This document shows positions 1-64,000 of a DNA stretch of 64,000 bases, piece by piece. The DNA is from an uncultured Pelagibacteraceae bacterium. Lineage in GTDB: Bacteria > Pseudomonadota > Alphaproteobacteria > Pelagibacterales > Pelagibacteraceae. The notes beneath the pieces are model-generated. The model had not been told where the DNA came from, did no database searches, and saw only the letters and a list, made by a program, of their open reading frames with translations. Every line of letters begins with the position of its first letter. Within the stretch, counting starts at the first letter, position 1. The position numbers were made by a program, and so were the translations under genes. Where the stretch lies: NCBI GenBank assembly GCA_902636075.1, contig CACPQM010000003.1, positions 1 through 64,000 of the forward strand. Reading direction: 5' to 3'.

Positions 1-1271
1 TAATCTATTTCACTAAATACACTGTTTTTCCAATTAGGGACTTCATTTCCTCTTATAATTGGTAGCAATGATTGACCCTCAAGACGATGTTTACTTACTT
101 TACTATCTACAGATTCTAAAAAAGTTGGAAGCAGATCAATAGCCTCTACAAATCTTTTTTCTCTTACTCCCCTATTATTATCTGACAAATTGCTTGGATC
201 ATAAATTATCATTGGAACTTTAACAATTTGTTCATGAAAAAGCTCTTTTTCTCCTAGCCAATGATCACCCTGATAGTCACCATGATCTGATGTAAAAACT
301 ATCATTGTATTCTTCAAATAATTTTTTTCTTCAAGAAAATTAAATAGTCTACCAAGATTATCATCTATTTGTTTTATCAATCCCATGTATCCTGAAAGAA
401 CAGTGTTTCTCACTTCTTCTCTTGAAAAAGTCTTCGAAATATTATTTTCCATGAAAGCTTTATAGACTGGATGATCTATTTCTTTTTCAGTATTACTTCG
501 ATGAACTGGGTAAAATTGATTTGAGGAGTACATATCATGATAAGGGGCAGGAGCAATGTATGGCCAATGAGGTTTAATATATGATAAATGTAAAAACCAA
601 GGCTTCTCTCCACTTTCTTTAATAAATTCCATTGATCTATTTGTCATAAATGCAGTTTCAGAATGTTCTTCTTTAACTCTTGCTGGTTTATTTGAATTTC
701 TTAACCTCCATCCACTCAAGATATTTCCACTTTCATCCTCTGATGAATTTGCCCAACTGTCCCAAGGATTATCACCCTCATATCCAAGTTTGTTTAACCA
801 GTCATTGTAAGAAAGTTTTTTAGTTGAATTTTTAATGTGGTTATTAGGATGTAGCCCATCATCTCTCTCATAAGGATCAAATCCTGGTTCACTAACTGTC
901 AGACCTATTTTTGTATCTTTTGAAATTCCAAGTCTATTCATTCCATCTATATCAGGTCTCATATGTGTTTTACCAACAACTCCAGTCCTAATTCCAGATT
1001 GCCTTAAATAATCTCCAATTGTTAGTTCGCCTATTGGTAAAGGTATTTGGTTCCAAGTTGATCCATGGCTAAATACTGTTCTTCCAGTATAATAGGATGC
1101 TCTTGATGGGCCACAAACAGGAGCTTGAACATAAGCTGATTCAAATAAAATTCCTTTTTTTGCTAAACCATCTAAGTGAGGTGTTTTAAGATATGGATGT
1201 CCATAACAAGAAAGATAATCAAATCTAAGTTGATCAGCCATTATAAATAAAATATTTTTAACTTTATTCAT
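1..1271 (-). CDS. Type I sulfatase (partial, runs off the left edge)
   Basis: This is the first 423 codons of a sulfatase/alkaline-phosphatase-superfamily hydrolase that cleaves sulfate esters; its C-terminus lies outside the window. The metal-binding start is visible as MADQLRFD (residues 11-18), followed by the sulfatase signature CGPSR at residues 53-57, where Cys53 would be converted to formylglycine. A GKTHMRPD stretch and a TSDHGDYQGDHW block further down fit the family. There is no signal peptide, so it is probably cytoplasmic. Its ATG overlaps the stop of mtnA, so it is the last gene of the mtnP-PhyH-mtnA operon. The family is certain; the substrate cannot be read from the sequence. 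Confidence 0.9.
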   Translation of the reverse strand, partial: MNKVKNILFIMADQLRFDYLSCYGHPYLKTPHLDGLAKKGILFESAYVQAPVCGPSRASYYTGRTVFSHGSTWNQIPLPIGELTIGDYLRQSGIRTGVVGKTHMRPDIDGMNRLGISKDTKIGLTVSEPGFDPYERDDGLHPNNHIKNSTKKLSYNDWLNKLGYEGDNPWDSWANSSEDESGNILSGWRLRNSNKPARVKEEHSETAFMTNRSMEFIKESGEKPWFLHLSYIKPHWPYIAPAPYHDMYSSNQFYPVHRSNTEKEIDHPVYKAFMENNISKTFSREEVRNTVLSGYMGLIKQIDDNLGRLFNFLEEKNYLKNTMIVFTSDHGDYQGDHWLGEKELFHEQIVKVPMIIYDPSNLSDNNRGVREKRFVEAIDLLPTFLESVDSKVSKHRLEGQSLLPIIRGNEVPNWKNSVFSEID

Positions 1272-2344
1272 TGTCTATTAAACATTTGTTTTAAACCGAT
1301 AGTAGATGCCTCACATATGCCTTTCTCTGTAATTAAACCTGTCACATATTTTGCAGGAGTTATATCAAATGCTAAATTCTTTGATTTACTTTTTTCAGGG
1401 TAAATTAAAACTTTCTTAACATTATTTTTATCGTCTTTTCCTTCTATATGGGATAGTTCCTCAGAATTTCTCTCTTCAATAGGTATCTTATTATAATCTT
1501 TAGTTTCCCAATCAATTGTAGAGCTTGGTAAAGCTACATAAAAGGGCACATTATTATCATGTGCTGCTAATGCTTTTAAATATGTGCCAATTTTATTACA
1601 AACATCTCCCGTAGATAGAGTTCTGTCTGTTCCAACAATGCACATGTCAACCTCTCCTCTTTGCATTAGAATACCACCAGTATTATCTGTAATAATTGTA
1701 TTTGGTATACCCTCTTCATTTAATTCAAACGAAGTTAAATTTGCTCCTTGATTTCTTGGTCTTGTTTCATCGACCCATACATGAATTGGTATTCTTTTTT
1801 TATGTGCTTGATAAATTGGTGAAGTTGCTGTACCCCAATCTATAGTTGCTAACCACCCTGCATTACAGTGAGTTAAGATATTAACAGTTTTATTATTTTT
1901 ACTATAAATTTCTTCAATTATTTTTAGTCCATTAAATCCTATATTCTCACAAAATTTTACGTCCTCATCACATATTAATTTTGCTTCTTTTAATGCTACA
2001 TCCAATAATTCATCAGACTTCACAAATGATAATTTATTATTCATTCTATGAACTGCCCATTGCAAGTTTATAGCTGTAGGTCTTGAATTAACTAATTCTT
2101 CTGAACTTTTTTTAATGTAATCTAAATTTTTATTTTCTTGTATTGCTAATACTATCCCGTAGGCAGCAGTTCCACCAATAAGAGGTGCACCTCTTACCTC
2201 CATAGTCTTTATTGCTTTTACTACATCTTTTATTGTCTTTAAATCTTTAATAATAAAATGATGTGGAAGTTTGGTTTGATCAATTATTTTTACTACATTA
2301 TTTTCATACCAAATTGTTCTATATTTTTTTCCATTTATTCTCAT
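1268..2344 (-). CDS. mtnA: S-methyl-5-thioribose-1-phosphate isomerase MtnA
   Basis: It converts 5-methylthioribose 1-phosphate, the product of MtnP, to methylthioribulose 1-phosphate. At 358 residues it has the usual length for the eIF2B-like isomerase family. The RGAPLIG motif is at residues 51-57, and the catalytic pair known for the family is present as Cys160 (in LTHCNAGW) and Asp240 (in GTDRT). The gene abuts the PhyH gene upstream and overlaps the sulfatase start downstream, so it is co-transcribed with both. No MtnB/MtnD-type enzymes of the classical methionine salvage route are seen nearby, so the fate of the ketose phosphate is unclear here. Confidence 0.96.
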   Translation of the reverse strand: MRINGKKYRTIWYENNVVKIIDQTKLPHHFIIKDLKTIKDVVKAIKTMEVRGAPLIGGTAAYGIVLAIQENKNLDYIKKSSEELVNSRPTAINLQWAVHRMNNKLSFVKSDELLDVALKEAKLICDEDVKFCENIGFNGLKIIEEIYSKNNKTVNILTHCNAGWLATIDWGTATSPIYQAHKKRIPIHVWVDETRPRNQGANLTSFELNEEGIPNTIITDNTGGILMQRGEVDMCIVGTDRTLSTGDVCNKIGTYLKALAAHDNNVPFYVALPSSTIDWETKDYNKIPIEERNSEELSHIEGKDDKNNVKKVLIYPEKSKSKNLAFDITPAKYVTGLITEKGICEASTIGLKQMFNRQ

Positions 2345-3136
2345 TTAATTACTCCAAACCACAGGAAACCAATCTTTTCTCATTTTATCTCCTGGTTTTA
2401 AATCTATTCCAGCAAAAGGTGGAGAGGTTACTCCATTTCTATCAATGTATCTTACATCGTCTCCAATAAATCTTGCAGAAAAAGCTTTACGACTTTTTTT
2501 GTCACTATTTCCTGAAGATGAATGTAAAGCTTTAAAATTAAATAATATTGCATCCCCCATATCCATCTCTGTACTAAAAATTTTATTTTTATCTATATTT
2601 GGAATGTCCATAAAACTCTTGTTATTTTTATACCAAAAATTGTCATTTGACCATTTAGTAGGTCTTACTAACTTTGGCAACTTGTGGGATCCCTTTAAAA
2701 CTTTTAGAGAGTTATCTTTTGATACAATGTCTAATGGTATCCAGAAACTTCCTGTATCATTTCCATCTACGCAATAATATGGAAGATCTTGATGCCATGG
2801 GGTTTCTTTTTTTGTGCCAGGTTCCTTTAAGAAAATGTGCTCATGAAATATCTGAATTTTATTAGATTGAGTTGATTGAGCAACAATTTCTGCAGCTGGT
2901 GAATTAAAAATAAAATCTTTAAATTCATCTATTCTTTGCCAATTACAATAGTCCTCAAAAAATCTTCCTCCATGTTGTTTTGAAACATTTTCTCTGCCAT
3001 GTGAACTTGGTTTATTTAATACTTTTTGAAATCCCTTACTAAGTTTTTCAATCCAAGGCGAAAAAGCTTTTTTGATTAAAATTACACCGTCTTTTTTATA
3101 ATCTAAAATTTGCTTATCAGTTAATTTTGCAGTCAC
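2345..3136 (-). CDS. Phytanoyl-CoA dioxygenase (PhyH) family protein
   Basis: This is a 263-residue Fe(II)/2-oxoglutarate-dependent dioxygenase of the PhyH type. The iron ligands can be placed as His115 and Asp117 (in PWHQDLPYY) and His205 (in KALHSSSG); Arg217 or Arg222 would hold the 2-oxoglutarate carboxylate. It starts by overlapping the end of mtnP by 4 bases and ends one base before mtnA, so it is embedded in the methylthioadenosine salvage operon. The family acts on very diverse small molecules, so the substrate is unknown; the context suggests a thio- or nucleoside-derived compound, but this is inference only. Confidence 0.85.
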   Translation of the reverse strand: MTAKLTDKQILDYKKDGVILIKKAFSPWIEKLSKGFQKVLNKPSSHGRENVSKQHGGRFFEDYCNWQRIDEFKDFIFNSPAAEIVAQSTQSNKIQIFHEHIFLKEPGTKKETPWHQDLPYYCVDGNDTGSFWIPLDIVSKDNSLKVLKGSHKLPKLVRPTKWSNDNFWYKNNKSFMDIPNIDKNKIFSTEMDMGDAILFNFKALHSSSGNSDKKSRKAFSARFIGDDVRYIDRNGVTSPPFAGIDLKPGDKMRKDWFPVVWSN

Positions 3137-4005
3137 TTCTTTAAAACTCTACCAGCTACTGTTTTTAGTTTATTTTTTGTCTTTTGTGATCTTTTTTCTG
3201 GAGCAGTAATTATAGCAACATCTAAACAATTATTTGTTGGATCATCAGGATCAATATAAGTTTCAAAATTTTCAATTAGATTTTTAATCATGCTTTTTGC
3301 TTTAGCAGCATTATCTAATAATACTTTTATTACTTTTTGGACATCAACATTTTCATGATCTGGATGCCAACAATCATAATCAGTCACCATTGAAACAGAT
3401 GCATATCTAATTTCTGCTTCTCTTGCTAATTTAGCTTCAGGCATATTTGTCATTCCGATCACATCAGCTTTCCATGATCTGTAAAGATTCGACTCAGCTA
3501 AAGTTGAAAATTGTGGGCCTTCCATTACCACATAAGTTCCTCCCATTTGATAATCTATTCCTTCTTTTTTTATTGCATACTCACATGCATTCATTAAGCC
3601 TTTAGAGGTTGGGTGTGCCATTGATACATGAGCAACTATTTCCTCATCAAAAAAGCTTTTATTTCGAGCAAATGTTCTGTCTATAAATTGATCAACAATA
3701 ACAAATTTACCGGGAGGCAAATTTTCTTTCAAAGAACCTACAGCAGAGACAGATACAACATCTGTTACACCCAATTGTTTTAATGAGTCAATGTTTGCTC
3801 TAAAATTTATCTTTGATGGTGAAATAAAGTGTCCTTTACCGTGTCGTGGTAAAAAATAAACTTCTTTATTTTTATAAATTGCTTTTAAAATCTGATCTGA
3901 TGGTTTTCCCCAAGGAGTGTTTAAATCTATTAATTCTCTGTCTTTGAAATCCTCAACATCGTAAAGACCACTTCCACCAATTATTGCTAATTTATTATTT
4001 GCCAT
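3133..4005 (-). CDS. mtnP: S-methyl-5'-thioadenosine phosphorylase MtnP
   Basis: It phosphorolyses 5'-methylthioadenosine to adenine and 5-methylthioribose 1-phosphate. The 290-residue protein shows the family signatures: GGSGLYD near residue 10 (phosphate binding), RHGKGH, MEGPQFST (substrate methionine and purine site) and MTNMPEAKLAREAEI. It is the first gene of the minus-strand operon mtnP-PhyH-mtnA-sulfatase. The divergent apt gene starts only 37 bp away and would salvage the adenine released, so the two transcription units share one short promoter region. Related purine nucleoside phosphorylases share the fold, but the motifs and the mtnA neighbour make MtnP the best call. Confidence 0.95.
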   Translation of the reverse strand: MANNKLAIIGGSGLYDVEDFKDRELIDLNTPWGKPSDQILKAIYKNKEVYFLPRHGKGHFISPSKINFRANIDSLKQLGVTDVVSVSAVGSLKENLPPGKFVIVDQFIDRTFARNKSFFDEEIVAHVSMAHPTSKGLMNACEYAIKKEGIDYQMGGTYVVMEGPQFSTLAESNLYRSWKADVIGMTNMPEAKLAREAEIRYASVSMVTDYDCWHPDHENVDVQKVIKVLLDNAAKAKSMIKNLIENFETYIDPDDPTNNCLDVAIITAPEKRSQKTKNKLKTVAGRVLKK

Positions 4006-4042
4006 GTAAAAAGTAATTATATTTGAATTATAAATAACTATT

Positions 4043-4570
4043 ATGGATTTAAAAGATTATATTCGCTCAATTAAAGATTATCCTAAAAAAGGTATTTTAT
4101 TTAGAGATATAACCACATTAATAAAGAATGAAACTGCCTTTGAGGAGTCAATAAATCAAATAGTTGAGAGATCCAAAAAATTTAAGGTAGATAAAATCGC
4201 TGCTATTGAATCACGTGGTTTTGTGTTTGCATCCGCCGTTTCTTACATTTTAAAAAAACCATTTATAATGTTAAGAAAAAAAAATAAACTACCTGCTGAT
4301 GTACATTCAGTTGATTTTGAGCTTGAATATGGAACAGCAACAATAGAAGTACATAAAGACTCAATTTCACAAAATGACTCTGTTCTCATAATAGATGATT
4401 TGATAGCAACAGGTGGAACTGCAGCAGCTGCAGCAAAACTTATTGAACTTTCTAAAGGAAATGTTTCAGCTTTTATATTTGTCATAAATCTTTTTGATTT
4501 AGGTGGCTGTGATAATCTTTTAAAAAAAGGTTATAATGTTGAAAATTTGATGGACTTTCCAGGTCATTAA
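4043..4570 (+). CDS. apt: Adenine phosphoribosyltransferase
   Basis: It joins adenine to PRPP to make AMP, salvaging adenine produced by the divergent mtnP gene. The 175-residue length is typical. It has the SRGFVFA segment near residue 56 and the PRPP-binding loop VLIIDDLIATGGTA near residues 116-129, both characteristic of Apt rather than of hypoxanthine enzymes. It begins 37 bp from the mtnP start in the opposite direction, and the exported protein gene that follows starts 15 bp after its stop, suggesting co-transcription. Confidence 0.95.
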   Translation: MDLKDYIRSIKDYPKKGILFRDITTLIKNETAFEESINQIVERSKKFKVDKIAAIESRGFVFASAVSYILKKPFIMLRKKNKLPADVHSVDFELEYGTATIEVHKDSISQNDSVLIIDDLIATGGTAAAAAKLIELSKGNVSAFIFVINLFDLGGCDNLLKKGYNVENLMDFPGH

Positions 4571-4585
4571 TGGGTAAAATCTAAT

Positions 4586-5020
4586 ATGAAGAAATTAATT
4601 TCAATCTTAATTTTAATCGTTTTATATCAAACAACATCACAGGCTGGACAATATTCTAACAAATTTGCAAATTGTCTAATGCAAAAAACTACGGAAAGAG
4701 ACAAAATAGTTCTTGTGAGATGGGCATTTTCTGCAATGGCCCACCATTCAGCTTTGAAAGAAGAATTTAATATTCCAAAGAGTAAATTTACAAAACACGA
4801 AATTGCAGTGGCTGATTACGTTCAATATATTTTGGGAACAGTTTGTTTTAAAGAAACAAAAAACGTTTTAAAATACGAGGGAGATGAAGCTTTCCTAAAA
4901 GCGTTTGAGATGTTAGGAGAAATTGCTTTTTTATCATTGATGGAAGAAGCAACTGTTTCAAATGCATTAGAAAATTACGTAACACATATTGACCCTGAAT
5001 TTTTAAAAAAATTTGATTGA
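4586..5020 (+). CDS. Exported protein of unknown function
   Basis: A 144-residue protein that I do not recognise. Residues 1-20 form a signal peptide (positively charged start, hydrophobic core, TTSQAG cleavage region). The mature part is mostly helical with two cysteines (NCLMQ and TVCFKE) that could form a disulfide. It follows apt by 15 bp on the same strand. Its stop codon ends at 5020, the base immediately before the 3' end of the convergent tRNA-Met gene, so there is no room for a separate terminator between them. It lies on the native side of the neighbouring integrated element. Confidence 0.75.
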   Translation: MKKLISILILIVLYQTTSQAGQYSNKFANCLMQKTTERDKIVLVRWAFSAMAHHSALKEEFNIPKSKFTKHEIAVADYVQYILGTVCFKETKNVLKYEGDEAFLKAFEMLGEIAFLSLMEEATVSNALENYVTHIDPEFLKKFD

Positions 5021-5097
5021 TGGTAGCGGGAAGTGGGATCGAACCACTGACCTCGGGCTTATGAGTCCCGCGCTCTAACCAACTGAGCTACCCCGCC
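5021..5097 (-). tRNA. tRNA-Met (CAT anticodon), intact copy
   Basis: A 77-nt cloverleaf on the minus strand with encoded CCA. The acceptor is GGCGGGG/TCCCGCT with G-T wobbles at both ends, the D-stem is GCTC/GAGC, the anticodon loop CTCATAA, and the T-arm AGTGG-TTCGATC-CCACT. The A37 context and the absence of a mismatch at the acceptor tip fit an elongator Met tRNA rather than the initiator; a CAT-anticodon tRNA-Ile (lysidine-modified) is less likely. The anticodon stem CGGGA/GCCCG has an A31-G39 mismatch. Its 5' portion is repeated 2554 bp away, marking it as an integration target. Confidence 0.95.
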
Positions 5098-5100
5098 ATT
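5045..5100. repeat. attL: 56-bp direct repeat spanning the 5' part of tRNA-Met
   Basis: These 56 bases are identical to 7599-7654 in the same orientation. The block covers tRNA nucleotides 1-53 plus three bases upstream of the tRNA. Identity stops sharply on both sides (5044 differs from 7598, 5101 from 7655), as expected for the core duplicated by site-specific recombination. Confidence 0.93.
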
Positions 5101-5108
5101 CTTAATTA

Positions 5109-5137
5109 ATTGTAACATTTCACAAGTGTTGTCACAA
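5109..5137 (-). promoter_or_regulatory. Candidate promoter of the intact tRNA-Met, supplied by the element
   Basis: Reading on the minus strand, TTGTGA (5137-5132) and TACAAT (5114-5109) are separated by 17 bases, a good sigma-70-type match, and the tRNA 5' end lies 12 bases beyond the -10 box. The promoter lies inside the integrated element, and its -35 overlaps one of the TGTCACAA motifs that are candidate recombinase sites. Confidence 0.6.
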
Positions 5138-5148
5138 GCCTGTCACAA
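5130..5148. promoter_or_regulatory. Paired TGTCACAA motifs near attL (candidate recombinase arm sites)
   Basis: TGTCACAA occurs at 5130-5137 and again at 5141-5148, that is 11 bp apart, about one helical turn, between attL and the recombinase start. A related, more degenerate pair with the same spacing and orientation occurs at 7492-7510 near the other end. The arrangement resembles arm-type binding sites of tyrosine recombinases; this is inference. Confidence 0.45.
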
Positions 5149-5162
5149 ACACAGGAGAAAAA

Positions 5163-6107
5163 ATGTCATCAATTAGAAAACGAGGTAATAAATACCAAGT
5201 TCAAGTAAGAGTTCAAGGACAAAAAATAACAAAATCATTTAATAGACTAAGCCATGCTAGAAGATTTTCTGCTTATTATGAGAACAAGATTTTACTAGGA
5301 AATCATCTTCAAACTTTAAATAAAAACCTCTCATTAAAGAACCTCATCGATAGATATTTACAAGAAATAACTCCTCTTAAAAAAGGTAAAGACAGAGAAC
5401 AGCAAAGACTAAATAGATTGCTTAAAGAAGATTTGGTTAATGAAAAAATCTATAAACTTAATACTAAAGACTTTATAAAGTTTAAAAATAAGAGAATTAA
5501 AGATGGTAATAGAACTTGTAGGTACGATTTGTCTTTACTCCATCATATTTATAATACTGCTATTAAACAATGGTGTTTCCCAATAACTCATAATCCATTA
5601 TCTAACATTAAAAAACCTAACTGTAATCCCCCAAGAGAAAGAAGGTTAAATGATAACGAGCTTAAATATATTCTAAATCATAACTTTAAAAATAATAATA
5701 TGAACAACATCATTGAGCTTGCTATTGAAACGGGGATGAGAAAAAGTGAAATATTATCTATTACAAATGATGATGTTAAAGATAATCATATCTTCTTAGC
5801 TGAAACTAAAAATGGTAACTCTAGAAAAATACCATTAACATCAAAGGTAAGAGAGATAATAAATAAGTCTAAACTTCCCTACTCTATCAGTAGTAATGCT
5901 GTAAGACTTAGTTGGAACAGAATGATTAAGAAAGCAGGTATTGTTGATTTACATTTTCATGACTTAAGACATGAAGCTATATCAAGGTTCTTTGAAAAAG
6001 GTTTATCAATACCAGAAGTAAGTCTTATATCAGGTCATAAGGATGTTAGACAATTAATGAGCTACACTCATTTAAAGATTAACAATCTTATTACTAAACT
6101 AAATTAA
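5163..6107 (+). CDS. Tyrosine recombinase / integrase of the tRNA-Met element
   Basis: A 314-residue site-specific recombinase that would integrate and excise the element at tRNA-Met. Residues 1-45 look like an Arm-type DNA-binding domain, residues about 55-145 a core-binding SAM-like domain, and 160-310 the catalytic domain. The catalytic set is complete: Arg193 (TGMRKSE), Lys216, His266 and Arg269 (HFHDLRHE), His292 (SGHKDV) and the nucleophile Tyr301 (MSYTHL). An AGGAG ribosome site precedes the ATG. It starts 62 bp from attL and reads away from the tRNA. The gene appears intact, so the element may still be mobile. Confidence 0.93.
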   Translation: MSSIRKRGNKYQVQVRVQGQKITKSFNRLSHARRFSAYYENKILLGNHLQTLNKNLSLKNLIDRYLQEITPLKKGKDREQQRLNRLLKEDLVNEKIYKLNTKDFIKFKNKRIKDGNRTCRYDLSLLHHIYNTAIKQWCFPITHNPLSNIKKPNCNPPRERRLNDNELKYILNHNFKNNNMNNIIELAIETGMRKSEILSITNDDVKDNHIFLAETKNGNSRKIPLTSKVREIINKSKLPYSISSNAVRLSWNRMIKKAGIVDLHFHDLRHEAISRFFEKGLSIPEVSLISGHKDVRQLMSYTHLKINNLITKLN

Positions 6108-6136
6108 GGGGTACATATGAGCCATAGGGGGTGTGT
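6103..6136 (+). repeat. Left arm of a gapped inverted repeat flanking the cargo genes
   Basis: Beginning at the recombinase stop codon, the blocks ATTAAGGG, ACATATG, GC, TAGG and TGTGT occur in this order. The same five blocks, in the same order on the opposite strand, occur at 7262-7287, with small insertions here. The pair brackets the two exported-protein genes. Confidence 0.5.
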
Positions 6137-6218
6137 ATGGGATATATCTATTACTTATACAAAATAGTTACATTTAGATTGTAAACTAGATGAGGTCGAG
6201 CCTGCTGAGAAGATTAAA

Positions 6219-6719
6219 TTAATTACAGGTAAATCTATTAACAAAGATTGTGGCTCTATTCCTATCTGTTTCTAATGTATCAAGGTTGCTTGTTTCAGAT
6301 ATAAATAGTTCATAATAATCATTATTCAAACTAACTTCTAATCTTAAAAATGTAATTTTTTCTAATCTTCCTTCGTATTTTTTAAGTTTATCATTCAAAG
6401 ATATATCGTTTTGGTCTATTCGACTATAGGAATATCCAGTAAAACCACCAAGAGGCAATCTATCATTAATATGAAAGTCTACTTTATCCCCTCTAAAAAT
6501 AAAAGATGCATTACCAAACTTATTTGAATTCCATTTATCAAATTCATTAGTAGTATTGAAAATTAATGATGCTGTCTCATCGCTTAATGTGGTTCTGTAC
6601 TCTCCTTGTAAATTCCAAAAGTTAAGTACTTTTTTACAGGTATAATTTTCTACATTAGCTGATGCATGTGCTGGGAAATAAACACCTAGCATCATTAAAA
6701 TAATTAGAAATCGTTTCAT
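6219..6719 (-). CDS. Exported protein of unknown function, element cargo
   Basis: A 166-residue protein I do not recognise. Residues 1-20 are a signal peptide (MKRF start, hydrophobic core, HASA cleavage site). The mature region begins with a cysteine (YTCKKV) and ends with another (RFTCN), so a disulfide closing the domain is plausible. It is rich in charged and aromatic beta-like segments and may be a small periplasmic or secreted beta-domain. It lies 3 bp after the stop of the other cargo gene, so the two form an operon. It has no visible link to recombination and could be immunity, exclusion or host-surface cargo; this is speculation. Confidence 0.75.
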   Translation of the reverse strand: MKRFLIILMMLGVYFPAHASANVENYTCKKVLNFWNLQGEYRTTLSDETASLIFNTTNEFDKWNSNKFGNASFIFRGDKVDFHINDRLPLGGFTGYSYSRIDQNDISLNDKLKKYEGRLEKITFLRLEVSLNNDYYELFISETSNLDTLETDRNRATIFVNRFTCN

Positions 6720-6722
6720 TAA

Positions 6723-7151
6723 CTAATCATAAAATACACATATGTCCTTTGTCCACTCCATATTAGGAACTAAACCTAAGGAACTGTCAACCCATGGACT
6801 AGGGTCATGTAATGAAAACACCCTTATTTGAGGATTGTCAATCTTGCTGCCACCACCTAAATAGTACTCTAAATTAGCTGCGAAATAGATATCTTTTTCT
6901 TCAACACCCTCGCACCACTTTGCTAAAGCAATAAAACTCCAAACAAATGAGATATTATTTATTTCTCCTGTTGAAATATCTTTTTCCCAAATCCTATCTC
7001 CTCTTTCATACTGTTCAATGTAAATGATATTACCATTATCCAATTGGTATGTTTTTTCTAAGTATTCTTTTTTAAAAGGAAGTTTGTTTTCAACAGCTAA
7101 AGCAACAAGGGGAAAGAACAACAATAGAAATACATGTAATAGTAGTTTCAT
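6723..7151 (-). CDS. Exported protein of unknown function, element cargo
   Basis: A 142-residue protein I do not recognise. Residues 1-19 form a signal peptide (MKLLLHVFLLLFF core, VALA cleavage). The mature part contains two cysteines (AKWCEGVE and the C-terminal DICVFYD), many acidic residues and several tryptophans. It is the first gene of the two-gene cargo operon of the tRNA-Met element, transcribed toward the recombinase gene and followed after 3 bp by the second exported protein. No Shine-Dalgarno is obvious before the ATG. The function is unknown. Confidence 0.72.
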   Translation of the reverse strand: MKLLLHVFLLLFFPLVALAVENKLPFKKEYLEKTYQLDNGNIIYIEQYERGDRIWEKDISTGEINNISFVWSFIALAKWCEGVEEKDIYFAANLEYYLGGGSKIDNPQIRVFSLHDPSPWVDSSLGLVPNMEWTKDICVFYD

Positions 7152-7261
7152 TGTTAATAATAATATTGTTGTTTTTAGACATAAATAAGATGGTGTAAAT
7201 TGTATTGTTTAGTATTTGTTATCAATGTTTTTAGTGTGTTTAAGTGAGGGGTCTACAATAG

Positions 7262-7287
7262 ACACACCTAGCCATATGTCCCTTAAT
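7262..7287 (-). repeat. Right arm of the gapped inverted repeat flanking the cargo genes
   Basis: Read on the minus strand these 26 bases are ATTAAGGG-ACATATG-GC-TAGG-TGTGT, without the spacer bases found in the left arm at 6103-6136. It lies about 110 bp upstream of the first cargo gene. Confidence 0.5.
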
Positions 7288-7491
7288 TAACTTATTTAAC
7301 AATATGTAAAAGATATTTAAAAAGTAGATAAACAATACACAACATTATTGTGTTAAAGATTATTTAGAAGATATTTAACTGATGACCTCTCTTAAGACCT
7401 TGTTATATATTATATAGATACAGTTTTAATTCCATAACCAAACATTTGTAAAACATTGTGAGTTATATTGACTCACTACATTTCAAGTCTC

Positions 7492-7510
7492 GCCACAGCT
7501 CTGTCACAAT
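7492..7510. promoter_or_regulatory. Degenerate TGTCACAA pair near attR (candidate recombinase arm sites)
   Basis: CGCCACAG at 7492-7499 and TGTCACAA at 7503-7510 start 11 bp apart and are in the same orientation as the pair at 5130-5148. The surrounding 24 bases also align with the attL-side block at about three quarters identity. Confidence 0.4.
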
Positions 7511-7598
7511 AATATTTTATAAATAATATTAATATTAATTTACAGGTTAAAATAACAAGCTTGTTTAGTTAAGAATTGATGGGTTAAGTGAAGTTTTG

Positions 7599-7651
7599 CA
7601 CTGACCTCGGGCTTATGAGTCCCGCGCTCTAACCAACTGAGCTACCCCGCC
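7599..7651 (-). pseudogene. Truncated tRNA-Met copy (nucleotides 1-53)
   Basis: This is an exact copy of the first 53 nucleotides of the tRNA-Met at 5021-5097, including D-arm and anticodon arm but lacking the 3' T-strand, acceptor strand and CCA. It keeps the presumed native upstream region (7655 onward), where a TTGTTT...TATATA promoter-like pair can be read on the minus strand, so a 5' tRNA fragment could still be transcribed. Confidence 0.9.
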
Positions 7652-7654
7652 ATT
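7599..7654. repeat. attR: second copy of the 56-bp direct repeat
   Basis: Identical to 5045-5100 over 56 bases in the same orientation; it marks the right boundary of the element. Crossover most likely occurred within this block. Confidence 0.93.
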
Positions 7655-7710
7655 TAATTTACTTTGTTATATACTACCTATTTTTCTTTCAAACAAGAAA
7701 ATCAGAAATA

Positions 7711-8682
7711 TTATAATTCTTTATAAAAATTTAAAATATCTTTACAAGTATTATCGTAATTAAATCTATCTAAATTATATTCTATTTTTTTTGGTCTATT
7801 CTCATAAGCTATAATCATTTTATTTTTTAAATCATCTATATTTTCGTTTTCAAAAGTTTCGACATTGTAGTTGCATATCCAATCTTTATTACCCTCATGC
7901 ACAGTAGTTATTATTGGAAGTGAAAAAGTCATAGCCTCCACCATAGCAATACCAAAGGTTTCCCATCTTGAAGCGGATATATAACAATCAAAAAGTTTAT
8001 AATAGTCCTGAATGTTGTCTTTATGTCCAAGTGTAATTATATTTTTACTCTTATAATGTTTATACTCATTATGACTATTCCCAATAAGAATTAAATATGC
8101 ATTATCTAATCTTAGATTTTTAAAACTTTCATAAATGATATCAAAACCTTTTTGCTTGTGAAATCTTCCCACAGAGCCAAATATATAGCTTTTTTCAGGT
8201 ATAGATAATTCCTTTTTTATCTCATCATTTTTTTTTGAAAAATTATTTTGAGCACAGGGCCAATAATAGAGATTTTTAATCTTTCCTTTAAATAACTTAG
8301 AAGCTTTTTTAATTTGAGTTTTATTAGGGATTATAAGGCCGTCATGATTTAAATAATGATCTTTTTGAAAATTCATATGAACAGTAGATACAAGCTTAAA
8401 ATTTTTCTTTGTAATAATTTTGCTAGCATTTCCTAAATGAGTATGAACAACATCTGGTTTTATAGTTGCAATTATTTTGTTTATTTTAATTTTTTTAAAA
8501 AAACCCTTCAAATCATATGTTGTAACATTGCTATTTAAAAATTTTTTGTATTTTTTAGTGTCAGATTCTGGGTTTTTTATTAAGAAAGTTTGATGACTTT
8601 GTGATTGATGGTTTAACAAATTAATAGCATATAACTCAGACCCAGCAAATCCTTTTGAAATTAAAACGTGAAGTATTTTCAT
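7711..8682 (-). CDS. Glycosyltransferase, GT4 family
   Basis: A 323-residue retaining glycosyltransferase with the GT-B fold. The N-terminal domain starts with the typical glycine-rich entry (VLISKGFAGSELYA), and the C-terminal donor-binding domain has GSVGRFHKQKGFD (a GT4 hallmark) and the EAMTFSLPIITT region, where a glutamate contacts the nucleotide-sugar ribose. It probably acts at the cytoplasmic face on a cell-surface lipid or polysaccharide. It stands alone just outside the element's right end, with no other envelope biosynthesis genes beside it, so donor and acceptor are unknown. Confidence 0.9.
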   Translation of the reverse strand: MKILHVLISKGFAGSELYAINLLNHQSQSHQTFLIKNPESDTKKYKKFLNSNVTTYDLKGFFKKIKINKIIATIKPDVVHTHLGNASKIITKKNFKLVSTVHMNFQKDHYLNHDGLIIPNKTQIKKASKLFKGKIKNLYYWPCAQNNFSKKNDEIKKELSIPEKSYIFGSVGRFHKQKGFDIIYESFKNLRLDNAYLILIGNSHNEYKHYKSKNIITLGHKDNIQDYYKLFDCYISASRWETFGIAMVEAMTFSLPIITTVHEGNKDWICNYNVETFENENIDDLKNKMIIAYENRPKKIEYNLDRFNYDNTCKDILNFYKEL

Positions 8683-8734
8683 ATTTTTAAAATATCAACA
8701 TAAAAATGTTAGGGCAAACTTAAGTTAGTAAATA

Positions 8735-9421
8735 CTAAGTTTTTTTAACACCAGTTGGATGTGGAACCCCATCTATTATTAATTTCGGTTCAACACTTAC
8801 ATCAATCAATTCAGGACGTTTATCCAAATAAGATTTAACACTTTTGATAGACATTATGTCTTCTGAAAATTTTTCTAATCTCGGAAATTTTTTTATAATT
8901 GATAGATCAAGCATTTTAGATAAATCTAAATGATGAAATGTAACAAAATCACATGCTCTTGGTTCATCAAAGATAAAAAATTTTTTGTCATTATCTTTTA
9001 AGGCTTTTTCAAGATCTTCAAATCTTGATAATAAAAATGGCGTCATGTCATCTTTTTTTTTTATAAATCTCTCACCTGTTGCAAAATTTACCGTAGGGTT
9101 AAGTGGCATAAAAAGTTCCTGTGCGCTTTGCATAATAGCATTTGCTTTAGCATTTAATATTGGTTCAGTAATATTAATGCCTGCTAAATTTTCTATAAAT
9201 GTCATTATTGCCATACTTTGACAAATCTCATGTTTCTTATCTATAATTAACATAGGTAATTGTTTAAAGGGAATATTAGGTTTTACATCTGACCATTCCT
9301 TATCATAGTAGTCCCATGACATATGATCTTCATATTTAATATTTGTATAATGAAATAATAAACGTGGAGCTTCCGCTAAAGCTCTCATTTTAAAATATAT
9401 TAATTCTAATTTATGTGTCAC
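8735..9421 (-). CDS. Glutathione S-transferase family protein
   Basis: A 228-residue cytosolic GST-like protein. The N-terminal thioredoxin-fold domain (residues 1-80) has the pattern LIYFKMRALAEAPRLLFHY, a LPML cis-proline motif and a QSMAI stretch equivalent to the glutathione gamma-glutamyl site. The C-terminal helical domain follows to about residue 205, including the N-capping region RACDFVTFHHLD. The arrangement is closest to sigma-class enzymes. It is followed on the same strand by the glycosyltransferase and preceded by a 60-residue membrane protein 6 bp away. The substrate is unknown. Confidence 0.85.
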   Translation of the reverse strand: MTHKLELIYFKMRALAEAPRLLFHYTNIKYEDHMSWDYYDKEWSDVKPNIPFKQLPMLIIDKKHEICQSMAIMTFIENLAGINITEPILNAKANAIMQSAQELFMPLNPTVNFATGERFIKKKDDMTPFLLSRFEDLEKALKDNDKKFFIFDEPRACDFVTFHHLDLSKMLDLSIIKKFPRLEKFSEDIMSIKSVKSYLDKRPELIDVSVEPKLIIDGVPHPTGVKKT

Positions 9422-9427
9422 TTAAAT

Positions 9428-9610
9428 TTATGAGGCTATAAACTTTATTAAGTAATAAAGTATACCTGTAATTATTGTTGCATAAACAAAGCCTACAACA
9501 AACAATCTGATAATTATTTTGTTATTATCATATTTTGATTTTAAATATATATAAATGAGAGTGTAAATTCCCACTATTGCAATACTCAATAATATATCTG
9601 TTGGATTCAT
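9428..9610 (-). CDS. Small membrane protein, two transmembrane segments
   Basis: A 60-residue hydrophobic protein with two predicted membrane helices (about residues 6-24 and 34-56) joined by a short charged loop (KSKYDNNK). It is 6 bp upstream of the GST gene on the same strand, consistent with an operon. I do not recognise the family. The clean two-helix pattern and tight spacing support a real gene, but evidence beyond that is thin. Confidence 0.6.
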   Translation of the reverse strand: MNPTDILLSIAIVGIYTLIYIYLKSKYDNNKIIIRLFVVGFVYATIITGILYYLIKFIAS

Positions 9611-9740
9611 AAAATTTTTTAAATTTCTATTTTAATTTAATAATATGATTTATTCAATTGATAATAGAATAATTTTAGATTGTCTTATCCTTGTCAAATA
9701 ATAAACTACTATTATTAAAAAATATAAAGAGAGGAAAAAA

Positions 9741-10757
9741 ATGATTAAATTTAAATTGATTAGCAGAGCTTTTATGAGCTTTGTTTTAGTTATTTCATTT
9801 TTAGCATCTTCAACAGCAGCATTTGCAGAAATAGTAGGTAGACTTTCAGTTCATTGGAGTCCTAAACACCATAGTGCAAAACATGCTCAAATTTTTGCTG
9901 ATGAAGTTAATAAAAGAGCAAATGGAAAATTAAAAATTGAAGTTTATCCTTCAAAGCAACTTTTTGGGATTAGAGAAGTCATGGGAGCTGTAACTTCAGG
10001 TGCTGTTGAGTTAGGGGGAATTGTTGGTGTAGTAAGTTTTCCACCAATAAATAAAAACTTTAATGTAGCGTCTTTTCCAGGTCTATTTAATTCTTGGGAA
10101 CAACAAAGAGGTTTTTTCCAAAATTCGTCTAAAGGAAAAGAAATTTGGGGAGAATTAACTAAAAAAACTAATTCAACTTTAGTGATGTACAATCCAGTTG
10201 GACCGGTCATGTCAATTTCAAGTGCTAGAGAATTAACTGGTATTGATGCTATGAAAGGTTTAAAAGCGAGAAGATTACTTAAAAGTGAAGAGCCTATGTG
10301 GGATGCTCTTGGTGCAAATCGTGTATCTTTAAAAACTGGCGAAGTATACAATGCTTTACAGTCTGGAATGATTGATACAATAAATAGCCCCCCAGGGAGT
10401 ATAAAAGCTTATAGCTGGTGGGAATTTCTAAAATACGCTCAAAAACCATACCAATATTATGCTGATGCATATATAATGGCTAACTCTACTTGGTTTAATA
10501 GTTTACCAGCAGACTTACAAAAAATAATTATGGATGTTGGTAAAGAAGTTGGAACACTTTCAACAGACAGAATTATGGATCATGGTGAAACTGTTCTTAA
10601 AGAATTTCAAGACAGAGGTGGTGTTGTAACTACTCTTTCAGGGGCTGAGAAAGCAAAATTTGATAAGCTCATGAAGGATAAGGTTATGCCTGCAATGGCA
10701 AAAATGATCGACTCTGATGCTTTGAAAGCAGCACAAGAGTATGCAAAAAGTAATTAG
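9741..10757 (+). CDS. dctP: TRAP transporter substrate-binding protein DctP
   Basis: A 338-residue periplasmic binding protein of the DctP family, which delivers an organic acid or similar solute to the TRAP permease. A signal peptide occupies residues 1-30 (AAFAE cleavage). The mature protein shows the DctP features of helix KHAQIFADEVNKRANGKLKIEVYPSKQL and a conserved arginine region near MKGLKARRL for the substrate carboxylate. An AGAGAGG ribosome site precedes the ATG. It heads the dctPQM operon with a hairpin between it and dctQ, which would favour an excess of binding protein. The exact substrate cannot be told from the sequence. Confidence 0.93.
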   Translation: MIKFKLISRAFMSFVLVISFLASSTAAFAEIVGRLSVHWSPKHHSAKHAQIFADEVNKRANGKLKIEVYPSKQLFGIREVMGAVTSGAVELGGIVGVVSFPPINKNFNVASFPGLFNSWEQQRGFFQNSSKGKEIWGELTKKTNSTLVMYNPVGPVMSISSARELTGIDAMKGLKARRLLKSEEPMWDALGANRVSLKTGEVYNALQSGMIDTINSPPGSIKAYSWWEFLKYAQKPYQYYADAYIMANSTWFNSLPADLQKIIMDVGKEVGTLSTDRIMDHGETVLKEFQDRGGVVTTLSGAEKAKFDKLMKDKVMPAMAKMIDSDALKAAQEYAKSN

Positions 10758-10781
10758 AATAAGTTAATTGCTTAATCTAAT
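10753..10781 (+). terminator. Hairpin between dctP and dctQ
   Basis: An 11-bp stem with one internal mismatch (ATTAGAATAAG with CTTAATCTAAT) and a 7-base loop starts inside the dctP stop region and ends 3 bp before the dctQ start codon. It lacks a clear U-tract, so it is more likely an RNA-stabilising or partial termination element than a full terminator. Confidence 0.5.
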
Positions 10782-10784
10782 AAA

Positions 10785-11276
10785 ATGAAAGCGTTGCGAG
10801 CAGTTAATAATTTTTTAGCTTCGGCTTCATTAGCTCTCGCAATGTTAATCATTTTTATTATGGTTGCTGCATTATTTTTGAGTGCAGCCACTAGATTCAT
10901 AACTGGTACTGGATTTGCTTGGTTTATAGAATTACCGCCCGTTTTAGTTAGTTGGTTAGTTTTTCCACTTCTAGGTCCTTTGTTAAAAAAAGGACAACAC
11001 ATTAAAGTAGATTTTTTAACGCCCATGTTATCAAAAACAAATAAAGAAATTTTATTTTTAATTGTAAATACAATTGCACTAATATCAGCTTGCATTTTCT
11101 TTAAAGCAGGTCTTGATGCAACAATAATGTATTTCAATTTAGGTCAAGTAATGGAAATTGAAATAAGTATACCTATATGGTGGATGTTTTTAGCATTCCC
11201 AGTAGGTTTTTTAATTTTAGCTTTAACCTCTTTAGAGTTGCTATTTGACAATATCATGAATTTAATAAGAAATTAA
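10785..11276 (+). CDS. dctQ: TRAP transporter small permease DctQ
   Basis: A 163-residue membrane protein with four predicted transmembrane helices (about 12-35, 48-66, 87-108, 128-150), the normal topology and length for the small TRAP subunit. It partners the large subunit encoded directly after it: the dctQ stop is immediately followed by the dctM ATG. The conserved basic and aromatic stretch after helix 2 (GPLLKKGQHIKVD) matches the family. Together with DctP and DctM it forms a sodium-driven secondary importer in the inner membrane. Confidence 0.92.
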   Translation: MKALRAVNNFLASASLALAMLIIFIMVAALFLSAATRFITGTGFAWFIELPPVLVSWLVFPLLGPLLKKGQHIKVDFLTPMLSKTNKEILFLIVNTIALISACIFFKAGLDATIMYFNLGQVMEIEISIPIWWMFLAFPVGFLILALTSLELLFDNIMNLIRN

Positions 11277-12542
11277 ATGTTTGCATTAGCATCTATACTA
11301 TCTTTGGTAGCGTTAATAATTTCTGTTCCTATTTTTTTAGTATTTGGATTAGGTAGTTCTATAGCTGCTATTGGTGGACTAAATCTTCCTTGGTCTGTTT
11401 TAATTCAAGTATCATTTGGAGCTCTAACAAAACATGTGCTTATAGCAGTTCCATTATTTATTTTCAGTGGGATGGCGATGCTTAAAGGCGGTGCAGCACT
11501 AAGACTTGTAAGATTTGCAACAACTTTAGTTGGACATTGGCCAGGAGGTCTTGGTGTTGCAATGGTAATTGCTATGGGTTTCTTTGCAGCATTTTGTGGA
11601 TCTATATTAGCTGCAATTACTGCAGTAGGTACAATCATGATGCCTAAAATGATTGAACAGGGCTACCCTACTCCATTTGTTGTAGTACTAGCTGCATCTG
11701 CAGCACTTCTTGAAGCTTTAATTCCTCCATCAAATGCTGCTATTTTGTTTAGTGCACTTACATACGTACCTGTCTCTAAAACATTTGCTGCAGGAGTTAT
11801 ACCAGGAGTTATTCTTCTAATTTTAATGGTTCTGTTAGTTTTATTTAAGTGCAGACATATAAGAGCCGATAAAAAAGCTTCATTCAAAGAAAGATTAAGT
11901 TCTTTTATTGCAGCACTTCCAGCATTGATAACTCCGGTTATAATATTAGGTGGAATTTATGCTGGTTTTTTAACTCCATCGGAGTCAGCAGCAGTTGCAG
12001 GTGTTTATGCAGTAGCAATAGGGTTTTTAATTTATAGAGAATTAACTTTTTCATCTTTATTAAGTTGTTTAAAGGATACTGCAATAATTACTGCAGTTAT
12101 ATTCTCAATAATTGCAACAGCTACTTTTTTAAGTGTCGTACTTACTTATACTCAAGCACCTCAAAAAATTATTACTTATTTTACAGACATGGGTGTTAGT
12201 GTGAATCTGTTCTGGTTAATGTTGGGTACAATATGTTTAATACTTGGAACTTTTATAGAAATAGTTCCAGTATTTTATTTGACTGTTCCAATTTTTGCTG
12301 CATTAACATTATCTTTTGATCAAAGTTTATTACACCTCTATGTAGTATTTGTTGCTTTTGCTGGAATAGGAATGATTACTCCACCTGTTTGCGTGGGTAT
12401 ATATACTGCTGCTGGTGTAATAAAAGAGAACCCTGCAAATGCATTTAAAGAAGTTCCCTTGTTTACAATTGTTGGAATTATTTATGGAATATTAATGATT
12501 TTATTTCCAGTATTTTCAACTTGGTTACCTAGTTTTCTTTAA
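11277..12542 (+). CDS. dctM: TRAP transporter large permease DctM
   Basis: A 421-residue inner-membrane protein with 11-12 hydrophobic segments and the DctM hallmark sequences: the VPLFIFSGMAM entry, the GFFAAFCGSILAAITAVGTIMMPKM hairpin region and the ITPPVCVGIYTAAGV block. It catalyses sodium-coupled translocation of solute delivered by DctP. It begins right after dctQ and overlaps the convergent gene at its 3' end by 4 bases. The family assignment is firm; the substrate is unassigned. Confidence 0.95.
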   Translation: MFALASILSLVALIISVPIFLVFGLGSSIAAIGGLNLPWSVLIQVSFGALTKHVLIAVPLFIFSGMAMLKGGAALRLVRFATTLVGHWPGGLGVAMVIAMGFFAAFCGSILAAITAVGTIMMPKMIEQGYPTPFVVVLAASAALLEALIPPSNAAILFSALTYVPVSKTFAAGVIPGVILLILMVLLVLFKCRHIRADKKASFKERLSSFIAALPALITPVIILGGIYAGFLTPSESAAVAGVYAVAIGFLIYRELTFSSLLSCLKDTAIITAVIFSIIATATFLSVVLTYTQAPQKIITYFTDMGVSVNLFWLMLGTICLILGTFIEIVPVFYLTVPIFAALTLSFDQSLLHLYVVFVAFAGIGMITPPVCVGIYTAAGVIKENPANAFKEVPLFTIVGIIYGILMILFPVFSTWLPSFL

Positions 12543-13465
12543 CATGCATCACCTGCAATAGCCCTGCATGCGTTCATAGCTTCTTGCTCTGTACCACCTC
12601 TCTCAAATACCTCCATTACTGCTCTAATTGCAGCTTCTGCTGTGGCTGCAGAAATTCCATCATTTATAGCTTCTTGAACAGCTTCATCAACTATAGATGC
12701 AAACTCATCCTCCATTCCTTCAACTATTATTGCATCAAATTCTTTAGCTATTTCCCTTCCTATTGAATCTCCTATTTCTTTTTCAATTTGTTGACTCAAT
12801 GAAGCCTGCATTGTTTGATCTAATGTACTTTTTACCGTATCATCCAAAGACTTTTCTAAAGCCCTCTTTTTTTCATCAATTATATTTTCAACTTTTTTGT
12901 CAATTGCAATCTGCCTTCTCTTTAATATTAAATCTATTTGTTCAGGTGTCATATTGTAATTTGCTGCAATTCTTATCTTTGCTTTGCTAATAGCTTTAGC
13001 TATTTTTCTGTCAAATTTGTTCATATTTAAAGCTATAGGAGCTTTGCCACCTTTGAGTTTAATATAATAATGAAATGGTTGGTTATCGTATGAAATAATT
13101 TGGAAAAAATATGCTTGATATTTTGGGACGTGCTTACCAATCCAAGTAAATAATTCTATTCCTTGATATTGAACTGATACTTCATTTTTTTTTTCGTCTA
13201 AAATGAAGTTAAATAATTTTTTTCCATCATTATAATATTTTACTTTAAATTTATCTGAAAAAACCACAAGTTGTTGGTTATTAGAAATTCTTCTTATCTT
13301 TATACCTCCTTGCCTATGGTTGTATATTCTGTAATCATCGAAAGTCATTTCCATAATTTCGAATTTAGATGTTTTGCCTGAAAATTTTTTTATTTCAATA
13401 TTTGTAGAATTTCCGAGACTAAATAATATTAAATAAATTTTAAAAATTAAAATAAATAACCTCAT
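12539..13465 (-). CDS. Exported protein with a long acidic helical C-terminus, unknown function
   Basis: A 308-residue protein I do not recognise. Residues 1-20 are hydrophobic (signal peptide or N-terminal anchor). Residues about 25-145 look like a beta-rich globular domain, and about 145-300 are strongly helical, with heptad-like acidic segments such as QQIEKEIGDSIGREIAKEF and an alanine-rich end. Two cysteines lie near the C-terminus (ACRAIAGDAC). It follows a 63-residue membrane protein with a 4-base overlap and overlaps the convergent dctM gene by 4 bases. A periplasmic coiled-coil or envelope-structural role is possible but unproven. Confidence 0.7.
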   Translation of the reverse strand: MRLFILIFKIYLILFSLGNSTNIEIKKFSGKTSKFEIMEMTFDDYRIYNHRQGGIKIRRISNNQQLVVFSDKFKVKYYNDGKKLFNFILDEKKNEVSVQYQGIELFTWIGKHVPKYQAYFFQIISYDNQPFHYYIKLKGGKAPIALNMNKFDRKIAKAISKAKIRIAANYNMTPEQIDLILKRRQIAIDKKVENIIDEKKRALEKSLDDTVKSTLDQTMQASLSQQIEKEIGDSIGREIAKEFDAIIVEGMEDEFASIVDEAVQEAINDGISAATAEAAIRAVMEVFERGGTEQEAMNACRAIAGDAC

Positions 13466-13653
13466 TTTCTAATTTCTTTTTCACATATTAATCTGGCTTC
13501 TTCTGGTTTTAATTCTTTTTTTAGTTTACTCTTTGCAATTGTGCATGCAGATATAGATTTCTCAATACTGAATTCCTCATATTTTCCTACACTAAAATAA
13601 AGAAAAATAATTGCTGCTCCTAGAAATATCAACAATTTATAATTTTTATACAT
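13462..13653 (-). CDS. Small membrane-anchored protein
   Basis: A 63-residue protein with a single N-terminal hydrophobic segment (residues 7-24) and a charged C-terminal region containing two cysteines (SACTIAK, ARLICEKE) and the piece LKPEEARLICEKEI. Its stop overlaps the start of the exported helical protein by 4 bases, and its start overlaps the desaturase stop by one base, so the three genes are one transcription unit. The family is not recognised; the tight coupling supports a real gene. Confidence 0.62.
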   Translation of the reverse strand: MYKNYKLLIFLGAAIIFLYFSVGKYEEFSIEKSISACTIAKSKLKKELKPEEARLICEKEIRK

Positions 13654-14654
13654 TAAGAAATTTGTTGTCCCGGTAAGGAAATTTCTAAATGATATTCAGG
13701 TTCATCTCTTTGCTTTATTAATGCAGGTATTATTTCTTTATAAGTATCAAATAATCCTTTTTTAATCTCAGGTAATTGATCTTGTAAATGAGAATGTAAC
13801 TTTTCTAAATTATAAGCCGGAACCGTTGGAAACATATGATGCACACAGTGATACTCCATCTTCCAATATAGAAAGCTAAGAATTGGGTTCAATTTCATAT
13901 CCCTTGCTGACAATCTGTGATCTTTTACATCTCTTGCTAAACCAGCGTGTTGAGTAAAGGCAACGAACTTGTGTAATCCTTTCCCATAAAAATGAGGTAA
14001 TAAAAGATATAACACTGGTAACCATGAAGATATTAATAAGGACCAGATAATTATAGATAACCAAATACCAACATAAATTCTTGAAATTAAAATAGCTCTT
14101 GGTCTTGCATTTTGTGGAATACTATCAATCATAACTTTAGTTTGTATGCCAATAGCATGTTTTATTACTTCAAAAGCTATACTTTTTTTAAAAAATAATA
14201 ATTCACCAAAAGGAATTAAATTAATTATTAGTTTTTTAGGAGTATCTTTTAAATTATTGTCATATTCTATTTCATGATCATAAGGGTCTTTTGTTGAATA
14301 AGTATTTCCATGATGAACAAAATGGGTAAATCTCCATCTTGTAGGCTCAAAGTATGCCATGAAACATGAAATATAGTAAAATATTTCATTTAAAAATTTA
14401 GTCTTGAACGCAGTTTTATGACCTGTTTCATGCCAGATGGGATTACAAAAACAAAAGATATTTCCATAAATGTAAAACCATAATACTGACCACCAGGTAC
14501 CCCAAGTTAAATAAGCAAAATATCCAACAATGCTTAGTAAACTAAAATAAATACTTACATGTATTAATCCTTTGATGTCTGATTTTTTTGTAAGTTCTTT
14601 TAAGACTTCTTTATCAATATTAGGCCTGAACCACTTTTCTAATTTAACGTCCAT
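13653..14654 (-). CDS. Membrane fatty acid desaturase
   Basis: A 333-residue integral membrane di-iron desaturase that introduces a double bond into acyl chains. All three histidine boxes are present: HETGH at 75-79, HFVHH at 111-115 and HCVHH at 269-273; His236 (FTQHAG) may be a further ligand. Hydrophobic segments lie at about 30-70, 92-102, 143-165 and 190-222. It heads the operon with the small membrane protein and the exported helical protein. It may tune membrane fluidity; regiospecificity cannot be inferred. Confidence 0.92.
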   Translation of the reverse strand: MDVKLEKWFRPNIDKEVLKELTKKSDIKGLIHVSIYFSLLSIVGYFAYLTWGTWWSVLWFYIYGNIFCFCNPIWHETGHKTAFKTKFLNEIFYYISCFMAYFEPTRWRFTHFVHHGNTYSTKDPYDHEIEYDNNLKDTPKKLIINLIPFGELLFFKKSIAFEVIKHAIGIQTKVMIDSIPQNARPRAILISRIYVGIWLSIIIWSLLISSWLPVLYLLLPHFYGKGLHKFVAFTQHAGLARDVKDHRLSARDMKLNPILSFLYWKMEYHCVHHMFPTVPAYNLEKLHSHLQDQLPEIKKGLFDTYKEIIPALIKQRDEPEYHLEISLPGQQIS

Positions 14655-14691
14655 AAATTACAGTAAGAATAAACATCATACATGTATTTAT

Positions 14692-16476
14692 TTATCCTAC
14701 CAATGATTTTTGAGGCTTCATATCACTTTTTTCAATTCCTGCTACTTCAACCGGTTTCTTCATAGCATCTCTTCTAAATGGTTCACCTAATTCTTGGTTC
14801 AAAATTACTTCTATAAATGTTGTAATTCCTTTTTTTTGATCCTCACATGATTGTTTAATTGCTGCAGTTGTTTCTTCCATAGTCTTAACTGCAACTCCTT
14901 TTAAACCACAAGCATTAGCAACTTTTGCGTAGCTTAATTCAGGATCTAACTCTGTTCCAATAAAATTATCGTCAAACCATAAAATAGAGTTTCTCTTTTC
15001 AGCTCCCCATTGGTAGTTTCTAAATATAACCATTGTAATTGCTGGCCATTCCTCTCGTGCACATGAACTCATTTCATTCATGCTTATTCCAAATGCACCA
15101 TCGCCTGCAAAACCAATCACAGGTGTATCGGGACATCCGATTTTTGCTCCAAGTATAGATGGAAAACCATAACCACACGGGCCAAACAAACCTGGTGCTA
15201 AATATTTTCTTGGTTTTTCAAAAGTTGGGTAAGCGTTTCCTATTGCACAATTATTTCCAATATCACTAGATATAATAACATCATCTGGCATTCCAGCTTG
15301 AATTGCTCTCCAAGCTTGTCTTGGAGACATTCTATCGGAGTCTCTTTCTCTAGCTTCTTTATTCCAAACTGTACCTGGATCATCATCTTCATGATCTAAA
15401 CTTGTAAGAGTTTGTAACCATGCAGATTTTGTTTGATGAATTAAATTTTTTCTCTCATCTCTTCCACTGTCTCCTGCTGTTGGTGAAAGTTTTTCTAAAA
15501 TCTGTTGTGAAACCATCTTCGCATCACCACAAATACCAACTGTAACTTTTTTTGTGAGTCCAATTCTGTCTGGATTCATGTCGACTTGAATTATAGTTGC
15601 ATCTTTTGGCCAATAATCAATTCCATATCCTGGTAAAGTCGAAAATGGATTTAACCTTGTTCCTAAAGCTAAAACAACATCTGCTTTTGAAATTAATTCC
15701 ATTCCAGCCTTAGATCCATTATATCCTAATGGTCCTACTGCTAAAGGATGACTTCCTGGAAAACTATCGTTATGTTGATAACCATTACATACTGGGGCAT
15801 CTAACTTTTCAGCTAGGTTTTTGCATTCATCAATCGCATTACCTATTACAACACCTGCCCCTGACAATATTACTGGAAATTTAGCATCTGATAAAAGCTT
15901 TGCAGCTTTTTCAATAGCTTCTTTTCCTCCACCTTGTCTTTCAAATCTTACGATGGGTGGTAATTCAATATCTATTACTTGAGTCCAATAATCTCTTGGT
16001 ACATTTATTTGTGCTGGTGCCGATCCTCTAAATGCTTTTTCTATTACTCTATTTAATACCTCTGCCATCCTTGAAGGATCTCTCACTTCTTCTTGGTAGC
16101 AAACCATATCTTTAAATAAATTCATCTGTTCTACTTCTTGAAAACCACCTTGACCCATAGTTTTATTTGCTGCCTGAGGAGTGACTAATAACAACGGTGT
16201 GTGATTCCAATAAGCTGTTTTAATTGGTGTAACTAATCCAGTAATTCCTGGCCCATTTTGAGCAATCACCATTGACATTTTTCCAGTAGCTCTTGTGTAT
16301 CCGTCAGCGATTAATCCACCGTTAGTCTCATGAGCAACATCCCAAAAAGTAATTCCTGCTTTTGGAAATAAATCGGATATTGCCATAAAAGCAGAACCTA
16401 TTATTCCAAACGAGTGTTCAATTCCGTGCATTTGAAGAACTTTAATAAACGCTTCTTCTGTTGTCATTTTAGTCAT
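14692..16476 (-). CDS. xsc: Sulfoacetaldehyde acetyltransferase Xsc
   Basis: A 594-residue thiamine-diphosphate enzyme that converts sulfoacetaldehyde plus phosphate to sulfite and acetyl phosphate, the desulfonation step of taurine and isethionate degradation. It has the three ThDP domains, the cofactor motif GDGAFGISMNEMSS with downstream FRNYQWG, and N-terminal stretches that I recognise as nearly invariant in Xsc (EEAFIKVLQMHGIEH, TPQAANKTMGQGGFQEVEQM). An AGAAAGG ribosome site precedes the ATG. The divergent suyAB genes start 90 bp away. Acetyl phosphate would be taken up by the Pta encoded at 52.9 kb and sulfite by TauE or AprAB. It requires thiamine, which links it to ThiV. Confidence 0.97.
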   Translation of the reverse strand: MTKMTTEEAFIKVLQMHGIEHSFGIIGSAFMAISDLFPKAGITFWDVAHETNGGLIADGYTRATGKMSMVIAQNGPGITGLVTPIKTAYWNHTPLLLVTPQAANKTMGQGGFQEVEQMNLFKDMVCYQEEVRDPSRMAEVLNRVIEKAFRGSAPAQINVPRDYWTQVIDIELPPIVRFERQGGGKEAIEKAAKLLSDAKFPVILSGAGVVIGNAIDECKNLAEKLDAPVCNGYQHNDSFPGSHPLAVGPLGYNGSKAGMELISKADVVLALGTRLNPFSTLPGYGIDYWPKDATIIQVDMNPDRIGLTKKVTVGICGDAKMVSQQILEKLSPTAGDSGRDERKNLIHQTKSAWLQTLTSLDHEDDDPGTVWNKEARERDSDRMSPRQAWRAIQAGMPDDVIISSDIGNNCAIGNAYPTFEKPRKYLAPGLFGPCGYGFPSILGAKIGCPDTPVIGFAGDGAFGISMNEMSSCAREEWPAITMVIFRNYQWGAEKRNSILWFDDNFIGTELDPELSYAKVANACGLKGVAVKTMEETTAAIKQSCEDQKKGITTFIEVILNQELGEPFRRDAMKKPVEVAGIEKSDMKPQKSLVG

Positions 16477-16566
16477 AGATCAGCCTTTCTTAATTCTTTT
16501 TTTAATTGTCAAAGTGCCCGATTAATATATAAGATTTAGCGAATTTCAAATAAAGAAATCGTCACA

Positions 16567-16854
16567 ATGTCAAATACAGATATAATAATACATGATGAAA
16601 AAGACAATGTTGGCGTGGTTGTTATAGAAAAAATATCCCCAGATCAGGAATGTAATTGTTGGATAATGGAAAATGATAAGTCAATTTCAATTCAATCAAA
16701 AGACGAAATATCTTTAGGTCATAAAATTGCAATGAAAGATCTTAATGAGGGAGACACTATTTTAAAATATGGTCATGATATTGGAAAAGTAGTTAAAAAT
16801 ATTAAAAAAGGTGAACATGTTCATGTTCATAACGTAAAAACAAAAAAGTGGTAG
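16567..16854 (+). CDS. suyA: (R)-sulfolactate sulfo-lyase, small subunit SuyA
   Basis: A 95-residue SAF-domain protein of the UxaA/SuyA type, the small partner of the dehydratase-like large subunit encoded 3 bp downstream. The complex cleaves 3-sulfolactate to pyruvate and sulfite. The sequence shows the SAF pattern around GHKIAMKDLNEGDTILKYGHDIGK and the C-terminal GEHVHVHNVKT that typifies the small subunits of altronate dehydratase-like enzymes. The neighbouring xsc, tauE and aprBA genes favour sulfolactate over altronate as substrate. A sugar-acid dehydratase remains the alternative. Confidence 0.85.
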   Translation: MSNTDIIIHDEKDNVGVVVIEKISPDQECNCWIMENDKSISIQSKDEISLGHKIAMKDLNEGDTILKYGHDIGKVVKNIKKGEHVHVHNVKTKKW

Positions 16855-16857
16855 GTA

Positions 16858-18024
16858 ATGGAAATTCCAAAAAGTTTTTTAGGGTATAAAAGAGAAAATG
16901 GACGTGCTGGGACACGTAATCACGTAATCATACTTCCTGTAGACGATATTTCTAACGCATGTGCTGAGGCAGTATCAAATAATATAAAAGGCACTATTGC
17001 TCTTCCTCACTCTTATGGACGATTACAGTTTGGTGCAGATTTAGAACTTCATTTTAGAACGATGATTGGAACAGGAAAAAATCCAAATGTTGCAGCTGTT
17101 ATAGTTATTGGTATTGAGCCCAAATGGACTAAAAGAATTGTAGATGCAATTGCAACAACTGGTAAACCTGTTGAAGGTTTTAGTATTGAAGGTGTTGGAG
17201 ATATAGACACAATTGCAAAAGTTTCTAAAAAGGCACAAGAATTTTCAATGTGGGCATCTGAAAAACAAAGAGAAGAGTGTCCGATGAGTGATTTATGGAT
17301 TTCTGTTAAATGTGGTGAGTCTGATACAACATCAGGATTAGCATCAAATCCCACAGTTGGAAATCTAATGGATAAATTGGAACCATTAGGTGTTCATTTA
17401 TGTTTTGGGGAAACTTCTGAATTAACTGGTGCTGAAACGGTTTGTGAAAAAAGAGGTAAAACACCTGAGGCACAAGCAAAATTTAAAAAAACATGGAACG
17501 ATTACAATGATTTTATTCTTAAAGAGGCAACTGATGACCTTTCTGAAAGTCAACCTACAGCAGGTAATATTGCCGGTGGATTAACTACCATTGAGGAAAA
17601 GGCTTTTGGCAACTTCCAGAAAATAGGTGGATGCCAATTTATTGATGTTCTTGAACCAGCAGAGGAACCAACAAAAGGTGCTGGTTTATACTTTATGGAC
17701 ACTTCATCAGCAGCAGCTGAATGTGTTACTTTGCAAGCAGCTGGTGGTTTTAATATTCATTTATTCCCCACTGGACAAGGTAATATAATAGGAAATCCTA
17801 TTGAACCTGTAATTAAATTGACTGCAAATCCACTTACTGCGAAAACAATGAGTGAACACATTGATGTAGATGTCTCAAAAATTTTATCTAGAGAAATGAA
17901 TTTAAGTCAAGCTGGGGATGAATTAATTAAATCAACTTTAAGAGTTGCAAATGGAAGGTTAACTTGTGCTGAAGCTCTTGGACATAAAGAGTTTGTTATG
18001 ACTAAATTATATAGAAGCGCCTAG
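16858..18024 (+). CDS. suyB: (R)-sulfolactate sulfo-lyase, large subunit SuyB
   Basis: A 388-residue UxaA/GarD-family catalytic subunit. The start [16 protein letters not shown] is the conserved entry of the family; the length matches SuyB, shorter than typical altronate dehydratases. The central [18 protein letters not shown] segment and the region [15 protein letters not shown] carry conserved residues around the iron site. With SuyA it releases sulfite and pyruvate from sulfolactate, which would come from DHPS through HpsN (53.9 kb). It converges with the sulfite exporter gene, whose stop is adjacent. Confidence 0.87.
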
Positions 18025-19110
18025 TTATTTTTTTAATTTTGCAAGTCTTTTATCATCCCAATTAGAATAAACTCTTCTAATCATTGCAGCTCCAAAACCC
18101 AGAACAACAGCAAGAAGTACGGAGGTTAGACCATAAAACACAGGCAAATCTCTCGAAAAGTTTAATATAAATTCACTTAATGCTCCCAAGTTATTAGTAC
18201 CATTGACAATAGTGTTTGCCGTTGTTTCATCTTTAATAAAAGTATCATAAGCAATTGCTATACCAACTAATAATAATAATATTGCTAAAATAGTTTTAAA
18301 TTCTGAGCTATCAATTTTTTCTCCAATTTTTTGACCAAACTGAACACCGATTATAGAACCTAAAATTAAAACAGCTACTAAGATTAAATCTATAGTTCCA
18401 TAATTTAAAGCATGCAAAATTGTTACAATGGCACTTATAAATATTGTTACAAAAAGTGAAGTTCCTGGAATTAATCTTGTAGGCATCCCAATAATATAAA
18501 TCATTGCTGGAACCAAAATAAAAGCACCACCTATTCCCATAATTGCAGCAATGAAACCAACTATCAAACCTATTATTATTGGTGTAAATGCACTTTCATA
18601 AAGTTGTGACTTTTTAAAACGCATTCTTAAAGGAAGACCATGTATCCAATAATGTTTATGTAACTTTTTTCTTTCAGTTATTTTTTTTCTTGCTTTATCA
18701 ATTTCTGACACTCCTTGAATAAGCATAAAGGTTCCTAAAATTGCAAGAATATACATATATGCTAAAGAGATAACTACATTGATTTTCCCGATATCTTTGA
18801 AATATGAAAAAGTTATAATTCCAAGTATTGTTCCTACAGTTCCGCCAATTACAATCATGAAACCCATTTTATAATCAAGTGTTCCTTTAAGATAATGTGT
18901 TGTGGATCCAGAAACCGAGGTTCCTAGAATATTACTAGCTTCATTCGGAACTGCATAAATAGGGGGCACACCTAAAAAAATTAAAAAAGGCGTCATTAAA
19001 AACCCACCACCAACTCCAAACAAACCAGATAAAATTCCTACAACTAAACTAAGACCAAATATAAAAAGTAAATTTATTTCGACTTGTGCGATTGGAAGAA
19101 AATACTCCAT
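18025..19110 (-). CDS. tauE: TauE/SafE family sulfite/sulfonate exporter
   Basis: A 361-residue membrane protein with about nine predicted helices arranged as the two TauE/SafE repeats; each begins with a glycine-rich motif (GLFGVGGGFLMTPFLI in the first, AAIMGIGGAFILVPAM in the second). Between them lies a basic loop (about residues 140-165). The family exports sulfite or sulfoacetate. Its location next to suyAB and xsc, and close to aprBA, supports export of the sulfite made by these enzymes. The stop codon abuts the suyB stop from the opposite strand. Confidence 0.88.
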   Translation of the reverse strand: MEYFLPIAQVEINLLFIFGLSLVVGILSGLFGVGGGFLMTPFLIFLGVPPIYAVPNEASNILGTSVSGSTTHYLKGTLDYKMGFMIVIGGTVGTILGIITFSYFKDIGKINVVISLAYMYILAILGTFMLIQGVSEIDKARKKITERKKLHKHYWIHGLPLRMRFKKSQLYESAFTPIIIGLIVGFIAAIMGIGGAFILVPAMIYIIGMPTRLIPGTSLFVTIFISAIVTILHALNYGTIDLILVAVLILGSIIGVQFGQKIGEKIDSSEFKTILAILLLLVGIAIAYDTFIKDETTANTIVNGTNNLGALSEFILNFSRDLPVFYGLTSVLLAVVLGFGAAMIRRVYSNWDDKRLAKLKK

Positions 19111-19160
19111 TTAAACTAATTATTCCTGTAGGAATGCAAAGTCAATAAATATGAATATTA

Positions 19161-19307
19161 TTAGATAAAATTCTGAGCAGTACTAAGAAGAATTATGCCC
19201 CAAGTAAAAAAGATAAATAGATATAAAAAAGATTTAATTATTTTACTTATTTGATTTTGGAAAAATAAGGGAATATTTTTGAAGTTTTCTTTAAAATTAA
19301 CTTGCAT
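19161..19307 (-). CDS. Possible 48-residue single-span membrane peptide
   Basis: In the 239-bp gap upstream of tauE, the minus strand can be read from an ATG at 19307 to a TAA at 19161, giving 48 residues with a polar start and one hydrophobic helix (about residues 27-44). The only purines before the ATG (GTAGG) are too close for a good ribosome site. It may be a real small membrane protein between the sulfonate and apr genes, or chance in A+T-rich DNA. Confidence 0.3.
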   Translation of the reverse strand: MQVNFKENFKNIPLFFQNQISKIIKSFLYLFIFFTWGIILLSTAQNFI

Positions 19308-19349
19308 CCTACAAATAACCATAAGTTATATAAAATGCAAATAGTTTTT

Positions 19350-19700
19350 TTAAAAAATAGTTGCTCCAAAAACTTTTACTTCCTCACCTTCTTCTCCAAG
19401 CACCAACCTTCCCAAAAAGTCACCTGGTATCTCAGTACTTGTCTGTCTATACAATACAGTTATATAAAGTCCTCGTCTTAAACAACCAATTGCTTTACAT
19501 CCCTCTGCTAAACTTGAGATTAATTTATTACTTGCCCATTGTTTTCCAAGCTCAACTTCATTAGCCCCATACATCATTTGAGATGAAAGATCTCTAGTAA
19601 AACCACCATAATCCTTGATATTTGACGATTTAACTAAGTTTGCCCAAATAGGATCTGCAATTTTAATTATTTCCTCGTCGGATTTCTCTAAAAGACTCAT
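19350..19700 (-). CDS. Conserved-looking protein of unknown function next to aprA
   Basis: A 116-residue soluble protein without signal peptide or membrane segment. It has a helical first half (DEEIIKIADPIWANLVKSSN, then TRDLSSQMMYGANEVELGKQW) and a beta-rich end containing two cysteines (EGCKAIGCLRRG). I do not recognise it. It starts 16 bp after the aprA stop on the same strand, so it is probably the last gene of an aprM-aprB-aprA-X operon and may assist APS reductase or sense a sulfur metabolite; that is inference from position only. Confidence 0.7.
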   Translation of the reverse strand: MSLLEKSDEEIIKIADPIWANLVKSSNIKDYGGFTRDLSSQMMYGANEVELGKQWASNKLISSLAEGCKAIGCLRRGLYITVLYRQTSTEIPGDFLGRLVLGEEGEEVKVFGATIF

Positions 19701-19716
19701 TTACCTATCTTAAAAA

Positions 19717-21573
19717 TTAGGAAGCTTCTTTTTTCTCTTTTTCGTCTACGATATGATAAACAGGAGCTTTTTCCATTGTAAATTTTCCTGTTTTTGGATC
19801 TCTTCTAGATAATGTTAAACAATGCCAATTTTCATCATCAAGTTTCATATAATCACCTCTGTAATAGTATCCAGGCCAACGTGTTTCCTGCCTAAATAAA
19901 GTATGCTCAGTTACACATTGTGAGGTTAATGTTCTATGTTTGAGCTCCCAAGCTCTCATAAGTTGATGGTAGTCTTCAGCGCCTACATTTTCTAAATCTT
20001 CTTCAAGCCATGCTAACAACTCAAGACCTTTTTTGAGAGTATTTTCGTTAGTCATATAATTATAACTTATTCCACCTACATATTCGTCCATAATTTTTTG
20101 TAGTCTTTGTAAACCTTGAATAGGAGAAATATAACTTGGAGACACTGTTCCTCCAGTTATTTCGTTTCTTCCAACCGTGTAATTTTCAAGGGGTTTATAA
20201 ATCACTTCTTTAAAATCCTCACATTGCTTATCACTAACGTTAATGTCAGCTGCTTTTTGCTCTTCTATGTATTTAACAGCTGCTTTTGCTGCGAGTCTCC
20301 CTTCAGTAAATGATCCAGATGAAAATTTGTGAGCACTACCTCCAACAGTATCACCAGCTCCAAATAAGCCTTCAATTGTTGTCATTCTGTTATAACCCCA
20401 GAAATATTCAGGAGGTGATAAGTCTTCTGGTCCACTAACCCATGCACCAGAACAAGTTGCGTGTGAGCCCATAACGTATGGCTCAGACGTTGTTAATTCT
20501 GGATTAGTATATTTTGGATCAATATTTTGAGATGCCCAAACTACCGCCTGTCCAACAGTCATACCTAGGAAATTTTCCCAACCAACTGTTTCTAAGTGTG
20601 GATCTTGGAAAGCTTCTTTAGTAACCATATGAATAGGTCCTCCACCTGCCATGGTTTCTTGAATGAAAGCGTGATTACGTAAACATGTTGGAGTTGGATG
20701 ATGATCAATATACTCTCCAACTAATTCTTTGGTTTTTTCATACCATTTCTTCTCATAATTCTCACCATTTGCGTTTTGGGTGTATGTTTTAAGATGTAAG
20801 AAATATGCACCAACTGGACCATAACCATCCTTAAATCTACAAAGGACAATTCTATTTTCCATTTGAGTCATTTTAGCACCAGCAGCAATAGGTAATGCAT
20901 ATGCTGATCCGTTGCTCCAAGGGGCATACCAAGTTCTACCCATTCCTTCACCAACTGCTCTTGGTTTAAAAATATGTGAAGCTCCGCCAGCGGCTACAAT
21001 TACTGTCTTTGCTTTAAAGACATGGTAGTCACCAGTTCTCATATTAAATCCAACAGCTCCCCCAACTCTATTCTCTTTGTTTTCATCCATTAAAAGATGA
21101 GTAATCATAATTCGGTTATAAATTTTATCTGCTGATTTCTTTGCTGCCTCAGCTACGATTGGTTTATAGCTTTCGCCATGTATCATTATTTGCCATTTAC
21201 CCTCTCTTTGGTAACGACCTGTTTCTTTATTCTTCATCATTGGAAGACCCCATTCATCAAACATATGTACAGTTGAGTCTACGTGACGCGCCATATCATA
21301 TCCAAGATCTTCCCTTACTAATCCCATTAAATCATTTCTTGCATATCTTACATGATCTTCGGGTTGATTTTCACCCCACTGCATACCCATGTAACAATTG
21401 ATTGCATAAAGTCCTTGCGCGACTGCACCACTTCTATCTATGTTAGCTTTTTCAACGCAGACTATTTTTAAATCTCTTCCCCAGTGCCTAGCTTCAAATG
21501 TTGCACCAGTACCAGCCATACCTCCACCGACTACAAGTACATCACAATTTTCTACAATAGTTTTTCTAGCCAT
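19717..21573 (-). CDS. aprA: Adenylylsulfate (APS) reductase, alpha subunit AprA
   Basis: A 618-residue FAD flavoprotein of the fumarate reductase/succinate dehydrogenase superfamily. The FAD-binding motif is at residues 10-35 (DVLVVGGGMAGTGATFEARHW), with the EKANIDRSGAVAQGLYAINCY region and the late GDTVGGSAHKFSSGSFTEGR motif both characteristic of AprA. In a marine heterotroph with Xsc and SuyAB it most likely runs in the oxidative direction, joining sulfite and AMP to APS and so detoxifying or using sulfite. Its start overlaps the last base of aprB; with aprM upstream they form one operon. Confidence 0.97.
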   Translation of the reverse strand: MARKTIVENCDVLVVGGGMAGTGATFEARHWGRDLKIVCVEKANIDRSGAVAQGLYAINCYMGMQWGENQPEDHVRYARNDLMGLVREDLGYDMARHVDSTVHMFDEWGLPMMKNKETGRYQREGKWQIMIHGESYKPIVAEAAKKSADKIYNRIMITHLLMDENKENRVGGAVGFNMRTGDYHVFKAKTVIVAAGGASHIFKPRAVGEGMGRTWYAPWSNGSAYALPIAAGAKMTQMENRIVLCRFKDGYGPVGAYFLHLKTYTQNANGENYEKKWYEKTKELVGEYIDHHPTPTCLRNHAFIQETMAGGGPIHMVTKEAFQDPHLETVGWENFLGMTVGQAVVWASQNIDPKYTNPELTTSEPYVMGSHATCSGAWVSGPEDLSPPEYFWGYNRMTTIEGLFGAGDTVGGSAHKFSSGSFTEGRLAAKAAVKYIEEQKAADINVSDKQCEDFKEVIYKPLENYTVGRNEITGGTVSPSYISPIQGLQRLQKIMDEYVGGISYNYMTNENTLKKGLELLAWLEEDLENVGAEDYHQLMRAWELKHRTLTSQCVTEHTLFRQETRWPGYYYRGDYMKLDDENWHCLTLSRRDPKTGKFTMEKAPVYHIVDEKEKKEAS

Positions 21574-22043
21574 TAATAATAAACCCCTTTTTTAAAGGCA
21601 CTCTTATCAACTTTAGGTAATTCTTGGTTTGTATTAAGTCCTTCTGGCTCTGAATAGAGAATTTGAGAATTGATTTCTCCTTGATTTGGTTTGTCGCCTT
21701 CAGCTAAATTTGGAATATATTCACCCCAAGGCTTTGTTGTTATAGGTGATACAAAATTCTTTTCAGTTCCATTTCTAAATTTTATCCTCCAAGAAATAGT
21801 TCCTTTCTCTTCTTCTCTTCTAACTCTTACACTATGACCCATTGGAGCAAAATCTGCATAACCTCTTACATCGATGGCATGATTAGGACATGCTTTTACA
21901 CATGAGTAGCACTCCCAGCAAAAATTTGGTTCAATATTTTTTGCTCTTCTTATTGTTTCATCGATGTGCATTATATCTGATGGACAAATATCTACACAGT
22001 GACCACATCCATCACATCTGGTCATATATACAAAAGTTGACAT
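21573..22043 (-). CDS. aprB: APS reductase, beta subunit AprB
   Basis: A 156-residue ferredoxin-like subunit with two [4Fe-4S] clusters: Cys10, 13, 16, 20 and Cys42, 45, 48, 52 form two CxxCxxCxxxC sets. The C-terminal half beyond residue 60 is the AprB-specific extension that wraps the alpha subunit (for example VSPITTKPWGEYIP). It carries electrons between the AprA flavin and the membrane anchor AprM. It lies between aprM and aprA, sharing one base with the latter. Confidence 0.96.
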   Translation of the reverse strand: MSTFVYMTRCDGCGHCVDICPSDIMHIDETIRRAKNIEPNFCWECYSCVKACPNHAIDVRGYADFAPMGHSVRVRREEEKGTISWRIKFRNGTEKNFVSPITTKPWGEYIPNLAEGDKPNQGEINSQILYSEPEGLNTNQELPKVDKSAFKKGVYY

Positions 22044-22077
22044 AATTTATATTTTCTCCTTTATAACCTTTATCATA

Positions 22078-22878
22078 TTAATAATGTTTTGGCTCCTCTC
22101 TTTTAATACCAAGACCAAATTGCTCAGGTGCATCGGACTCGGGTGGTAAATTGTCTCTTGAGCCATCTGCCTCTGCTAAATTTTTTTGAAGAGCTGCACC
22201 GGGTTTATAAAACATGTGTGCAAATTTTGACCAGTATACACCGCCAAATAAAACTAAGTTAGCAACAATAAATAAAACTAAGAATACAACATCGTCCCAT
22301 CTTCCTTGCAGATTTAATGATTGTAGAAAAGACCAGATTAACCCAAATAAGGAAGAAGCAATCAAAGCTAAAACAAATAAATCAGCTTTTATAACTCTGT
22401 ACCAAGGTTGAGCTTCAGAATAAACATCTACTCTTAAAAAAAACCAAAACCAAGATCCACCAAGCACGGTTAATGCCGCACCTAAATGCCAAATGATTGG
22501 CCATGCAGATGGTGTTACTGAACCCGGAGATGTATAAAAAAATATCATAACAACCGAACCTATCCAAAAAAGTATAGTTCCATACATTCCCATCACATGA
22601 GCTAGCCTTCTTTTTCCAGCTCCTAGTTCTGATGTAGTTGCAATGTCACTTACAATTGTTTTAGATATTACTGAAATTCTTTCACCTGTAGATAAAGTTT
22701 TTGAAGCAGACAATTTTGCCTTTTTTGCGTTTTCAAAAAAATATTTTACATTTTTTTTGTGAATTATATCCATAACAGTTCCAACTAAAATTAATAAACC
22801 CATCAAAATTACAAAAGATTGCATTAGTATTGGTGGCACACTTTCTGCTAAAATTAAAAATGGGTTTGTTGAAATCAT
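22078..22878 (-). CDS. aprM: APS reductase membrane anchor AprM
   Basis: A 266-residue membrane protein with five predicted helices (about 14-36, 88-110, 124-147, 164-186, 194-216), resembling the AprM proteins that link AprBA to the quinone pool in SAR11 and some sulfur oxidisers. A long cytoplasmic loop with several lysines follows helix 1 (residues 37-85). It is the first gene of the apr operon, 34 bp ahead of aprB. Absence of the dissimilatory QmoABC genes fits the AprM-type lineage. A sat (ATP sulfurylase) gene is not in this window. Confidence 0.85.
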   Translation of the reverse strand: MISTNPFLILAESVPPILMQSFVILMGLLILVGTVMDIIHKKNVKYFFENAKKAKLSASKTLSTGERISVISKTIVSDIATTSELGAGKRRLAHVMGMYGTILFWIGSVVMIFFYTSPGSVTPSAWPIIWHLGAALTVLGGSWFWFFLRVDVYSEAQPWYRVIKADLFVLALIASSLFGLIWSFLQSLNLQGRWDDVVFLVLFIVANLVLFGGVYWSKFAHMFYKPGAALQKNLAEADGSRDNLPPESDAPEQFGLGIKREEPKHY

Positions 22879-22972
22879 TATGATTTGTCCTTCCGCATAA
22901 GATTTTTAGTATACTTATTTAGAGAGATCAACCGCGATATAATGACATTTAAACAGGACTTATAACTTAATA

Positions 22973-23374
22973 TTATTTGTTTTTTCTTACATAGTGCTGT
23001 TTAGAAGCTATTACACTTCTTACACCACCTTGTGGGTTGTCAACATCTCCCGATCTTCGTGGAATCAGATGAATATGACAATGATTAATTGATTGTCCTG
23101 CAGTTTTGCCAGAGTTTGATCCTACATTAAAACCATCAATAGTATTGTCTTTATACTCAAGTTTCTTTTTAAATTCTTTTAATAAAGCGTCACATGCTAA
23201 TACTTCTTCGTCATAGAGTTCAAAATAATTTTCAACATGTCTCTTTGGTATTATTAAAGCATGATATTTGGATACTGGGTAACTATCATAACTTGCATAA
23301 GCTAATTCATTTTCTAACTCAAAATCTTTTGTAGATATATTACAAAATAAACATGGGTTATTTGGGTCTCTCAT
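22973..23374 (-). CDS. HIT family nucleotide hydrolase/transferase
   Basis: A 133-residue HIT-domain protein that cleaves nucleoside phosphoramidates or dinucleoside polyphosphates. The catalytic triad HCHIHLIP (His-x-His-x-His) is in the C-terminal third, preceded by the NVGSNSGKTAGQSINH segment. A CPFC-like start (CLFCNIS) may bind zinc. It follows pabC by 2 bp on the same strand, so it may be the last gene of the pabB-pabA-pabC operon, though a folate-related function is not implied. Confidence 0.92.
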   Translation of the reverse strand: MRDPNNPCLFCNISTKDFELENELAYASYDSYPVSKYHALIIPKRHVENYFELYDEEVLACDALLKEFKKKLEYKDNTIDGFNVGSNSGKTAGQSINHCHIHLIPRRSGDVDNPQGGVRSVIASKQHYVRKNK

Positions 23375-23376
23375 TT

Positions 23377-24147
23377 TTAATTTAAGATATATTTTTCTTT
23401 TCTAAATTCTTTTTCAAAAGTTTTATGCAATGAGTAAAATACTTTACTTTTTCTTCTCCTCCAATGATTGTCTAAAATATATTTTGTTGAAACTACACCT
23501 TTTCCAGATCCAACAAGCAAAATTTCATCGTATTGATTTAATTCTTTCAGATAAATATTTTTTTTTACTATTTTAAATTTTTTTTCATAAAATTTTAAAT
23601 TTACACCTTTATAATATTGATTTTTAGGTGAATAAATTTTGTTATTTTTTACAAATAATAAATTGGATGTTCCGGTCTCAAATATTTTATCCTTTACGCA
23701 TAAAGCTATGTCTTCTTTTGAAGTATTTATTTTCGATAGATAACTAAGTATTTTTTTGTATTTTAAATTTTTATATTCAGGTTTCACTCTTTCATAGTTG
23801 ACTAATCTAATACCAAATTTTTGCTTAGGTTTAACTCTATCTCTAAGTGATATTGAAATAGTTTTTTTATTTAAAGCAACTCTGAGCAAATGATTGTAAG
23901 ATTTGGTTTTATCTATATTTTCATTTATTAATTTCAATATTTTACTTTTTATTCCTTTATTATAGATCTTATAGGCCTTTAATGATTTTATTAAATTATC
24001 AATGTGTGATTTATAAAAAAGAATTTTGGGTGGCTTACTATAAATCCACATTGTAGTAAAAACTCCATCCTTATTCCATAGATCATCAAACTCAATTTCT
24101 CTAAAGTTTTTACGCTGATAAGATTTTTTTAATAAGTATTTTACCAT
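23377..24147 (-). CDS. pabC: Aminodeoxychorismate lyase-like class IV aminotransferase
   Basis: A 256-residue PLP enzyme of fold type IV that, in context, would split 4-amino-4-deoxychorismate to 4-aminobenzoate and pyruvate. The probable PLP lysine is in NLKYKKILS, and the phosphate-binding region ETGTSNLLFVKNNKIYSP follows. The DGVFTTMWIYSKPP start matches class IV entry sequences. The gene overlaps the end of pabA by 38 bases, an unusually long overlap that implies translational coupling. A D-amino acid or branched-chain aminotransferase is less likely given pabA and pabB beside it. Confidence 0.8.
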   Translation of the reverse strand: MVKYLLKKSYQRKNFREIEFDDLWNKDGVFTTMWIYSKPPKILFYKSHIDNLIKSLKAYKIYNKGIKSKILKLINENIDKTKSYNHLLRVALNKKTISISLRDRVKPKQKFGIRLVNYERVKPEYKNLKYKKILSYLSKINTSKEDIALCVKDKIFETGTSNLLFVKNNKIYSPKNQYYKGVNLKFYEKKFKIVKKNIYLKELNQYDEILLVGSGKGVVSTKYILDNHWRRRKSKVFYSLHKTFEKEFRKEKYILN

Positions 24148-24667
24148 TATTTGTCAAAAAAGATTCTGGGTGAAACTGAAATCCATATACATCATCTTGA
24201 GTATTTTCGAAACCCATTGCTATTTCAGATTTAGTACATCTCATTGTGATATTAAAGTTTTCTTTCATAAAAGGTTCTTTTAGCTTAAGTGAGTGATACC
24301 TGCCAACTTTAAAAATTGAATTTTTTTTAAAAATAGAATTATTACTTGTAACTTTTACAGTAGATTGAAAACCATGATAAATATTTTTTTGTTGAATAAT
24401 TTTTCCATTTTCACTGTGTAGGATTAATTGATAACCAAGACAAATACCAATAATTTTTTTTGTTCCTTTGTATTTATTATAAATCTTTATAGTTGTTGGA
24501 TAATCCTTGGGTGATCCTGGTCCAGGAGAAAATACTATTGTTTTAGATTTATCCAATAATTTTTTATTTATATCAAAGTAATTTGAGCAATATACTTCGT
24601 CAAATTCAGAAAATTGATGAACTACATTCCAAGTAAATGAGTCTTGATGATCAATAATATAAATCAT
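24110..24667 (-). CDS. pabA: Aminodeoxychorismate/anthranilate synthase glutamine amidotransferase subunit
   Basis: A 185-residue class I glutamine amidotransferase that supplies ammonia to the chorismate-binding partner encoded upstream. The nucleophile cysteine is in GICLGYQ, the oxyanion region in SPGPGSP, and the catalytic His-Glu in QFHPES near residue 168. The same subunit type serves PabB and TrpE in many bacteria, so it may be shared between folate and tryptophan synthesis. It overlaps the pabB stop by 4 bases and pabC by 38 bases. Confidence 0.9.
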   Translation of the reverse strand: MIYIIDHQDSFTWNVVHQFSEFDEVYCSNYFDINKKLLDKSKTIVFSPGPGSPKDYPTTIKIYNKYKGTKKIIGICLGYQLILHSENGKIIQQKNIYHGFQSTVKVTSNNSIFKKNSIFKVGRYHSLKLKEPFMKENFNITMRCTKSEIAMGFENTQDDVYGFQFHPESFLTNNGKILIKKILSA

Positions 24668-25878
24668 TTAAATAATTCCAAAAGTGATTTTGCCTTGATA
24701 AAGTTTTCATTGAATTCTTTCTTTGGATTACTATCCAACACAACTCCAGATGCTGCAGATATTTCTGATCTATTTTTAAAATTTAAAATTGATCTAATAA
24801 TTATATTAAACCTCATATCTTCATTAAATTTTATATACCCAAAACTCCCAGTAAAAATATTTCTATCTTCTTTTTCTTGTGAATTAAGTAATTCCAATGT
24901 TCTTATTTTAGGACAACCAATTACAGATCCACCTGGCATCATTGACTTAATTATTTCTATAACAGATATTTTTTGATTTAATTTACCAATAATGCTAGTC
25001 ACGTAATGATATAGGTGCTTATATTCCTCTACATATTTTCGTTTTTTTATTTTTACTGTACCTGGTTTGCATATTTTAGATAAATCATTTCTCTCAAGAT
25101 CAACAATCATATTATGTTCTTTAGTTTCTTTCATGTTATTTCTGAAGAATTTGAGAGCTTTAGATTTTGTTGTATATTTATTTTTTTTTAAGGTACCAGC
25201 AATAGGTTTGGTATTTATAAAATTACCAACTCGATTGATTAAAGTCTCAGGAGAACAACTAACTATTGAATAATCTTTATCTCTAATCATAAATGATTCA
25301 GGCGAAGAGTTAATCTTCATTAGTTTCCAAAAGAAATTTACCGAATTAATTGTAGATTTATTTTTGTACTTTGTGCATATTTTAATTTGGTACGTTTCAC
25401 CCTCTCTAATTTTTCTTGAAAATGTATCAAATATTTTTTGATATTTGCTAAAATCTAAATTGAGCTTAAAAGGGCTTAGAATTTTGGTTTTTTGGAAAAC
25501 TTCATTGAATTGAGCTCTTTTTATATTTGAATGAATAGTAATTTTTTTTCTTATTTTAATTAAAGTTTCAGGTTTATAAAAAATACCATTGTGAAATCTT
25601 AAATTTTTTTGGTTTTTTATAGATAAATTTAAAAGACTACATAAAATCTCATAGCCAAAAAATCCCACATATAAGTCAGTTTCTTTTCTATATTTTTTCG
25701 AAGAAAAGCTACGTAAAAATTTTGCAATATTATTTTTGTTAAGCGTTATCTTCTTTGAAAAATCAGTATAAATATTATAACCCCCGTCAACTTTATAAAT
25801 AATCAGGGGCTTGTTTGACTGATAAAGTTTTTCTAAATATTGATTAAACTTAAGTTTATGCTGCCTGAACTCGTTCAA
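24664..25878 (-). CDS. pabB: Chorismate-binding synthase component I (PabB-like)
   Basis: A 404-residue chorismate-utilising enzyme that, with PabA, aminates chorismate. It shows the ESFMIRD and SPETLINR segments, the MMPGGSVIGCPK motif (residues 313-324) and the C-terminal AASGVVLDSNP motif. The motif at 225-229 reads PIAGT, with Ala227 where the Escherichia coli PabB has a lysine (PIKGT) that attacks chorismate; PIAGT is usual for anthranilate synthase. Context with a class IV lyase argues for 4-aminobenzoate synthesis, but a TrpE-like activity cannot be excluded. It overlaps the MFS gene by 23 bases. Confidence 0.78.
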   Translation of the reverse strand: MNEFRQHKLKFNQYLEKLYQSNKPLIIYKVDGGYNIYTDFSKKITLNKNNIAKFLRSFSSKKYRKETDLYVGFFGYEILCSLLNLSIKNQKNLRFHNGIFYKPETLIKIRKKITIHSNIKRAQFNEVFQKTKILSPFKLNLDFSKYQKIFDTFSRKIREGETYQIKICTKYKNKSTINSVNFFWKLMKINSSPESFMIRDKDYSIVSCSPETLINRVGNFINTKPIAGTLKKNKYTTKSKALKFFRNNMKETKEHNMIVDLERNDLSKICKPGTVKIKKRKYVEEYKHLYHYVTSIIGKLNQKISVIEIIKSMMPGGSVIGCPKIRTLELLNSQEKEDRNIFTGSFGYIKFNEDMRFNIIIRSILNFKNRSEISAASGVVLDSNPKKEFNENFIKAKSLLELFK

Positions 25879-27079
25879 TTGTTTTCTCTTTTATAGGTAA
25901 GTGTATCACACCAGCAAAAATAGAAAGTGCGATAGATGCGTACCAAGCATAATCAAAGTTACCATGCATTTCATAGAAAACTCCACCTAGATATGCTCCA
26001 AGAAAGGATCCTACCTGATGACTGACAAATACAATACCATATAAAAGACCCAGATGTTTTGTTCCAAATATATGCCCCACTATTCCATTAGTTGGGGGTA
26101 CCGTTGAAAGCCACAGAAGCCCAAATGTTACTCCGAATACTATACAATTAAATACGCTTGGAGGTAAAAATATAAAATAAATTAATGATACACCTCTTAA
26201 AAAATAAATTGCACTTAAAACTTTCTTTTTACTAAATCTAGTTGCTAAATAACCTGCACCAATTGTACCAATCATATTAAAAACACCAACTAGAGCTAAT
26301 ATCATTGCTGCTGTCCAATCGGGTAGCCCTCTATCCATCATATAAGTTGGGATATGAGTAGCCACTAAAGCAATATGCCAACCACAAACAAAAAAACCAA
26401 GAGTTAAAAATATGAAACTTTTATTTCTAAAAGCCTCTCTTAAAGCTTCTGGTGCTGTTTGATTGTTATCTAAATTACTACTTCCAACTGGAATTTTTGG
26501 TGTATTTACAAATAGAGCAACAATTAATCCAATTCCTAATAGAAAACAAAAATATAAAATTGTAATTTCCCACCCCATTTCAATTAATGAGTATCTTACC
26601 AATAAAGGTGAAACAAAAAAACCAAATGATCCTGCACATGTAACAATACCTGTTGCTATTGTTCTATTAGAAGCAGGAAAATGTTTAGCAACAACTGATA
26701 CTGGGATACTTATAGCAGTACCACCTAATCCTATACCAATCAATATTCCAATCGTTAGAGTAAAGAAGTGTCCAGTATTAAGTCCTAAGTAGAAAAGTAA
26801 TAGTCCTGATAAAAAAAATAAAAAACCCACAAAGATAGCTGTTGCACCTCCATATTTATCAGTTATGAAACCAAAAACTGGACTGAAGATTCCCCACATT
26901 AAAAGTTGCAAACCTATTACAAAACCAAAATGTGAAATAGAAATATTCAGATCTGTATTAAAATCAAAAAAAAATAAGCCAAATGTTTGCCTAATTCCCA
27001 TTGCAAAAATAACTGTTAATGAAGCTGCAATAAGGGTAACTAGTGCCTTTTTACTAGTGAAAAATTTTTCTTTGCTCAT
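25856..27079 (-). CDS. Major facilitator superfamily transporter
   Basis: A 407-residue inner-membrane carrier with 12 predicted helices. The DKYGGATA segment between helices 2 and 3 is the MFS motif A loop. The N-terminal GIRQTFGLFFFDF resembles monocarboxylate/oxalate-formate type carriers, so a small organic anion is a reasonable guess, but the substrate is unknown. It overlaps the metC stop by 4 bases and the pabB start by 23 bases, so it lies in the middle of a continuous minus-strand run from metC to the HIT gene. Confidence 0.9.
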   Translation of the reverse strand: MSKEKFFTSKKALVTLIAASLTVIFAMGIRQTFGLFFFDFNTDLNISISHFGFVIGLQLLMWGIFSPVFGFITDKYGGATAIFVGFLFFLSGLLLFYLGLNTGHFFTLTIGILIGIGLGGTAISIPVSVVAKHFPASNRTIATGIVTCAGSFGFFVSPLLVRYSLIEMGWEITILYFCFLLGIGLIVALFVNTPKIPVGSSNLDNNQTAPEALREAFRNKSFIFLTLGFFVCGWHIALVATHIPTYMMDRGLPDWTAAMILALVGVFNMIGTIGAGYLATRFSKKKVLSAIYFLRGVSLIYFIFLPPSVFNCIVFGVTFGLLWLSTVPPTNGIVGHIFGTKHLGLLYGIVFVSHQVGSFLGAYLGGVFYEMHGNFDYAWYASIALSIFAGVIHLPIKEKTIERVQAA

Positions 27080-28251
27080 TTAACGAGCATAAGGTTTTTT
27101 CTAATATCTGCAATTAAATCTTTTGGGTCTTCTAGTCCTATATGTAATCTAACCAAGTGTTCATTTTTATCTAAATTTAGGAATTTTCTATCACCCATCT
27201 CAATATCACTTTGCAGTAATGCTAAACTTTCAAACCCACCCCAACTATAACCATGACCAAATAATTTTAACGAATTTACAAATTTCAAAACAGATTTTCT
27301 GCTTTTAGATCTTATAATTAATCCCATAAGACCTGATGAGCCAGAGTAGTATTTTTTCCACATTCTAAAATTGAAAGAGTTTTTTTTATAAGGATACAAA
27401 AGTTTTACTTTTTTGCTTTTGGAAAGAAACTTACAGACTTCTTTAGCATTAGACTCATGTTTATCTAATCTAATATCTAAAGTTCTTAAGCCTCTTGTTA
27501 TTAAATAAGCATCATCGGGACCTAATCTTAAACCCAAAACATCGTCTGCTTTTTTGACGTGCTTATATACTTTTTTGTTAACAGCTAAACTTCCACCCAT
27601 CACATCGGAATGTCCTGAATAATATTTTGTTGCTGATACTATTGACATATCAAAACCCAATTTAATGGGTTTAAAAAAATATGGTGTTGCCCAGGTATTA
27701 TCTATTGCAGTAAATATTTTATTTTTTTTTGCAATAGAAATAACTTTTTTTAGATCTTGGAATTCAAAAGTATTACTTCCAGGGCACTCAACGTAAATTA
27801 GTTTAGTTTTATTTGTTATGCTTTTTTTTAGAGACTTTAAATCATGAGGATTATAAAATTTTGTTTTTATTCCAAATTCTTTAAGATAATTTTCACTTAA
27901 ATTTCTAGTTGGATTGTAGAGTGGATCTGAAACTATTATCTCATCTCCTGGTCGTGTTACACTAAATATTGATAGAAATACCGATCCAAATCCAGTTGGA
28001 GTTAAAAATACATTGTATGATTCCTCCAGTTTATTAAGAATTTTTTGTAATATGAAAGTAGTTGATGTACCTTTTCTACCGTAATCATAGTGTCCACCTA
28101 ATGGTTTTTTTAAAGCCATTCTTTGCATTTTTCTTAAATCTTGCATTGATTTAAAAATAATTGTGGATGCCCTTACAACTGGTGGATTGACAGAATGGTT
28201 GTGAAAATCTTTAGCCGTATGCTTTAAAAAAGTTTTGAAGGAATAATCCAT
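27076..28251 (-). CDS. metC: Cystathionine beta-lyase-type PLP enzyme (MetC)
   Basis: A 391-residue Cys/Met-metabolism PLP enzyme of fold type I. The PLP lysine is in SATKYYSGHSDVMGG (about residue 201), the cofactor contact YGRKGTST near residue 58, and TAIDNTWATP carries the aspartate that contacts the pyridine nitrogen. The sequence is closest to cystathionine beta-lyases, which make homocysteine from cystathionine; cystathionine gamma-synthase or methionine gamma-lyase are the alternatives. No SAM riboswitch was seen in the 75 bp ahead of it. It heads the minus-strand run that includes the MFS carrier and pab genes. Confidence 0.88.
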   Translation of the reverse strand: MDYSFKTFLKHTAKDFHNHSVNPPVVRASTIIFKSMQDLRKMQRMALKKPLGGHYDYGRKGTSTTFILQKILNKLEESYNVFLTPTGFGSVFLSIFSVTRPGDEIIVSDPLYNPTRNLSENYLKEFGIKTKFYNPHDLKSLKKSITNKTKLIYVECPGSNTFEFQDLKKVISIAKKNKIFTAIDNTWATPYFFKPIKLGFDMSIVSATKYYSGHSDVMGGSLAVNKKVYKHVKKADDVLGLRLGPDDAYLITRGLRTLDIRLDKHESNAKEVCKFLSKSKKVKLLYPYKKNSFNFRMWKKYYSGSSGLMGLIIRSKSRKSVLKFVNSLKLFGHGYSWGGFESLALLQSDIEMGDRKFLNLDKNEHLVRLHIGLEDPKDLIADIRKNLMLVK

Positions 28252-28326
28252 AAAAAATTTGATATGTACTTAGGACAATGCTATATCCACCAAATAAGTC
28301 AATAAAATAGTAAAACTAAGGAGATT

Positions 28327-28410
28327 ATGGGATATCCAAAAAAACATAGAGGCCGTAGAAAAATGGGCTCTAAAAAAAGAAGAGCAAGAAAAAAAAATAA
28401 AAAGAAATAG
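28327..28410 (+). CDS. 27-residue highly basic peptide, possibly ribosome-associated
   Basis: An ATG at 28327 with an excellent AAGGAG ribosome site (5-6 bases spacing) opens a 27-codon frame ending in TAG at 28410. About 60% of residues are Lys or Arg, with MGYPKKHRGRRKMGSKKR as its first part. It sits between metC (divergent) and mnmA (convergent, 5 bp away). The RRKM...KKRRAR pattern recalls the short bacterial COX24/AURKAIP1-like proteins related to mitochondrial ribosomal protein mS38, but the resemblance is only by eye. RNA or ribosome binding is the best guess. Confidence 0.65.
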   Translation: MGYPKKHRGRRKMGSKKRRARKKNKKK

Positions 28411-28415
28411 AGAAT

Positions 28416-29534
28416 TTAATCTTTAATCCAACCACCACCTAGAACTTTATGACCAAATTGGTCTTTTTTGTAAAATACACAAGCTTGGCCTGGAGATATT
28501 CCGTATTCTGGTTTTAAAAGATTTACTTTAACATTTTCATTATCTTTTATATCTACTTTTGCATCTAAAAGTTTTCCAGTAGATCTTACTTTGACCAATA
28601 TATTTTTGTCTAATTCATTTATATTTGTAAGTAAATTTACATTTTTTAAATTTATATTACTTCTTGCCAGCTCTTCTTTTGGACCAATGTAAATTTCATT
28701 TTTCTCAGCATCAATTTTAATTACATAAAATGGCTCTTCATTTGAAACTTTAATTCCTTTTCTTTGACCAATAGTAAAATTGACTATGCCGTTATGTACT
28801 CCAACAACTTTTCCGTCTAAATTTTTAATATTTCCTTTTCTGTATGATTCTGGTTTGAATTTTTTTATTACAGAAGCATAATCTCCGTTGGGCACAAAGC
28901 ATATATCTTGACTATCTGGTTTATCAGCAACATTTAGATTCAGATTTTTTGCAATTTCTCTTGTTTTATCTTTAAGAAGTCCACCTAGTGGAAATCTTAT
29001 ATAATTCAATTGCTCTCTTGTAGTATTAAATAAAAAATAACTTTGATCTCTATTTTCATCAATTGCTCTGTACATATTCGTTAAGTTATCTTTAGTTAAA
29101 CTTTTTACATAATGACCTGTGATTAAAGCATCTGCATTTAAATCTTTAGAAAATTCAAATAAATCTTTGAACTTAACTGTCTGATTACATTGTACACATG
29201 GTATTGGAGTTTCGCCCTTTAAATAACTATCTACAAAGTTATCTATAACACCTTGTTTAAACTTGTCTTGGTAATATAAAATCTTATGTTGAATATCTAG
29301 TTTGTGTGCAACTCTTTTTGCATCTATTATATCTTGGCCTGAACAGCATTGTTTTGAAGCAGCAACTTCTTTGCCATCATTGTAAAGTTTTAGGGTAATA
29401 CCGATTACTTTGTAGCCCTCTTGTTTCATCATCCCTGCAACAGTTGATGAGTCTACGCCTCCAGACATGGCTACCACTACTGTAGTTTCTGAAGGCTTTT
29501 TATTAAATCCTAGTGAGTTATTTTCTAAATTCAT
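28416..29534 (-). CDS. mnmA: tRNA-specific 2-thiouridylase MnmA
   Basis: A 372-residue ATP pyrophosphatase that makes 2-thiouridine at position 34 of tRNA-Lys, -Glu and -Gln. The PP-loop SGGVDSS is at residues 24-30, Cys116 (in CVQCNQ) is the likely nucleophile and Cys212 (in DSQDICFVP) the persulfide cysteine. The C-terminal beta-domain follows beyond residue 290. The length is close to the bacterial norm. It converges with the small basic peptide gene and diverges from the DUF3553 gene. Confidence 0.96.
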
Positions 29535-29575
29535 TTGATGGTATTTATACTTATTTCTATTATAAGTTAAATTAA

Positions 29576-29752
29576 ATGATTTTAGATTTTGAACCAGGTG
29601 ACAAAGTTATTAATCCAGCCAATAAAAGTTGGGGTATTGGTCAAGTTCAATCAATAATTAAAGATAAAGTAACTGTTAATTTTGAAAATGTTGGTAAAAA
29701 AGTAATTAACGCAAATAATATTGAACTCGAAAGAATTGATAATGATGAATGA
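29576..29752 (+). CDS. DUF3553-type small protein
   Basis: A 58-residue protein matching what I know of the alphaproteobacterial DUF3553 family: an N-terminal PGDKVINP segment, the core WGIGQVQSI, the strand [12 protein letters not shown] and the end NNIELERID. The fold resembles the small tudor/SH3-like domain found at the C-terminus of UvrD-type helicases, so a nucleic-acid or RNA polymerase contact is possible. Its end overlaps the cysQ start by 11 bases, so the two are translationally coupled. Confidence 0.75.
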
Positions 29753-30518
29753 AATTAAAATAAAAAGTGTTATTGAAGGTTTAATTGACACTTTTCTTAT
29801 TGCGGGAGAAGTTTCAATAAAATTAAGAAAAGAAGGTTTAAATAAAGAAATAAAATCGGACAACACCCCTGTAAGCAATGGTGATCTTGAAGTAAATAAA
29901 ATTATAACAAAAAAATTGTTAGAACTGACACCAAATATCCCGATTGTTTCAGAGGAAACTTCACACAATAAATCTAAAACCAATTTAAAAAACTTTTGGT
30001 TAGTTGATCCAATTGATGGAACATATGACTACATAAATGATGGGGAGGAATTCACAATTAATGCTGGACTAATTTTAAATGAAAAAGCAGTAGCTGGTTT
30101 AATTAATGTGCCTGCAAAAAACAGAATTTTTTATAGTTTTGGAAAAGACCAATCATTTGAAATTACATCAAACAAAACTATAAAATTAGATTGCAGGAAA
30201 ATTACTCCTAAAGGTTCAATAAAAGTAGTTTCATATTCAAATAAACTAAAGCCTGAAATTGAAAAAATACATAAGGATTTAGGAGTAACAGAACACGTTA
30301 GAATGAAAAGCTCTCTTAAATTTTGTGTTATAGCAACTGGAGAGTTTGATGGATATGTGGCGGAGCCAAGAGCTTGTGAATGGGATATAGCTGCCGGGCA
30401 TGCTATACTTGAAAACGCAGGTGGAATAGTTACAGATTTTAACGGAAATGAAATTACGTATGGCAAAAAAGATTTTAAAAATCCAAGCATAATTTTAAAG
30501 AGGAGTAAAAATTTATAA
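29742..30518 (+). CDS. cysQ: 3'(2'),5'-bisphosphate nucleotidase CysQ / inositol monophosphatase family
   Basis: A 258-residue Mg-dependent, lithium-sensitive phosphatase. Metal ligands are in WLVDPIDGTYDY and in the earlier SEETSH segment, and the late EWDIAAGHAILENAGG motif is typical. CysQ removes the 3'-phosphate from PAP left by sulfonation or sulfate assimilation; the family also includes inositol monophosphatases. The ATG at 29742 (or the next at 29745) is preferred over an upstream TTG because it overlaps the DUF3553 stop. It ends in a TAATG overlap with a small membrane protein gene. Confidence 0.88.
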   Translation: MMNEIKIKSVIEGLIDTFLIAGEVSIKLRKEGLNKEIKSDNTPVSNGDLEVNKIITKKLLELTPNIPIVSEETSHNKSKTNLKNFWLVDPIDGTYDYINDGEEFTINAGLILNEKAVAGLINVPAKNRIFYSFGKDQSFEITSNKTIKLDCRKITPKGSIKVVSYSNKLKPEIEKIHKDLGVTEHVRMKSSLKFCVIATGEFDGYVAEPRACEWDIAAGHAILENAGGIVTDFNGNEITYGKKDFKNPSIILKRSKNL

Positions 30519-30664
30519 TGAGCGAACAATTAAGAATAATTTTAATTATAATTGTATCAGTATCAATATTTGGTTTAATTGTATTTGTGATGGTTAAAAA
30601 TTATATAGGAAATAAAATTCAATACTATTTAGAAGAAAAAAATAAAAAAACTAAAGAAGATTAA
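30518..30664 (+). CDS. Small single-span membrane protein
   Basis: A 48-residue protein with one membrane helix (residues 6-28) and a basic/acidic tail (EEKNKKTKED). Its ATG overlaps the cysQ stop (TAATG), with an AGGAG ribosome site inside the cysQ end, which supports translation. The last 14 bases overlap the convergent recX gene. The function is unknown. Confidence 0.6.
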   Translation: MSEQLRIILIIIVSVSIFGLIVFVMVKNYIGNKIQYYLEEKNKKTKED

Positions 30665-31214
30665 TTATTTTCAAATATTCATCTTTTTCAAGATCCATAA
30701 CTCTTCTTGAAACTTCAAAATCAAAACCTGAGCGAGCTAAGACTCCTATATCCTTTTTATAAAACAAAGGTCGATTATCCTCTTGTCTTGACGGTCCAAT
30801 TCTTTTTTTTTTACAGATTTTTATAGCTGAAAAAAAATCCTGATCTTCATTTTTATCTTTTATTTGTTCAATCGTGTTTTTAATGTATTTTTCACCTACT
30901 CCTTTATTCATTAAGTAATTTCTTATCTTATTTATAGATGATCCTCTTTGAATTAAACTTTTTGCTTTTGACTCTGAATAAAATTTGTCGTTTATAAACT
31001 TTGATTTCTCTAAATCCTCAAGAACAATATCTATAAGATTAGAAACATCGTTTTTTTTTATATTAGGGTTACTTGATGTTAAATATTTTTTTAATAAATA
31101 AGTTCTTAATTGTTGTTTTGAGGGTGCAAATTTTTCTACATAATTAAGTGCAAAATTCGTCATCTCATCCACCGTTACCTCTAATGTCTTTTTTTTATTT
31201 TTTATGGGAATCAT
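30651..31214 (-). CDS. recX: RecX family regulatory protein
   Basis: A 187-residue all-helical protein of the RecX family, which modulates RecA filaments. The three-helix repeat pattern is visible: ALNYVEKFAPSKQQLRTYL, then DLEKSKFINDKFYSESKAKSLIQRGSSINKIRNYLMNKG (the most conserved RecX repeat), then a C-terminal repeat around RSGFDFEVSRRVM. recA is not adjacent in this window, as is common in alphaproteobacteria. Its C-terminus overlaps the small membrane protein gene by 14 bases on the opposite strand. Confidence 0.87.
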   Translation of the reverse strand: MIPIKNKKKTLEVTVDEMTNFALNYVEKFAPSKQQLRTYLLKKYLTSSNPNIKKNDVSNLIDIVLEDLEKSKFINDKFYSESKAKSLIQRGSSINKIRNYLMNKGVGEKYIKNTIEQIKDKNEDQDFFSAIKICKKKRIGPSRQEDNRPLFYKKDIGVLARSGFDFEVSRRVMDLEKDEYLKIINLL

Positions 31215-31243
31215 TTTTTTATTTAATATAATATAAAAATAAT

Positions 31244-31717
31244 ATGATTGAACAAATAGCAGCTTTTTTTACCATAGAGATGATTTATTTGTGGCTAAAT
31301 ATAGGTGTAATACCCTTCTGGTTAATTCTGATTATTTTTCCAAATTCAAAGATTTGTGGATTATTGGTTACTTCTGTGTTTCCTTTTTTTGTTTTAACAG
31401 CTGTCTATATTTATCTAGGTTATTATTTCTATATTTCTGGATATGATTTTGATTATAATTTTACGTTGTATCTTGGTCTGTATGACTTGAGAAATCTTTT
31501 TGAGGCTGAAGCTTTTCTGATAATGTTCTGGACACATTTTTTAGCAATTAATTTATTTTGTGGAGCGTGGATAATGAAAGATAGCCAAAAACTATTTATG
31601 TCTAAATATATGGTGTTTGTTCCAATAATAATTACTTACTTTATTGGTCCTTTAGGTTTAGTTATTTATTGGATAATAAGGATGTTCTACGCTAAAAGAA
31701 TTAATTTGTTAGATTAA
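31244..31717 (+). CDS. ABA4-like (DUF4281) membrane protein
   Basis: A 157-residue membrane protein with four predicted helices (about 10-30, 38-60, 92-112, 125-148). The WTHFLAINLFCGAWI segment and the IGPLGLVIYWIIR end match the ABA4-like/DUF4281 family; the plant ABA4 protein acts in neoxanthin synthesis. The bacterial role is unclear, and nothing in the neighbourhood points to carotenoid synthesis. It stands between divergent recX and convergent rhodanese genes. Confidence 0.75.
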   Translation: MIEQIAAFFTIEMIYLWLNIGVIPFWLILIIFPNSKICGLLVTSVFPFFVLTAVYIYLGYYFYISGYDFDYNFTLYLGLYDLRNLFEAEAFLIMFWTHFLAINLFCGAWIMKDSQKLFMSKYMVFVPIIITYFIGPLGLVIYWIIRMFYAKRINLLD

Positions 31718-31725
31718 AAGCTTAA

Positions 31726-32112
31726 TTACTTTACTACTTTAAAACCTGAAACTTGCATTGATCCAAAGCCACCCTCTACATGGCAAATATTTTTAAAACC
31801 CATACTTTGCAAAGTTTTTGTTGCTAATGCAGATCTAAGACCTCCAGCACAAAACAGAACCATTTCCTTATTCATATCGATTTTACCGTCTTTAAAATAT
31901 TGACTATCTGGATCCATCCAAAATTCCAACATTCCTCTTGGGATATGAGAAGATTTTTCAATTCTTCCTAATCGTTCTAGTTCTCTTACATCCCTAATAT
32001 CGATAAGGTTACACGTATCATTATTTAATTTTTCTAAAGCTTCCTCGGGTGATATTGTTTTAATCTCCTTTAAAGCTTCTGCGACTAAAGTTGATGCTGA
32101 TTTTATTGTCAT
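31726..32112 (-). CDS. Rhodanese-like sulfurtransferase
   Basis: A 128-residue single rhodanese domain. The active-site loop CAGGLRSA begins with Cys88, which would carry the persulfide; IDIRDVRELERLG near residue 37 is the conserved structural motif. It probably acts in the cytoplasm as a sulfane-sulfur carrier or thiosulfate:thiol transferase. The first 25 residues form an extra helix. It converges with the ABA4-like gene and diverges from bcp, from which it is 58 bp away. Confidence 0.92.
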   Translation of the reverse strand: MTIKSASTLVAEALKEIKTISPEEALEKLNNDTCNLIDIRDVRELERLGRIEKSSHIPRGMLEFWMDPDSQYFKDGKIDMNKEMVLFCAGGLRSALATKTLQSMGFKNICHVEGGFGSMQVSGFKVVK

Positions 32113-32170
32113 AAATGTTTATTACACGAAATTAAAAATATTACTATATAAATCAAATAAAGGTTATTAA

Positions 32171-32614
32171 ATGAAAGCTCCAAATTTTAGATTATCATCC
32201 ACGTCAGGTAAAACTGTTGAATTAAGTAAAGTAAAATCAAAATTTATTATCATCTATTTCTATCCGAAAGACAATACAAGCGGATGTACAATTGAAACAA
32301 ATGATTTTAATAAACTTTTAAGTAAATTTGAAAAACTTGGATGCACAATTTTTGGAATATCCAAGGATAGTTTAGAAAGTCACGAAAAATGGAGTAAAAA
32401 ACTTAATCTAAATTTCGAACTCCTGGCAGACGAAAATAAAATCTCTTTAAAAGCTTACAAAACTTGGGCCAAAAAGAAATTCATGGGTCGAGAATTTATG
32501 GGCACAGTAAGAAGTACTTTTATTATTGAGAAAAATAAAATTATTAAGGAATGGCGAAACGTGAAGGCGGCAGGTCATGCTGAAGAGGTTTTAGATTTCA
32601 TAAAAAATTATTAA
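32171..32614 (+). CDS. bcp: Thioredoxin-dependent peroxiredoxin (Bcp/PrxQ type)
   Basis: A 147-residue peroxiredoxin that reduces hydroperoxides. The peroxidatic Cys39 is in YPKDNTSGCT. The resolving cysteine found five residues later in E. coli Bcp is absent here (Asn44); Cys58 (KLGCT) is the other cysteine and may serve, or the enzyme is of the one-cysteine type. The remaining parts, such as the RSTFIIEKNKII strand, are typical. A strong hairpin terminator follows immediately after the stop. Confidence 0.93.
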   Translation: MKAPNFRLSSTSGKTVELSKVKSKFIIIYFYPKDNTSGCTIETNDFNKLLSKFEKLGCTIFGISKDSLESHEKWSKKLNLNFELLADENKISLKAYKTWAKKKFMGREFMGTVRSTFIIEKNKIIKEWRNVKAAGHAEEVLDFIKNY

Positions 32615-32617
32615 AAA

Positions 32618-32641
32618 AAAGGCCCCAGTTAAGGGGCCTTT
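32618..32641. terminator. Bidirectional intrinsic terminator between bcp and amt
   Basis: A 9-bp perfect stem, AAAGGCCCC with GGGGCCTTT around a 6-base loop, flanked by A-tract on one side and T-tract on the other, lies between the convergent bcp and amt genes. It is one of the few G+C-rich patches in the window and should stop transcription in both directions. Confidence 0.9.
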
Positions 32642-32672
32642 TATCAACTATAGAGAGAGAGATAGTTATTCT

Positions 32673-33974
32673 TTAGTCTCTTATTGCGTATGCGATAACT
32701 CCGGACTCTGTAACATCTGTACCAAGTCTTTCTGCTTCTTTACTCAATCTTATACCCATTGTTCCTTTCATAATTCCCCATACTATTAGAGATACTACGA
32801 ATACAAATGCGTTGATTGATATTACTCCTAGAAGCTGCGCTCCGAATGATGCATCACCGTTAGTTAGTGGAACTGCTAAAGTTCCCCAAATTCCAGCGAA
32901 TAGGTGAGCAGGTACTGCTCCAACAACATCATCGATTTTTAGTGAGAATAATAATTTAGTTCCAAAGACAACTATTATTCCACCAATCGCACCTATAAGA
33001 ATTGCTGCTAGCGGTGAAGGCATTAACGGTTCAGCTGTAATTGCAACAAGACCACCAATTGCTCCGTTAAGCATTTGAATAACATCAGTTTTACCTGACA
33101 TTAATCTTGTTATTGCACCAGCTGCTAATACACCACCACAGGCTGCTAAGTTTGTGTTAATGAAAATATTCGATACTGCTACTGCGTCATCAAATGTTCC
33201 CATCGCTAATTGTGATCCACCATTAAATCCGAACCAACCTAGCCATAAAATAAATACACCAAGTGTTACTAATGGCACTGATGATGCTGCAAATGGCTTC
33301 ATAGGTTTAGCTGCTCCAGATTTATCAAATCTACCAGTTCTAGCTCCTAAAAGAATTGCTCCAGCTAATGCTGCTGCACCTCCAGTTGAGTGAACAAGCG
33401 TTGAACCTGCAAAGTCAGAGAAACCAGCAGCTGCCAACCAGCCACCACCCCACTGCCAACCCATAACGATTGGATAGATAATTCCTGATAGAATAGCCGC
33501 AAATAAAAAGAACGGCCATAATTTAATTCTTTCAGCTAATGTTCCAGATACAATTGAAACTGTTGTTGCACAGAAAACCATTTGGAAATACCAATCAGAT
33601 CCATCTGCATAACCAGTATCAACTGCACTTGCATCAGACCATGGAGTAAAGCTTCCAATGTATCCACCTTCTGGAATTCCGTATGCTAAATTATATCCAA
33701 CCATCCAGAACATAATTCCAGCTATTGAAAATAATCCGATATTTTTGGCACATATTACTGATACACTTTTTGATGTCACCATCCCTGATTCGAGCATGGC
33801 AAAACCTGCTGCCATAAACATTACTAAGAAACCACAAACCAAGAAAAGAAATGTATTGAATATGAAACCAACTTCAGCTGAAACTGTAGTTTCAGCATAA
33901 CCTGCACTAGTCATATTTAGTAAGAAAAATATACTTACTAATGGACCAGCCAGTTTTTTTAAAAGTTTAACCAT
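32673..33974 (-). CDS. amt: Ammonium transporter Amt
   Basis: A 433-residue Amt/MEP/Rh channel with an N-terminal signal-like segment (residues 1-28, SAGYAE) and 11 membrane helices. The twin-histidine pore residues appear in LVHSTGG and PAHLFAG, and the ammonium-site aromatic residues in FQMVFCATTVS. No glnK gene lies beside it. A strong GGAGG ribosome site precedes the ATG and can pair with an upstream CACCT. In an N-limited ocean cell it imports ammonium; here it could also recapture ammonium lost during taurine use. Confidence 0.96.
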   Translation of the reverse strand: MVKLLKKLAGPLVSIFFLLNMTSAGYAETTVSAEVGFIFNTFLFLVCGFLVMFMAAGFAMLESGMVTSKSVSVICAKNIGLFSIAGIMFWMVGYNLAYGIPEGGYIGSFTPWSDASAVDTGYADGSDWYFQMVFCATTVSIVSGTLAERIKLWPFFLFAAILSGIIYPIVMGWQWGGGWLAAAGFSDFAGSTLVHSTGGAAALAGAILLGARTGRFDKSGAAKPMKPFAASSVPLVTLGVFILWLGWFGFNGGSQLAMGTFDDAVAVSNIFINTNLAACGGVLAAGAITRLMSGKTDVIQMLNGAIGGLVAITAEPLMPSPLAAILIGAIGGIIVVFGTKLLFSLKIDDVVGAVPAHLFAGIWGTLAVPLTNGDASFGAQLLGVISINAFVFVVSLIVWGIMKGTMGIRLSKEAERLGTDVTESGVIAYAIRD

Positions 33975-33976
33975 TT

Positions 33977-33998
33977 CACCTCCGTTTAATTAAAGGTG
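33977..33998 (-). promoter_or_regulatory. Possible ribosome-site-masking hairpin in the amt leader
   Basis: On the minus strand CACCT (33998-33994 complement) pairs with AGGTG (33981-33977), which contains the amt Shine-Dalgarno, around a 12-base loop, ending two bases before the ATG. The stem is only 5 bp, so control by this structure is a weak suggestion. Confidence 0.3.
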
Positions 33999-34090
33999 CT
34001 GTTATAGAATTAATAAAACTAAAAACTATTGATTGTTATTTAAAAGAGATATGCAGTATTTGCATGTAGTACACCGTATGCTTGTATAAA

Positions 34091-34134
34091 AAAACAGCCT
34101 TTATTAAATTCTAATTTTTAATAAAGGCTGTTTT
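34091..34134 (-). terminator. Intrinsic terminator after hupB
   Basis: A long hairpin (about 17 bp, AAAACAGCCTTTATTAAA with its complement) is followed on the minus strand by a run of seven T. It sits 7 bp after the hupB stop and separates hupB from the amt leader. Confidence 0.88.
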
Positions 34135-34140
34135 AAAAGT

Positions 34141-34416
34141 TTATTTATTGAAAACTTCTTTAAGCGCTTTTGCAGGCAAAAACTTTACCTTTTGAGAAGC
34201 AGCGATTTGGATTTGTTCTCCAGTTCTTGGATTTCGACCAATTCGAGCTTTTCTTTTAGCCACTTTATATGTTCCAAAACCAGCAATTTTCACATTATCG
34301 TCGCCTTTTAATGCGTCCAAAATAGTGTTGGTAATCGTATCAAATGTACGCTCAGCATCAGCTTTACTTTGATTTAATGACCCTGCTAATTTTGCAATAA
34401 GTTGTTTTTTGTTCAT
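34141..34416 (-). CDS. hupB: HU family DNA-binding protein
   Basis: A 91-residue histone-like protein that bends and compacts DNA. The beta-arm signature GFGTYKVAKRKARIGRNPRTGEQI with the intercalating proline (Asn-Pro) is intact, and the N-terminal MNKKQLIAKLA is typical of HU rather than of the IHF subunits. The gene has its own strong terminator and about 150 bp of upstream A+T-rich sequence, suggesting a monocistronic, highly expressed unit. Confidence 0.95.
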   Translation of the reverse strand: MNKKQLIAKLAGSLNQSKADAERTFDTITNTILDALKGDDNVKIAGFGTYKVAKRKARIGRNPRTGEQIQIAASQKVKFLPAKALKEVFNK

Positions 34417-34568
34417 TTTAGCTCCGGTTTAAAAGGTTATATTTATATACTTAACAAAATCGTTGATAATTCAAGCTTTTTTTTTGTGTCTCTAATTAAA
34501 TTTACCACAATATATAGTTGTAAATAAGTATTGATTTATAAAGCTTTTTTTAACGTTAGAAAATCCCT

Positions 34569-35675
34569 TTAAAATAAGCCTAAATCTTTAAGGTCATTGA
34601 ACGTTGCAAAAAACATTAAAGTTAACAATAAAAACATTCCGATTCGAAAAAAACCTTCCTGCGTTTTTTGACTTAATGGCTTTCCTAAAACCTTTTCAAA
34701 TGCATAAAACATTAAATGACCCCCATCTAAAAGTGGGATTGGAAAAAGGTTAATTAAGCCTAAACTTATCGATATGTAAGCCATCATACTAATAAATGGC
34801 AATATTCCAAATTCAGCCACTTGGCCTGAAATCTTTGCTATTCTAATTGGTCCACCTAATTGTGAACTATCTCCAGATCCAGTAAGCATTGAACCCATAT
34901 ATTTAAGAGATGAGGTAGTTACAAAATAGACTTCTTTAACAGACTCAATTAATGCATTTGCCGGTCCTAATCGTTTATGATTTATTTCGTTATTGTATGG
35001 ACTTAGTTTAATACCAACTATTCTTTTGTTGATTTTATTTCCTAAATTATCGACACCAGCAACAATTTTTGGTTTAACCTTCAATAATACTTCTTGATCA
35101 TATCTAGAAATTTTAAAATCAACTATATCAGAGGTTGACATTAAAATAAGTTTAGAAACATCAAGAATGCTCTCAACTTTATTGTTATCAATTTCAAGAA
35201 TTATATCATTTTTTTGCATACCAGCTACTTCTGCTGGACTATCTTTTTGAACCTCATCAATAACTGCTGGAGTAAAATCTTTACCAGCAAACATGTATAT
35301 AAATAAAAAAATGAATATTGCTAAAACAAAATTTGCTATTGGACCACCTGCAACGATTAAAGATCTTTGGTAAAGTGGTTTCGTTACAAATAGCTTTTCT
35401 TGGTCTTCTTTATTGTATTTTTTTAATAGTTCCTCTTGATCAGCCTGAGAAAAAACATTTCTATCTCCAAAAAATTTAACATAGCCTCCTAAGGGAATCC
35501 AACAAATCTTCCATCTTGTTCCAGATTTATCATTCCAACCAAATAATTCTTTACCAAAACCAATTGAAAAATCTGTTACCCCAACACCATATTTTTTTGC
35601 AAAATAGTAATGTCCATATTCATGAATAAATACAACTACAATAATTAATATTATAAATGGCAAAATAAAACTCAT
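34569..35675 (-). CDS. rseP: RIP zinc metalloprotease RseP (site-2 protease)
   Basis: A 368-residue membrane metalloprotease. Zinc ligands HEYGH are at residues 18-22 in the first helix and LDGGH near 316 in the third; one PDZ domain lies at about 115-200. It cleaves membrane-spanning substrates such as anti-sigma factors or signal-peptide remnants. The usual neighbours (dxr, bamA) are not here, so the gene has been moved from the common cluster. The thiV gene ends 45 bp upstream on the same strand. Confidence 0.95.
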   Translation of the reverse strand: MSFILPFIILIIVVVFIHEYGHYYFAKKYGVGVTDFSIGFGKELFGWNDKSGTRWKICWIPLGGYVKFFGDRNVFSQADQEELLKKYNKEDQEKLFVTKPLYQRSLIVAGGPIANFVLAIFIFLFIYMFAGKDFTPAVIDEVQKDSPAEVAGMQKNDIILEIDNNKVESILDVSKLILMSTSDIVDFKISRYDQEVLLKVKPKIVAGVDNLGNKINKRIVGIKLSPYNNEINHKRLGPANALIESVKEVYFVTTSSLKYMGSMLTGSGDSSQLGGPIRIAKISGQVAEFGILPFISMMAYISISLGLINLFPIPLLDGGHLMFYAFEKVLGKPLSQKTQEGFFRIGMFLLLTLMFFATFNDLKDLGLF

Positions 35676-35720
35676 AATTGATTTATAATATATTTATATT
35701 AACAAGATGTAAATAATGGT

Positions 35721-37151
35721 TTACCTTAGTTTCCAAGTTAAAATGGGCAAAAATGTTGCAACTATAAAAGAACAAAACAGTAAGGATTGAGAGACAAATA
35801 CCGGTAAAAAATCTATTGGCAATATTATTCCAACCAGAATTGATTTTGAAAAGTCAGGACTGGGAAATAAAAGAATTCCACCGATCAATCCAACTATAAT
35901 TGATACATATGCATTTTTTTCATTAAACTTTTTTGAGTAAAAACCAAAAAATATACTTAGTACTGCTGCGCAACAAAATAAATCAGCCAATAAAAATAAA
36001 TATAAAATACTCAACCCTTTTGATGCTACAAAAAATGAAATTATAGAGATTAATATTATTATTTGCTTTGAAAGTTTTAAGTAATCACCCTTAAATTTTA
36101 AGACTTTATTCCCATCGACAATAATTAGGCTTGAAATAGCATTTACTAAAGTATCTATACTGCTTACTGTTAAAGAAATTGCTAAAACGATTATTATAAT
36201 TGATAGAGAAATAACATTATCTTTCAGCAATAAAGAAAAAAAAGCAAGATCAGGAATAACATTTGAATTTTGAGAAGTTGCAATTAACCCTGAAAAACCC
36301 ATCATAAATACTATTGGTATGATTATTAAAAATGAGACAATTAAACTATTCTTTAAAACTCTATTATCTTTAGCAGCATAAACTCTTTGCCAATTACCTT
36401 GATGAAAAAGATTAGTTGCTGCTACAGCTATAAAAAAAGTTAAGCCAGCAGTGAAATTTGGCAAGTAACCTGGGCTTAGTAAATTTGGTTTGTTTTGTTT
36501 TATAAATTCGAAACTAAACTCATTTGAGTTAAAGGAGATTAAATATGAAAATGATATCAACAATAACAGACCAAATACTATGAATTGAATATTATCTGTA
36601 AAAATTGAAGCTCTTAATCCTCCGTACAAAGTATATATGAGTGAACTTATGATTACGATTGATGCTGTAATCCATAAGTCTGTTCCTGAAATATAGTTTA
36701 TTAAAATTGACACTGCAGTAACCTCTGCTATTAAAAAAATCGACATATAAAAAATAGATAAAAACAAAATCAGTTTAAATAATTGTGAGCCAAATCTAGA
36801 TCTTACAACCTCAATTAAAGATTTCCCTCTTGGATAATTATCTCTAAATTTTTTTCCCAAATAAGTTAAGATAAAAAGAGGGAATGCAGTTCCTAGAGAA
36901 TATCCAATAACAGCCCCTATTCCTCCCCATGTTGCCGCTGATGCAGGCCCAAATAATATCCATGCTCCTAATGCAGATGCAACTAAACTAGTTGTTAAAG
37001 AAAAAGTACCTACTGATCTACTTGCGACTAAATAATTGTTAAGTCCTTGATATTTTTTTGAATATACAAGTCCGATAATGACAAAAATTATACTTATGCC
37101 TAAGGTTAATAATATTGCAGATAATTGATTTAATATATTTATGTTATCCAT
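35721..37151 (-). CDS. thiV: Sodium:solute symporter, thiamin-precursor transporter ThiV
   Basis: A 476-residue SSS-family symporter with 12-13 membrane helices; the GPASAATWGGIGAVIGYSLG segment belongs to the conserved core helix 1-2 region. A TPP riboswitch lies immediately upstream, so the gene is repressed when thiamin diphosphate is plentiful. In SAR11 a riboswitch-controlled SSS transporter (thiV) is proposed to import the pyrimidine precursor HMP needed because thiC is absent. Thiamin diphosphate is the cofactor of Xsc encoded in this window. The exact substrate is established knowledge for the family only as a proposal. Confidence 0.9.
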   Translation of the reverse strand: MDNINILNQLSAILLTLGISIIFVIIGLVYSKKYQGLNNYLVASRSVGTFSLTTSLVASALGAWILFGPASAATWGGIGAVIGYSLGTAFPLFILTYLGKKFRDNYPRGKSLIEVVRSRFGSQLFKLILFLSIFYMSIFLIAEVTAVSILINYISGTDLWITASIVIISSLIYTLYGGLRASIFTDNIQFIVFGLLLLISFSYLISFNSNEFSFEFIKQNKPNLLSPGYLPNFTAGLTFFIAVAATNLFHQGNWQRVYAAKDNRVLKNSLIVSFLIIIPIVFMMGFSGLIATSQNSNVIPDLAFFSLLLKDNVISLSIIIIVLAISLTVSSIDTLVNAISSLIIVDGNKVLKFKGDYLKLSKQIIILISIISFFVASKGLSILYLFLLADLFCCAAVLSIFFGFYSKKFNEKNAYVSIIVGLIGGILLFPSPDFSKSILVGIILPIDFLPVFVSQSLLFCSFIVATFLPILTWKLR

Positions 37152-37153
37152 TC

Positions 37154-37217
37154 TTCCCTTTCTGAATTACCGGACAGGTTCATCGGGTATATCTCAGCCT
37201 ATATGGCACCCCTTTAA
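37154..37217 (-). ncRNA. TPP riboswitch (THI element) controlling thiV
   Basis: On the minus strand the conserved blocks occur in order: GGGGTGCC, GGCTGAGAT, ATACCCG, TGAACCTG, TCCGGTAAT and AGAAAGGGAAG. The optional P3 extension is missing, giving a compact aptamer. The ATG of thiV follows three bases after the end, and the last block doubles as the ribosome site, so control is probably at translation initiation by closing the P1 stem. Confidence 0.95.
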
Positions 37218-37220
37218 GTA

Positions 37221-37491
37221 ATTTAAGCCATAGTCTAAATAAGTAAAGTGCCATTTTTGAACATATATACAGATTACACATAGCTAATATTCATAAGTAA
37301 CGCTGTATCAAATCAATATATTGATTTTAAATGATTTTCTCTCTCTTATTATAAGTTAATTATAATACTAGGCTTCGCTCACTAGAAGCCTAGAAAAAAC
37401 AAATTTTCCTTTACTAAATAAATTTAAGCTTACATGTGTCACTATAATCAATGTTCATCTATTGATTTAATCATGTAGAATTAAATGGACT
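37221..37491. other. Gene-free interval between the thiV riboswitch and the thioredoxin-like gene
   Basis: No coding region is apparent in these 271 bases. They must hold the thiV promoter (minus strand) and that of the thioredoxin-like gene (plus strand). The only clear structure is a perfect 9-bp hairpin, CTAGGCTTC at 37368-37376 with GAAGCCTAG at 37385-37393; it has no T-tract suited to termination of either neighbour. Confidence 0.6.
37368..37393. repeat. Perfect 9-bp inverted repeat in a gene-free interval
   Basis: CTAGGCTTC and GAAGCCTAG are separated by an 8-base loop. It could be an operator or part of an untranslated RNA; A-residues follow on the plus strand, so it would only terminate minus-strand transcription poorly. 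Confidence 0.5.
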
Positions 37492-37887
37492 ATGAAAAAT
37501 TTAATTGTCTTTATACTTTGTTTGTTTGCATTTAATGCAAATGCAATGGAAAAGAAGACTACATTTGATAAAGCACTATTTGAGAAAGCACAGTCTGAAG
37601 GCAAGTTAATAGTTATTAGTTCTTGGATAGAGTACTGTGGATCATGTGCAAATCAGATGAAAGTTTTACAAACAGCAAAGAAAGAAGGTGAGTTATCTGA
37701 TATTAAATTTGATAACATTGAATATTTTTCGTTTGATGTAACAAATAGAGATATAGCTGACTCATTTAATGTACTATATCAAACCACTCTATTGATTTTT
37801 AAGGGTGATAAAGAAGTTTATAGAAGTATAGGGGAAACTACAGAAGATTTAATTTACGAAGCTTTAAAAACTTCAATAAAAAGTTAA
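37492..37887 (+). CDS. Periplasmic thioredoxin-like protein
   Basis: A 131-residue exported thioredoxin-fold protein. Residues 1-18 are a signal peptide (FNANA cleavage). The active site is Cys49-Gly-Ser-Cys52 in IEYCGSCANQM, resembling the DsbD C-terminal/thioredoxin_7 group. The cis-proline that normally precedes the last strands is replaced by threonine (YQTTLLIF), which is unusual for an oxidoreductase. It is probably a periplasmic disulfide reductase or a sensor. It stands alone between the thiV leader and a convergent exporter gene. Confidence 0.82.
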   Translation: MKNLIVFILCLFAFNANAMEKKTTFDKALFEKAQSEGKLIVISSWIEYCGSCANQMKVLQTAKKEGELSDIKFDNIEYFSFDVTNRDIADSFNVLYQTTLLIFKGDKEVYRSIGETTEDLIYEALKTSIKS

Positions 37888-37902
37888 TAAAATTATTTAA
37901 AC

Positions 37903-40437
37903 TTACTCATTTCTTACAAGTGGATATACTTTTGGACTTAAATACCTAAAGTTTGTAATTATAATTAGAGCAAGTGTTGCTACACCAACTCCAATAGTAA
38001 CATAGAAAAACATATTTATTTCAAATAACCATTTAAGTTGAAAAATATTTTCTATGATAAATTTTGATGCTAATACTGAAAAAATAGTTGAAAAAAATAT
38101 AATAGATAAAAAAGAAATTATAAATTCGATAATTGAAGACATTATAATTTCCTTCTTAGAAAAACCTAAAATTTTAAAAACTAGATTTTGAAAAATTTTA
38201 ATTTTTCCTTGAACAATTATCGCGCTTGAGATTACAACTAAGCCAATAATAACTGTTACAGCTGATATTATGCTGACTGCTATAAAAACTTTATTTAGAA
38301 CATCGGTAACTTTTGATAAATAATCTGAAATTTTTATTATAGATACACTTGGAAATTTATCTAAGAAATTAACTTCATTAAAGCTTTTAATATTTTTAAA
38401 TTTTATTGTAGAGAGATATTCGTGTGGAATATTTTCTGCGAATTGTGGATTTAGTAACATTGCAAAATTGATACTTAAATCTTGATAGTTAACTAATCTA
38501 AAATTTACTACTTCTCCCTCAATTTCTCTTCCATAAATTCTAAGTGTAAATTTGTCACCTATATTTACTCCAAAGTCTTTTGCAACTTTACTATCCAGTG
38601 ATATTTGCAACTTATTTGGTTTTGAAGTATCCCACCAACTGCCTTCTAAAATAGGATTGTCTTTTGGAATTGTATTAACCCATGAAACTCTTCTATCATT
38701 CATGATTACCCAATAACTATCATTTGAATTTGAAATATATGTATTTGGATCTATTCCATTAATTTTTACAAGACCAGCTGATACCATAGGAACAATTTCC
38801 ATGATTGCCTCTTTATCAGCATCAATAATTATTTTTTTAAACAAATTTTTTTGATTATTTTGGATCCCTAAAAAAAAATAGTCTGGAGCAATTTCTGGAA
38901 TTGATTTTGCTATTTCTCTTTTAAAATTAGAGCCTACGAATGCTAGCGTAAGTAACAATGTCATACCTAGTCCAAGCGACATCACAGTTATAGGTGTAAT
39001 ACTTTTTGATTGTGTAATATTTTTAATTGCTATTTTTGATGAAATACCAAGATTAAGTAGATTTTTTCTCAACAATAATATTATAAAACGGGAAACATAA
39101 AAAAAGACGGCTAGACATATAAAGAATGAGGCAAAATATATCAAACTATAAGTAGGAATCGAAGACCTGGAAGCAAACAAGCTGACTAAAATGGTAAGAA
39201 GTAACAAACTTAAGCTAATTGATAATTTTGAATATTTAAACTGCAAACTTTGAAAAACATTTCTAAATAAACTAGAGGCTTTAATTTGGTCAATTGAATT
39301 AACAGTTGGGATTGAAAAAATTATTATAACTAACAATCCAACCACAAAAACAATAAATAAATTTGTTAAAGAAAATGATGCCTCAATATTTAATCCAAGC
39401 CCATCTGATATATATTTATCTACAACTGGAACCAAGAAAAAACTTAGTCCATAAGCAACTAAAGAAATAAATATTAAACTAATTAGCAGCTGCAAATAAT
39501 AAATAGTTTTAATATTTCCTGAATTAATTCCAATTGCTTTTTGAACAGCGATTGATGAATTCTTTTGATTGATAAAAGAAAGAAGAGTATTAGCAATTCC
39601 TATACCAGCAATTAACATAGCACTTATTGAAACTAGTGACAAAAATTGTGAAAAATTGTCAATAATTCTTTTTATTCTTTTTATGCCTCCTGCAGAATTT
39701 TCTGGATATCGAATTTTTACCTTATCATTATTTTTAAAAATTTTTTTAATTTCATTTATTTTTTTATCTTTATTTTTATAATCATCAAATTTAATTTTGT
39801 ATTCATAATTTAAGAAACTTCCTAATGTGTTTAATTCTAGTTTATCTAATGTTTTTTTTCCTGTTAATGCAAAATCACCAAATACGAATGCTCCACCAAT
39901 ATCGGGAAGAACTTTTACAACACCAATAACTTTAAATTTTTTATTTTGAACTTTTACAATATCATTAATTTTAAGATTCAAATTCTTAAAAATGTTTTCA
40001 TTTACTAGAATAGTATTATCGATTTCGTTTAATTTTTTTAATGACCCAACTGGTTCAAAAATTACATCTCCATATAAAGGATAATTTTGATCTATAGCTT
40101 TTATTCTTGTAAATGATGTTTTATTAGGTTTTTTTTCAATAGTTGAAATCATCGTGCTAAATTCAACTACTTGAGATACTGTTGAAATATTTTCAATCTG
40201 TTTTATTAAATTACTATCTCCTTCTCTCTTATTATAATCAATTTCTAAATCTCCTCCTAAAAGAACTTTTGAATTTTCATTAAGTTCATTCTCTAAACTG
40301 TCTTCGATGGTTAAGATAGTGCTAAGTATAAATAGGCTAATTAATAATGTAATTATTATACTTAAAATTTTCGAATAACTTCTGATTAAATCACGAAATG
40401 CATATTTAGAATAAAGACTTAAATCATTGATTTTCAC
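37903..40437 (-). CDS. FtsX-like ABC transporter permease (YbbP type)
   Basis: An 844-residue permease with two FtsX/MacB-type units: a first helix at about 25-43, a large periplasmic domain (45-255), three helices (260-380), then helices near 405-450, a second periplasmic domain (about 495-715) and three final helices. Such YbbP-like permeases pair with LolD-like ATPases and are thought to move lipophilic molecules in the envelope rather than import solutes. The start overlaps the ATPase stop by 14 bases, and tesA is divergent, as in the classic ybbA-ybbP-tesA arrangement. Confidence 0.9.
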   Translation of the reverse strand: MKINDLSLYSKYAFRDLIRSYSKILSIIITLLISLFILSTILTIEDSLENELNENSKVLLGGDLEIDYNKREGDSNLIKQIENISTVSQVVEFSTMISTIEKKPNKTSFTRIKAIDQNYPLYGDVIFEPVGSLKKLNEIDNTILVNENIFKNLNLKINDIVKVQNKKFKVIGVVKVLPDIGGAFVFGDFALTGKKTLDKLELNTLGSFLNYEYKIKFDDYKNKDKKINEIKKIFKNNDKVKIRYPENSAGGIKRIKRIIDNFSQFLSLVSISAMLIAGIGIANTLLSFINQKNSSIAVQKAIGINSGNIKTIYYLQLLISLIFISLVAYGLSFFLVPVVDKYISDGLGLNIEASFSLTNLFIVFVVGLLVIIIFSIPTVNSIDQIKASSLFRNVFQSLQFKYSKLSISLSLLLLTILVSLFASRSSIPTYSLIYFASFFICLAVFFYVSRFIILLLRKNLLNLGISSKIAIKNITQSKSITPITVMSLGLGMTLLLTLAFVGSNFKREIAKSIPEIAPDYFFLGIQNNQKNLFKKIIIDADKEAIMEIVPMVSAGLVKINGIDPNTYISNSNDSYWVIMNDRRVSWVNTIPKDNPILEGSWWDTSKPNKLQISLDSKVAKDFGVNIGDKFTLRIYGREIEGEVVNFRLVNYQDLSINFAMLLNPQFAENIPHEYLSTIKFKNIKSFNEVNFLDKFPSVSIIKISDYLSKVTDVLNKVFIAVSIISAVTVIIGLVVISSAIIVQGKIKIFQNLVFKILGFSKKEIIMSSIIEFIISFLSIIFFSTIFSVLASKFIIENIFQLKWLFEINMFFYVTIGVGVATLALIIITNFRYLSPKVYPLVRNE

Positions 40438-41098
40438 TAATCACTCCATCTTTAATAGTTATTTTTCTTTTAGTTAAATTAGCTAAATTATTGTCGTGAG
40501 TGACCATAATTAAGCTAGCGTTTTCATCTTTTATATAATTAAAAAGTAAACTAGAAATATTCTCTGTATTTTCACTATCTAAATTACCAGTTGGCTCATC
40601 AGCCAAAATAAGCTCTGGTTTCATTACAACAGATCTTGCAATAGCTACTCTCTGTTGTTCACCTCCTGATAGCTGACTAGGAAGATTGTTAAATCTATTG
40701 CTTAATCCAAATCTATCTAAAATTTCTTTTGCTTTTTGTGTTGCATTATCAAGTTTATTTATTTCTAGAGATAGGCTTACATTTTCCAGTGCGGTGTAAT
40801 TTGGTATCAAATAAAATGATTGAAATACTATTCCAATATTTTTTCTTCTGATTTCAGAAATTTCATCCTCAGTCATATTGGATATTTCTGAGTCCTTAAA
40901 AAAAATATTTCCTGCTGAAATCTTTTCGAGACCTCCAATTAACATAATTAAACTTGTTTTACCTGAACCGCTTTCTCCAACTATTGAAATAGTCTCTTTA
41001 TAGTCTACTTCAAAGCTAATATTTTTTAAAATATTTATAGAGTTGTTATCTATGGTATAATTCAAACTAACATTAGATAATTTTAAAAGTTTATTCAT
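40424..41098 (-). CDS. LolD/YbbA-like ABC transporter ATP-binding protein
   Basis: A 224-residue ABC ATPase of the MacB/LolD group: Walker A GESGSGKTS near residue 40, signature LSGGEQQR near 143, Walker B LILADEPTG near 163, and the His-switch in VTHD. It energises the FtsX-like permease encoded after it. The start codon overlaps that of the divergent tesA gene by two bases, so promoters for each must lie within the other's coding sequence. Confidence 0.93.
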   Translation of the reverse strand: MNKLLKLSNVSLNYTIDNNSINILKNISFEVDYKETISIVGESGSGKTSLIMLIGGLEKISAGNIFFKDSEISNMTEDEISEIRRKNIGIVFQSFYLIPNYTALENVSLSLEINKLDNATQKAKEILDRFGLSNRFNNLPSQLSGGEQQRVAIARSVVMKPELILADEPTGNLDSENTENISSLLFNYIKDENASLIMVTHDNNLANLTKRKITIKDGVISENQ

Positions 41099-41708
41099 GA
41101 TTAAAAAATTAATAATTAAAATAATTATTTTATTAATACCAGGATTTGTAGCTAAAGCCGATTACAAAGTTGTCTTATTCGGTGATAGTCTAATGGCAGG
41201 ATATGGTTTAGATAAAAAATATCATCTATCTTCAGTGCTTGAGAACAATTTAAATAAAAATGGTTTAAAAGTTAAGGTAATCAATGCAAGTGTATCAGGT
41301 GATACATCTGCAGGTGGTTTAAACAGAATAGAATGGACAATTGCAGAAAAGAATATCGATTTAATCTTAATTGGTCTTGGTGCAAATGATATGTTGCGTG
41401 GTATTAGTCCAAATGAAACTGAAAAAAATTTGGAGAAAACAATAAAAAAGATATTAAACAAAAAAATTCAAATAATTTTAGCAGGAATGGTAGCACCAGA
41501 TAGTCACGGAAAAGATTATAAAAATAAATTTGATAAAATTTATAAAAAACTATCTGATAAATATGACTTAAATTTAATTCCCTTTTTGCTTGATGGAGTT
41601 GCTTTAAATCCTGAATTAAATTTAGACGATGGAATGCACCCTAATGAAAAAGGAATTATAATTATAAGTGGTAATATTGAAAAAAAACTACTAAAAATTC
41701 TTAATTAA
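41097..41708 (+). CDS. tesA: SGNH/GDSL esterase, TesA-like arylesterase
   Basis: A 203-residue SGNH hydrolase with an N-terminal signal-like helix (residues 1-21), so it likely acts in the periplasm. The four blocks are seen: FGDSLMAGYG (catalytic Ser), the glycine of SVSGDTSAGG, GANDML (Asn) and DGMHPNEKG (Asp and His). It hydrolyses acyl-thioesters, lysophospholipids or aryl esters. It is divergent from the YbbA/YbbP-like exporter and converges with ald, whose stop it overlaps by 4 bases. Confidence 0.93.
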   Translation: MIKKLIIKIIILLIPGFVAKADYKVVLFGDSLMAGYGLDKKYHLSSVLENNLNKNGLKVKVINASVSGDTSAGGLNRIEWTIAEKNIDLILIGLGANDMLRGISPNETEKNLEKTIKKILNKKIQIILAGMVAPDSHGKDYKNKFDKIYKKLSDKYDLNLIPFLLDGVALNPELNLDDGMHPNEKGIIIISGNIEKKLLKILN

Positions 41709-42820
41709 TTTAATGCATCTTTTGCAGTTAAATAATCATATCCAAAGACATCTGCAACTGCCTTATATGTAATTTGACCTTTATGAACATTCAAACCTGC
41801 TAAAAAATTTGGATCATCTCCTAAAGCTTTTAAATATCCATCTGTTGCTAATTTAGATAAGAAAGGGAGGGTTGCTTTATTTAAAGCAATTGTTGATGTT
41901 CTTGGAACACCTCCTGGCATATTGGCTACACAATAATGAACAATATCATCTACAATGTATGTTGGTTCAGCGAATGTGGTCGGTTTACTTGTTTCAACAC
42001 ATCCACCTTGATCAATTGCTACATCTACAATTACAGATCCTCTTTTCATATTTTTTAACATTTTTTTTGTGACAAGTTTTGGTGCTTCTGCACCTGGGAT
42101 CAAAACACCTCCAACCAACAAATCACATTCTGAAATTAATTTTTCTAAATCGATTTCATCGCTTAATTTTGGTATTATAAGATCACCAAATTTTTTTGAT
42201 AATTCGTCTAGTCTTTTTTCGGATTTGTCTACTATGTGAACTTTAGCTTTCATACCTGTAGCAATAATTGCTGCATTTTCACCTACAACTCCTCCACCCA
42301 AAATAACAACATTTCCAGGATCAACACCAGGCGCACCACCTAATAAAAGTCCTCTTCCCTTTTGGTTTTTTTCAAGGCAATGTGCACCTGCTTGAACTGA
42401 CATTCTCCCAGCAACTGCACTCATTGGGGCTAACAAAGGTAATCTACCATTGTTGTCCGTTACAGTTTCATAAGCAATACAAACTGATTTAGAGTCTACC
42501 AAACCTTTCGTGAGTTCCTTTGCGGCCGCTAAGTGTAAATATGTAAAAACAATTTGGTTTTCTTTAATCATTTTTACTTCGCTTGGTTGAGGTTCTTTAA
42601 CTTTTACAATTATTTCAGAATCATTAAAAATGTCTTCTGCTTTGTTCACAATTTTTGCACCAGCAGATTTATATTGTTCATTATAAAATCCCGCTTCAAA
42701 ACCACCATTATTTTCTACCATTACCTCATTACCGTTTGAGGTTAATATTTTAACACTTTCAGGAGTGAGGCCAATTCTATTTTCTTGAGACTTTATTTCT
42801 TTTGGAACACCTATTTTCAT
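41705..42820 (-). CDS. ald: Alanine dehydrogenase
   Basis: A 371-residue NAD-dependent L-alanine dehydrogenase. The start IGVPKEIKSQENRIGLTP and the catalytic YLHLAAAKELT region are typical, and the nucleotide-binding motif VVILGGGVVGENAA lies near residue 172. Here it would oxidise alanine formed by the neighbouring Tpa, regenerate pyruvate and release ammonium, which is its known role in taurine dissimilation. It follows tpa by 9 bp on the same strand, so the two are an operon divergent from tauABC. Confidence 0.95.
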   Translation of the reverse strand: MKIGVPKEIKSQENRIGLTPESVKILTSNGNEVMVENNGGFEAGFYNEQYKSAGAKIVNKAEDIFNDSEIIVKVKEPQPSEVKMIKENQIVFTYLHLAAAKELTKGLVDSKSVCIAYETVTDNNGRLPLLAPMSAVAGRMSVQAGAHCLEKNQKGRGLLLGGAPGVDPGNVVILGGGVVGENAAIIATGMKAKVHIVDKSEKRLDELSKKFGDLIIPKLSDEIDLEKLISECDLLVGGVLIPGAEAPKLVTKKMLKNMKRGSVIVDVAIDQGGCVETSKPTTFAEPTYIVDDIVHYCVANMPGGVPRTSTIALNKATLPFLSKLATDGYLKALGDDPNFLAGLNVHKGQITYKAVADVFGYDYLTAKDALN

Positions 42821-42829
42821 ATAAGTGAA

Positions 42830-44173
42830 TTAGTTTTTTTTGCTTTTTGAGTAGTTTGTAATCCCTGTTCTTAATTTATCTATTATTTCATCGATGTGTT
42901 TCTTCTCACAAATAAACATTGGCGCAATAATTAAACAATCTCCTGTCGCTTTAAAATTCACTCCAGCATCATAACAATGTTTAAAGCATGTAAATCCTGC
43001 AGCTCCTGGTTTTTTATCCATTTTAATATCAATTCCGCCCATCATTCCATAGCCTCTTATATTATCCACAACATCTATATCTTTTAACGACATCAAACCT
43101 TCTTGGAAATATGGTGCTAAATTTTTAGCTCTATTAAATATATCCTCTTTTTCAAATATATCTTGAACAGCTAATCCTGCTGCAACAGAAACAGGTATTC
43201 CTGAATATGTGTAACCATGAAATAATTCTATAGAACCTTTTGGTGACCCATCCATTACAGTATCATAGATTTCTTCTTTGCATGCAACTGCACCCAAAGG
43301 ACTTATTCCATTTGTTGTTGCTTTTGCCATAGTTATAATATCTGGTGTAACACCATATTCTTGTGATGCAAATGGAGAGCCTGTTCTTCCCCATCCAGTT
43401 ATAACTTCATCAAAAATTAATAATATGCCGTGCTTATCACAAATTTCTCTTAGTCTTTGTAAATATCCTTTTGGTGGGACTAGAGTTCCTGTAGATCCTG
43501 CAATTGGTTCTACAATACATGCCGCAATATTTTCTGATCCAAAGTTTGTACAAATTCTCTCCAGGTCTTCTGCAATTTCAGCCCCTGTTTCTGGTTGACC
43601 TGATACAAACTTATGTTCTGGCAAATGCGTATGTCTCATATGAACAACACCCGGCATTAATACACTAGCAAATGTTTTAACATTATTGATCATACCTCCT
43701 ACTGAGGTTGCTCCGATATTCATCCCGTGGTAAGCTCTTTCTCTTCCCACAAATCTAAATCGTTCACCTTCACCTCTAGCTTTATGATAAGCTACCGAAA
43801 TTTTTATTGCTGTTTCAACTGCAGTTGACCCACAAATAGTATAAAAAATTCTATTTAAATTTCCTGGTGTATGTTTTGAAATTCTTGTTGCTAATTCAAA
43901 AGATCCACCAAAGCCTTGTTGAAATGGTTGAGCGTAGTCTACTGTTCTTAATTGTTTTGTAATTGCCTCAATTATTTCTTCTCTCCCATGCCCTAGTGGA
44001 TTACAAAATAATCCAGAACTTGCATCGATCTGAGTCTTACCTTGATGATTTTTTAAATAAACACCTTTTGCTTCAACAATTAATCTAGGGTTTGCTTTAA
44101 AATCTCTGTTGGATGAAAATGGCATCCAATGCTCATTTAAAGAATTTGGTATTTGAGGCTTTTCTGAACTCAT
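42830..44173 (-). CDS. tpa: Class III aminotransferase, probable taurine-pyruvate aminotransferase
   Basis: A 447-residue PLP aminotransferase of class III. The PLP lysine is in TMAKATTNGISPLG, preceded by the LIFDEVITGWGRTG motif, and the CGSTAVETAIKI region holds the cofactor phosphate. Omega-amino acid:pyruvate transaminases have this size. Its place upstream of ald and divergent from tauABC makes taurine:pyruvate transfer (giving sulfoacetaldehyde and alanine) the likely reaction. Related enzymes act on beta-alanine, GABA or hypotaurine, so substrate assignment rests on context. Confidence 0.85.
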   Translation of the reverse strand: MSSEKPQIPNSLNEHWMPFSSNRDFKANPRLIVEAKGVYLKNHQGKTQIDASSGLFCNPLGHGREEIIEAITKQLRTVDYAQPFQQGFGGSFELATRISKHTPGNLNRIFYTICGSTAVETAIKISVAYHKARGEGERFRFVGRERAYHGMNIGATSVGGMINNVKTFASVLMPGVVHMRHTHLPEHKFVSGQPETGAEIAEDLERICTNFGSENIAACIVEPIAGSTGTLVPPKGYLQRLREICDKHGILLIFDEVITGWGRTGSPFASQEYGVTPDIITMAKATTNGISPLGAVACKEEIYDTVMDGSPKGSIELFHGYTYSGIPVSVAAGLAVQDIFEKEDIFNRAKNLAPYFQEGLMSLKDIDVVDNIRGYGMMGGIDIKMDKKPGAAGFTCFKHCYDAGVNFKATGDCLIIAPMFICEKKHIDEIIDKLRTGITNYSKSKKN

Positions 44174-44401
44174 ATATTTTTATTAATGTTTTTAATACTC
44201 ATTCATAGACTAAAATAAAAAAATAGAAAATAATTTCTGTGCATTTTGAGTATGTCATTAGGTAATATTAAATACAACTAAAAGTTGAACCCATTTTAGA
44301 CATTTTCAATTCACCTATGATTAATGTGCTTACAAAATACGTTTACATATAACTAAAATTGAATTTAAATGAGTGTAATTAAATTTAATTAAGGAGATAA
44401 A

Positions 44402-45343
44402 ATGAAGAAACTAATTAGCTTTATTTTAGGAAGTATATTTGCTCTTAACTTATCAATTTCAGCTGCAAATGCTGCTGCAAATGAAGTGAGAGTTGCTTAC
44501 TTTCTAGAATGGCCAAGTCCAAATTTAGAGGACATGCAAAAAAAGAATTTTGCCAAAGCACTAGGTGTTCCAGTAAAATGGACAAACTTCACTAATGGTG
44601 GGGCTATGACTGATGCAATGCTAGCTGGAGATATTGATATTTCATACTCTCAAGGTTTAGTGCCGTTTATTAATGCTGTAAAATCTAATGCACCTATCAA
44701 ATTAGTTGATATTGCAATGGAATATGGGATGGGCGGAACAACTTGTGTTACATCTAACGCTTCTGGAATTACAAAAGCAAACGGTTCTGAATTAGAAGGT
44801 AAAAAAGTTGCTGTTCCACTTGGAACTATGGCTGAGTATGTCTTTGACGAAAGTATGAAAGTTGTTGGAGCTGACAGAAGTAAAATGGATATAATTCAAA
44901 TGGATCCTGAGGAAGGTGCTGCTGCATTAGTAAGTGGTGATGTTGTAATGGCATGTTTATTCGGTGGAAATTCTATCAAAGCTGCAGTTGCAGTTGGTTC
45001 AAGACTTTTAACAGTCCAAGAAGCAAGAGATGCAGGTATCTTAGGTATAGATATTACATCTGTAACTGACAAATTTATGAAAGAAAATCCGGGTATGCTT
45101 AGAACTTTTATAGAAGTAACTCATGAAGCAAATGACAGATACAGAGCTGGTAAAAGCGATATGAACGCAATGTCAAAAGCTTCAGAAATGAAAGTTGCTG
45201 ATATGAAAGAAACTTTAAGTGGATTTAAATTTCTTACTCCAGAAGAGACTAAACAGTCAATGGAGAGCGGTAATCTTGATGGTTTCCTAAAAGGTATGGG
45301 AACTCCAGGCGGTGCCGTTGATACTAGTTTTTTACCTTTATAA
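44402..45343 (+). CDS. tauA: Taurine ABC transporter substrate-binding protein TauA
   Basis: A 313-residue periplasmic binding protein of the SsuA/TauA/ThiY group. A signal peptide covers residues 1-25 (AANAA). The mature N-terminus VAYFLEWPSPNLEDMQ matches marine alphaproteobacterial TauA. An AAGGAG ribosome site precedes the ATG after a 228-bp divergent region shared with tpa. A strong terminator after the stop lets this gene be expressed above tauBC. Substrate identity rests on family resemblance and on tpa, ald and xsc in the window. Confidence 0.88.
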   Translation: MKKLISFILGSIFALNLSISAANAAANEVRVAYFLEWPSPNLEDMQKKNFAKALGVPVKWTNFTNGGAMTDAMLAGDIDISYSQGLVPFINAVKSNAPIKLVDIAMEYGMGGTTCVTSNASGITKANGSELEGKKVAVPLGTMAEYVFDESMKVVGADRSKMDIIQMDPEEGAAALVSGDVVMACLFGGNSIKAAVAVGSRLLTVQEARDAGILGIDITSVTDKFMKENPGMLRTFIEVTHEANDRYRAGKSDMNAMSKASEMKVADMKETLSGFKFLTPEETKQSMESGNLDGFLKGMGTPGGAVDTSFLPL

Positions 45344-45365
45344 TATTAAAGAGTAAAACAAATTT

Positions 45366-45399
45366 AATAGGCGCTAATTATTTAGCGCCTATTTTTTTT
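45366..45399 (+). terminator. Strong intrinsic (leaky) terminator between tauA and tauB
   Basis: A perfect 12-bp stem, AATAGGCGCTAA with TTAGCGCCTATT around a TTAT loop, is followed by a run of eight T. It comes 20 bp after the tauA stop and 28 bp before the tauB ATG, so tauBC would be expressed by readthrough at a lower level, as commonly needed for ATPase and permease. Confidence 0.9.
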
Positions 45400-45427
45400 A
45401 ACATTAGTTTTATATAAAGTTATTTCT

Positions 45428-46225
45428 ATGAGTGACTTAGTTTCCAAAAATCTAAATATGATTTTTAAAACTCCAAAAGGAGAAACTGTTCACGCATTAA
45501 AAGATGTAAATTTTACTTTAAAAAAAGGAGAACTTCTCACTGTTCTTGGTCCTTCAGGATGTGGGAAAACTACTCTTTTAAATATTGCTGCAGGCTTTTT
45601 GAGACCCACCTCAGGCTCTATTGTTTTGGCTGGCAATGAAATTAATGGTCCAGGAGTTGAAAGAGGGATGGTTTTTCAACAAGGGGCTTTATTTGAGTGG
45701 TTAACAGTTTCTGAAAATGTTGATTTTGGACTTAGAATGAAAAAAGAAGATCCAATAAAAACTGCTAAAAGAGTTGAAGAATGGTTAGAAATTGTAGGTT
45801 TAAAAGGTTTTGGTAATACTCCTACTTATCAACTATCAGGAGGAATGCAACAGAGAGTGGCTCTTGCTAGATGTCTTATTAATGATCCTGATTTAATATT
45901 AATGGATGAACCCTTAGGCGCGCTGGATGCATTAACTAGGGAGAAGATGCAATCTTTGGTTCTTAAAATTTGGAAAGAGACAGGAAAAACTATCATCTTA
46001 ATTACTCACTCAGTTGAAGAAGCGTTGTTACTTGGTGAAAGATTATATGTAATGGCACCAAGACCAGGCAGAATACATAAAGAATACAATCTACCTTTTG
46101 CAGAAATGGGTTTAAAGGAAGATTTAAGAGAAATAAAAAAAAATAAAGACTTTTCATCTAAGCGTGAAGAAATTTTGTCCATGATTTGGAATATGGAGGA
46201 AGAAATTATGGGAAAAGAAAATTAA
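45428..46225 (+). CDS. tauB: Taurine ABC transporter ATP-binding protein TauB
   Basis: A 265-residue importer ATPase of the nitrate/sulfonate group: Walker A GPSGCGKTT near residue 42, signature LSGGMQQR near 140, Walker B LILMDEPLGALD near 160 and ITHSVEEA for the His-switch. It drives uptake of the sulfonate bound by TauA. It ends exactly before the tauC start, so the two are coupled. The C-terminal tail (LPFAEMGLKEDLREIKK) is typical of TauB/SsuB proteins. Confidence 0.92.
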   Translation: MSDLVSKNLNMIFKTPKGETVHALKDVNFTLKKGELLTVLGPSGCGKTTLLNIAAGFLRPTSGSIVLAGNEINGPGVERGMVFQQGALFEWLTVSENVDFGLRMKKEDPIKTAKRVEEWLEIVGLKGFGNTPTYQLSGGMQQRVALARCLINDPDLILMDEPLGALDALTREKMQSLVLKIWKETGKTIILITHSVEEALLLGERLYVMAPRPGRIHKEYNLPFAEMGLKEDLREIKKNKDFSSKREEILSMIWNMEEEIMGKEN

Positions 46226-48151
46226 ATGTTAACCCAATTAATAACCATACTAATTTTTGTATCCATAATCGGATGTATTATGTATGGCAGAAGACTAATC
46301 CAAACTGAAAAAGTTGATGCTGTATTTGGAAATCCTGAAAGAGCTAAAGGTGGAACTCATTGGGTTATTGTTGGAAGTGCTGCAATACTACTAGTATGGC
46401 TTTATTACTCTTGGGACATAGCAAAAGGTTTTTATCCAAAATCAGCAAACGAATTATGTCAGGTTGCTAAAATAAATGAATCTTTACTAGGATTGAAATA
46501 TCAATTTCCAATAGAGGAACGTGAATTTAAAAGCACCTCTATAATTAAAATTGAAAATAAAAATCTTCAAAAAATTACTAACGAGATTAAAAATTCAAAT
46601 GATCTTAACAATCAACAAAAAACAATTTTAGTTGGTTATATAAATAAAACTAAGCAGTTAATTCCTTTATTAACTAATGAGGATTTAATTGAAATGGACA
46701 CTAAAATTAAAATAAGTGAAATGACCAATGAGATAAAGCAGTTAAGTTCAAATTTTAAAAAAGAAGATTATCCATTTGAGACTGAAGTTCAAAAAAATGA
46801 AAGGCTAAAAGGAATAACTGAACAAGGTGAGTGGGGTATCATGACTGTCAGATCTGGAACTGGCACCATAGAAAATACTATTGAAGTGCCGTTTATTGCA
46901 GAAACTTCAAAAGGATTAAAATTTCAAGCAGCAGCAGAGGAACTGAAAAAAATTAATGACAAATTTTTTAAATTAAGAAATCATAATCCCCAGTTCAAAA
47001 ATTTAATTAAACAACTAAAAGATGAAATTAAAGCTTACAGAAAAAGCTTAGATGATACTGAGGAGATTGCCTCAGATTATGCAAAAAATATAGTAAAAAT
47101 TGCAAGAAGAATTGAATTTGCAAGTATTTATCCACCTAAAGCACTTGATGAAATGCAAAGTGCAATAATTGAATTTGACGATTTACAGCAAAATGAACAG
47201 GCAGGTCTTAGATTAATTGATATTCTGCTATTTCCTGCTGGAACAATTGTTGCTAGCGGGCCTAGTTGCTCAGAACAGGGTTCTGGTAGATGGTTACCTA
47301 AACCTTCAGATACATTAAACAAATTTATCCTAATGTCTAAACCAAGTGTTGGATACAAAAATATACCTCTTCTATGGATTGAAATGATCGATGTTAGTTC
47401 AATTGTAGGATTTATTTTACCTGATTGGATTGCAGATATTTTACCTGGCGACTACCCTGTTCACACAAGTGAGGGAATTGTTAAAGAAAATTTTAAAGGC
47501 AAAGTGTTAAAAGTAGTAACTGGTGATTTTAAATTATTTAAGATTCCTGTACCTTATGGCCATATCTGGGACTCATTCTTAAGAGTATTTTTAGGATTAG
47601 TCTTTGGAATAATTATAGGTGTGCCTTTAGGTTTATTTATGGGTCTAAACCGATTTGCTAAAGGATTTTTTGATCCTTTGATTGAATTATATAGACCAGT
47701 GCCTCCGCTGGCTTGGGCTCCACTTATAATATCGGTACTAGGAATTGATAATACAGGAAAAATATTTTTGTTATTCATGGTTTCGCTATCAATTATGATT
47801 ATTTCAGCAAGAGCCGGTGCATCAGGAACACAACTGTCAAAAATTCATGCTGCTCACTCATTAGGTGCCTCAAAAAGACAAATACTTCGACATGTAATAT
47901 TTCCAAATTCTTTACCCGAAATACTCACGGGCATTAGAGTTGCAGTTGGAATGTGTTGGGGAACTCTGGTCGCTGCGGAATTTTTAGCTGGAACAACTGG
48001 TATTGGATTTGTTGAGAATGTTGCAAAAAAATATTTTCAATATGAAGTAATTTGGATAACAATTTTTATAATGGGAATGTTGGGGTTATTGTTCGATATA
48101 ACTCTAAGAAAAATAATTGACAGAACTATTCCTTGGCGAGGAAAGGGTTAA
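46226..48151 (+). CDS. tauC: Taurine ABC transporter permease TauC with a large extracytoplasmic insertion
   Basis: A 641-residue permease, more than twice the size of E. coli TauC (about 275 residues). The C-terminal 220 residues form the normal binding-protein-dependent permease with the EAA loop AAHSLGASKRQILRH. Ahead of it are helices near 1-18 and 46-64 and then about 350 hydrophilic residues rich in lysine and glutamate with long helices (IKQLSSNFKKED, LKDEIKAYRKSLDDTEE), followed by two hydrophobic stretches. The inserted part is probably periplasmic and might bind TauA or trap solute. It starts right after tauB. The frame is continuous, so this is a true fusion or insertion. Confidence 0.88.
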   Translation: MLTQLITILIFVSIIGCIMYGRRLIQTEKVDAVFGNPERAKGGTHWVIVGSAAILLVWLYYSWDIAKGFYPKSANELCQVAKINESLLGLKYQFPIEEREFKSTSIIKIENKNLQKITNEIKNSNDLNNQQKTILVGYINKTKQLIPLLTNEDLIEMDTKIKISEMTNEIKQLSSNFKKEDYPFETEVQKNERLKGITEQGEWGIMTVRSGTGTIENTIEVPFIAETSKGLKFQAAAEELKKINDKFFKLRNHNPQFKNLIKQLKDEIKAYRKSLDDTEEIASDYAKNIVKIARRIEFASIYPPKALDEMQSAIIEFDDLQQNEQAGLRLIDILLFPAGTIVASGPSCSEQGSGRWLPKPSDTLNKFILMSKPSVGYKNIPLLWIEMIDVSSIVGFILPDWIADILPGDYPVHTSEGIVKENFKGKVLKVVTGDFKLFKIPVPYGHIWDSFLRVFLGLVFGIIIGVPLGLFMGLNRFAKGFFDPLIELYRPVPPLAWAPLIISVLGIDNTGKIFLLFMVSLSIMIISARAGASGTQLSKIHAAHSLGASKRQILRHVIFPNSLPEILTGIRVAVGMCWGTLVAAEFLAGTTGIGFVENVAKKYFQYEVIWITIFIMGMLGLLFDITLRKIIDRTIPWRGKG

Positions 48152-48162
48152 TATAATAATTT

Positions 48163-49311
48163 ATGATAAAAAAATTTAAGGTAAATGTTTCTAAAAAAAC
48201 CTTAAATAATATCTATAAAAAAGTTAGGAAATTTCCATTTAATGACATTCAACAGATGAATGGATGGTTACATGGAACAAATCATGCTTATTTAAAAAAA
48301 ATTTCGAAATACTGGACCTCTAAATTTACTTGGAAGTTACAAGAAAAAAAAATCAATAAATTTAACAATTACACTACTAATATAGATGGGATCAGTATTC
48401 ATTTTATTAAACAAAATGGCAGTGGGAACAAACCAAATCCACTGCTTATTCTTCATGGATGGCCTGGAAGTTTTATTGAATTTTTACATATCGTGGAAAA
48501 ACTAACTCATCCTGAAAAATTTGGAGGGAATAAAGAAGAGAGTTTTGATGTAATAGTTCCTTCTCTACCTGGATTTGGATTTTCTGGAACACCAAAAAAA
48601 CCAATCGGTCCAAAAAAAATTGCAAAAATTATGAATAAATTAATGACTAAAAAACTGGGATATAAAAATTATTTTGCTCAGGGTGGAGACTGGGGTTCAG
48701 CTGTTTGTAACTGGTTAGGACATGATCATTATAATAATTGTAAAGCTATTCATGTAAATTGTTTAAATATGAGACATCCAAAAGGAGCAATAACTACAAA
48801 AGAAAAAAAATGGGAAAAAAGATTTGCTAAAGAGCAAATTATGCAAGAGGGATATAGGACACAACAAGCAACCAAACCACAGTCATTAAGTTATGCAATG
48901 ATAGATAGCCCTGTTGGTACTGCTGCGTGGATATTAGAAAAGTTTTACTCATGGTCAGACTTAAAAAAAGGTAGTATTGAAAATGTTTACTCAAGAGATT
49001 TGTTACTAACTAATATTATGATTTATATATTAACAAAAACTTTTAATTCTGCATCTTGGATTTATTTTGGCAGAAGAGAAGAAGGTGGGAGACCTTTCCC
49101 AAAAAATTTTAAAAAAATTAGAATACCTACTGCAATTGCAGAATTTCCAAAAGAAATGTTGAGCTGGCCGCCTAAATCGTATGTTAAAAGAATTTTTAAT
49201 GTTAAAAGATGGACAAAAATGAAAAAAGGTGGACACTTTGCGGCTCTTGAGGAGCCAGATTTATTAGTTAATGATATAAGGTCATTTTTTAATAAAGATT
49301 TAAATATTTAA
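48163..49311 (+). CDS. Epoxide hydrolase-like alpha/beta hydrolase
   Basis: A 382-residue alpha/beta hydrolase with the EHN N-terminal region typical of epoxide hydrolases. The oxyanion motif HGWPGS is at 99-104, the nucleophile Asp176 lies in GGDWGS, and the base histidine in KGGHFAALEEPD near 365; one lid tyrosine is in SYVKRIF or nearby. Its length suits the juvenile-hormone/microsomal type. It follows tauC by 11 bp on the same strand and precedes the MDH2-family gene by 1 bp, suggesting co-transcription, though no role in taurine use is known. Confidence 0.88.
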   Translation: MIKKFKVNVSKKTLNNIYKKVRKFPFNDIQQMNGWLHGTNHAYLKKISKYWTSKFTWKLQEKKINKFNNYTTNIDGISIHFIKQNGSGNKPNPLLILHGWPGSFIEFLHIVEKLTHPEKFGGNKEESFDVIVPSLPGFGFSGTPKKPIGPKKIAKIMNKLMTKKLGYKNYFAQGGDWGSAVCNWLGHDHYNNCKAIHVNCLNMRHPKGAITTKEKKWEKRFAKEQIMQEGYRTQQATKPQSLSYAMIDSPVGTAAWILEKFYSWSDLKKGSIENVYSRDLLLTNIMIYILTKTFNSASWIYFGRREEGGRPFPKNFKKIRIPTAIAEFPKEMLSWPPKSYVKRIFNVKRWTKMKKGGHFAALEEPDLLVNDIRSFFNKDLNI

Positions 49312-49312
49312 G

Positions 49313-50317
49313 ATGGAAAAAAACAAACTTAAAAAGACTATTATTAAAATATTTCATAAGTTAAAACTTCCAAAAAAACACGCAGATATTTGTGCTGATG
49401 CAATAATTAATGCTGAATTAGTAGGCGCTCCAACTCATGGATTATCTAGATTAAAAATGTACTGTGATCGTATTGAAAAAAAACTGATTAATCCAAGACC
49501 TAGAATCAAACTAAAAAATATTTCCCAATCTGTCACTCATATTAATGCTGATAACAGCATTGGTTTCGTTGCTGCAGATACAGCTATAAAAAAAGCCATA
49601 AAAAATGCTAAGAAAACAGGTATAGGACTTGTGGCAGTTAAAAATAGTGGGCATTATGGCATGTCAGGATACTACGCTGAACAAGCTGTAAAAAAAAATA
49701 TGATAGCCTTAGTATTCACTAATGCACCGCCTGCTATTGCTCCACATGGAGCTATAAAATCTTTATTTGGCACAAACCCTATTTGCTTTGGATCACCAAC
49801 TGGATCTAAAGTTCCATTTATATTGGATACATCTGTCTCAATGATTAATAGAGGAAAAATAAGAGTTGCATCAAGATCAAATTCTAAAATTCCTGAAGGG
49901 GTTGCTTTGGATAAATATGGCAATCCAACCACTGATGCAAAAAAAGCACTTGAGGGTGTTCAACTACCCATAGCAGGATTTAGAGGATCAGGACTTGCGT
50001 GGATGGTTGATATATTAAGTGGTGTTTATACAGGAGGTAATCATGGAGGAAAAGTTAAAGATCCTTTTGATGATTTTTCTGGCCCACAAAATATTGGTCA
50101 TTTATTTATTGTGATGAAAGCAAACTTATTTCAACCAAATTATAAAAAAAGAATTAAAGAAAATATAAAAAGAATTAAAAAACTTCCTAAATTAAAAGGA
50201 CTAAAAGAAATATTATATCCAGGAGAAAACAAATTCAGAAGATATAATAAGAACTACAAATCTGATATTAAAATTCCTGAAAGTATAACGGAGGATATTC
50301 GTACTCTGCTCAAATAG
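49313..50317 (+). CDS. Malate/L-lactate/(R)-sulfolactate dehydrogenase (MDH2) family oxidoreductase
   Basis: A 334-residue NAD(P)-dependent dehydrogenase of the MDH2/LdhD-like fold, distinct from Rossmann-fold malate dehydrogenases. The GAPTHGLSRL motif near residue 44, KNSGHYGMSGYYAE near 118 and SLFGTNPICFGSP near 155 are family hallmarks. The family includes malate, lactate, ureidoglycolate and sulfolactate (ComC) dehydrogenases. Given suyAB, hpsN and tau genes nearby, interconversion of sulfolactate and sulfopyruvate is a plausible but unproven role. It starts 1 bp after the epoxide hydrolase stop. Confidence 0.85.
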   Translation: MEKNKLKKTIIKIFHKLKLPKKHADICADAIINAELVGAPTHGLSRLKMYCDRIEKKLINPRPRIKLKNISQSVTHINADNSIGFVAADTAIKKAIKNAKKTGIGLVAVKNSGHYGMSGYYAEQAVKKNMIALVFTNAPPAIAPHGAIKSLFGTNPICFGSPTGSKVPFILDTSVSMINRGKIRVASRSNSKIPEGVALDKYGNPTTDAKKALEGVQLPIAGFRGSGLAWMVDILSGVYTGGNHGGKVKDPFDDFSGPQNIGHLFIVMKANLFQPNYKKRIKENIKRIKKLPKLKGLKEILYPGENKFRRYNKNYKSDIKIPESITEDIRTLLK

Positions 50318-50326
50318 ATAGTATTT

Positions 50327-50662
50327 TTAATCTGCACGTCCTAAATAATTTACCATTATTACACCAATAACAATTAAACAAATTCCAATTAATCCATAAA
50401 TATTGGGTATCTGATTATATTTTAGCATTCCAAATAGTACAACACCTGCAACTGTTAAACCGCTATAGGTTGAATAGCTAAATGCTACAGGAATTACAGT
50501 CATTGATTTTGCCAAAGAAATCATTGTCACAGTCATTAAAAGAAGACAAGCTATAGTTGGTGTTATTTTTGTAAAACCATCAGAAATTTTTGCAAAACTG
50601 TTTGCAGCTATACCAGTAGTTATTCCTAATGCTAAAATTAAATACCCTGCAAATGGTTTCAT
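50327..50662 (-). CDS. SMR-family-like small membrane transporter lacking the key glutamate
   Basis: A 111-residue protein with four membrane helices and clear SMR likeness: SDGFTK after helix 1, MTVIPVAFSYSTYSGLT in helix 3 and GLIGICLIVIGVIMVN in helix 4 line up with EmrE. Two residues essential in EmrE are missing: Glu14 corresponds to Gly17 and Trp63 to Tyr. It is therefore unlikely to be a proton-coupled drug exporter; a lipid-linked or metabolite role, or a partner of another subunit, is possible. It converges with the MDH2-family gene. Confidence 0.8.
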   Translation of the reverse strand: MKPFAGYLILALGITTGIAANSFAKISDGFTKITPTIACLLLMTVTMISLAKSMTVIPVAFSYSTYSGLTVAGVVLFGMLKYNQIPNIYGLIGICLIVIGVIMVNYLGRAD

Positions 50663-50752
50663 AAGAACATTATTAACTAATTAATATTTTTTACAATAAC
50701 TGATATGTACTAATTACACCCAATTTTTTTTTAATTAAGTGTTTAATGTGAA

Positions 50753-50965
50753 TTAATTTGACATAAAATAACCAACTGTTCCTAAAGTGAAAAAAATAGT
50801 AAATACTAAAGCTTTATTCTTTAAGCTTTCTTTTTTTTCTTCTTTCTTAATTCTGAGTTTAAGAGCACCAACATTAACTTTTTGAGGGGTATCAATATTA
50901 AATTTATCCGTTAATTGAGAAGAAATGTTAATATTTGGTGCTCTTTTTCGTCTTTTTAATCTCAT
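50753..50965 (-). CDS. Small basic protein with C-terminal membrane anchor
   Basis: A 70-residue protein starting with a strongly basic stretch (MRLKRRKRAP), followed by a polar middle and a single C-terminal membrane helix (about residues 51-68). This tail-anchored arrangement would place the basic part in the cytoplasm. I do not recognise the family. It stands alone, divergent from the two-HTH regulator gene with about 120 bp between them. Confidence 0.55.
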   Translation of the reverse strand: MRLKRRKRAPNINISSQLTDKFNIDTPQKVNVGALKLRIKKEEKKESLKNKALVFTIFFTLGTVGYFMSN

Positions 50966-51008
50966 AAAAAACCATTAAAACACATATTCTAATACATGCT
51001 ATTTTATG

Positions 51009-51076
51009 AGTGTCCGAAATGGGTCATGAAAATTTTAATTAGTGTCTAATTTTGGGTCAAAAGTTTAAAATGGGTC
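51009..51076 (+). promoter_or_regulatory. Repeated AGTGTC-TGGGTC motif upstream of the two-HTH regulator
   Basis: AGTGTC, 5 bases, TGGGTC occurs at 51009-51025, and AGTGTC, 6 bases, TGGGTC at 51041-51058; the copies start 32 bp apart, three helical turns. A further TGGGTC is at 51071-51076. The array lies directly before the regulator start, as expected for an operator, possibly autoregulatory. Confidence 0.5.
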
Positions 51077-51084
51077 CTTTAAAA

Positions 51085-52035
51085 ATGATCTACAACAACT
51101 CAAAATTGAATGAATTAGAAATTCATAAAATTTTGTCTCAAAATTTTGATGAACTCGCTCCTGTTTATTTTAAATTTTTATCCGAATGGATGAATTCGTC
51201 TTATGAGAAATTTCAAGATATAGAAAAATATATGATTATTCTTTATTTGATAAATAAGGACTTTGAATTTTATATAAATAATAAAATTGTTGAGAACTAC
51301 GATACCTTCTTTTTATACGATAAGTCTTTAGAGCTTGATCAAATTAATATAATTGAAATTTCAAAAAATTTAAATATTCCAAAAGAAAGTGTAAGACGAA
51401 AGATCTTAAATCTTGAAAAATTTGGTGTGCTACAAAAAATAGGTAAAAAAATATATATAGAAAGATCTGCATACAAATTAATGCAACCTAAAAAAACTTT
51501 GCAAAATTTATCATCCCTTTTTGCTAAAATTATTGAAATTTGTAAAAAAAAAGAATTGCTAATTAGGTCAATGAATGTTGATGAAATTTCTAATCGAATA
51601 AAACAAAATTTTACGTACTGCTGGTATTATTTTTATAATTTTATATTTAGTCTAACTAATAGATGGAAAAATCAAGTTGGTGATTTAGAAAAATTATCCG
51701 TATCAATGGTTATAATGCTTAACTCAACAGTTTCTAATTCATATTTAATAAACGGGTGGAATTTTTCTAAGTGGAAAAAAAATAAATCAATTATAGAAAT
51801 GGTTGGAGTCAATGCAATGTCAATTTCTGATATTACCAATATCCCAAGACCCACTGTAGTTAGAAAATTAAATTATTTGAAAAAAAATAAGTATATTAGT
51901 GTAAATAAAAAAAAACTTTATAATTTAAATCTTGAAGATAAAGCATTGAAAGATACGATAAAATTCCAAGAAAAAAATATTTTATTTTTATCTATTCTTT
52001 TTAATAAAATTTTAAATCAGATTTATATTAATTAG
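51085..52035 (+). CDS. DNA-binding regulator with two winged-helix domains
   Basis: A 316-residue protein that contains two similar helix-turn-helix units: IIEISKNLNIPKESVRRKIL with a following wing around residue 100, and MSISDITNIPRPTVVRKLNYL with its wing around residue 260. The parts between and before them are helical. This looks like an internal duplication in one chain, giving two DNA contacts. The start at 51085 is chosen because upstream in-frame candidates (51052 TTG, 51070 ATG) fall within the repeated TGGGTC motif. Its 3' end overlaps the BASS gene by 8 bases. It could control the divergent or neighbouring transport and sulfonate genes. Confidence 0.72.
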   Translation: MIYNNSKLNELEIHKILSQNFDELAPVYFKFLSEWMNSSYEKFQDIEKYMIILYLINKDFEFYINNKIVENYDTFFLYDKSLELDQINIIEISKNLNIPKESVRRKILNLEKFGVLQKIGKKIYIERSAYKLMQPKKTLQNLSSLFAKIIEICKKKELLIRSMNVDEISNRIKQNFTYCWYYFYNFIFSLTNRWKNQVGDLEKLSVSMVIMLNSTVSNSYLINGWNFSKWKKNKSIIEMVGVNAMSISDITNIPRPTVVRKLNYLKKNKYISVNKKKLYNLNLEDKALKDTIKFQEKNILFLSILFNKILNQIYIN

Positions 52036-52876
52036 ATCTCCGTAAAATAAAAATTAAAATAAAACCAGTTATATACATTATTAATGCGTAAGCTGCTGTA
52101 GGAATGATATAGCTAATATCACTAAATATTTGAGTAGCCACAAATATCGCCAATGTTCCGTTTTGTAGGCCACACTCAATTGCAATGCACTTTCTTTGTT
52201 TAATGCCTGTTGCAATTAATTTTGCTACATAATATGCAATTAGCATCATTGATATATTTAGTAGAAGAACTGCTAACCCAGCTTGTTTGAGGTAAGAAAA
52301 TATATTTTCTCTCTCTTCAATCCATATTGAGGCAAAAACGATTATAAATAATAAAGTTGTTATCCTTTCAATAGTTGAAATGTTAGAGGTAATAAAATTT
52401 TCGGCAAATTTTCTTATAATCATTCCTAAAATAACTGGAACAGTCACAACTAATGCCATTTTAAATGCAATTCCGGTCATTGTTATATTTGTTGATATAT
52501 TTGAAATACCTAACAGATCTGCAGATTTGAATATTATAAATGGTACAGAAATTATACTGATCAAACTTATGATTGCCGTTAATGAAATAGACAAAGCAAC
52601 ATCACCGTTTGCAAATTTAGTCATTACATTTGATGTGACACCACCTGGTGCAGCAGCAATAATCATTACACCTAAAGCTATCTCTATAGGTAAATCTAAT
52701 ATTAATACAATTATGAATGCAACCACTGGTAATAGTATTAACTGACAAATGAAGCCGACTAAGAAATCTTTTGGATAATTGATCACTCTTAAGAAATCAC
52801 GCCCTGTCAATCCTAGACCAAGACCTAACATTATAAGAGCTAAAGCGATCGGAGCTATTTTAGTAACTACTTCCAC
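52028..52876 (-). CDS. Bile acid:sodium symporter (BASS) family transporter
   Basis: A 282-residue membrane protein with about ten helices. The AAPGGVTSNVMTKFANGDVALS segment is the conserved crossing helix of BASS proteins and the ECGLQNGTLAIFVA region is the second one. Members move organic anions such as bile acids, pantoate, pyruvate or glucosinolates with sodium. Located between the two-HTH regulator and pta-hpsN, it is a candidate uptake route for DHPS or another organosulfonate; that is inference. It is divergent from pta by 63 bp. Confidence 0.88.
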   Translation of the reverse strand: MEVVTKIAPIALALIMLGLGLGLTGRDFLRVINYPKDFLVGFICQLILLPVVAFIIVLILDLPIEIALGVMIIAAAPGGVTSNVMTKFANGDVALSISLTAIISLISIISVPFIIFKSADLLGISNISTNITMTGIAFKMALVVTVPVILGMIIRKFAENFITSNISTIERITTLLFIIVFASIWIEERENIFSYLKQAGLAVLLLNISMMLIAYYVAKLIATGIKQRKCIAIECGLQNGTLAIFVATQIFSDISYIIPTAAYALIMYITGFILIFILRRSN

Positions 52877-52939
52877 TATTTATCCTTATATCAATAATAG
52901 TATATTAGTTTTTTTATTAATTTAGTATATATAAATCCA

Positions 52940-53851
52940 ATGCTTTCAGATAAATCAACAGTTTGTCCTATCAATTTGCTTGATATTGCTCACCAAAAAA
53001 GAGGAGCTAAAGCGGCAATTGTAAATGCAGGCAAAAGACTTCCCATGCTGTCTGTAATGGACTCCGTGAAAGAAAAATTAATAATTCCCGTTTTAATAGG
53101 TGATGAAATAGAAATAAAAAAAAATGCTGAGGAATTAAAATTTGATATTTCTGATTTTGAAATAATAAATGAGCCAATTGAAAATAACACAGCTAAAGTT
53201 GCTGCGAAGCTTGCTGGTGATGGACAAGTAAAAATAATTGTTAAAGGTCACATACATACAGATATTTTAATGAAAGAAGTTTTATTAAGAAAATATAATT
53301 TAATCGGTAAAAAAAGATTGAGTCATATTTGGCATATGACGTTAGATAAAGAGGATAAGCCGTTAATAATAACTGATGGAGCTTTAAATGTTAATCCAAA
53401 TGTTAAAACAAAAATGCATATTCTGAAAAATGTAGTTGATTTTTGCCATAGAATTAAAATCGCAAAACCAAAAATTTCTATTTTGTCTGCAACAGAGGAA
53501 GTTTTGGACAGCATGCAAAGCTCAATTGATGCTAAAGAAATATGTAAATTAGCTGAGAAAGAAAATTTAAATGCAGATATATTCGGCCCTCTTGCCTTTG
53601 ATAATAGTGTATCAAAAAAATCAGCAGAGATAAAAGGCATAAAAAATATAGTAGCTGGAGACGCCGATGTATTACTAGTTCCAAACGTTGAAACAGGAAA
53701 TGCCCTTGTTAAAATGATGATTTATTTTATGGGTGCATGTGCGGCAGGAGTGGTTATAGGAGGGAAAGTACCTGTGGTAATTACTAGTAGATCGGATGAT
53801 GCGACAGCAAGGCTAGCATCTATTGCGGCAGCTGTGGTAGCTTTAGACTAA
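52940..53851 (+). CDS. pta: Phosphate acetyltransferase
   Basis: A 303-residue phosphate acetyl/butyryltransferase. The central KGHIHTDILMKEVL motif and the late VLLVPNVETGNALVKMM and SRSDDATARLAS motifs are family signatures. The short form without the N-terminal regulatory domains fits the Pta used with Xsc. It converts acetyl phosphate from Xsc to acetyl-CoA. Although xsc is 36 kb away, hpsN follows 42 bp downstream, which ties this gene to sulfonate use. A phosphate butyryltransferase is the alternative. Confidence 0.88.
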   Translation: MLSDKSTVCPINLLDIAHQKRGAKAAIVNAGKRLPMLSVMDSVKEKLIIPVLIGDEIEIKKNAEELKFDISDFEIINEPIENNTAKVAAKLAGDGQVKIIVKGHIHTDILMKEVLLRKYNLIGKKRLSHIWHMTLDKEDKPLIITDGALNVNPNVKTKMHILKNVVDFCHRIKIAKPKISILSATEEVLDSMQSSIDAKEICKLAEKENLNADIFGPLAFDNSVSKKSAEIKGIKNIVAGDADVLLVPNVETGNALVKMMIYFMGACAAGVVIGGKVPVVITSRSDDATARLASIAAAVVALD

Positions 53852-53893
53852 ATGAATATTGAAAAAAAATAATAATTAAATTAGGATTTAAAG

Positions 53894-55180
53894 ATGGCAA
53901 CAACATATTTAAAAAAATCACCAAAAACTTCATCAACAGATGACACAAAAACTAGAGAAATTGTAGAAAATATTTTAAAGGATATAGAGAAAACAAAAGA
54001 AAAGGGATGTATCGAGTTATCAAAAAAATTTGATGGATATGAAGGTGAAGTAATCGTTACAAGAGAAAAAATTGAACAAATTAAAAAGAATTTAGATCCT
54101 AAAACTAAAGATGATATTCAATTTTCTCATGAAAGAGTTAGAAAGTTTGCTGAAGCACAATTAAAAAATTATGGTCAAGATTTTGAAGTAGAGTTATCTG
54201 ATGGTTTGTTCGCTGGTCAAAAATTAATTCCTGTCAATACAGCTGGATGTTACGTGCCGGCAGGAAGATATGCTCATATTGCATCTGCAGTAATGAGTGT
54301 CACCACTGCTAAAGTTGCTGGTGTTAAAAATATTATTGTTTGCAGCTCACCAAAACCTGGTGTTGGAGTTCATCCTGCTATTGTTTACACCGCTGACTTA
54401 TGTGGAGCAGATGTAATAATGAATTTAGGTGGAGTTCAGGCTATTGCTGCAATGACTTATGGTCTTTTTGGTAATGCACCTGCTGATATGCTTGTTGGTC
54501 CTGGAAATCAATTTGTTGCAGAATCAAAAAGAATTTTATTTGGCAAAGTAGGTATAGATTTATTTGCTGGTCCAACAGAGATTGCAGTTATAGCAGATGA
54601 AACAGCAGACCCAGAATTAGTTGCTTTCGATTTAGTTGGACAAGCAGAGCATGGTTATAATTCTCCAGCCTGGTTATTTACAAAAAGTAAAAAATTAGCA
54701 GAGTATGTAATTCAAAGAGTTCCAGAATTAATTGCAGATTTACCAGATTTACCAAGAGAAAATTCAGGAGCTGCTTGGAGAGACTATGGTGAAGTTATTT
54801 TATGCGACACAGATGAAGAATTGGCAAAAATTAGTGATGAATACGCACCTGAACATCTTGAAATTCAAACTAAAAACCTTCAATGGTTTCATGACCGATT
54901 AAAGAACTATGGATCATTATTTATTGGAGAGGAAACTACAGTTGCTTATGGAGATAAATGCTCAGGGACCAATCATATTTTACCAACAAAAGGTGCAGGA
55001 AAATATACAGGTGGTTTATTTGTAGGAAAATTCATTAAAACATTGAGTTTTCAAAGAATGACTAAAGAGTCTACTAAAGAAGTGGGTGCAGCTTGTGCTA
55101 GAATTTCAAGATATGAAGGAATGGAGGCTCATGCGAGAACAGGGGATGTTAGACTTAGAAAATATGGATTTCAAAATTAA
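53894..55180 (+). CDS. hpsN: Sulfopropanediol 3-dehydrogenase HpsN
   Basis: A 428-residue enzyme homologous to histidinol dehydrogenase that oxidises 2,3-dihydroxypropane-1-sulfonate (DHPS) to sulfolactate in two NAD-dependent steps. Zinc and catalytic residues are Gln250, His253 (GQAEHGYNSP), Glu320-His321 (APEHLE), Asp354 (YGDKCSGTNH) and His413 (MEAHARTGD). The wording of GCYVPAGRYAHIASA and QAEHGYNSPAWL matches HpsN rather than HisD, and no other histidine genes are near. Together with SuyAB it forms a DHPS-to-pyruvate route. pta is upstream on the same strand. Confidence 0.9.
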   Translation: MATTYLKKSPKTSSTDDTKTREIVENILKDIEKTKEKGCIELSKKFDGYEGEVIVTREKIEQIKKNLDPKTKDDIQFSHERVRKFAEAQLKNYGQDFEVELSDGLFAGQKLIPVNTAGCYVPAGRYAHIASAVMSVTTAKVAGVKNIIVCSSPKPGVGVHPAIVYTADLCGADVIMNLGGVQAIAAMTYGLFGNAPADMLVGPGNQFVAESKRILFGKVGIDLFAGPTEIAVIADETADPELVAFDLVGQAEHGYNSPAWLFTKSKKLAEYVIQRVPELIADLPDLPRENSGAAWRDYGEVILCDTDEELAKISDEYAPEHLEIQTKNLQWFHDRLKNYGSLFIGEETTVAYGDKCSGTNHILPTKGAGKYTGGLFVGKFIKTLSFQRMTKESTKEVGAACARISRYEGMEAHARTGDVRLRKYGFQN

Positions 55181-55185
55181 TTAAG

Positions 55186-56085
55186 TCAGATTCTAGAAAA
55201 TAGTAAAATTGTAACCCCAAAAACAAATATTATTATACCAATTATTTCTGTAACTCTTACTTTTTCTTTAAAGAAATATCTTGAGGAAAAGTAACTGAAT
55301 AATAATTCGATTTGCCCAACTGCTCTAACGAAAGAGGCTTGTATTAATGTAAATGCATAAAACCAAGATAAAGAAGCCAAAAATCCAGCAATCCCTATTA
55401 ACATACAATCGTATTTGTCATCATAAAGTTTTTTTAATTCTTTTTTTTCAAATAATAAAAGATAAATAGTTAAAATTATAGTTGGTATCAAAAGTCCAAA
55501 TAATAAAGTTGATATTACTTTTTCAAAGTTTGAGTTGAAGTTCTCCAAAGATAAAGCTGCAGATCTAAAATAAACAATACTTAAAGCTAAAAATAAACCT
55601 GATATTAACCCTATCAATGTAGTTTTTGAAAATATATTTTGTAAAAATAACTTTAAATCTTTAATTGATAAAATTATTACTCCTAAAGTTGAAATTAAAA
55701 TTCCACTTATTCCTAATTTACTTAGCTTTTCATTAAGTATTAAATATTCAAATATTGCAACTTGCACAACCTCAGTTTTACTTAAAGAAGTTCCAACAAC
55801 AAAGTTTGAAAACTTAAAAAGATACAAAAGGACAAATGTAAATATTACTTGAAAAATTGATGCCATTGTAACATCAATTAAAAAACCAGGCTGGTTAATA
55901 ACTTCTGCTAGAACAGAAAAATCTCTAAAATATATAAAGAAAAAAATTAATGCTAAGGGTAATGCGAAAGAAAATCTTACATAAGTCGATGCAATAGTGG
56001 AGACATCTTTATTAATTTTTTTTTGAAATGAAGATCTTAGGTTCTGAAAAAATGCAGCTATAATTGTAACAACTATCCAGTTCAT
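55186..56085 (-). CDS. EamA-family (DMT) transporter
   Basis: A 299-residue inner-membrane protein with ten helices arranged as two five-helix EamA repeats; the second repeat begins near residue 150. The QKKINKDVSTIASTYVRFSFALPLAL entry and ASFVRAVGQIELLFSYFSSRYFFKEKV are typical. Such carriers export or exchange metabolites. It follows the ABC ATPase gene by 34 bp on the same strand, so it may belong to the module described at 56-64 kb. The substrate is unknown. Confidence 0.88.
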   Translation of the reverse strand: MNWIVVTIIAAFFQNLRSSFQKKINKDVSTIASTYVRFSFALPLALIFFFIYFRDFSVLAEVINQPGFLIDVTMASIFQVIFTFVLLYLFKFSNFVVGTSLSKTEVVQVAIFEYLILNEKLSKLGISGILISTLGVIILSIKDLKLFLQNIFSKTTLIGLISGLFLALSIVYFRSAALSLENFNSNFEKVISTLLFGLLIPTIILTIYLLLFEKKELKKLYDDKYDCMLIGIAGFLASLSWFYAFTLIQASFVRAVGQIELLFSYFSSRYFFKEKVRVTEIIGIIIFVFGVTILLFSRI

Positions 56086-56119
56086 CTTAATTTAACAACG
56101 GTCAAGCTCAAAAAGTGAT

Positions 56120-57169
56120 TTAAATTCTACTTCCGTGTTCATCAAATATAAAAATATCTTTGGAATCAAAATTAAGCTCGCTTTGAAAATCAACTTGGCT
56201 AGATATTTTTGCGCTGAGTTCTAAGTTATCATTACTCATGTAAACAATTTTCTCATTTCCTAAATTTTCTACTAGATCAATTTTAGGTTTAAATTTAAAT
56301 TCTGAGCCATTTGAAACATTAAAATGTTCTGGTCTTATCCCTAAGAAATAATTTTTTTTGTCGAATTTAGTTTGTGCAAAAGTAATTTCATTTCCCAAAA
56401 AATTTATTTTATTATCTGAAACTATACTCTCTGAGTTTAATGGTAGAATATTCATTTTTGGTGTTCCAATAAACTGTGCTACAAAAATATTAGATGGATT
56501 ATTATAAATTTCATCTGGAGTTCCTACTTGTTCTATATTTCCAAGATTTAATATTACGATCCTATCAGCGAGAGTCATAGCCTCAACTTGATCATGAGTT
56601 ACATATATCATATTTGTTTTAATTTGATTGTGTAATTTTGAAATTTCTACTCTCATTTCAGCTCTCAATGCTGCATCTAAATTTGAAAGAGGTTCATCAA
56701 ATAAAAATATTTTTGGATTTCTTGTAATTGCTCTGCCGATTGCAACCCTTTGTCTCTGTCCTCCTGAAAGTTGTTTGGGTTTTCTCTCTAAAAGCTCTTC
56801 AATTTTTAAAATTTTTGCAGCTTGCGTTACTTTTGTCTCAATTTCTTCTTTAGATTTTTTTTCAATTTTTAAACCAAATGACATATTCTCATACACATTC
56901 ATATGAGGGTACAAAGCATAAGACTGAAAAACCATTGCCGTTTGTCTTTTCGAAGGGTGGAGATCATTTATTTTCTGGTCATTAATGAAAATTTCTCCTT
57001 CGTCGATTTTTTCTAAACCTGCTATCATTCTTAATAAGGTAGATTTTCCGCAACCAGATGGTCCAACTAGCACAAGAAATTCGTCATCCTTGCCCATTAA
57101 ATTAAAGTCTGTAATTATTTTATTTGATCCAAATGATTTATGAACACCAGTAAATTTTATATTAGCCAT
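56120..57169 (-). CDS. ABC transporter ATP-binding protein (MalK/UgpC type)
   Basis: A 349-residue ATPase of the carbohydrate-importer type: Walker A GPSGCGKST near residue 36, signature LSGGQRQR near 134, Walker B IFLFDEPLSNLDA near 155, and the regulatory OB-fold/TOBE domain from about 235 to the end. It very likely energises the MalFG-type permeases at 62.7-64 kb, which have no ATPase of their own in view. It is preceded by the SnoaL-like gene with 1 bp between them. Confidence 0.93.
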   Translation of the reverse strand: MANIKFTGVHKSFGSNKIITDFNLMGKDDEFLVLVGPSGCGKSTLLRMIAGLEKIDEGEIFINDQKINDLHPSKRQTAMVFQSYALYPHMNVYENMSFGLKIEKKSKEEIETKVTQAAKILKIEELLERKPKQLSGGQRQRVAIGRAITRNPKIFLFDEPLSNLDAALRAEMRVEISKLHNQIKTNMIYVTHDQVEAMTLADRIVILNLGNIEQVGTPDEIYNNPSNIFVAQFIGTPKMNILPLNSESIVSDNKINFLGNEITFAQTKFDKKNYFLGIRPEHFNVSNGSEFKFKPKIDLVENLGNEKIVYMSNDNLELSAKISSQVDFQSELNFDSKDIFIFDEHGSRI

Positions 57170-57170
57170 A

Positions 57171-58256
57171 CTAAATCTTAATTTTTTCTAAAACGTCTAC
57201 ACCTATTTGTTTTAATATATGAAGTATATCAATTGGCACCCAATTTTCACGGATTTTCCCTTGATCATGATGATAAAAATCCATCACTCTCATTGTTATT
57301 TTTTGTTTACTTGCATTAAATCCTAGCCAATCATTTGACCCATAAACACCCTCTAAACTATGCCAACCAGCACACAAAGAGAATTTTCCATCCCCTATTT
57401 CACAATAATGTCCGAGCTTATAATAGTCTCTATCAGTAAATGATCTTCTAAATGGTAATTGATGCATATCAATAAAACCCTCTAAAGATCTAGAAGTACC
57501 TATCCCACATGGTCCATACCAAATCATTTTATCATGCCAGAATTCTTTCTGTGGATGGTCTAGCAATCTTTGTTTTAGTTCATCATTTGAAATATTTTCT
57601 TTTTCTGGCTTAAAGTTTAAGCTTCTATTCATTGACAAAGATTGTTTTAAATTTGAATTTGAGACTTCAATATCCTTTTCAAAAAAATTTACCCCATCAG
57701 TATTAATTGGAGGCATCCAAGCACCTTCTGGTCCTCTTGATGGGTTAATTTTTAAATCACTACATTGTCTTAAGAAATCTAAAACATCTAATAATATATA
57801 GCTTTCGATTATCTTATCTTCTTTTAATTCATGAATTTCACAACATCTAAGATTTATCATTTTAAAATTTGGTTTTATGCCTAACCAAGATTTCTTAAAA
57901 TAACCTGACAACATAGAGTATGCTCCTACTAATATTTTATCTCTAAAAGCGCCTCCCAAGACAATATGTTCTCTTCTCTCTAAATCCGGAAAAGCCTCTA
58001 GCAGAGGTATCCAAAGTTTCTCCTTTAAATTTTTTAATCCTGTGAATTCATTTAACGGATAAAAACAATTCACTTTTACGTCGCTAACAAAAGCCTCTTC
58101 TAAACTTTTATCAATTTCTTTTATGCCTAGACTGATAATTTGATTTAAATATTTTCTAATTAAATTTTTATTTTGTAAATTTTGCTCTGGTGAAAGAATA
58201 ATATCCTTTACATTTGTTTTGGTTTTAAGCCCTGTATCAAATTGCTCTATTTGCAT
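57171..58256 (-). CDS. SnoaL-like (NTF2-fold) protein with two domains
   Basis: A 361-residue protein made of two NTF2/SnoaL-like domains, about residues 30-165 and 210-350. Each contains the aromatic-rich strand pattern typical of SnoaL-type proteins (for example WLGIKPNFKMINLRCCEIHELKEDKI in the first and KQKITMRVMDFYHHDQGKIRENW in the second). SnoaL members catalyse aldol cyclisation, isomerisation or hydrolysis of small ligands. A related two-domain protein is encoded at 59.3 kb. It precedes the ABC ATPase gene by 1 bp and diverges from the cupin gene by 54 bp. Confidence 0.8.
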   Translation of the reverse strand: MQIEQFDTGLKTKTNVKDIILSPEQNLQNKNLIRKYLNQIISLGIKEIDKSLEEAFVSDVKVNCFYPLNEFTGLKNLKEKLWIPLLEAFPDLERREHIVLGGAFRDKILVGAYSMLSGYFKKSWLGIKPNFKMINLRCCEIHELKEDKIIESYILLDVLDFLRQCSDLKINPSRGPEGAWMPPINTDGVNFFEKDIEVSNSNLKQSLSMNRSLNFKPEKENISNDELKQRLLDHPQKEFWHDKMIWYGPCGIGTSRSLEGFIDMHQLPFRRSFTDRDYYKLGHYCEIGDGKFSLCAGWHSLEGVYGSNDWLGFNASKQKITMRVMDFYHHDQGKIRENWVPIDILHILKQIGVDVLEKIKI

Positions 58257-58310
58257 ATATATTTATTTATTGGAAATATTCGTGTATCACAATATTATAA
58301 TTAAAAAAAT

Positions 58311-59255
58311 ATGAATATTAGACTTGCTAAATTTCAAGATTTAACTCCAAGTACTTTGCCATTTGTTGAAGGTAAATTAGAAGGACACAAAGAGAGAAAA
58401 AATTACTCAATATTGGGACCAGGTGTTGCAGAGGATGCAAATCAATCTATAAAAATATCAGAACCTCATGGATTTAACCTGGGTGCTGTTTCTGCAAAAC
58501 CCTTAAATGGTTCTGGTCTTCATAGCCATTTAACTGCTGAAGTATTTATAATTTATTCAGGTAAATGGAGGTTTTATTGGGGATCAAAAGGCAAGGATGA
58601 AACAATATTAAGTGCAGGAGATATAATATCTATGCCAACAAATATGTTTAGAGCATTTGAAAATGTAGGAGATGAAGAAGGTTTTATTTTTGTTGTTCTT
58701 GGAGGCAATGATCCTGGAATTGTAACATGGATGCCTGAAGTTCTTGAAAGAGCAAAACAAACTGGTATGGCGCTCCTAGATGACAATTCTTTAATTGATT
58801 TAAATAGTGAAGAAATTCCAATTGGTAGAAAGTTGCTCGACCCAATATCAAACGATGAAATTATAAAATTTGATAATTATAACCTTCAACAATTACAAAA
58901 AAATATATGCGAGGCCAGCAAAAGAATTAAGAATGAAAATAATATTGGAAATAATATAAAAATTTCACATATTTTAGGTGAAAAATTTCAAAACAAATCA
59001 ATAACACCATTAATACAACAAGATACAGGATTTAATTTAACCACTTTTAGATCTAAAAAAGGAATAGTAGATAATTTAAAATTTGATCAGCCTACAATTT
59101 TTTTCTCACAAAAAGGAAAATGGAAAATTGAAATAGAAAATTCGTATTACGAAATAAATTATAAAGATACATTTTCAGTTCCGGTTGGATCACATGTTAG
59201 TATTCAGACAGACGGAAAACATGATTCTCTTCTCAATTGTGTATCAAAAGTATAA
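58311..59255 (+). CDS. Bicupin protein
   Basis: A 314-residue protein with two cupin barrels. The first (about residues 50-140) has the metal-binding motif GSGLHSHLTAEVFIIYSGKWRFYWG with two histidines and a glutamate; the second (about 225-314) lacks the histidines and is probably structural. Gentisate- or oxalate-type bicupins have similar layout, but the substrate is unknown. It starts a plus-strand run with the second SnoaL-like and MetE-like genes; its stop overlaps the next ATG (TAATG). Confidence 0.82.
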   Translation: MNIRLAKFQDLTPSTLPFVEGKLEGHKERKNYSILGPGVAEDANQSIKISEPHGFNLGAVSAKPLNGSGLHSHLTAEVFIIYSGKWRFYWGSKGKDETILSAGDIISMPTNMFRAFENVGDEEGFIFVVLGGNDPGIVTWMPEVLERAKQTGMALLDDNSLIDLNSEEIPIGRKLLDPISNDEIIKFDNYNLQQLQKNICEASKRIKNENNIGNNIKISHILGEKFQNKSITPLIQQDTGFNLTTFRSKKGIVDNLKFDQPTIFFSQKGKWKIEIENSYYEINYKDTFSVPVGSHVSIQTDGKHDSLLNCVSKV

Positions 59256-60223
59256 TGAAAGGTTTTGATAAGAAATATAAAGATTTCCCTGACTTCATTT
59301 TAAAAATTACAGAGCAGATATGGGAACGTAAAGATGTTGAGTCCATTGGTGAGTTTTATACAAAAGATATACCCGTGAGATCACCATTTGGGGTTACTTA
59401 TGGAAACAAACCAGTGATCGATGCAACTTATGCAACTTTGAAGGAATTTCCAAACAGGCAGTTGTTAGGTGAAGATGTTATTTGGAACGGAAATGATGAA
59501 ATCGGATATCACTCATCTCATAGAATATTAAGTAAAGGTACTCATCTAGGCGAAGGTTTTTATGGAAAACCTAGTGGAAAAGATATTTATTATAGAGTGA
59601 TTGCTGATTGTGCATGTAAAGATAATCAAGTTTATGACGAGTGGATTGTCAGAGATCAAGGTGCAATGGTAAGGCAGATTGGATACTCACCAAGAGAATT
59701 CGCAAAGATAATTATTGAAAGTGAGGGGGGACTTTCAAGTGCATCCAAGTTATTTGACTTTGAAACTGATGAGCATTCGAATTATGAAGCTGAGAAATAT
59801 AAAAATGGATCGAAAGCTGAAAAATACTCAGAGGTACTAAGAAATATATTTAATAATAACTATAAATATGAAGGATATAATAGAGCAGCCAATATTTTCT
59901 GGCCTGGGAATAAAATTGGCCATGGAAGAGAGGATATTAGGGAAAAATGGAACTCTCTAAAAAAAATGTTTTCTAATATTAAGTTTAGTGTGGAACATGT
60001 AGGTTTTTTAGAGGAAAAAGGCCAAAACTCAAGAATATCGATTAGGTGGTTTTTAGAAGGTATACACAGTAATGAAAGTAAGGATTATGGTAAAGCATCA
60101 AATAAAAAAGTATTTATAATGGGAATTAATCATGCAGAATTTTATTCAAACTCAATTATAAGAGAATGGGTATTGTTTGATGAAATTGCTATTTGGAAAC
60201 AAATTTTACTAAATCATGGTTAA
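59255..60223 (+). CDS. SnoaL-like (NTF2-fold) protein with two domains
   Basis: A 322-residue protein with two SnoaL/NTF2-like domains, about 15-150 and 185-320. The start at the ATG 59255 is preferred over an upstream TTG because it overlaps the cupin stop. It has the wording SPFGVTYGNKPVIDATYATL and NSRISIRWFLEGIHS that is typical of such barrels. It is a likely paralogue or functional partner of the protein encoded at 57.2 kb. The next gene starts 8 bases before its stop. The function is unknown. Confidence 0.8.
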   Translation: MKGFDKKYKDFPDFILKITEQIWERKDVESIGEFYTKDIPVRSPFGVTYGNKPVIDATYATLKEFPNRQLLGEDVIWNGNDEIGYHSSHRILSKGTHLGEGFYGKPSGKDIYYRVIADCACKDNQVYDEWIVRDQGAMVRQIGYSPREFAKIIIESEGGLSSASKLFDFETDEHSNYEAEKYKNGSKAEKYSEVLRNIFNNNYKYEGYNRAANIFWPGNKIGHGREDIREKWNSLKKMFSNIKFSVEHVGFLEEKGQNSRISIRWFLEGIHSNESKDYGKASNKKVFIMGINHAEFYSNSIIREWVLFDEIAIWKQILLNHG

Positions 60224-61343
60224 AATAAAAACCACACATGTTGGGAGTTTGCCTAGATCAAATGAACTCTCAAGCCTTTTAGCTTTAAAAGATAATAGGG
60301 AAAAAATAAGCATAAAAAAATTTGATAAAGTTGTGAGAAATAATGTTTTAGATGTTGTAAAAAAACAAATTAATACCGGCATAGATATAGTAAGCGACGG
60401 AGAAATGTCAAAAATAAGTTATGCTACATACATTAAAGATAGAGTTGATGGTTTTTCAGGTGAAAGTGAAAGAAGAGCTCCAAAAGATTTAGATGATTTT
60501 CCATCTTTTAAAAAAAAACTTATTCTATCTGGTGGAACTCCAACTTATCAAAGACCTTGTTGCACAAGTGAATTAAAAATAAAAGATAATGTTTCAATTA
60601 ACAAAGATATTATTAATTTTAAAGAAGCATTAAAAAAAAGTTCTCATAGTGAGGGATTTATAAATTCTCCATCACCAGGGGTAATTTGTAATTTTCTGCC
60701 TAATAAATTTTATAAAAATGATGATGAATATTTAGAAAAGCTCTCAGATATTATGAAATTTGAATATAAAAAAATCATTGATAGTGGACTGTCTCTACAA
60801 ATTGATTGTCCTGATCTCGCTCTATCTAGACATATGATTTACAAAAATATTTCAGAACAAGATTTTTTAAAGAGAGCAAATAAACATGTTGAGGTTTTAA
60901 ATAAATCATTAGAAAATATTGATCCATCTAAAGTAAGAATGCACATTTGTTGGGGAAATTATGAAGGACCTCATACTCACGATATTGGATTGAATAAAAT
61001 TATCGATATAGCTTTTAAGGCCAATGTGAGCAAATATTTGATAGAGTCTGCTAACCCTAGGCATGCTCATGAATGGGAGGTATTTGAGAACATAAAACTA
61101 CCAAAAGACAAAATCATTATCCCTGGCGTCATAGAGTCCACAAGTAATTTTATTGAACATCCAGATGTTGTAAAACATAGAATTCTTGCCTTTTCCAGAG
61201 TAGTAGACCCTGACCAATTAATGGCTGGAACTGATTGTGGATTTAGCACTTTTGCTGGTTTTGGAAATGTTGATGAAAACATAGTTTATAAAAAACTAGA
61301 GTCACTTGTGGTCGGATCTGGACTTGCGTCAAAAGTGATTTAA
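60216..61343 (+). CDS. MetE-like (cobalamin-independent methionine synthase core) methyltransferase family protein
   Basis: A 375-residue zinc-dependent barrel related to the catalytic half of MetE and to epoxyalkane:coenzyme M transferase. The entry THVGSLPR is the family hallmark, and the zinc ligands can be placed as His243 and Cys245 (MHICWGN), a glutamate near 277 (IESANP) and Cys341 (GTDCGF). It moves a methyl or alkyl group to or from a thiol. Full-length methionine synthase is excluded by length. It overlaps the SnoaL-like stop by 8 bases; a terminator hairpin starts in its own last codons. Confidence 0.85.
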   Translation: MVKIKTTHVGSLPRSNELSSLLALKDNREKISIKKFDKVVRNNVLDVVKKQINTGIDIVSDGEMSKISYATYIKDRVDGFSGESERRAPKDLDDFPSFKKKLILSGGTPTYQRPCCTSELKIKDNVSINKDIINFKEALKKSSHSEGFINSPSPGVICNFLPNKFYKNDDEYLEKLSDIMKFEYKKIIDSGLSLQIDCPDLALSRHMIYKNISEQDFLKRANKHVEVLNKSLENIDPSKVRMHICWGNYEGPHTHDIGLNKIIDIAFKANVSKYLIESANPRHAHEWEVFENIKLPKDKIIIPGVIESTSNFIEHPDVVKHRILAFSRVVDPDQLMAGTDCGFSTFAGFGNVDENIVYKKLESLVVGSGLASKVI

Positions 61344-61354
61344 AAATCACTTTT
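61331..61354 (+). terminator. Terminator overlapping the MetE-like stop codon
   Basis: AAAAGTGATT and AATCACTTTT form a 10-bp stem with a TAAA loop that contains the stop codon, followed by a T-rich tail. It separates the enzyme genes from the binding-protein gene, which therefore probably has its own promoter. Confidence 0.65.
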
Positions 61355-61422
61355 ATTAAACAATCCTTAAATATATAGTTTTTGTTTAGAATAATTATAA
61401 ACAACCAAAAAAGAGAGATAAT

Positions 61423-62649
61423 ATGAAAAAAATACTATTAACTTTATTGTTCATACTTTTTGGAACAACTACATATGCTGATGGGCATTGCAGTAAACCA
61501 AGTGGTTCAATAAATATTTTAGCAAATGATTTTCCAGCATTAAGAACTTTTGTAGAAACAGCTAAAGGATGTAAGGGTAGTGCAGATTTTAAGGTTACTC
61601 ACTCATCTGAGCATAACAAAATAGCTGTTCCTGCTTTGACTGCAAACCCTTCTGAGTTTTCAGCAAGAATTGCAGCTAATAGTTCTATAGTGCCTTTGAT
61701 GAACCAGGATTTAATTAGACCTATGGATGATCTAGTTAAAAAATATGGAAAAGGAATTCAAGACTCACAATTAATTACAATAGATGGAAAAGTAATGGCT
61801 GTTGCTTTTATGGCCAATACTCAACATCTATATTATAGAGAAGATGTTCTAAAAGAATTAGGTATACCTGTACCTAAAACTTACGAAGAAGTTGTTGCTG
61901 CATCTGAAAAAATAAGAGCATCAGGTAAAATGCAACATCCTTATGCAGCTGCATATAAAGCTGGATGGAATTTAGCTGAGGAATTTGTAAATATGTTCAT
62001 AGGTCATGGTGGTGAATTTTTTAAAGCTGGTACTGCTGAGCCAAATATAAATAATGCAAAAGGTGTAGCTACATTAAACATGCTAAAAAAATTAGCTAGT
62101 TTGAGTAACCCTGATTATCTCACTCATGACAGTGAAGCTATTAAAGTTGAATGGGAATCTGGAAAAGTTGCGCTTATGACATTATGGGCATCAAGATCAG
62201 GAACTTTATTAGATGATGAAGGAGATGCAAAAATTACCGCAGCCACCAAATTAACTGGACCAGCAACTGTTGGTGGAGGAAATATTCCAGCTGCAACATT
62301 ATGGTGGGATGGATTTACTTTAGCAAAAAATAGATCTGACAGTGATGCAGAAGCATCTTTTATTGCTCTAGCTCATGCTGCTTCAAACAAGAAAATGGTT
62401 GCAGATGCAGCCGACCAAGCTGTTTGGTTGGTTGAAGGCTTTGTGCCAGGACCAAAATCTATTGGTGTGATTGAAGCTGTTAAAATGGGGGCGAAACCTT
62501 ATCCAATGTTACCTCAAATGGGTTTAATGCATGGTGCATTAGGAAGTGAAATAGTTGAATTCTTGCAGGGTAAAGAGTCTGCGGAACAAGCACTAAAAGA
62601 TGTCGAGGCTGCTTACATAAGTAAAGCTAAAGAACAAGGCTTTCTATAA
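61423..62649 (+). CDS. ABC transporter substrate-binding protein (sugar-type, family 1)
   Basis: A 408-residue periplasmic binding protein of the MalE/UgpB type. Residues 1-19 are a signal peptide (TTYADG). The mature start carries cysteines (HCSKP, KGCKG), the hinge region contains MANTQHLYYREDVLKELGIPVPKTYEE, a typical family-1 motif, and the C-terminal lobe has TLWWDGFTLAKN. An AGAGAG ribosome site precedes the ATG. It delivers solute to the permeases that follow, with a hairpin in between. The ligand is unknown; the associated enzymes do not resemble sugar catabolism. Confidence 0.9.
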   Translation: MKKILLTLLFILFGTTTYADGHCSKPSGSINILANDFPALRTFVETAKGCKGSADFKVTHSSEHNKIAVPALTANPSEFSARIAANSSIVPLMNQDLIRPMDDLVKKYGKGIQDSQLITIDGKVMAVAFMANTQHLYYREDVLKELGIPVPKTYEEVVAASEKIRASGKMQHPYAAAYKAGWNLAEEFVNMFIGHGGEFFKAGTAEPNINNAKGVATLNMLKKLASLSNPDYLTHDSEAIKVEWESGKVALMTLWASRSGTLLDDEGDAKITAATKLTGPATVGGGNIPAATLWWDGFTLAKNRSDSDAEASFIALAHAASNKKMVADAADQAVWLVEGFVPGPKSIGVIEAVKMGAKPYPMLPQMGLMHGALGSEIVEFLQGKESAEQALKDVEAAYISKAKEQGFL

Positions 62650-62658
62650 AATAAATAT

Positions 62659-62685
62659 TTAAGTGGGGATTTTATCCCCACTTAA
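62659..62685 (+). terminator. Hairpin between the binding-protein and first permease genes
   Basis: TTAAGTGGGGAT and ATCCCCACTTAA form a perfect 12-bp stem with a 3-base loop, 10 bp after the binding-protein stop. There is no U-tract, so it is more likely to protect the upstream mRNA end than to terminate fully. Confidence 0.75.
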
Positions 62686-62691
62686 TAGTAA

Positions 62692-63720
62692 ATGCCAAAT
62701 AAAACTTTTTTCTGGTTTTTTTTGCCAACTGGTTTGGCAATGATACTATTTATTGGGCTCCCGATAATATCTACTGGTATTCAATCTTTTTATGCTCAAC
62801 ATGATCAAGTAGTAAAAGAGGTAAAAAAATGTGATCCTTTTGGCTGTACTGTTTCAATTGTTGTTGACCAAGAAGCAACATCCGTAATAAGAGATGAGAG
62901 GCCATTGGGAAAATTTAATGGACTCGGAACATATGTTGATAGAAACCATTTAGCAATTGAACAAATATCAGAATTTTGGGATGAGACTGACACCTTTGGA
63001 GATTTTATTGACCAAGTTACAAATTTACCTTTTTACAAAGCACTTTTGTTTACTTTAACTTACTGTTTGTTTGTAACTCCAAATGTTTTATTATTAGGTT
63101 TCATCATAGCATTAAGTTTAAATGCAATATCAAGAAAAATAAGAGGCCCACTAATATTTGGTACAATATTGCCAATGATAGTTACCCCTTTAGTTGGATC
63201 ACTTGTTCTATTCTGGATGATTGATGCAGAGGGTATTATTGGTGCAAATTTACAATTAATTATGGAAGATCCATACCTATCATTGAAATCTTCTAGAACA
63301 CTTACTTGGATAACAATAATAATTTATGGAGTCTGGCATCATTCACCTTTTGCTTTTGTGGTTTTTTATGCAGCTTTACAAACAGTACCTCAAGAACCAG
63401 TTGAAGCAGCAATAATTGATGGAGCATCAAGATACCAAAGAATTAGACACATTGTTCTACCACATATTTATCCAGTTGTTACTTTTGTAGCTTTAATATC
63501 GTTAATGGATAATTTTAGAGTCTTTGAACCAATAATTGGTTTTAGTGCTGAAGGAAGTGCACAGTCTTTATCTTGGTTAATTTACGATAATTTAGTTAAT
63601 GAGGAAGTAATTTTATTTGGATCAGCAGCGGCAACCTCAATGATGACTATAATTGGAATTGCTATTTTGCTTGCACCAGTATTAATCAGAACATGGAAAG
63701 AGTTTAGGACTGCAAGATAA
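62692..63720 (+). CDS. ABC transporter permease (MalF-like)
   Basis: A 342-residue permease with six predicted helices. Helix 1 is at about residues 7-27; an unusually long extracytoplasmic loop with two cysteines (KKCDPFGCTV) follows to about residue 115; the other helices are between 118 and 335. The EAA loop EAAIIDGASRYQRIRHIVLP is intact near residue 235. It pairs with the second permease that overlaps its stop by one base and presumably with the ATPase at 56.1-57.2 kb. Confidence 0.92.
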   Translation: MPNKTFFWFFLPTGLAMILFIGLPIISTGIQSFYAQHDQVVKEVKKCDPFGCTVSIVVDQEATSVIRDERPLGKFNGLGTYVDRNHLAIEQISEFWDETDTFGDFIDQVTNLPFYKALLFTLTYCLFVTPNVLLLGFIIALSLNAISRKIRGPLIFGTILPMIVTPLVGSLVLFWMIDAEGIIGANLQLIMEDPYLSLKSSRTLTWITIIIYGVWHHSPFAFVVFYAALQTVPQEPVEAAIIDGASRYQRIRHIVLPHIYPVVTFVALISLMDNFRVFEPIIGFSAEGSAQSLSWLIYDNLVNEEVILFGSAAATSMMTIIGIAILLAPVLIRTWKEFRTAR

Positions 63721-64000
63721 TGGAATATGGATTAGACAAAAGATCAAATGCGTTAAAAACATTTAATACAACTTTTATAATCATTTGGTTGTTAATTGCA
63801 TGCTTCCCATTTATTTGGACTTTTTGGGGATCTTTTAAGGTAAGAGCAGATTTTTTTTCAAGAGCAGATTGGTGGTACGCAATTTCTGCATTTAATACCC
63901 TAATAGAAACTGGGGGACAATTTACATCAAATGCTTACTCTGAGGCTTGGACTGAAGGTGAGTTTTGGAAAGCTTCAAGAAATACTATAATAGTAACAGT
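63720..64000 (+). CDS. ABC transporter permease (MalG-like), partial at right edge
   Basis: The first 93 codons of the second permease are present; the rest lies beyond the window. The ATG shares its A with the TAA stop of the preceding permease. A first membrane helix at residues 18-37 (FIIIWLLIACFPFIWTFWGS) and the following FKVRADFF match MalG-type permeases, as does the late FWKASRNTIIVT, the typical entry of helix 2. It completes the importer of the 56-64 kb module. Confidence 0.88.
   Translation, partial: MEYGLDKRSNALKTFNTTFIIIWLLIACFPFIWTFWGSFKVRADFFSRADWWYAISAFNTLIETGGQFTSNAYSEAWTEGEFWKASRNTIIVT

Follow-up and report, generated by a model that had tools for sequence, protein, structure and literature searches.

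This study revealed that the 2.55-kb interval bordering tRNA-Met in a contig of an uncultured, SAR11-like Pelagibacteraceae bacterium is very probably an integrative element, a small self-encoded cargo carrier with its own tyrosine recombinase and two probably exported proteins. The element is of a known kind, and what is unusual is its very small 5'-half form and its crowded insertion site. The features located in the window, that is, the whole stretch of 64,000 nucleotides that was analyzed, are presented in Table 1.

Table 1. Features of the element and its tRNA-Met site, with positions in the window and the basis of each call.
Feature	Position	Strand	Basis
Intact tRNA-Met(cat)	5021..5097	-	ARAGORN; Rfam RF00005, 62.6 bits; repeat boundaries
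Left att copy, 56 bp	5045..5100	.	tRNA nt 1-53 plus 3 upstream bases
tRNA promoter-like site, TTGTGA-17-TACAAT, TG preceding the second hexamer	5109..5137	-	Position
Left arm-like pair, TGTCACA-4-TGTCACA, 11-bp period	5130..5148	+	Shuffles, genome scan
Tyrosine recombinase (integrase), 314 aa	5163..6107	+	Pfam, PHROG, motifs
Cargo gene c1, 166 aa, N-terminus resembling a signal peptide by eye	6219..6719	-	ORF list, profile searches
Cargo gene c2, 142 aa, N-terminus resembling a signal peptide by eye	6723..7151	-	ORF list, relatives
Weak terminator-like hairpin between displaced tRNA fragment and c2	7458..7476	-	1 found, 0.8 expected
Right arm-like pair, degenerate CGCCACAG then TGTCACAA, 11-bp period	7491..7509	+	Repeat family D6
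Right att copy, displaced 5' fragment of tRNA-Met	7599..7654	.	Repeat and tRNA comparison
Displaced native tRNA leader/promoter region (ttgtttgaaag...gtagtatata)	7655..7710	-	Leader comparison

The intact tRNA-Met comprises chromosomal DNA in nucleotides 54-77 (positions 5021-5044) and repeat DNA in nucleotides 1-53. The right att copy, which also consists of nucleotides 1-53 and the three bases upstream, is thus a 5' fragment. The two copies were identical at 56/56 positions with a spacing of 2554, confirming that identical tRNA-Met repeats bracket the element, as the preliminary description had proposed. The element and its tRNA had a single matching place in their own genome, and joining the flanks in silico yielded a tRNA-Met call by ARAGORN that matched the existing gene exactly. 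Empty sites in relatives, the usual proof of integration and the check named in that description, were found: apt, tRNA-Met, and gst with a single tRNA copy were present at 9 of the 12 nearest-relative loci (L003-L014; blastn, E 1e-4), two of the remaining loci were occupied by other inserts, and one was without a call.

These ends agree with the tRNA islands defined by Islander, which does not itself require an empty site. An intact tDNA is accompanied by a fragment on the same strand that lies displaced on the correct side in the same orientation, a tyrosine integrase lies inside the interval, the length of 2554 bp falls within 2-200 kb, and the crossover is compatible with the anticodon-loop class (PMC4383910, in the part consulted). 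Compared with the islands in that part of the paper, the element differs in having a 5' fragment (the tRNA 5' end, nucleotides 1-53) rather than the usual 3' fragment and in barely exceeding the 2-kb lower cut. The 5'-fragment class is rare there, with 159 of 3919 islands against 3760 of the 3'-fragment class (Table 1 of PMC4383910).

The recombinase matched Pfam Phage_integrase (4.1e-24) and PHROG_1 integrase (2.6e-50) and contained the motifs for the expected catalytic residues (R, K, HxxR, H, and Y); the earlier reading of an intact-looking tyrosine recombinase is upheld. Related recombinases, expected at tRNA sites, stood beside a tRNA, a tmRNA, or a fragment at 74 of 95 loci, 80 of these 95 being the best of a longer list; in this tally, L327 (G187) was entered under the 3' side through an ARAGORN call in the fragment and is actually of the 5' type, and G082 was entered under none despite a 3' fragment. 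The left arm-like pair stands shortly before the start of the recombinase gene and overlaps the -35 hexamer of the promoter-like site for the tRNA. It occurred once in the window versus 0 times in 100 shuffles, and its exact form was found in 2 of 201 genus genomes (G000 and G082), both of which carry the recombinase, with the other 199 only partly searched for the recombinase protein; the reversed control gave 0. The right stretch matched the left stretch at 77%. Their position and period suggest that both are arm sites, the first copy of the right pair being degenerate. Neither an excision factor nor a replication function could be recognised in the element.

The cargo genes c1 and c2 lie 3 nt apart on the same strand, and both ORFs are present as described; their N-termini, which by eye are hydrophobic and end in AxA-like sequences, indicate that the products are probably exported. 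The single small operon suggested earlier is possible for c2-c1 only, because the recombinase is encoded on the opposite strand. In agreement with the earlier view of unrecognised cargo, searches of Pfam, PHROGs, NCBIfam, and PADLOC gave no meaningful match for either protein, and neither was matched among 50,697 phage records or in pattern-based scans of viral contigs. In the PDB, c1 had no match and the c2 profile reached a best E of 0.39; AlphaFold modelling from the single sequences gave only poor models (pLDDT 46 for c1 and 49 for c2). Relatives of c2 were located elsewhere in 5 of 200 other genus genomes and share two invariant Cys, and the alignment of the 6 sequences contained 41 invariant columns. 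A search of 397 genomes revealed no relative of c1 at E 0.001, and the weak c1 matches (E 0.005-0.1) in 15 genomes besides its own in a 201-genome search were judged to be chance. Cytosine-methyltransferase genes lay near two of the five c2 relatives (G071 and G037); none was recognised in the inspected stretches around the other three, and c2 was therefore dropped as a defence gene. The three ORFs of the element had no replication, packaging, or conjugation match in Pfam, PHROG, or NCBIfam, as the preliminary description had stated, and with no relaxase or conjugation gene matched in the same searches, its gene content does not mark the element as an ICE or a mobilizable element.

Most likely, the arm sites to which the recombinase binds would be the TGTCACA pairs close to either end of the circular form, and recombination would occur in the anticodon-loop region of tRNA-Met. 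Integration would split the tRNA gene and join its chromosomal 3' end to the 5' half carried by the element; because these parts are rejoined, an identical tRNA is rebuilt. Transcription of the rebuilt tRNA would start from a promoter within the element, and the native promoter, pushed 2.55 kb away with the old 5' half and facing c2-c1, may serve the cargo. The reverse reaction would be excision, with the old gene restored, and any role of the element in its host would reside in the exported proteins.

The element thus supplies the 5' half of tRNA-Met and, presumably, its promoter. The promoter-like site is element DNA placed to serve the tRNA; we argue for it from position and not from score, because 12 such sites were found in the region versus 17.6 expected in shuffles, a count not above chance. 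The native leader now reads into the element towards c2-c1, and similar leaders precede intact tRNA-Met genes of relatives. The hairpin between the tRNA fragment and c2 was no better than chance. The orientation bias of insert ORFs agrees with the native promoter driving cargo, with ORFs within one insert and inserts within one family being non-independent; alternatively, c2 may have its own promoter. Promoter exchange, the 5'-half geometry, and the use of this site across the genus had been overlooked in the preliminary description.

The results further revealed tRNA-Met as a hotspot of small inserts throughout the genus. Among 300 genus genomes searched, tRNA-Met was accompanied by 5'-half fragments in 14 cases and by 3'-half fragments in 19. 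Of the 14 5'-half inserts, 11 had no detectable recombinase, and 6 of those 11 had common ends and different cargo; the other inserts at tRNA-Met spanned 0.6-5.4 kb. The closest counterpart was in AG-333-B23 (Pelagibacteraceae; L242), which has an 80%-identical recombinase at the same tRNA-Met in the same orientation, the same apt-orf144-tRNA-Met-recombinase order, and the exact arm pair. In contrast to the element, it carries type I restriction-modification cargo (hsdM and the start of hsdS), with 2.2 kb or more following the recombinase, of which approximately 1.9 kb is restriction-modification genes, and its far end is outside the contig. In G082, a recombinase with 62% identity occupies this same tRNA. 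A 2.4-kb insert in Methylophilales LSUCC0135 (L319) resembles the element in its tRNA-Met 5' half, 36%-identical recombinase, and paired 11-bp-period repeats near both ends, but it differs in its motif (TTGCACA), in having no exported cargo recognised, and in an ORF that, by eye, resembles a transposase fragment.

No helper recombinase for the GTGGACC inserts was found in the genus, and no viral contig has their exact 23-nt right-end pair. At locus L294, from an alphaproteobacterial MAG, a recombinase of the element's family beside tRNA-Val is preceded, just before its start, by an exact GGTCCAC pair with an 11-bp period, oriented to that start as in the GTGGACC inserts, which by sequence ties the GTGGACC/GGTCCAC motif to this recombinase family. 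The L294 recombinase was rejected as a helper of these inserts because its frame is stop-interrupted and the recombinase is distant. A possible but doubtful reading is that SAR11 tRNA-Met hosts a few self-encoded 5'-half elements and more recombinase-free cassettes, with common ends, recombinase-type arm pairs, and unrelated cargo, that move in trans, and that each 5'-half insertion swaps promoters such that the element drives the tRNA and the cargo gains the native tRNA promoter. Such SAR11 inserts were not found in print within the open-licence literature searched, a scope that excludes the tycheposon and VEIME papers.

Similar to pTN3-like integrases, the element provides the rebuilt tRNA with its 5' half, and the promoter presumably lies at the recombinase end. 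However, the element is bacterial, and both att copies lie outside the recombinase gene, which is therefore not split by integration; this att placement sets the two apart. Tycheposons share with the element a tRNA border, a tyrosine recombinase, cargo, and streamlined aquatic bacterial hosts, but in the second-hand definition given in the consulted part of PMC10872708 they span 4-200 kb, a range that the 2.55-kb element does not reach.

Tandem duplication or misassembly, without any integration, can likewise give rise to repeats of tRNA sequence. The source genome consists of 29 contigs and is 86% complete, the 56-bp repeat is a possible trap for short-read assembly, and no second genome shows the right-hand junction, the AG-333-B23 contig ending before it. 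The interval nevertheless contains a tRNA-site recombinase and paired sites near both ends, and its left junction is also present in a second organism, AG-333-B23, which renders this explanation extremely improbable. We also consider it unlikely that the element is the decaying remnant of a larger island that kept its recombinase and ends and lost its original cargo and helper genes. The restriction-modification stretch of AG-333-B23 would fit such a loss, as would its 31-aa open frame after the recombinase, the counterpart of which in the window appears by eye short and stop-interrupted (tblastn gave no match), and the 447 bp at the right end without a listed ORF on the cargo strand. However, an intact appearance is shared by the recombinase, the two att copies, the arm pairs (except for the degenerate first copy on the right), and the frames of both cargo genes, and a small size is usual at tRNA-Met, given the span of the other inserts there.

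The preliminary description left open a satellite or a minimal cargo carrier, and the latter proved the better half, with no positive support for the former. A phage satellite that a helper phage excises, copies, and packages, in the manner of PICMI or VEIME, would suit the small size and the marine streamlined host. PICMI satellites likewise have few genes and an integrase in marine hosts, and capsid-less satellites exist (PMC10803314, in the part consulted). tRNA-Met may double as a prophage site: three of the four viral contigs with the tRNA 3' half have an adjoining recombinase-like ORF of approximately 430 codons, the fourth being covered over only 755 bases, and ORFs of L361 resemble phage genes by eye. 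By contrast, PICMI satellites combine the integrase with AlpA and a primase (same source), and in the element the integrase alone was found, its ORFs including no primase, AlpA-type regulator, terminase, or capsid gene. Neither the 53-nt 5'-half att sequence nor the 19-nt arm pair occurred in exact form in any viral contig, the best viral-contig match of the recombinase was 35% among the matches listed, and the phage records matched neither cargo. A satellite is thus quite unlikely.

SAR11 genomes are streamlined, yet their tRNA-Met locus takes a series of tiny cargo inserts. If promoter exchange is true, a mobile element controls a tRNA gene in a very common group of sea bacteria, and the element's own genes use the host tRNA promoter. 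Recombinase-free inserts with common ends would show low-cost exchange of single genes, defence genes included, in very small genomes, and the minimal recombinase with its paired arm sites offers a compact, testable recombination module.

A pair of identical 56-bp tRNA-Met repeats enclosing an intact-looking tyrosine recombinase with all catalytic residues had been proposed in the preliminary description, and both observations were confirmed. The 2.55-kb insert is a real and very small integrative element, one of the rare 5'-half class, located in a genus-wide hotspot. The recombinase matched Phage_integrase (4.1e-24) and PHROG_1 (2.6e-50), and all expected motifs, which we take to be the tyrosine-recombinase catalytic motifs, were present. 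The tRNA-Met(cat) gene, presumably encoding the elongator tRNA, was the sole tRNA identified by ARAGORN in the window, and Rfam agreed. The right-hand repeat copy comprises tRNA nt 1-53 and three upstream bases; the inserted tRNA thus has a chromosomal 3' end and an element-derived 5' half. Joining the flanks without the element yielded a tRNA-Met that matches the rebuilt gene exactly. The G+C content was 0.287 for the element versus 0.305 for the window, and the element with its tRNA matched one place only in its own genome.

Features of the tRNA-Met element, its flanks, and related loci (window positions unless a locus, L, is named)
Feature	Position	Strand	Remark
56-bp repeats	5045-5100 and 7599-7654		perfect identity, 2554 bp apart
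tRNA-Met(cat)	5021-5097	-
Promoter-like site TTGTGA-17-TACAAT	5137-5109	-	TG before second hexamer; promoter scan
TGTCACA pair, 11 bp apart	5130, 5141		directly upstream of recombinase start
Degenerate arm-like pair	7491, 7502		near other end of element
Tyrosine recombinase	5163-6107	+	between repeats; 314 aa
Small ORFs c2 and c1	6723-7151 and 6219-6719	-	between repeats; 3 nt apart
144-aa ORF	4586-5020		between apt and tRNA, outside repeats
Leader past displaced fragment	7655-7710
Glycosyltransferase	7711-8682		between displaced tRNA fragment and gst
GTGGACC inserts	L322 (G290) 2205-4794; L323, L324, L325, L326, L054
Conserved 55-aa ORF	L322 2788-2952; L054 8849-9013; also L325, L323, L326
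tRNA-Gly(gcc) pairs	L250 5864-5938, 11953-12027; L253 5864-5938, 11985-12059		complete, identical, ~6.2 kb apart
Inverted ~125-bp copies	L053 (G082) 9012-9136, 12085-12209		tRNA 3' fragment plus element end

Empty sites, which the preliminary description had named as a check, were found in relatives: among the 12 loci first listed after the window (L003-L014; match cut-off E 1e-4), nine contained apt, tRNA-Met, and gst with a single tRNA copy, two (L003 and L007) held other inserts, and one (L009), with gst outside its stretch, was unsorted. The glycosyltransferase next to the displaced fragment had no DNA match at the nine single-tRNA sites, indicating that the upstream flank is itself variable. 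The 144-aa ORF, which by eye has a signal-peptide-like start, was present in some relatives and missing from others, and may be a leftover of an earlier insertion.

Among the matches listed, the nearest recombinase (80% identical) was that of uncultured Pelagibacteraceae bacterium AG-333-B23, whose gene order matches that of the window (apt-orf144-tRNA-Met-recombinase) and continues with hsdM and the start of hsdS. From this common order, the window most likely comes from a Pelagibacteraceae host. At the same tRNA in the single-contig genome G082, the recombinase shows 62% identity and has a 3' fragment (nt 33-77) beside it, with the complete tRNA at the opposite end of the contig; if the contig is circular, the occupied region spans its ends. 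The window and G082 cores have only tRNA nt 33-53 in common, and if the two recombinases cut at one common position, the crossover would fall within the anticodon loop or beside it. Inverted copies in G082 flank a stretch with this recombinase and an ORF of 503 aa, a layout such as an inversion or a double insertion would leave.

To place the recombinase in its family, we built a tree of 95 sequences, comprising that of the window, 14 from other genomes, and the best 80 of a longer named list. Homologues at tRNA sites, another point raised in the preliminary description, were common, with 74 of the 95 lying beside a tRNA, tmRNA, or fragment (65 on the 3' side and 9 on the 5' side) and 21 having none in view; two labels are off, because L327 (G187) was counted as 3' despite being 5'-type and G082 as none despite its 3' fragment. 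The window and AG-333-B23 recombinases paired with support, and that of G082 branched closest to them. On the tree, the 5'-side label required seven changes, or six without rows lacking a tRNA, implying repeated gain or loss of this habit. In L250 and L253, related recombinases adjoin tRNA-Gly(gcc) pairs on the 5' side, and the element there may carry a whole tRNA copy.

The exact TGTCACA pair occurred once in the window versus none in 100 shuffles. Across 201 genus genomes, it was found only in G000, the genome of the window (once), and G082 (twice), both known recombinase carriers, the recombinase-protein search having covered part of the remaining 199; the reversed control pattern had no match in the 201. 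AG-333-B23 carries the identical pair. The 2.4-kb 5'-half tRNA-Met insert of LSUCC0135, with a 36% identical recombinase, has pairs near both ends with the same 11-bp period, but a different motif.

No viral contig contained the exact 53-nt 5'-half sequence or the exact 19-nt arm pair. The 45-nt 3' half of tRNA-Met was found in four, three of which (L361, L359, and L362) had a longer, distant recombinase, a recombinase-like ORF of ~430 codons beside this half. Prophages, too, may integrate at tRNA-Met. The window recombinase was at most 35% identical to viral-contig proteins among the matches listed, and 34% identical to its best match in phage records.

Insertion also exchanged the sequence preceding the tRNA, since element sequence now precedes the rebuilt gene. 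The promoter-like site there is argued from its position, the scan total being no higher than in shuffles. The leader past the displaced fragment resembles those ahead of intact tRNA-Met in relatives, suggesting that the native promoter was displaced and now points inward, toward c2 and c1. Of the 35 ORFs with 70 or more codons in the 14 5'-type inserts, 30 ran in the tRNA direction, away from the displaced native promoter, compared with 6 of 18 in 3'-type inserts (one from each of 9 of 19 genomes, leaving out G082 and nine others). Such ORFs were the majority in 12 of 13 ORF-bearing 5'-type inserts; G192 had none in this direction and G194 had no ORF at all. ORFs within one insert and inserts within one family are not independent, so the bias lends only moderate support to capture of the native promoter by cargo. 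An Islander tally gives 159 islands with a 5' fragment versus 3760 with a 3' fragment (PMC4383910). According to an archaeal review, pTN3-like integrases use the tRNA 5' half, which leaves the integrase promoter to drive the tRNA, an arrangement rarely encountered in bacteria (PMC8371274).

Of 200 other genus genomes, five contained relatives of c2 (39-64% identical; 41 invariant alignment columns, two of them Cys). The preliminary description had named a search for the cargo at other tRNA-Met loci as a check; none of these c2 relatives, viewed in 9-14 kb stretches, lay at tRNA-Met or with c1. For c1, we found no relative at E 0.001 in a 397-genome family search and no convincing one in the 201-genome genus search. 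Structure models of both proteins were too poor for a fold search.

The tRNA matched 221 of 300 genus genomes searched (E 1e-9), and 36 had two or more matches, 14 with a 5' fragment, 19 with a 3' fragment, and 3 unsortable (G011, G027, and G123). A recombinase of the window kind was present in three 5'-type inserts (G000, G187, and G573) and absent from the other 11 (E 1e-3, ORFs of at least 80 codons); Pfam revealed no recombinase among 10 cargo ORFs from seven of these 11. Six of them (G290, G037, G156, G008, G203, and G124) have GTGGACC-type pairs and common ends, which measure 112-156 bp on one side (two of the inserts share 366 bp) and 56-87 bp on the other. Their cargo is unlike, including a ResIII-type helicase protein, an HNH protein, a T5orf172 protein, and small membrane- or exported-looking proteins, with a 55-aa ORF conserved in five. 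The same ORF lies near the tRNA-Met of G017 (L192), and a 59% relative in G118 (L344 6424-6585) adjoins a c2 relative. G290 has four right-end-type repeats, each directly before an ORF (one exact pair, the rest with one change), a layout resembling a small gene-cassette array.

A GTGGACC pair also adjoins tRNA-Met in G017 and G126, each with one tRNA match. The recombinase-free G077 and recombinase-bearing G187 inserts have a common end sequence (64 bp at 78%). At a tRNA-Val in an alphaproteobacterial MAG (L294 5972-5989), an exact GGTCCAC pair directly precedes a recombinase start, oriented as in the GTGGACC inserts; this recombinase is a distant member of the same family (38% identical to that of the window), and its frame contains a stop. 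No GTGGACC helper recombinase was found in this genus, and viral contigs yielded no exact match. The shared ends and motifs suggest that the recombinase-free inserts may have moved in trans. The element of the window is probably self-encoded. Each of its parts has precedent; what is unusual is to find together so small a size, an apparent exchange of promoters through the 5' half in this host, and recombinase-free inserts at the same tRNA in other genomes.
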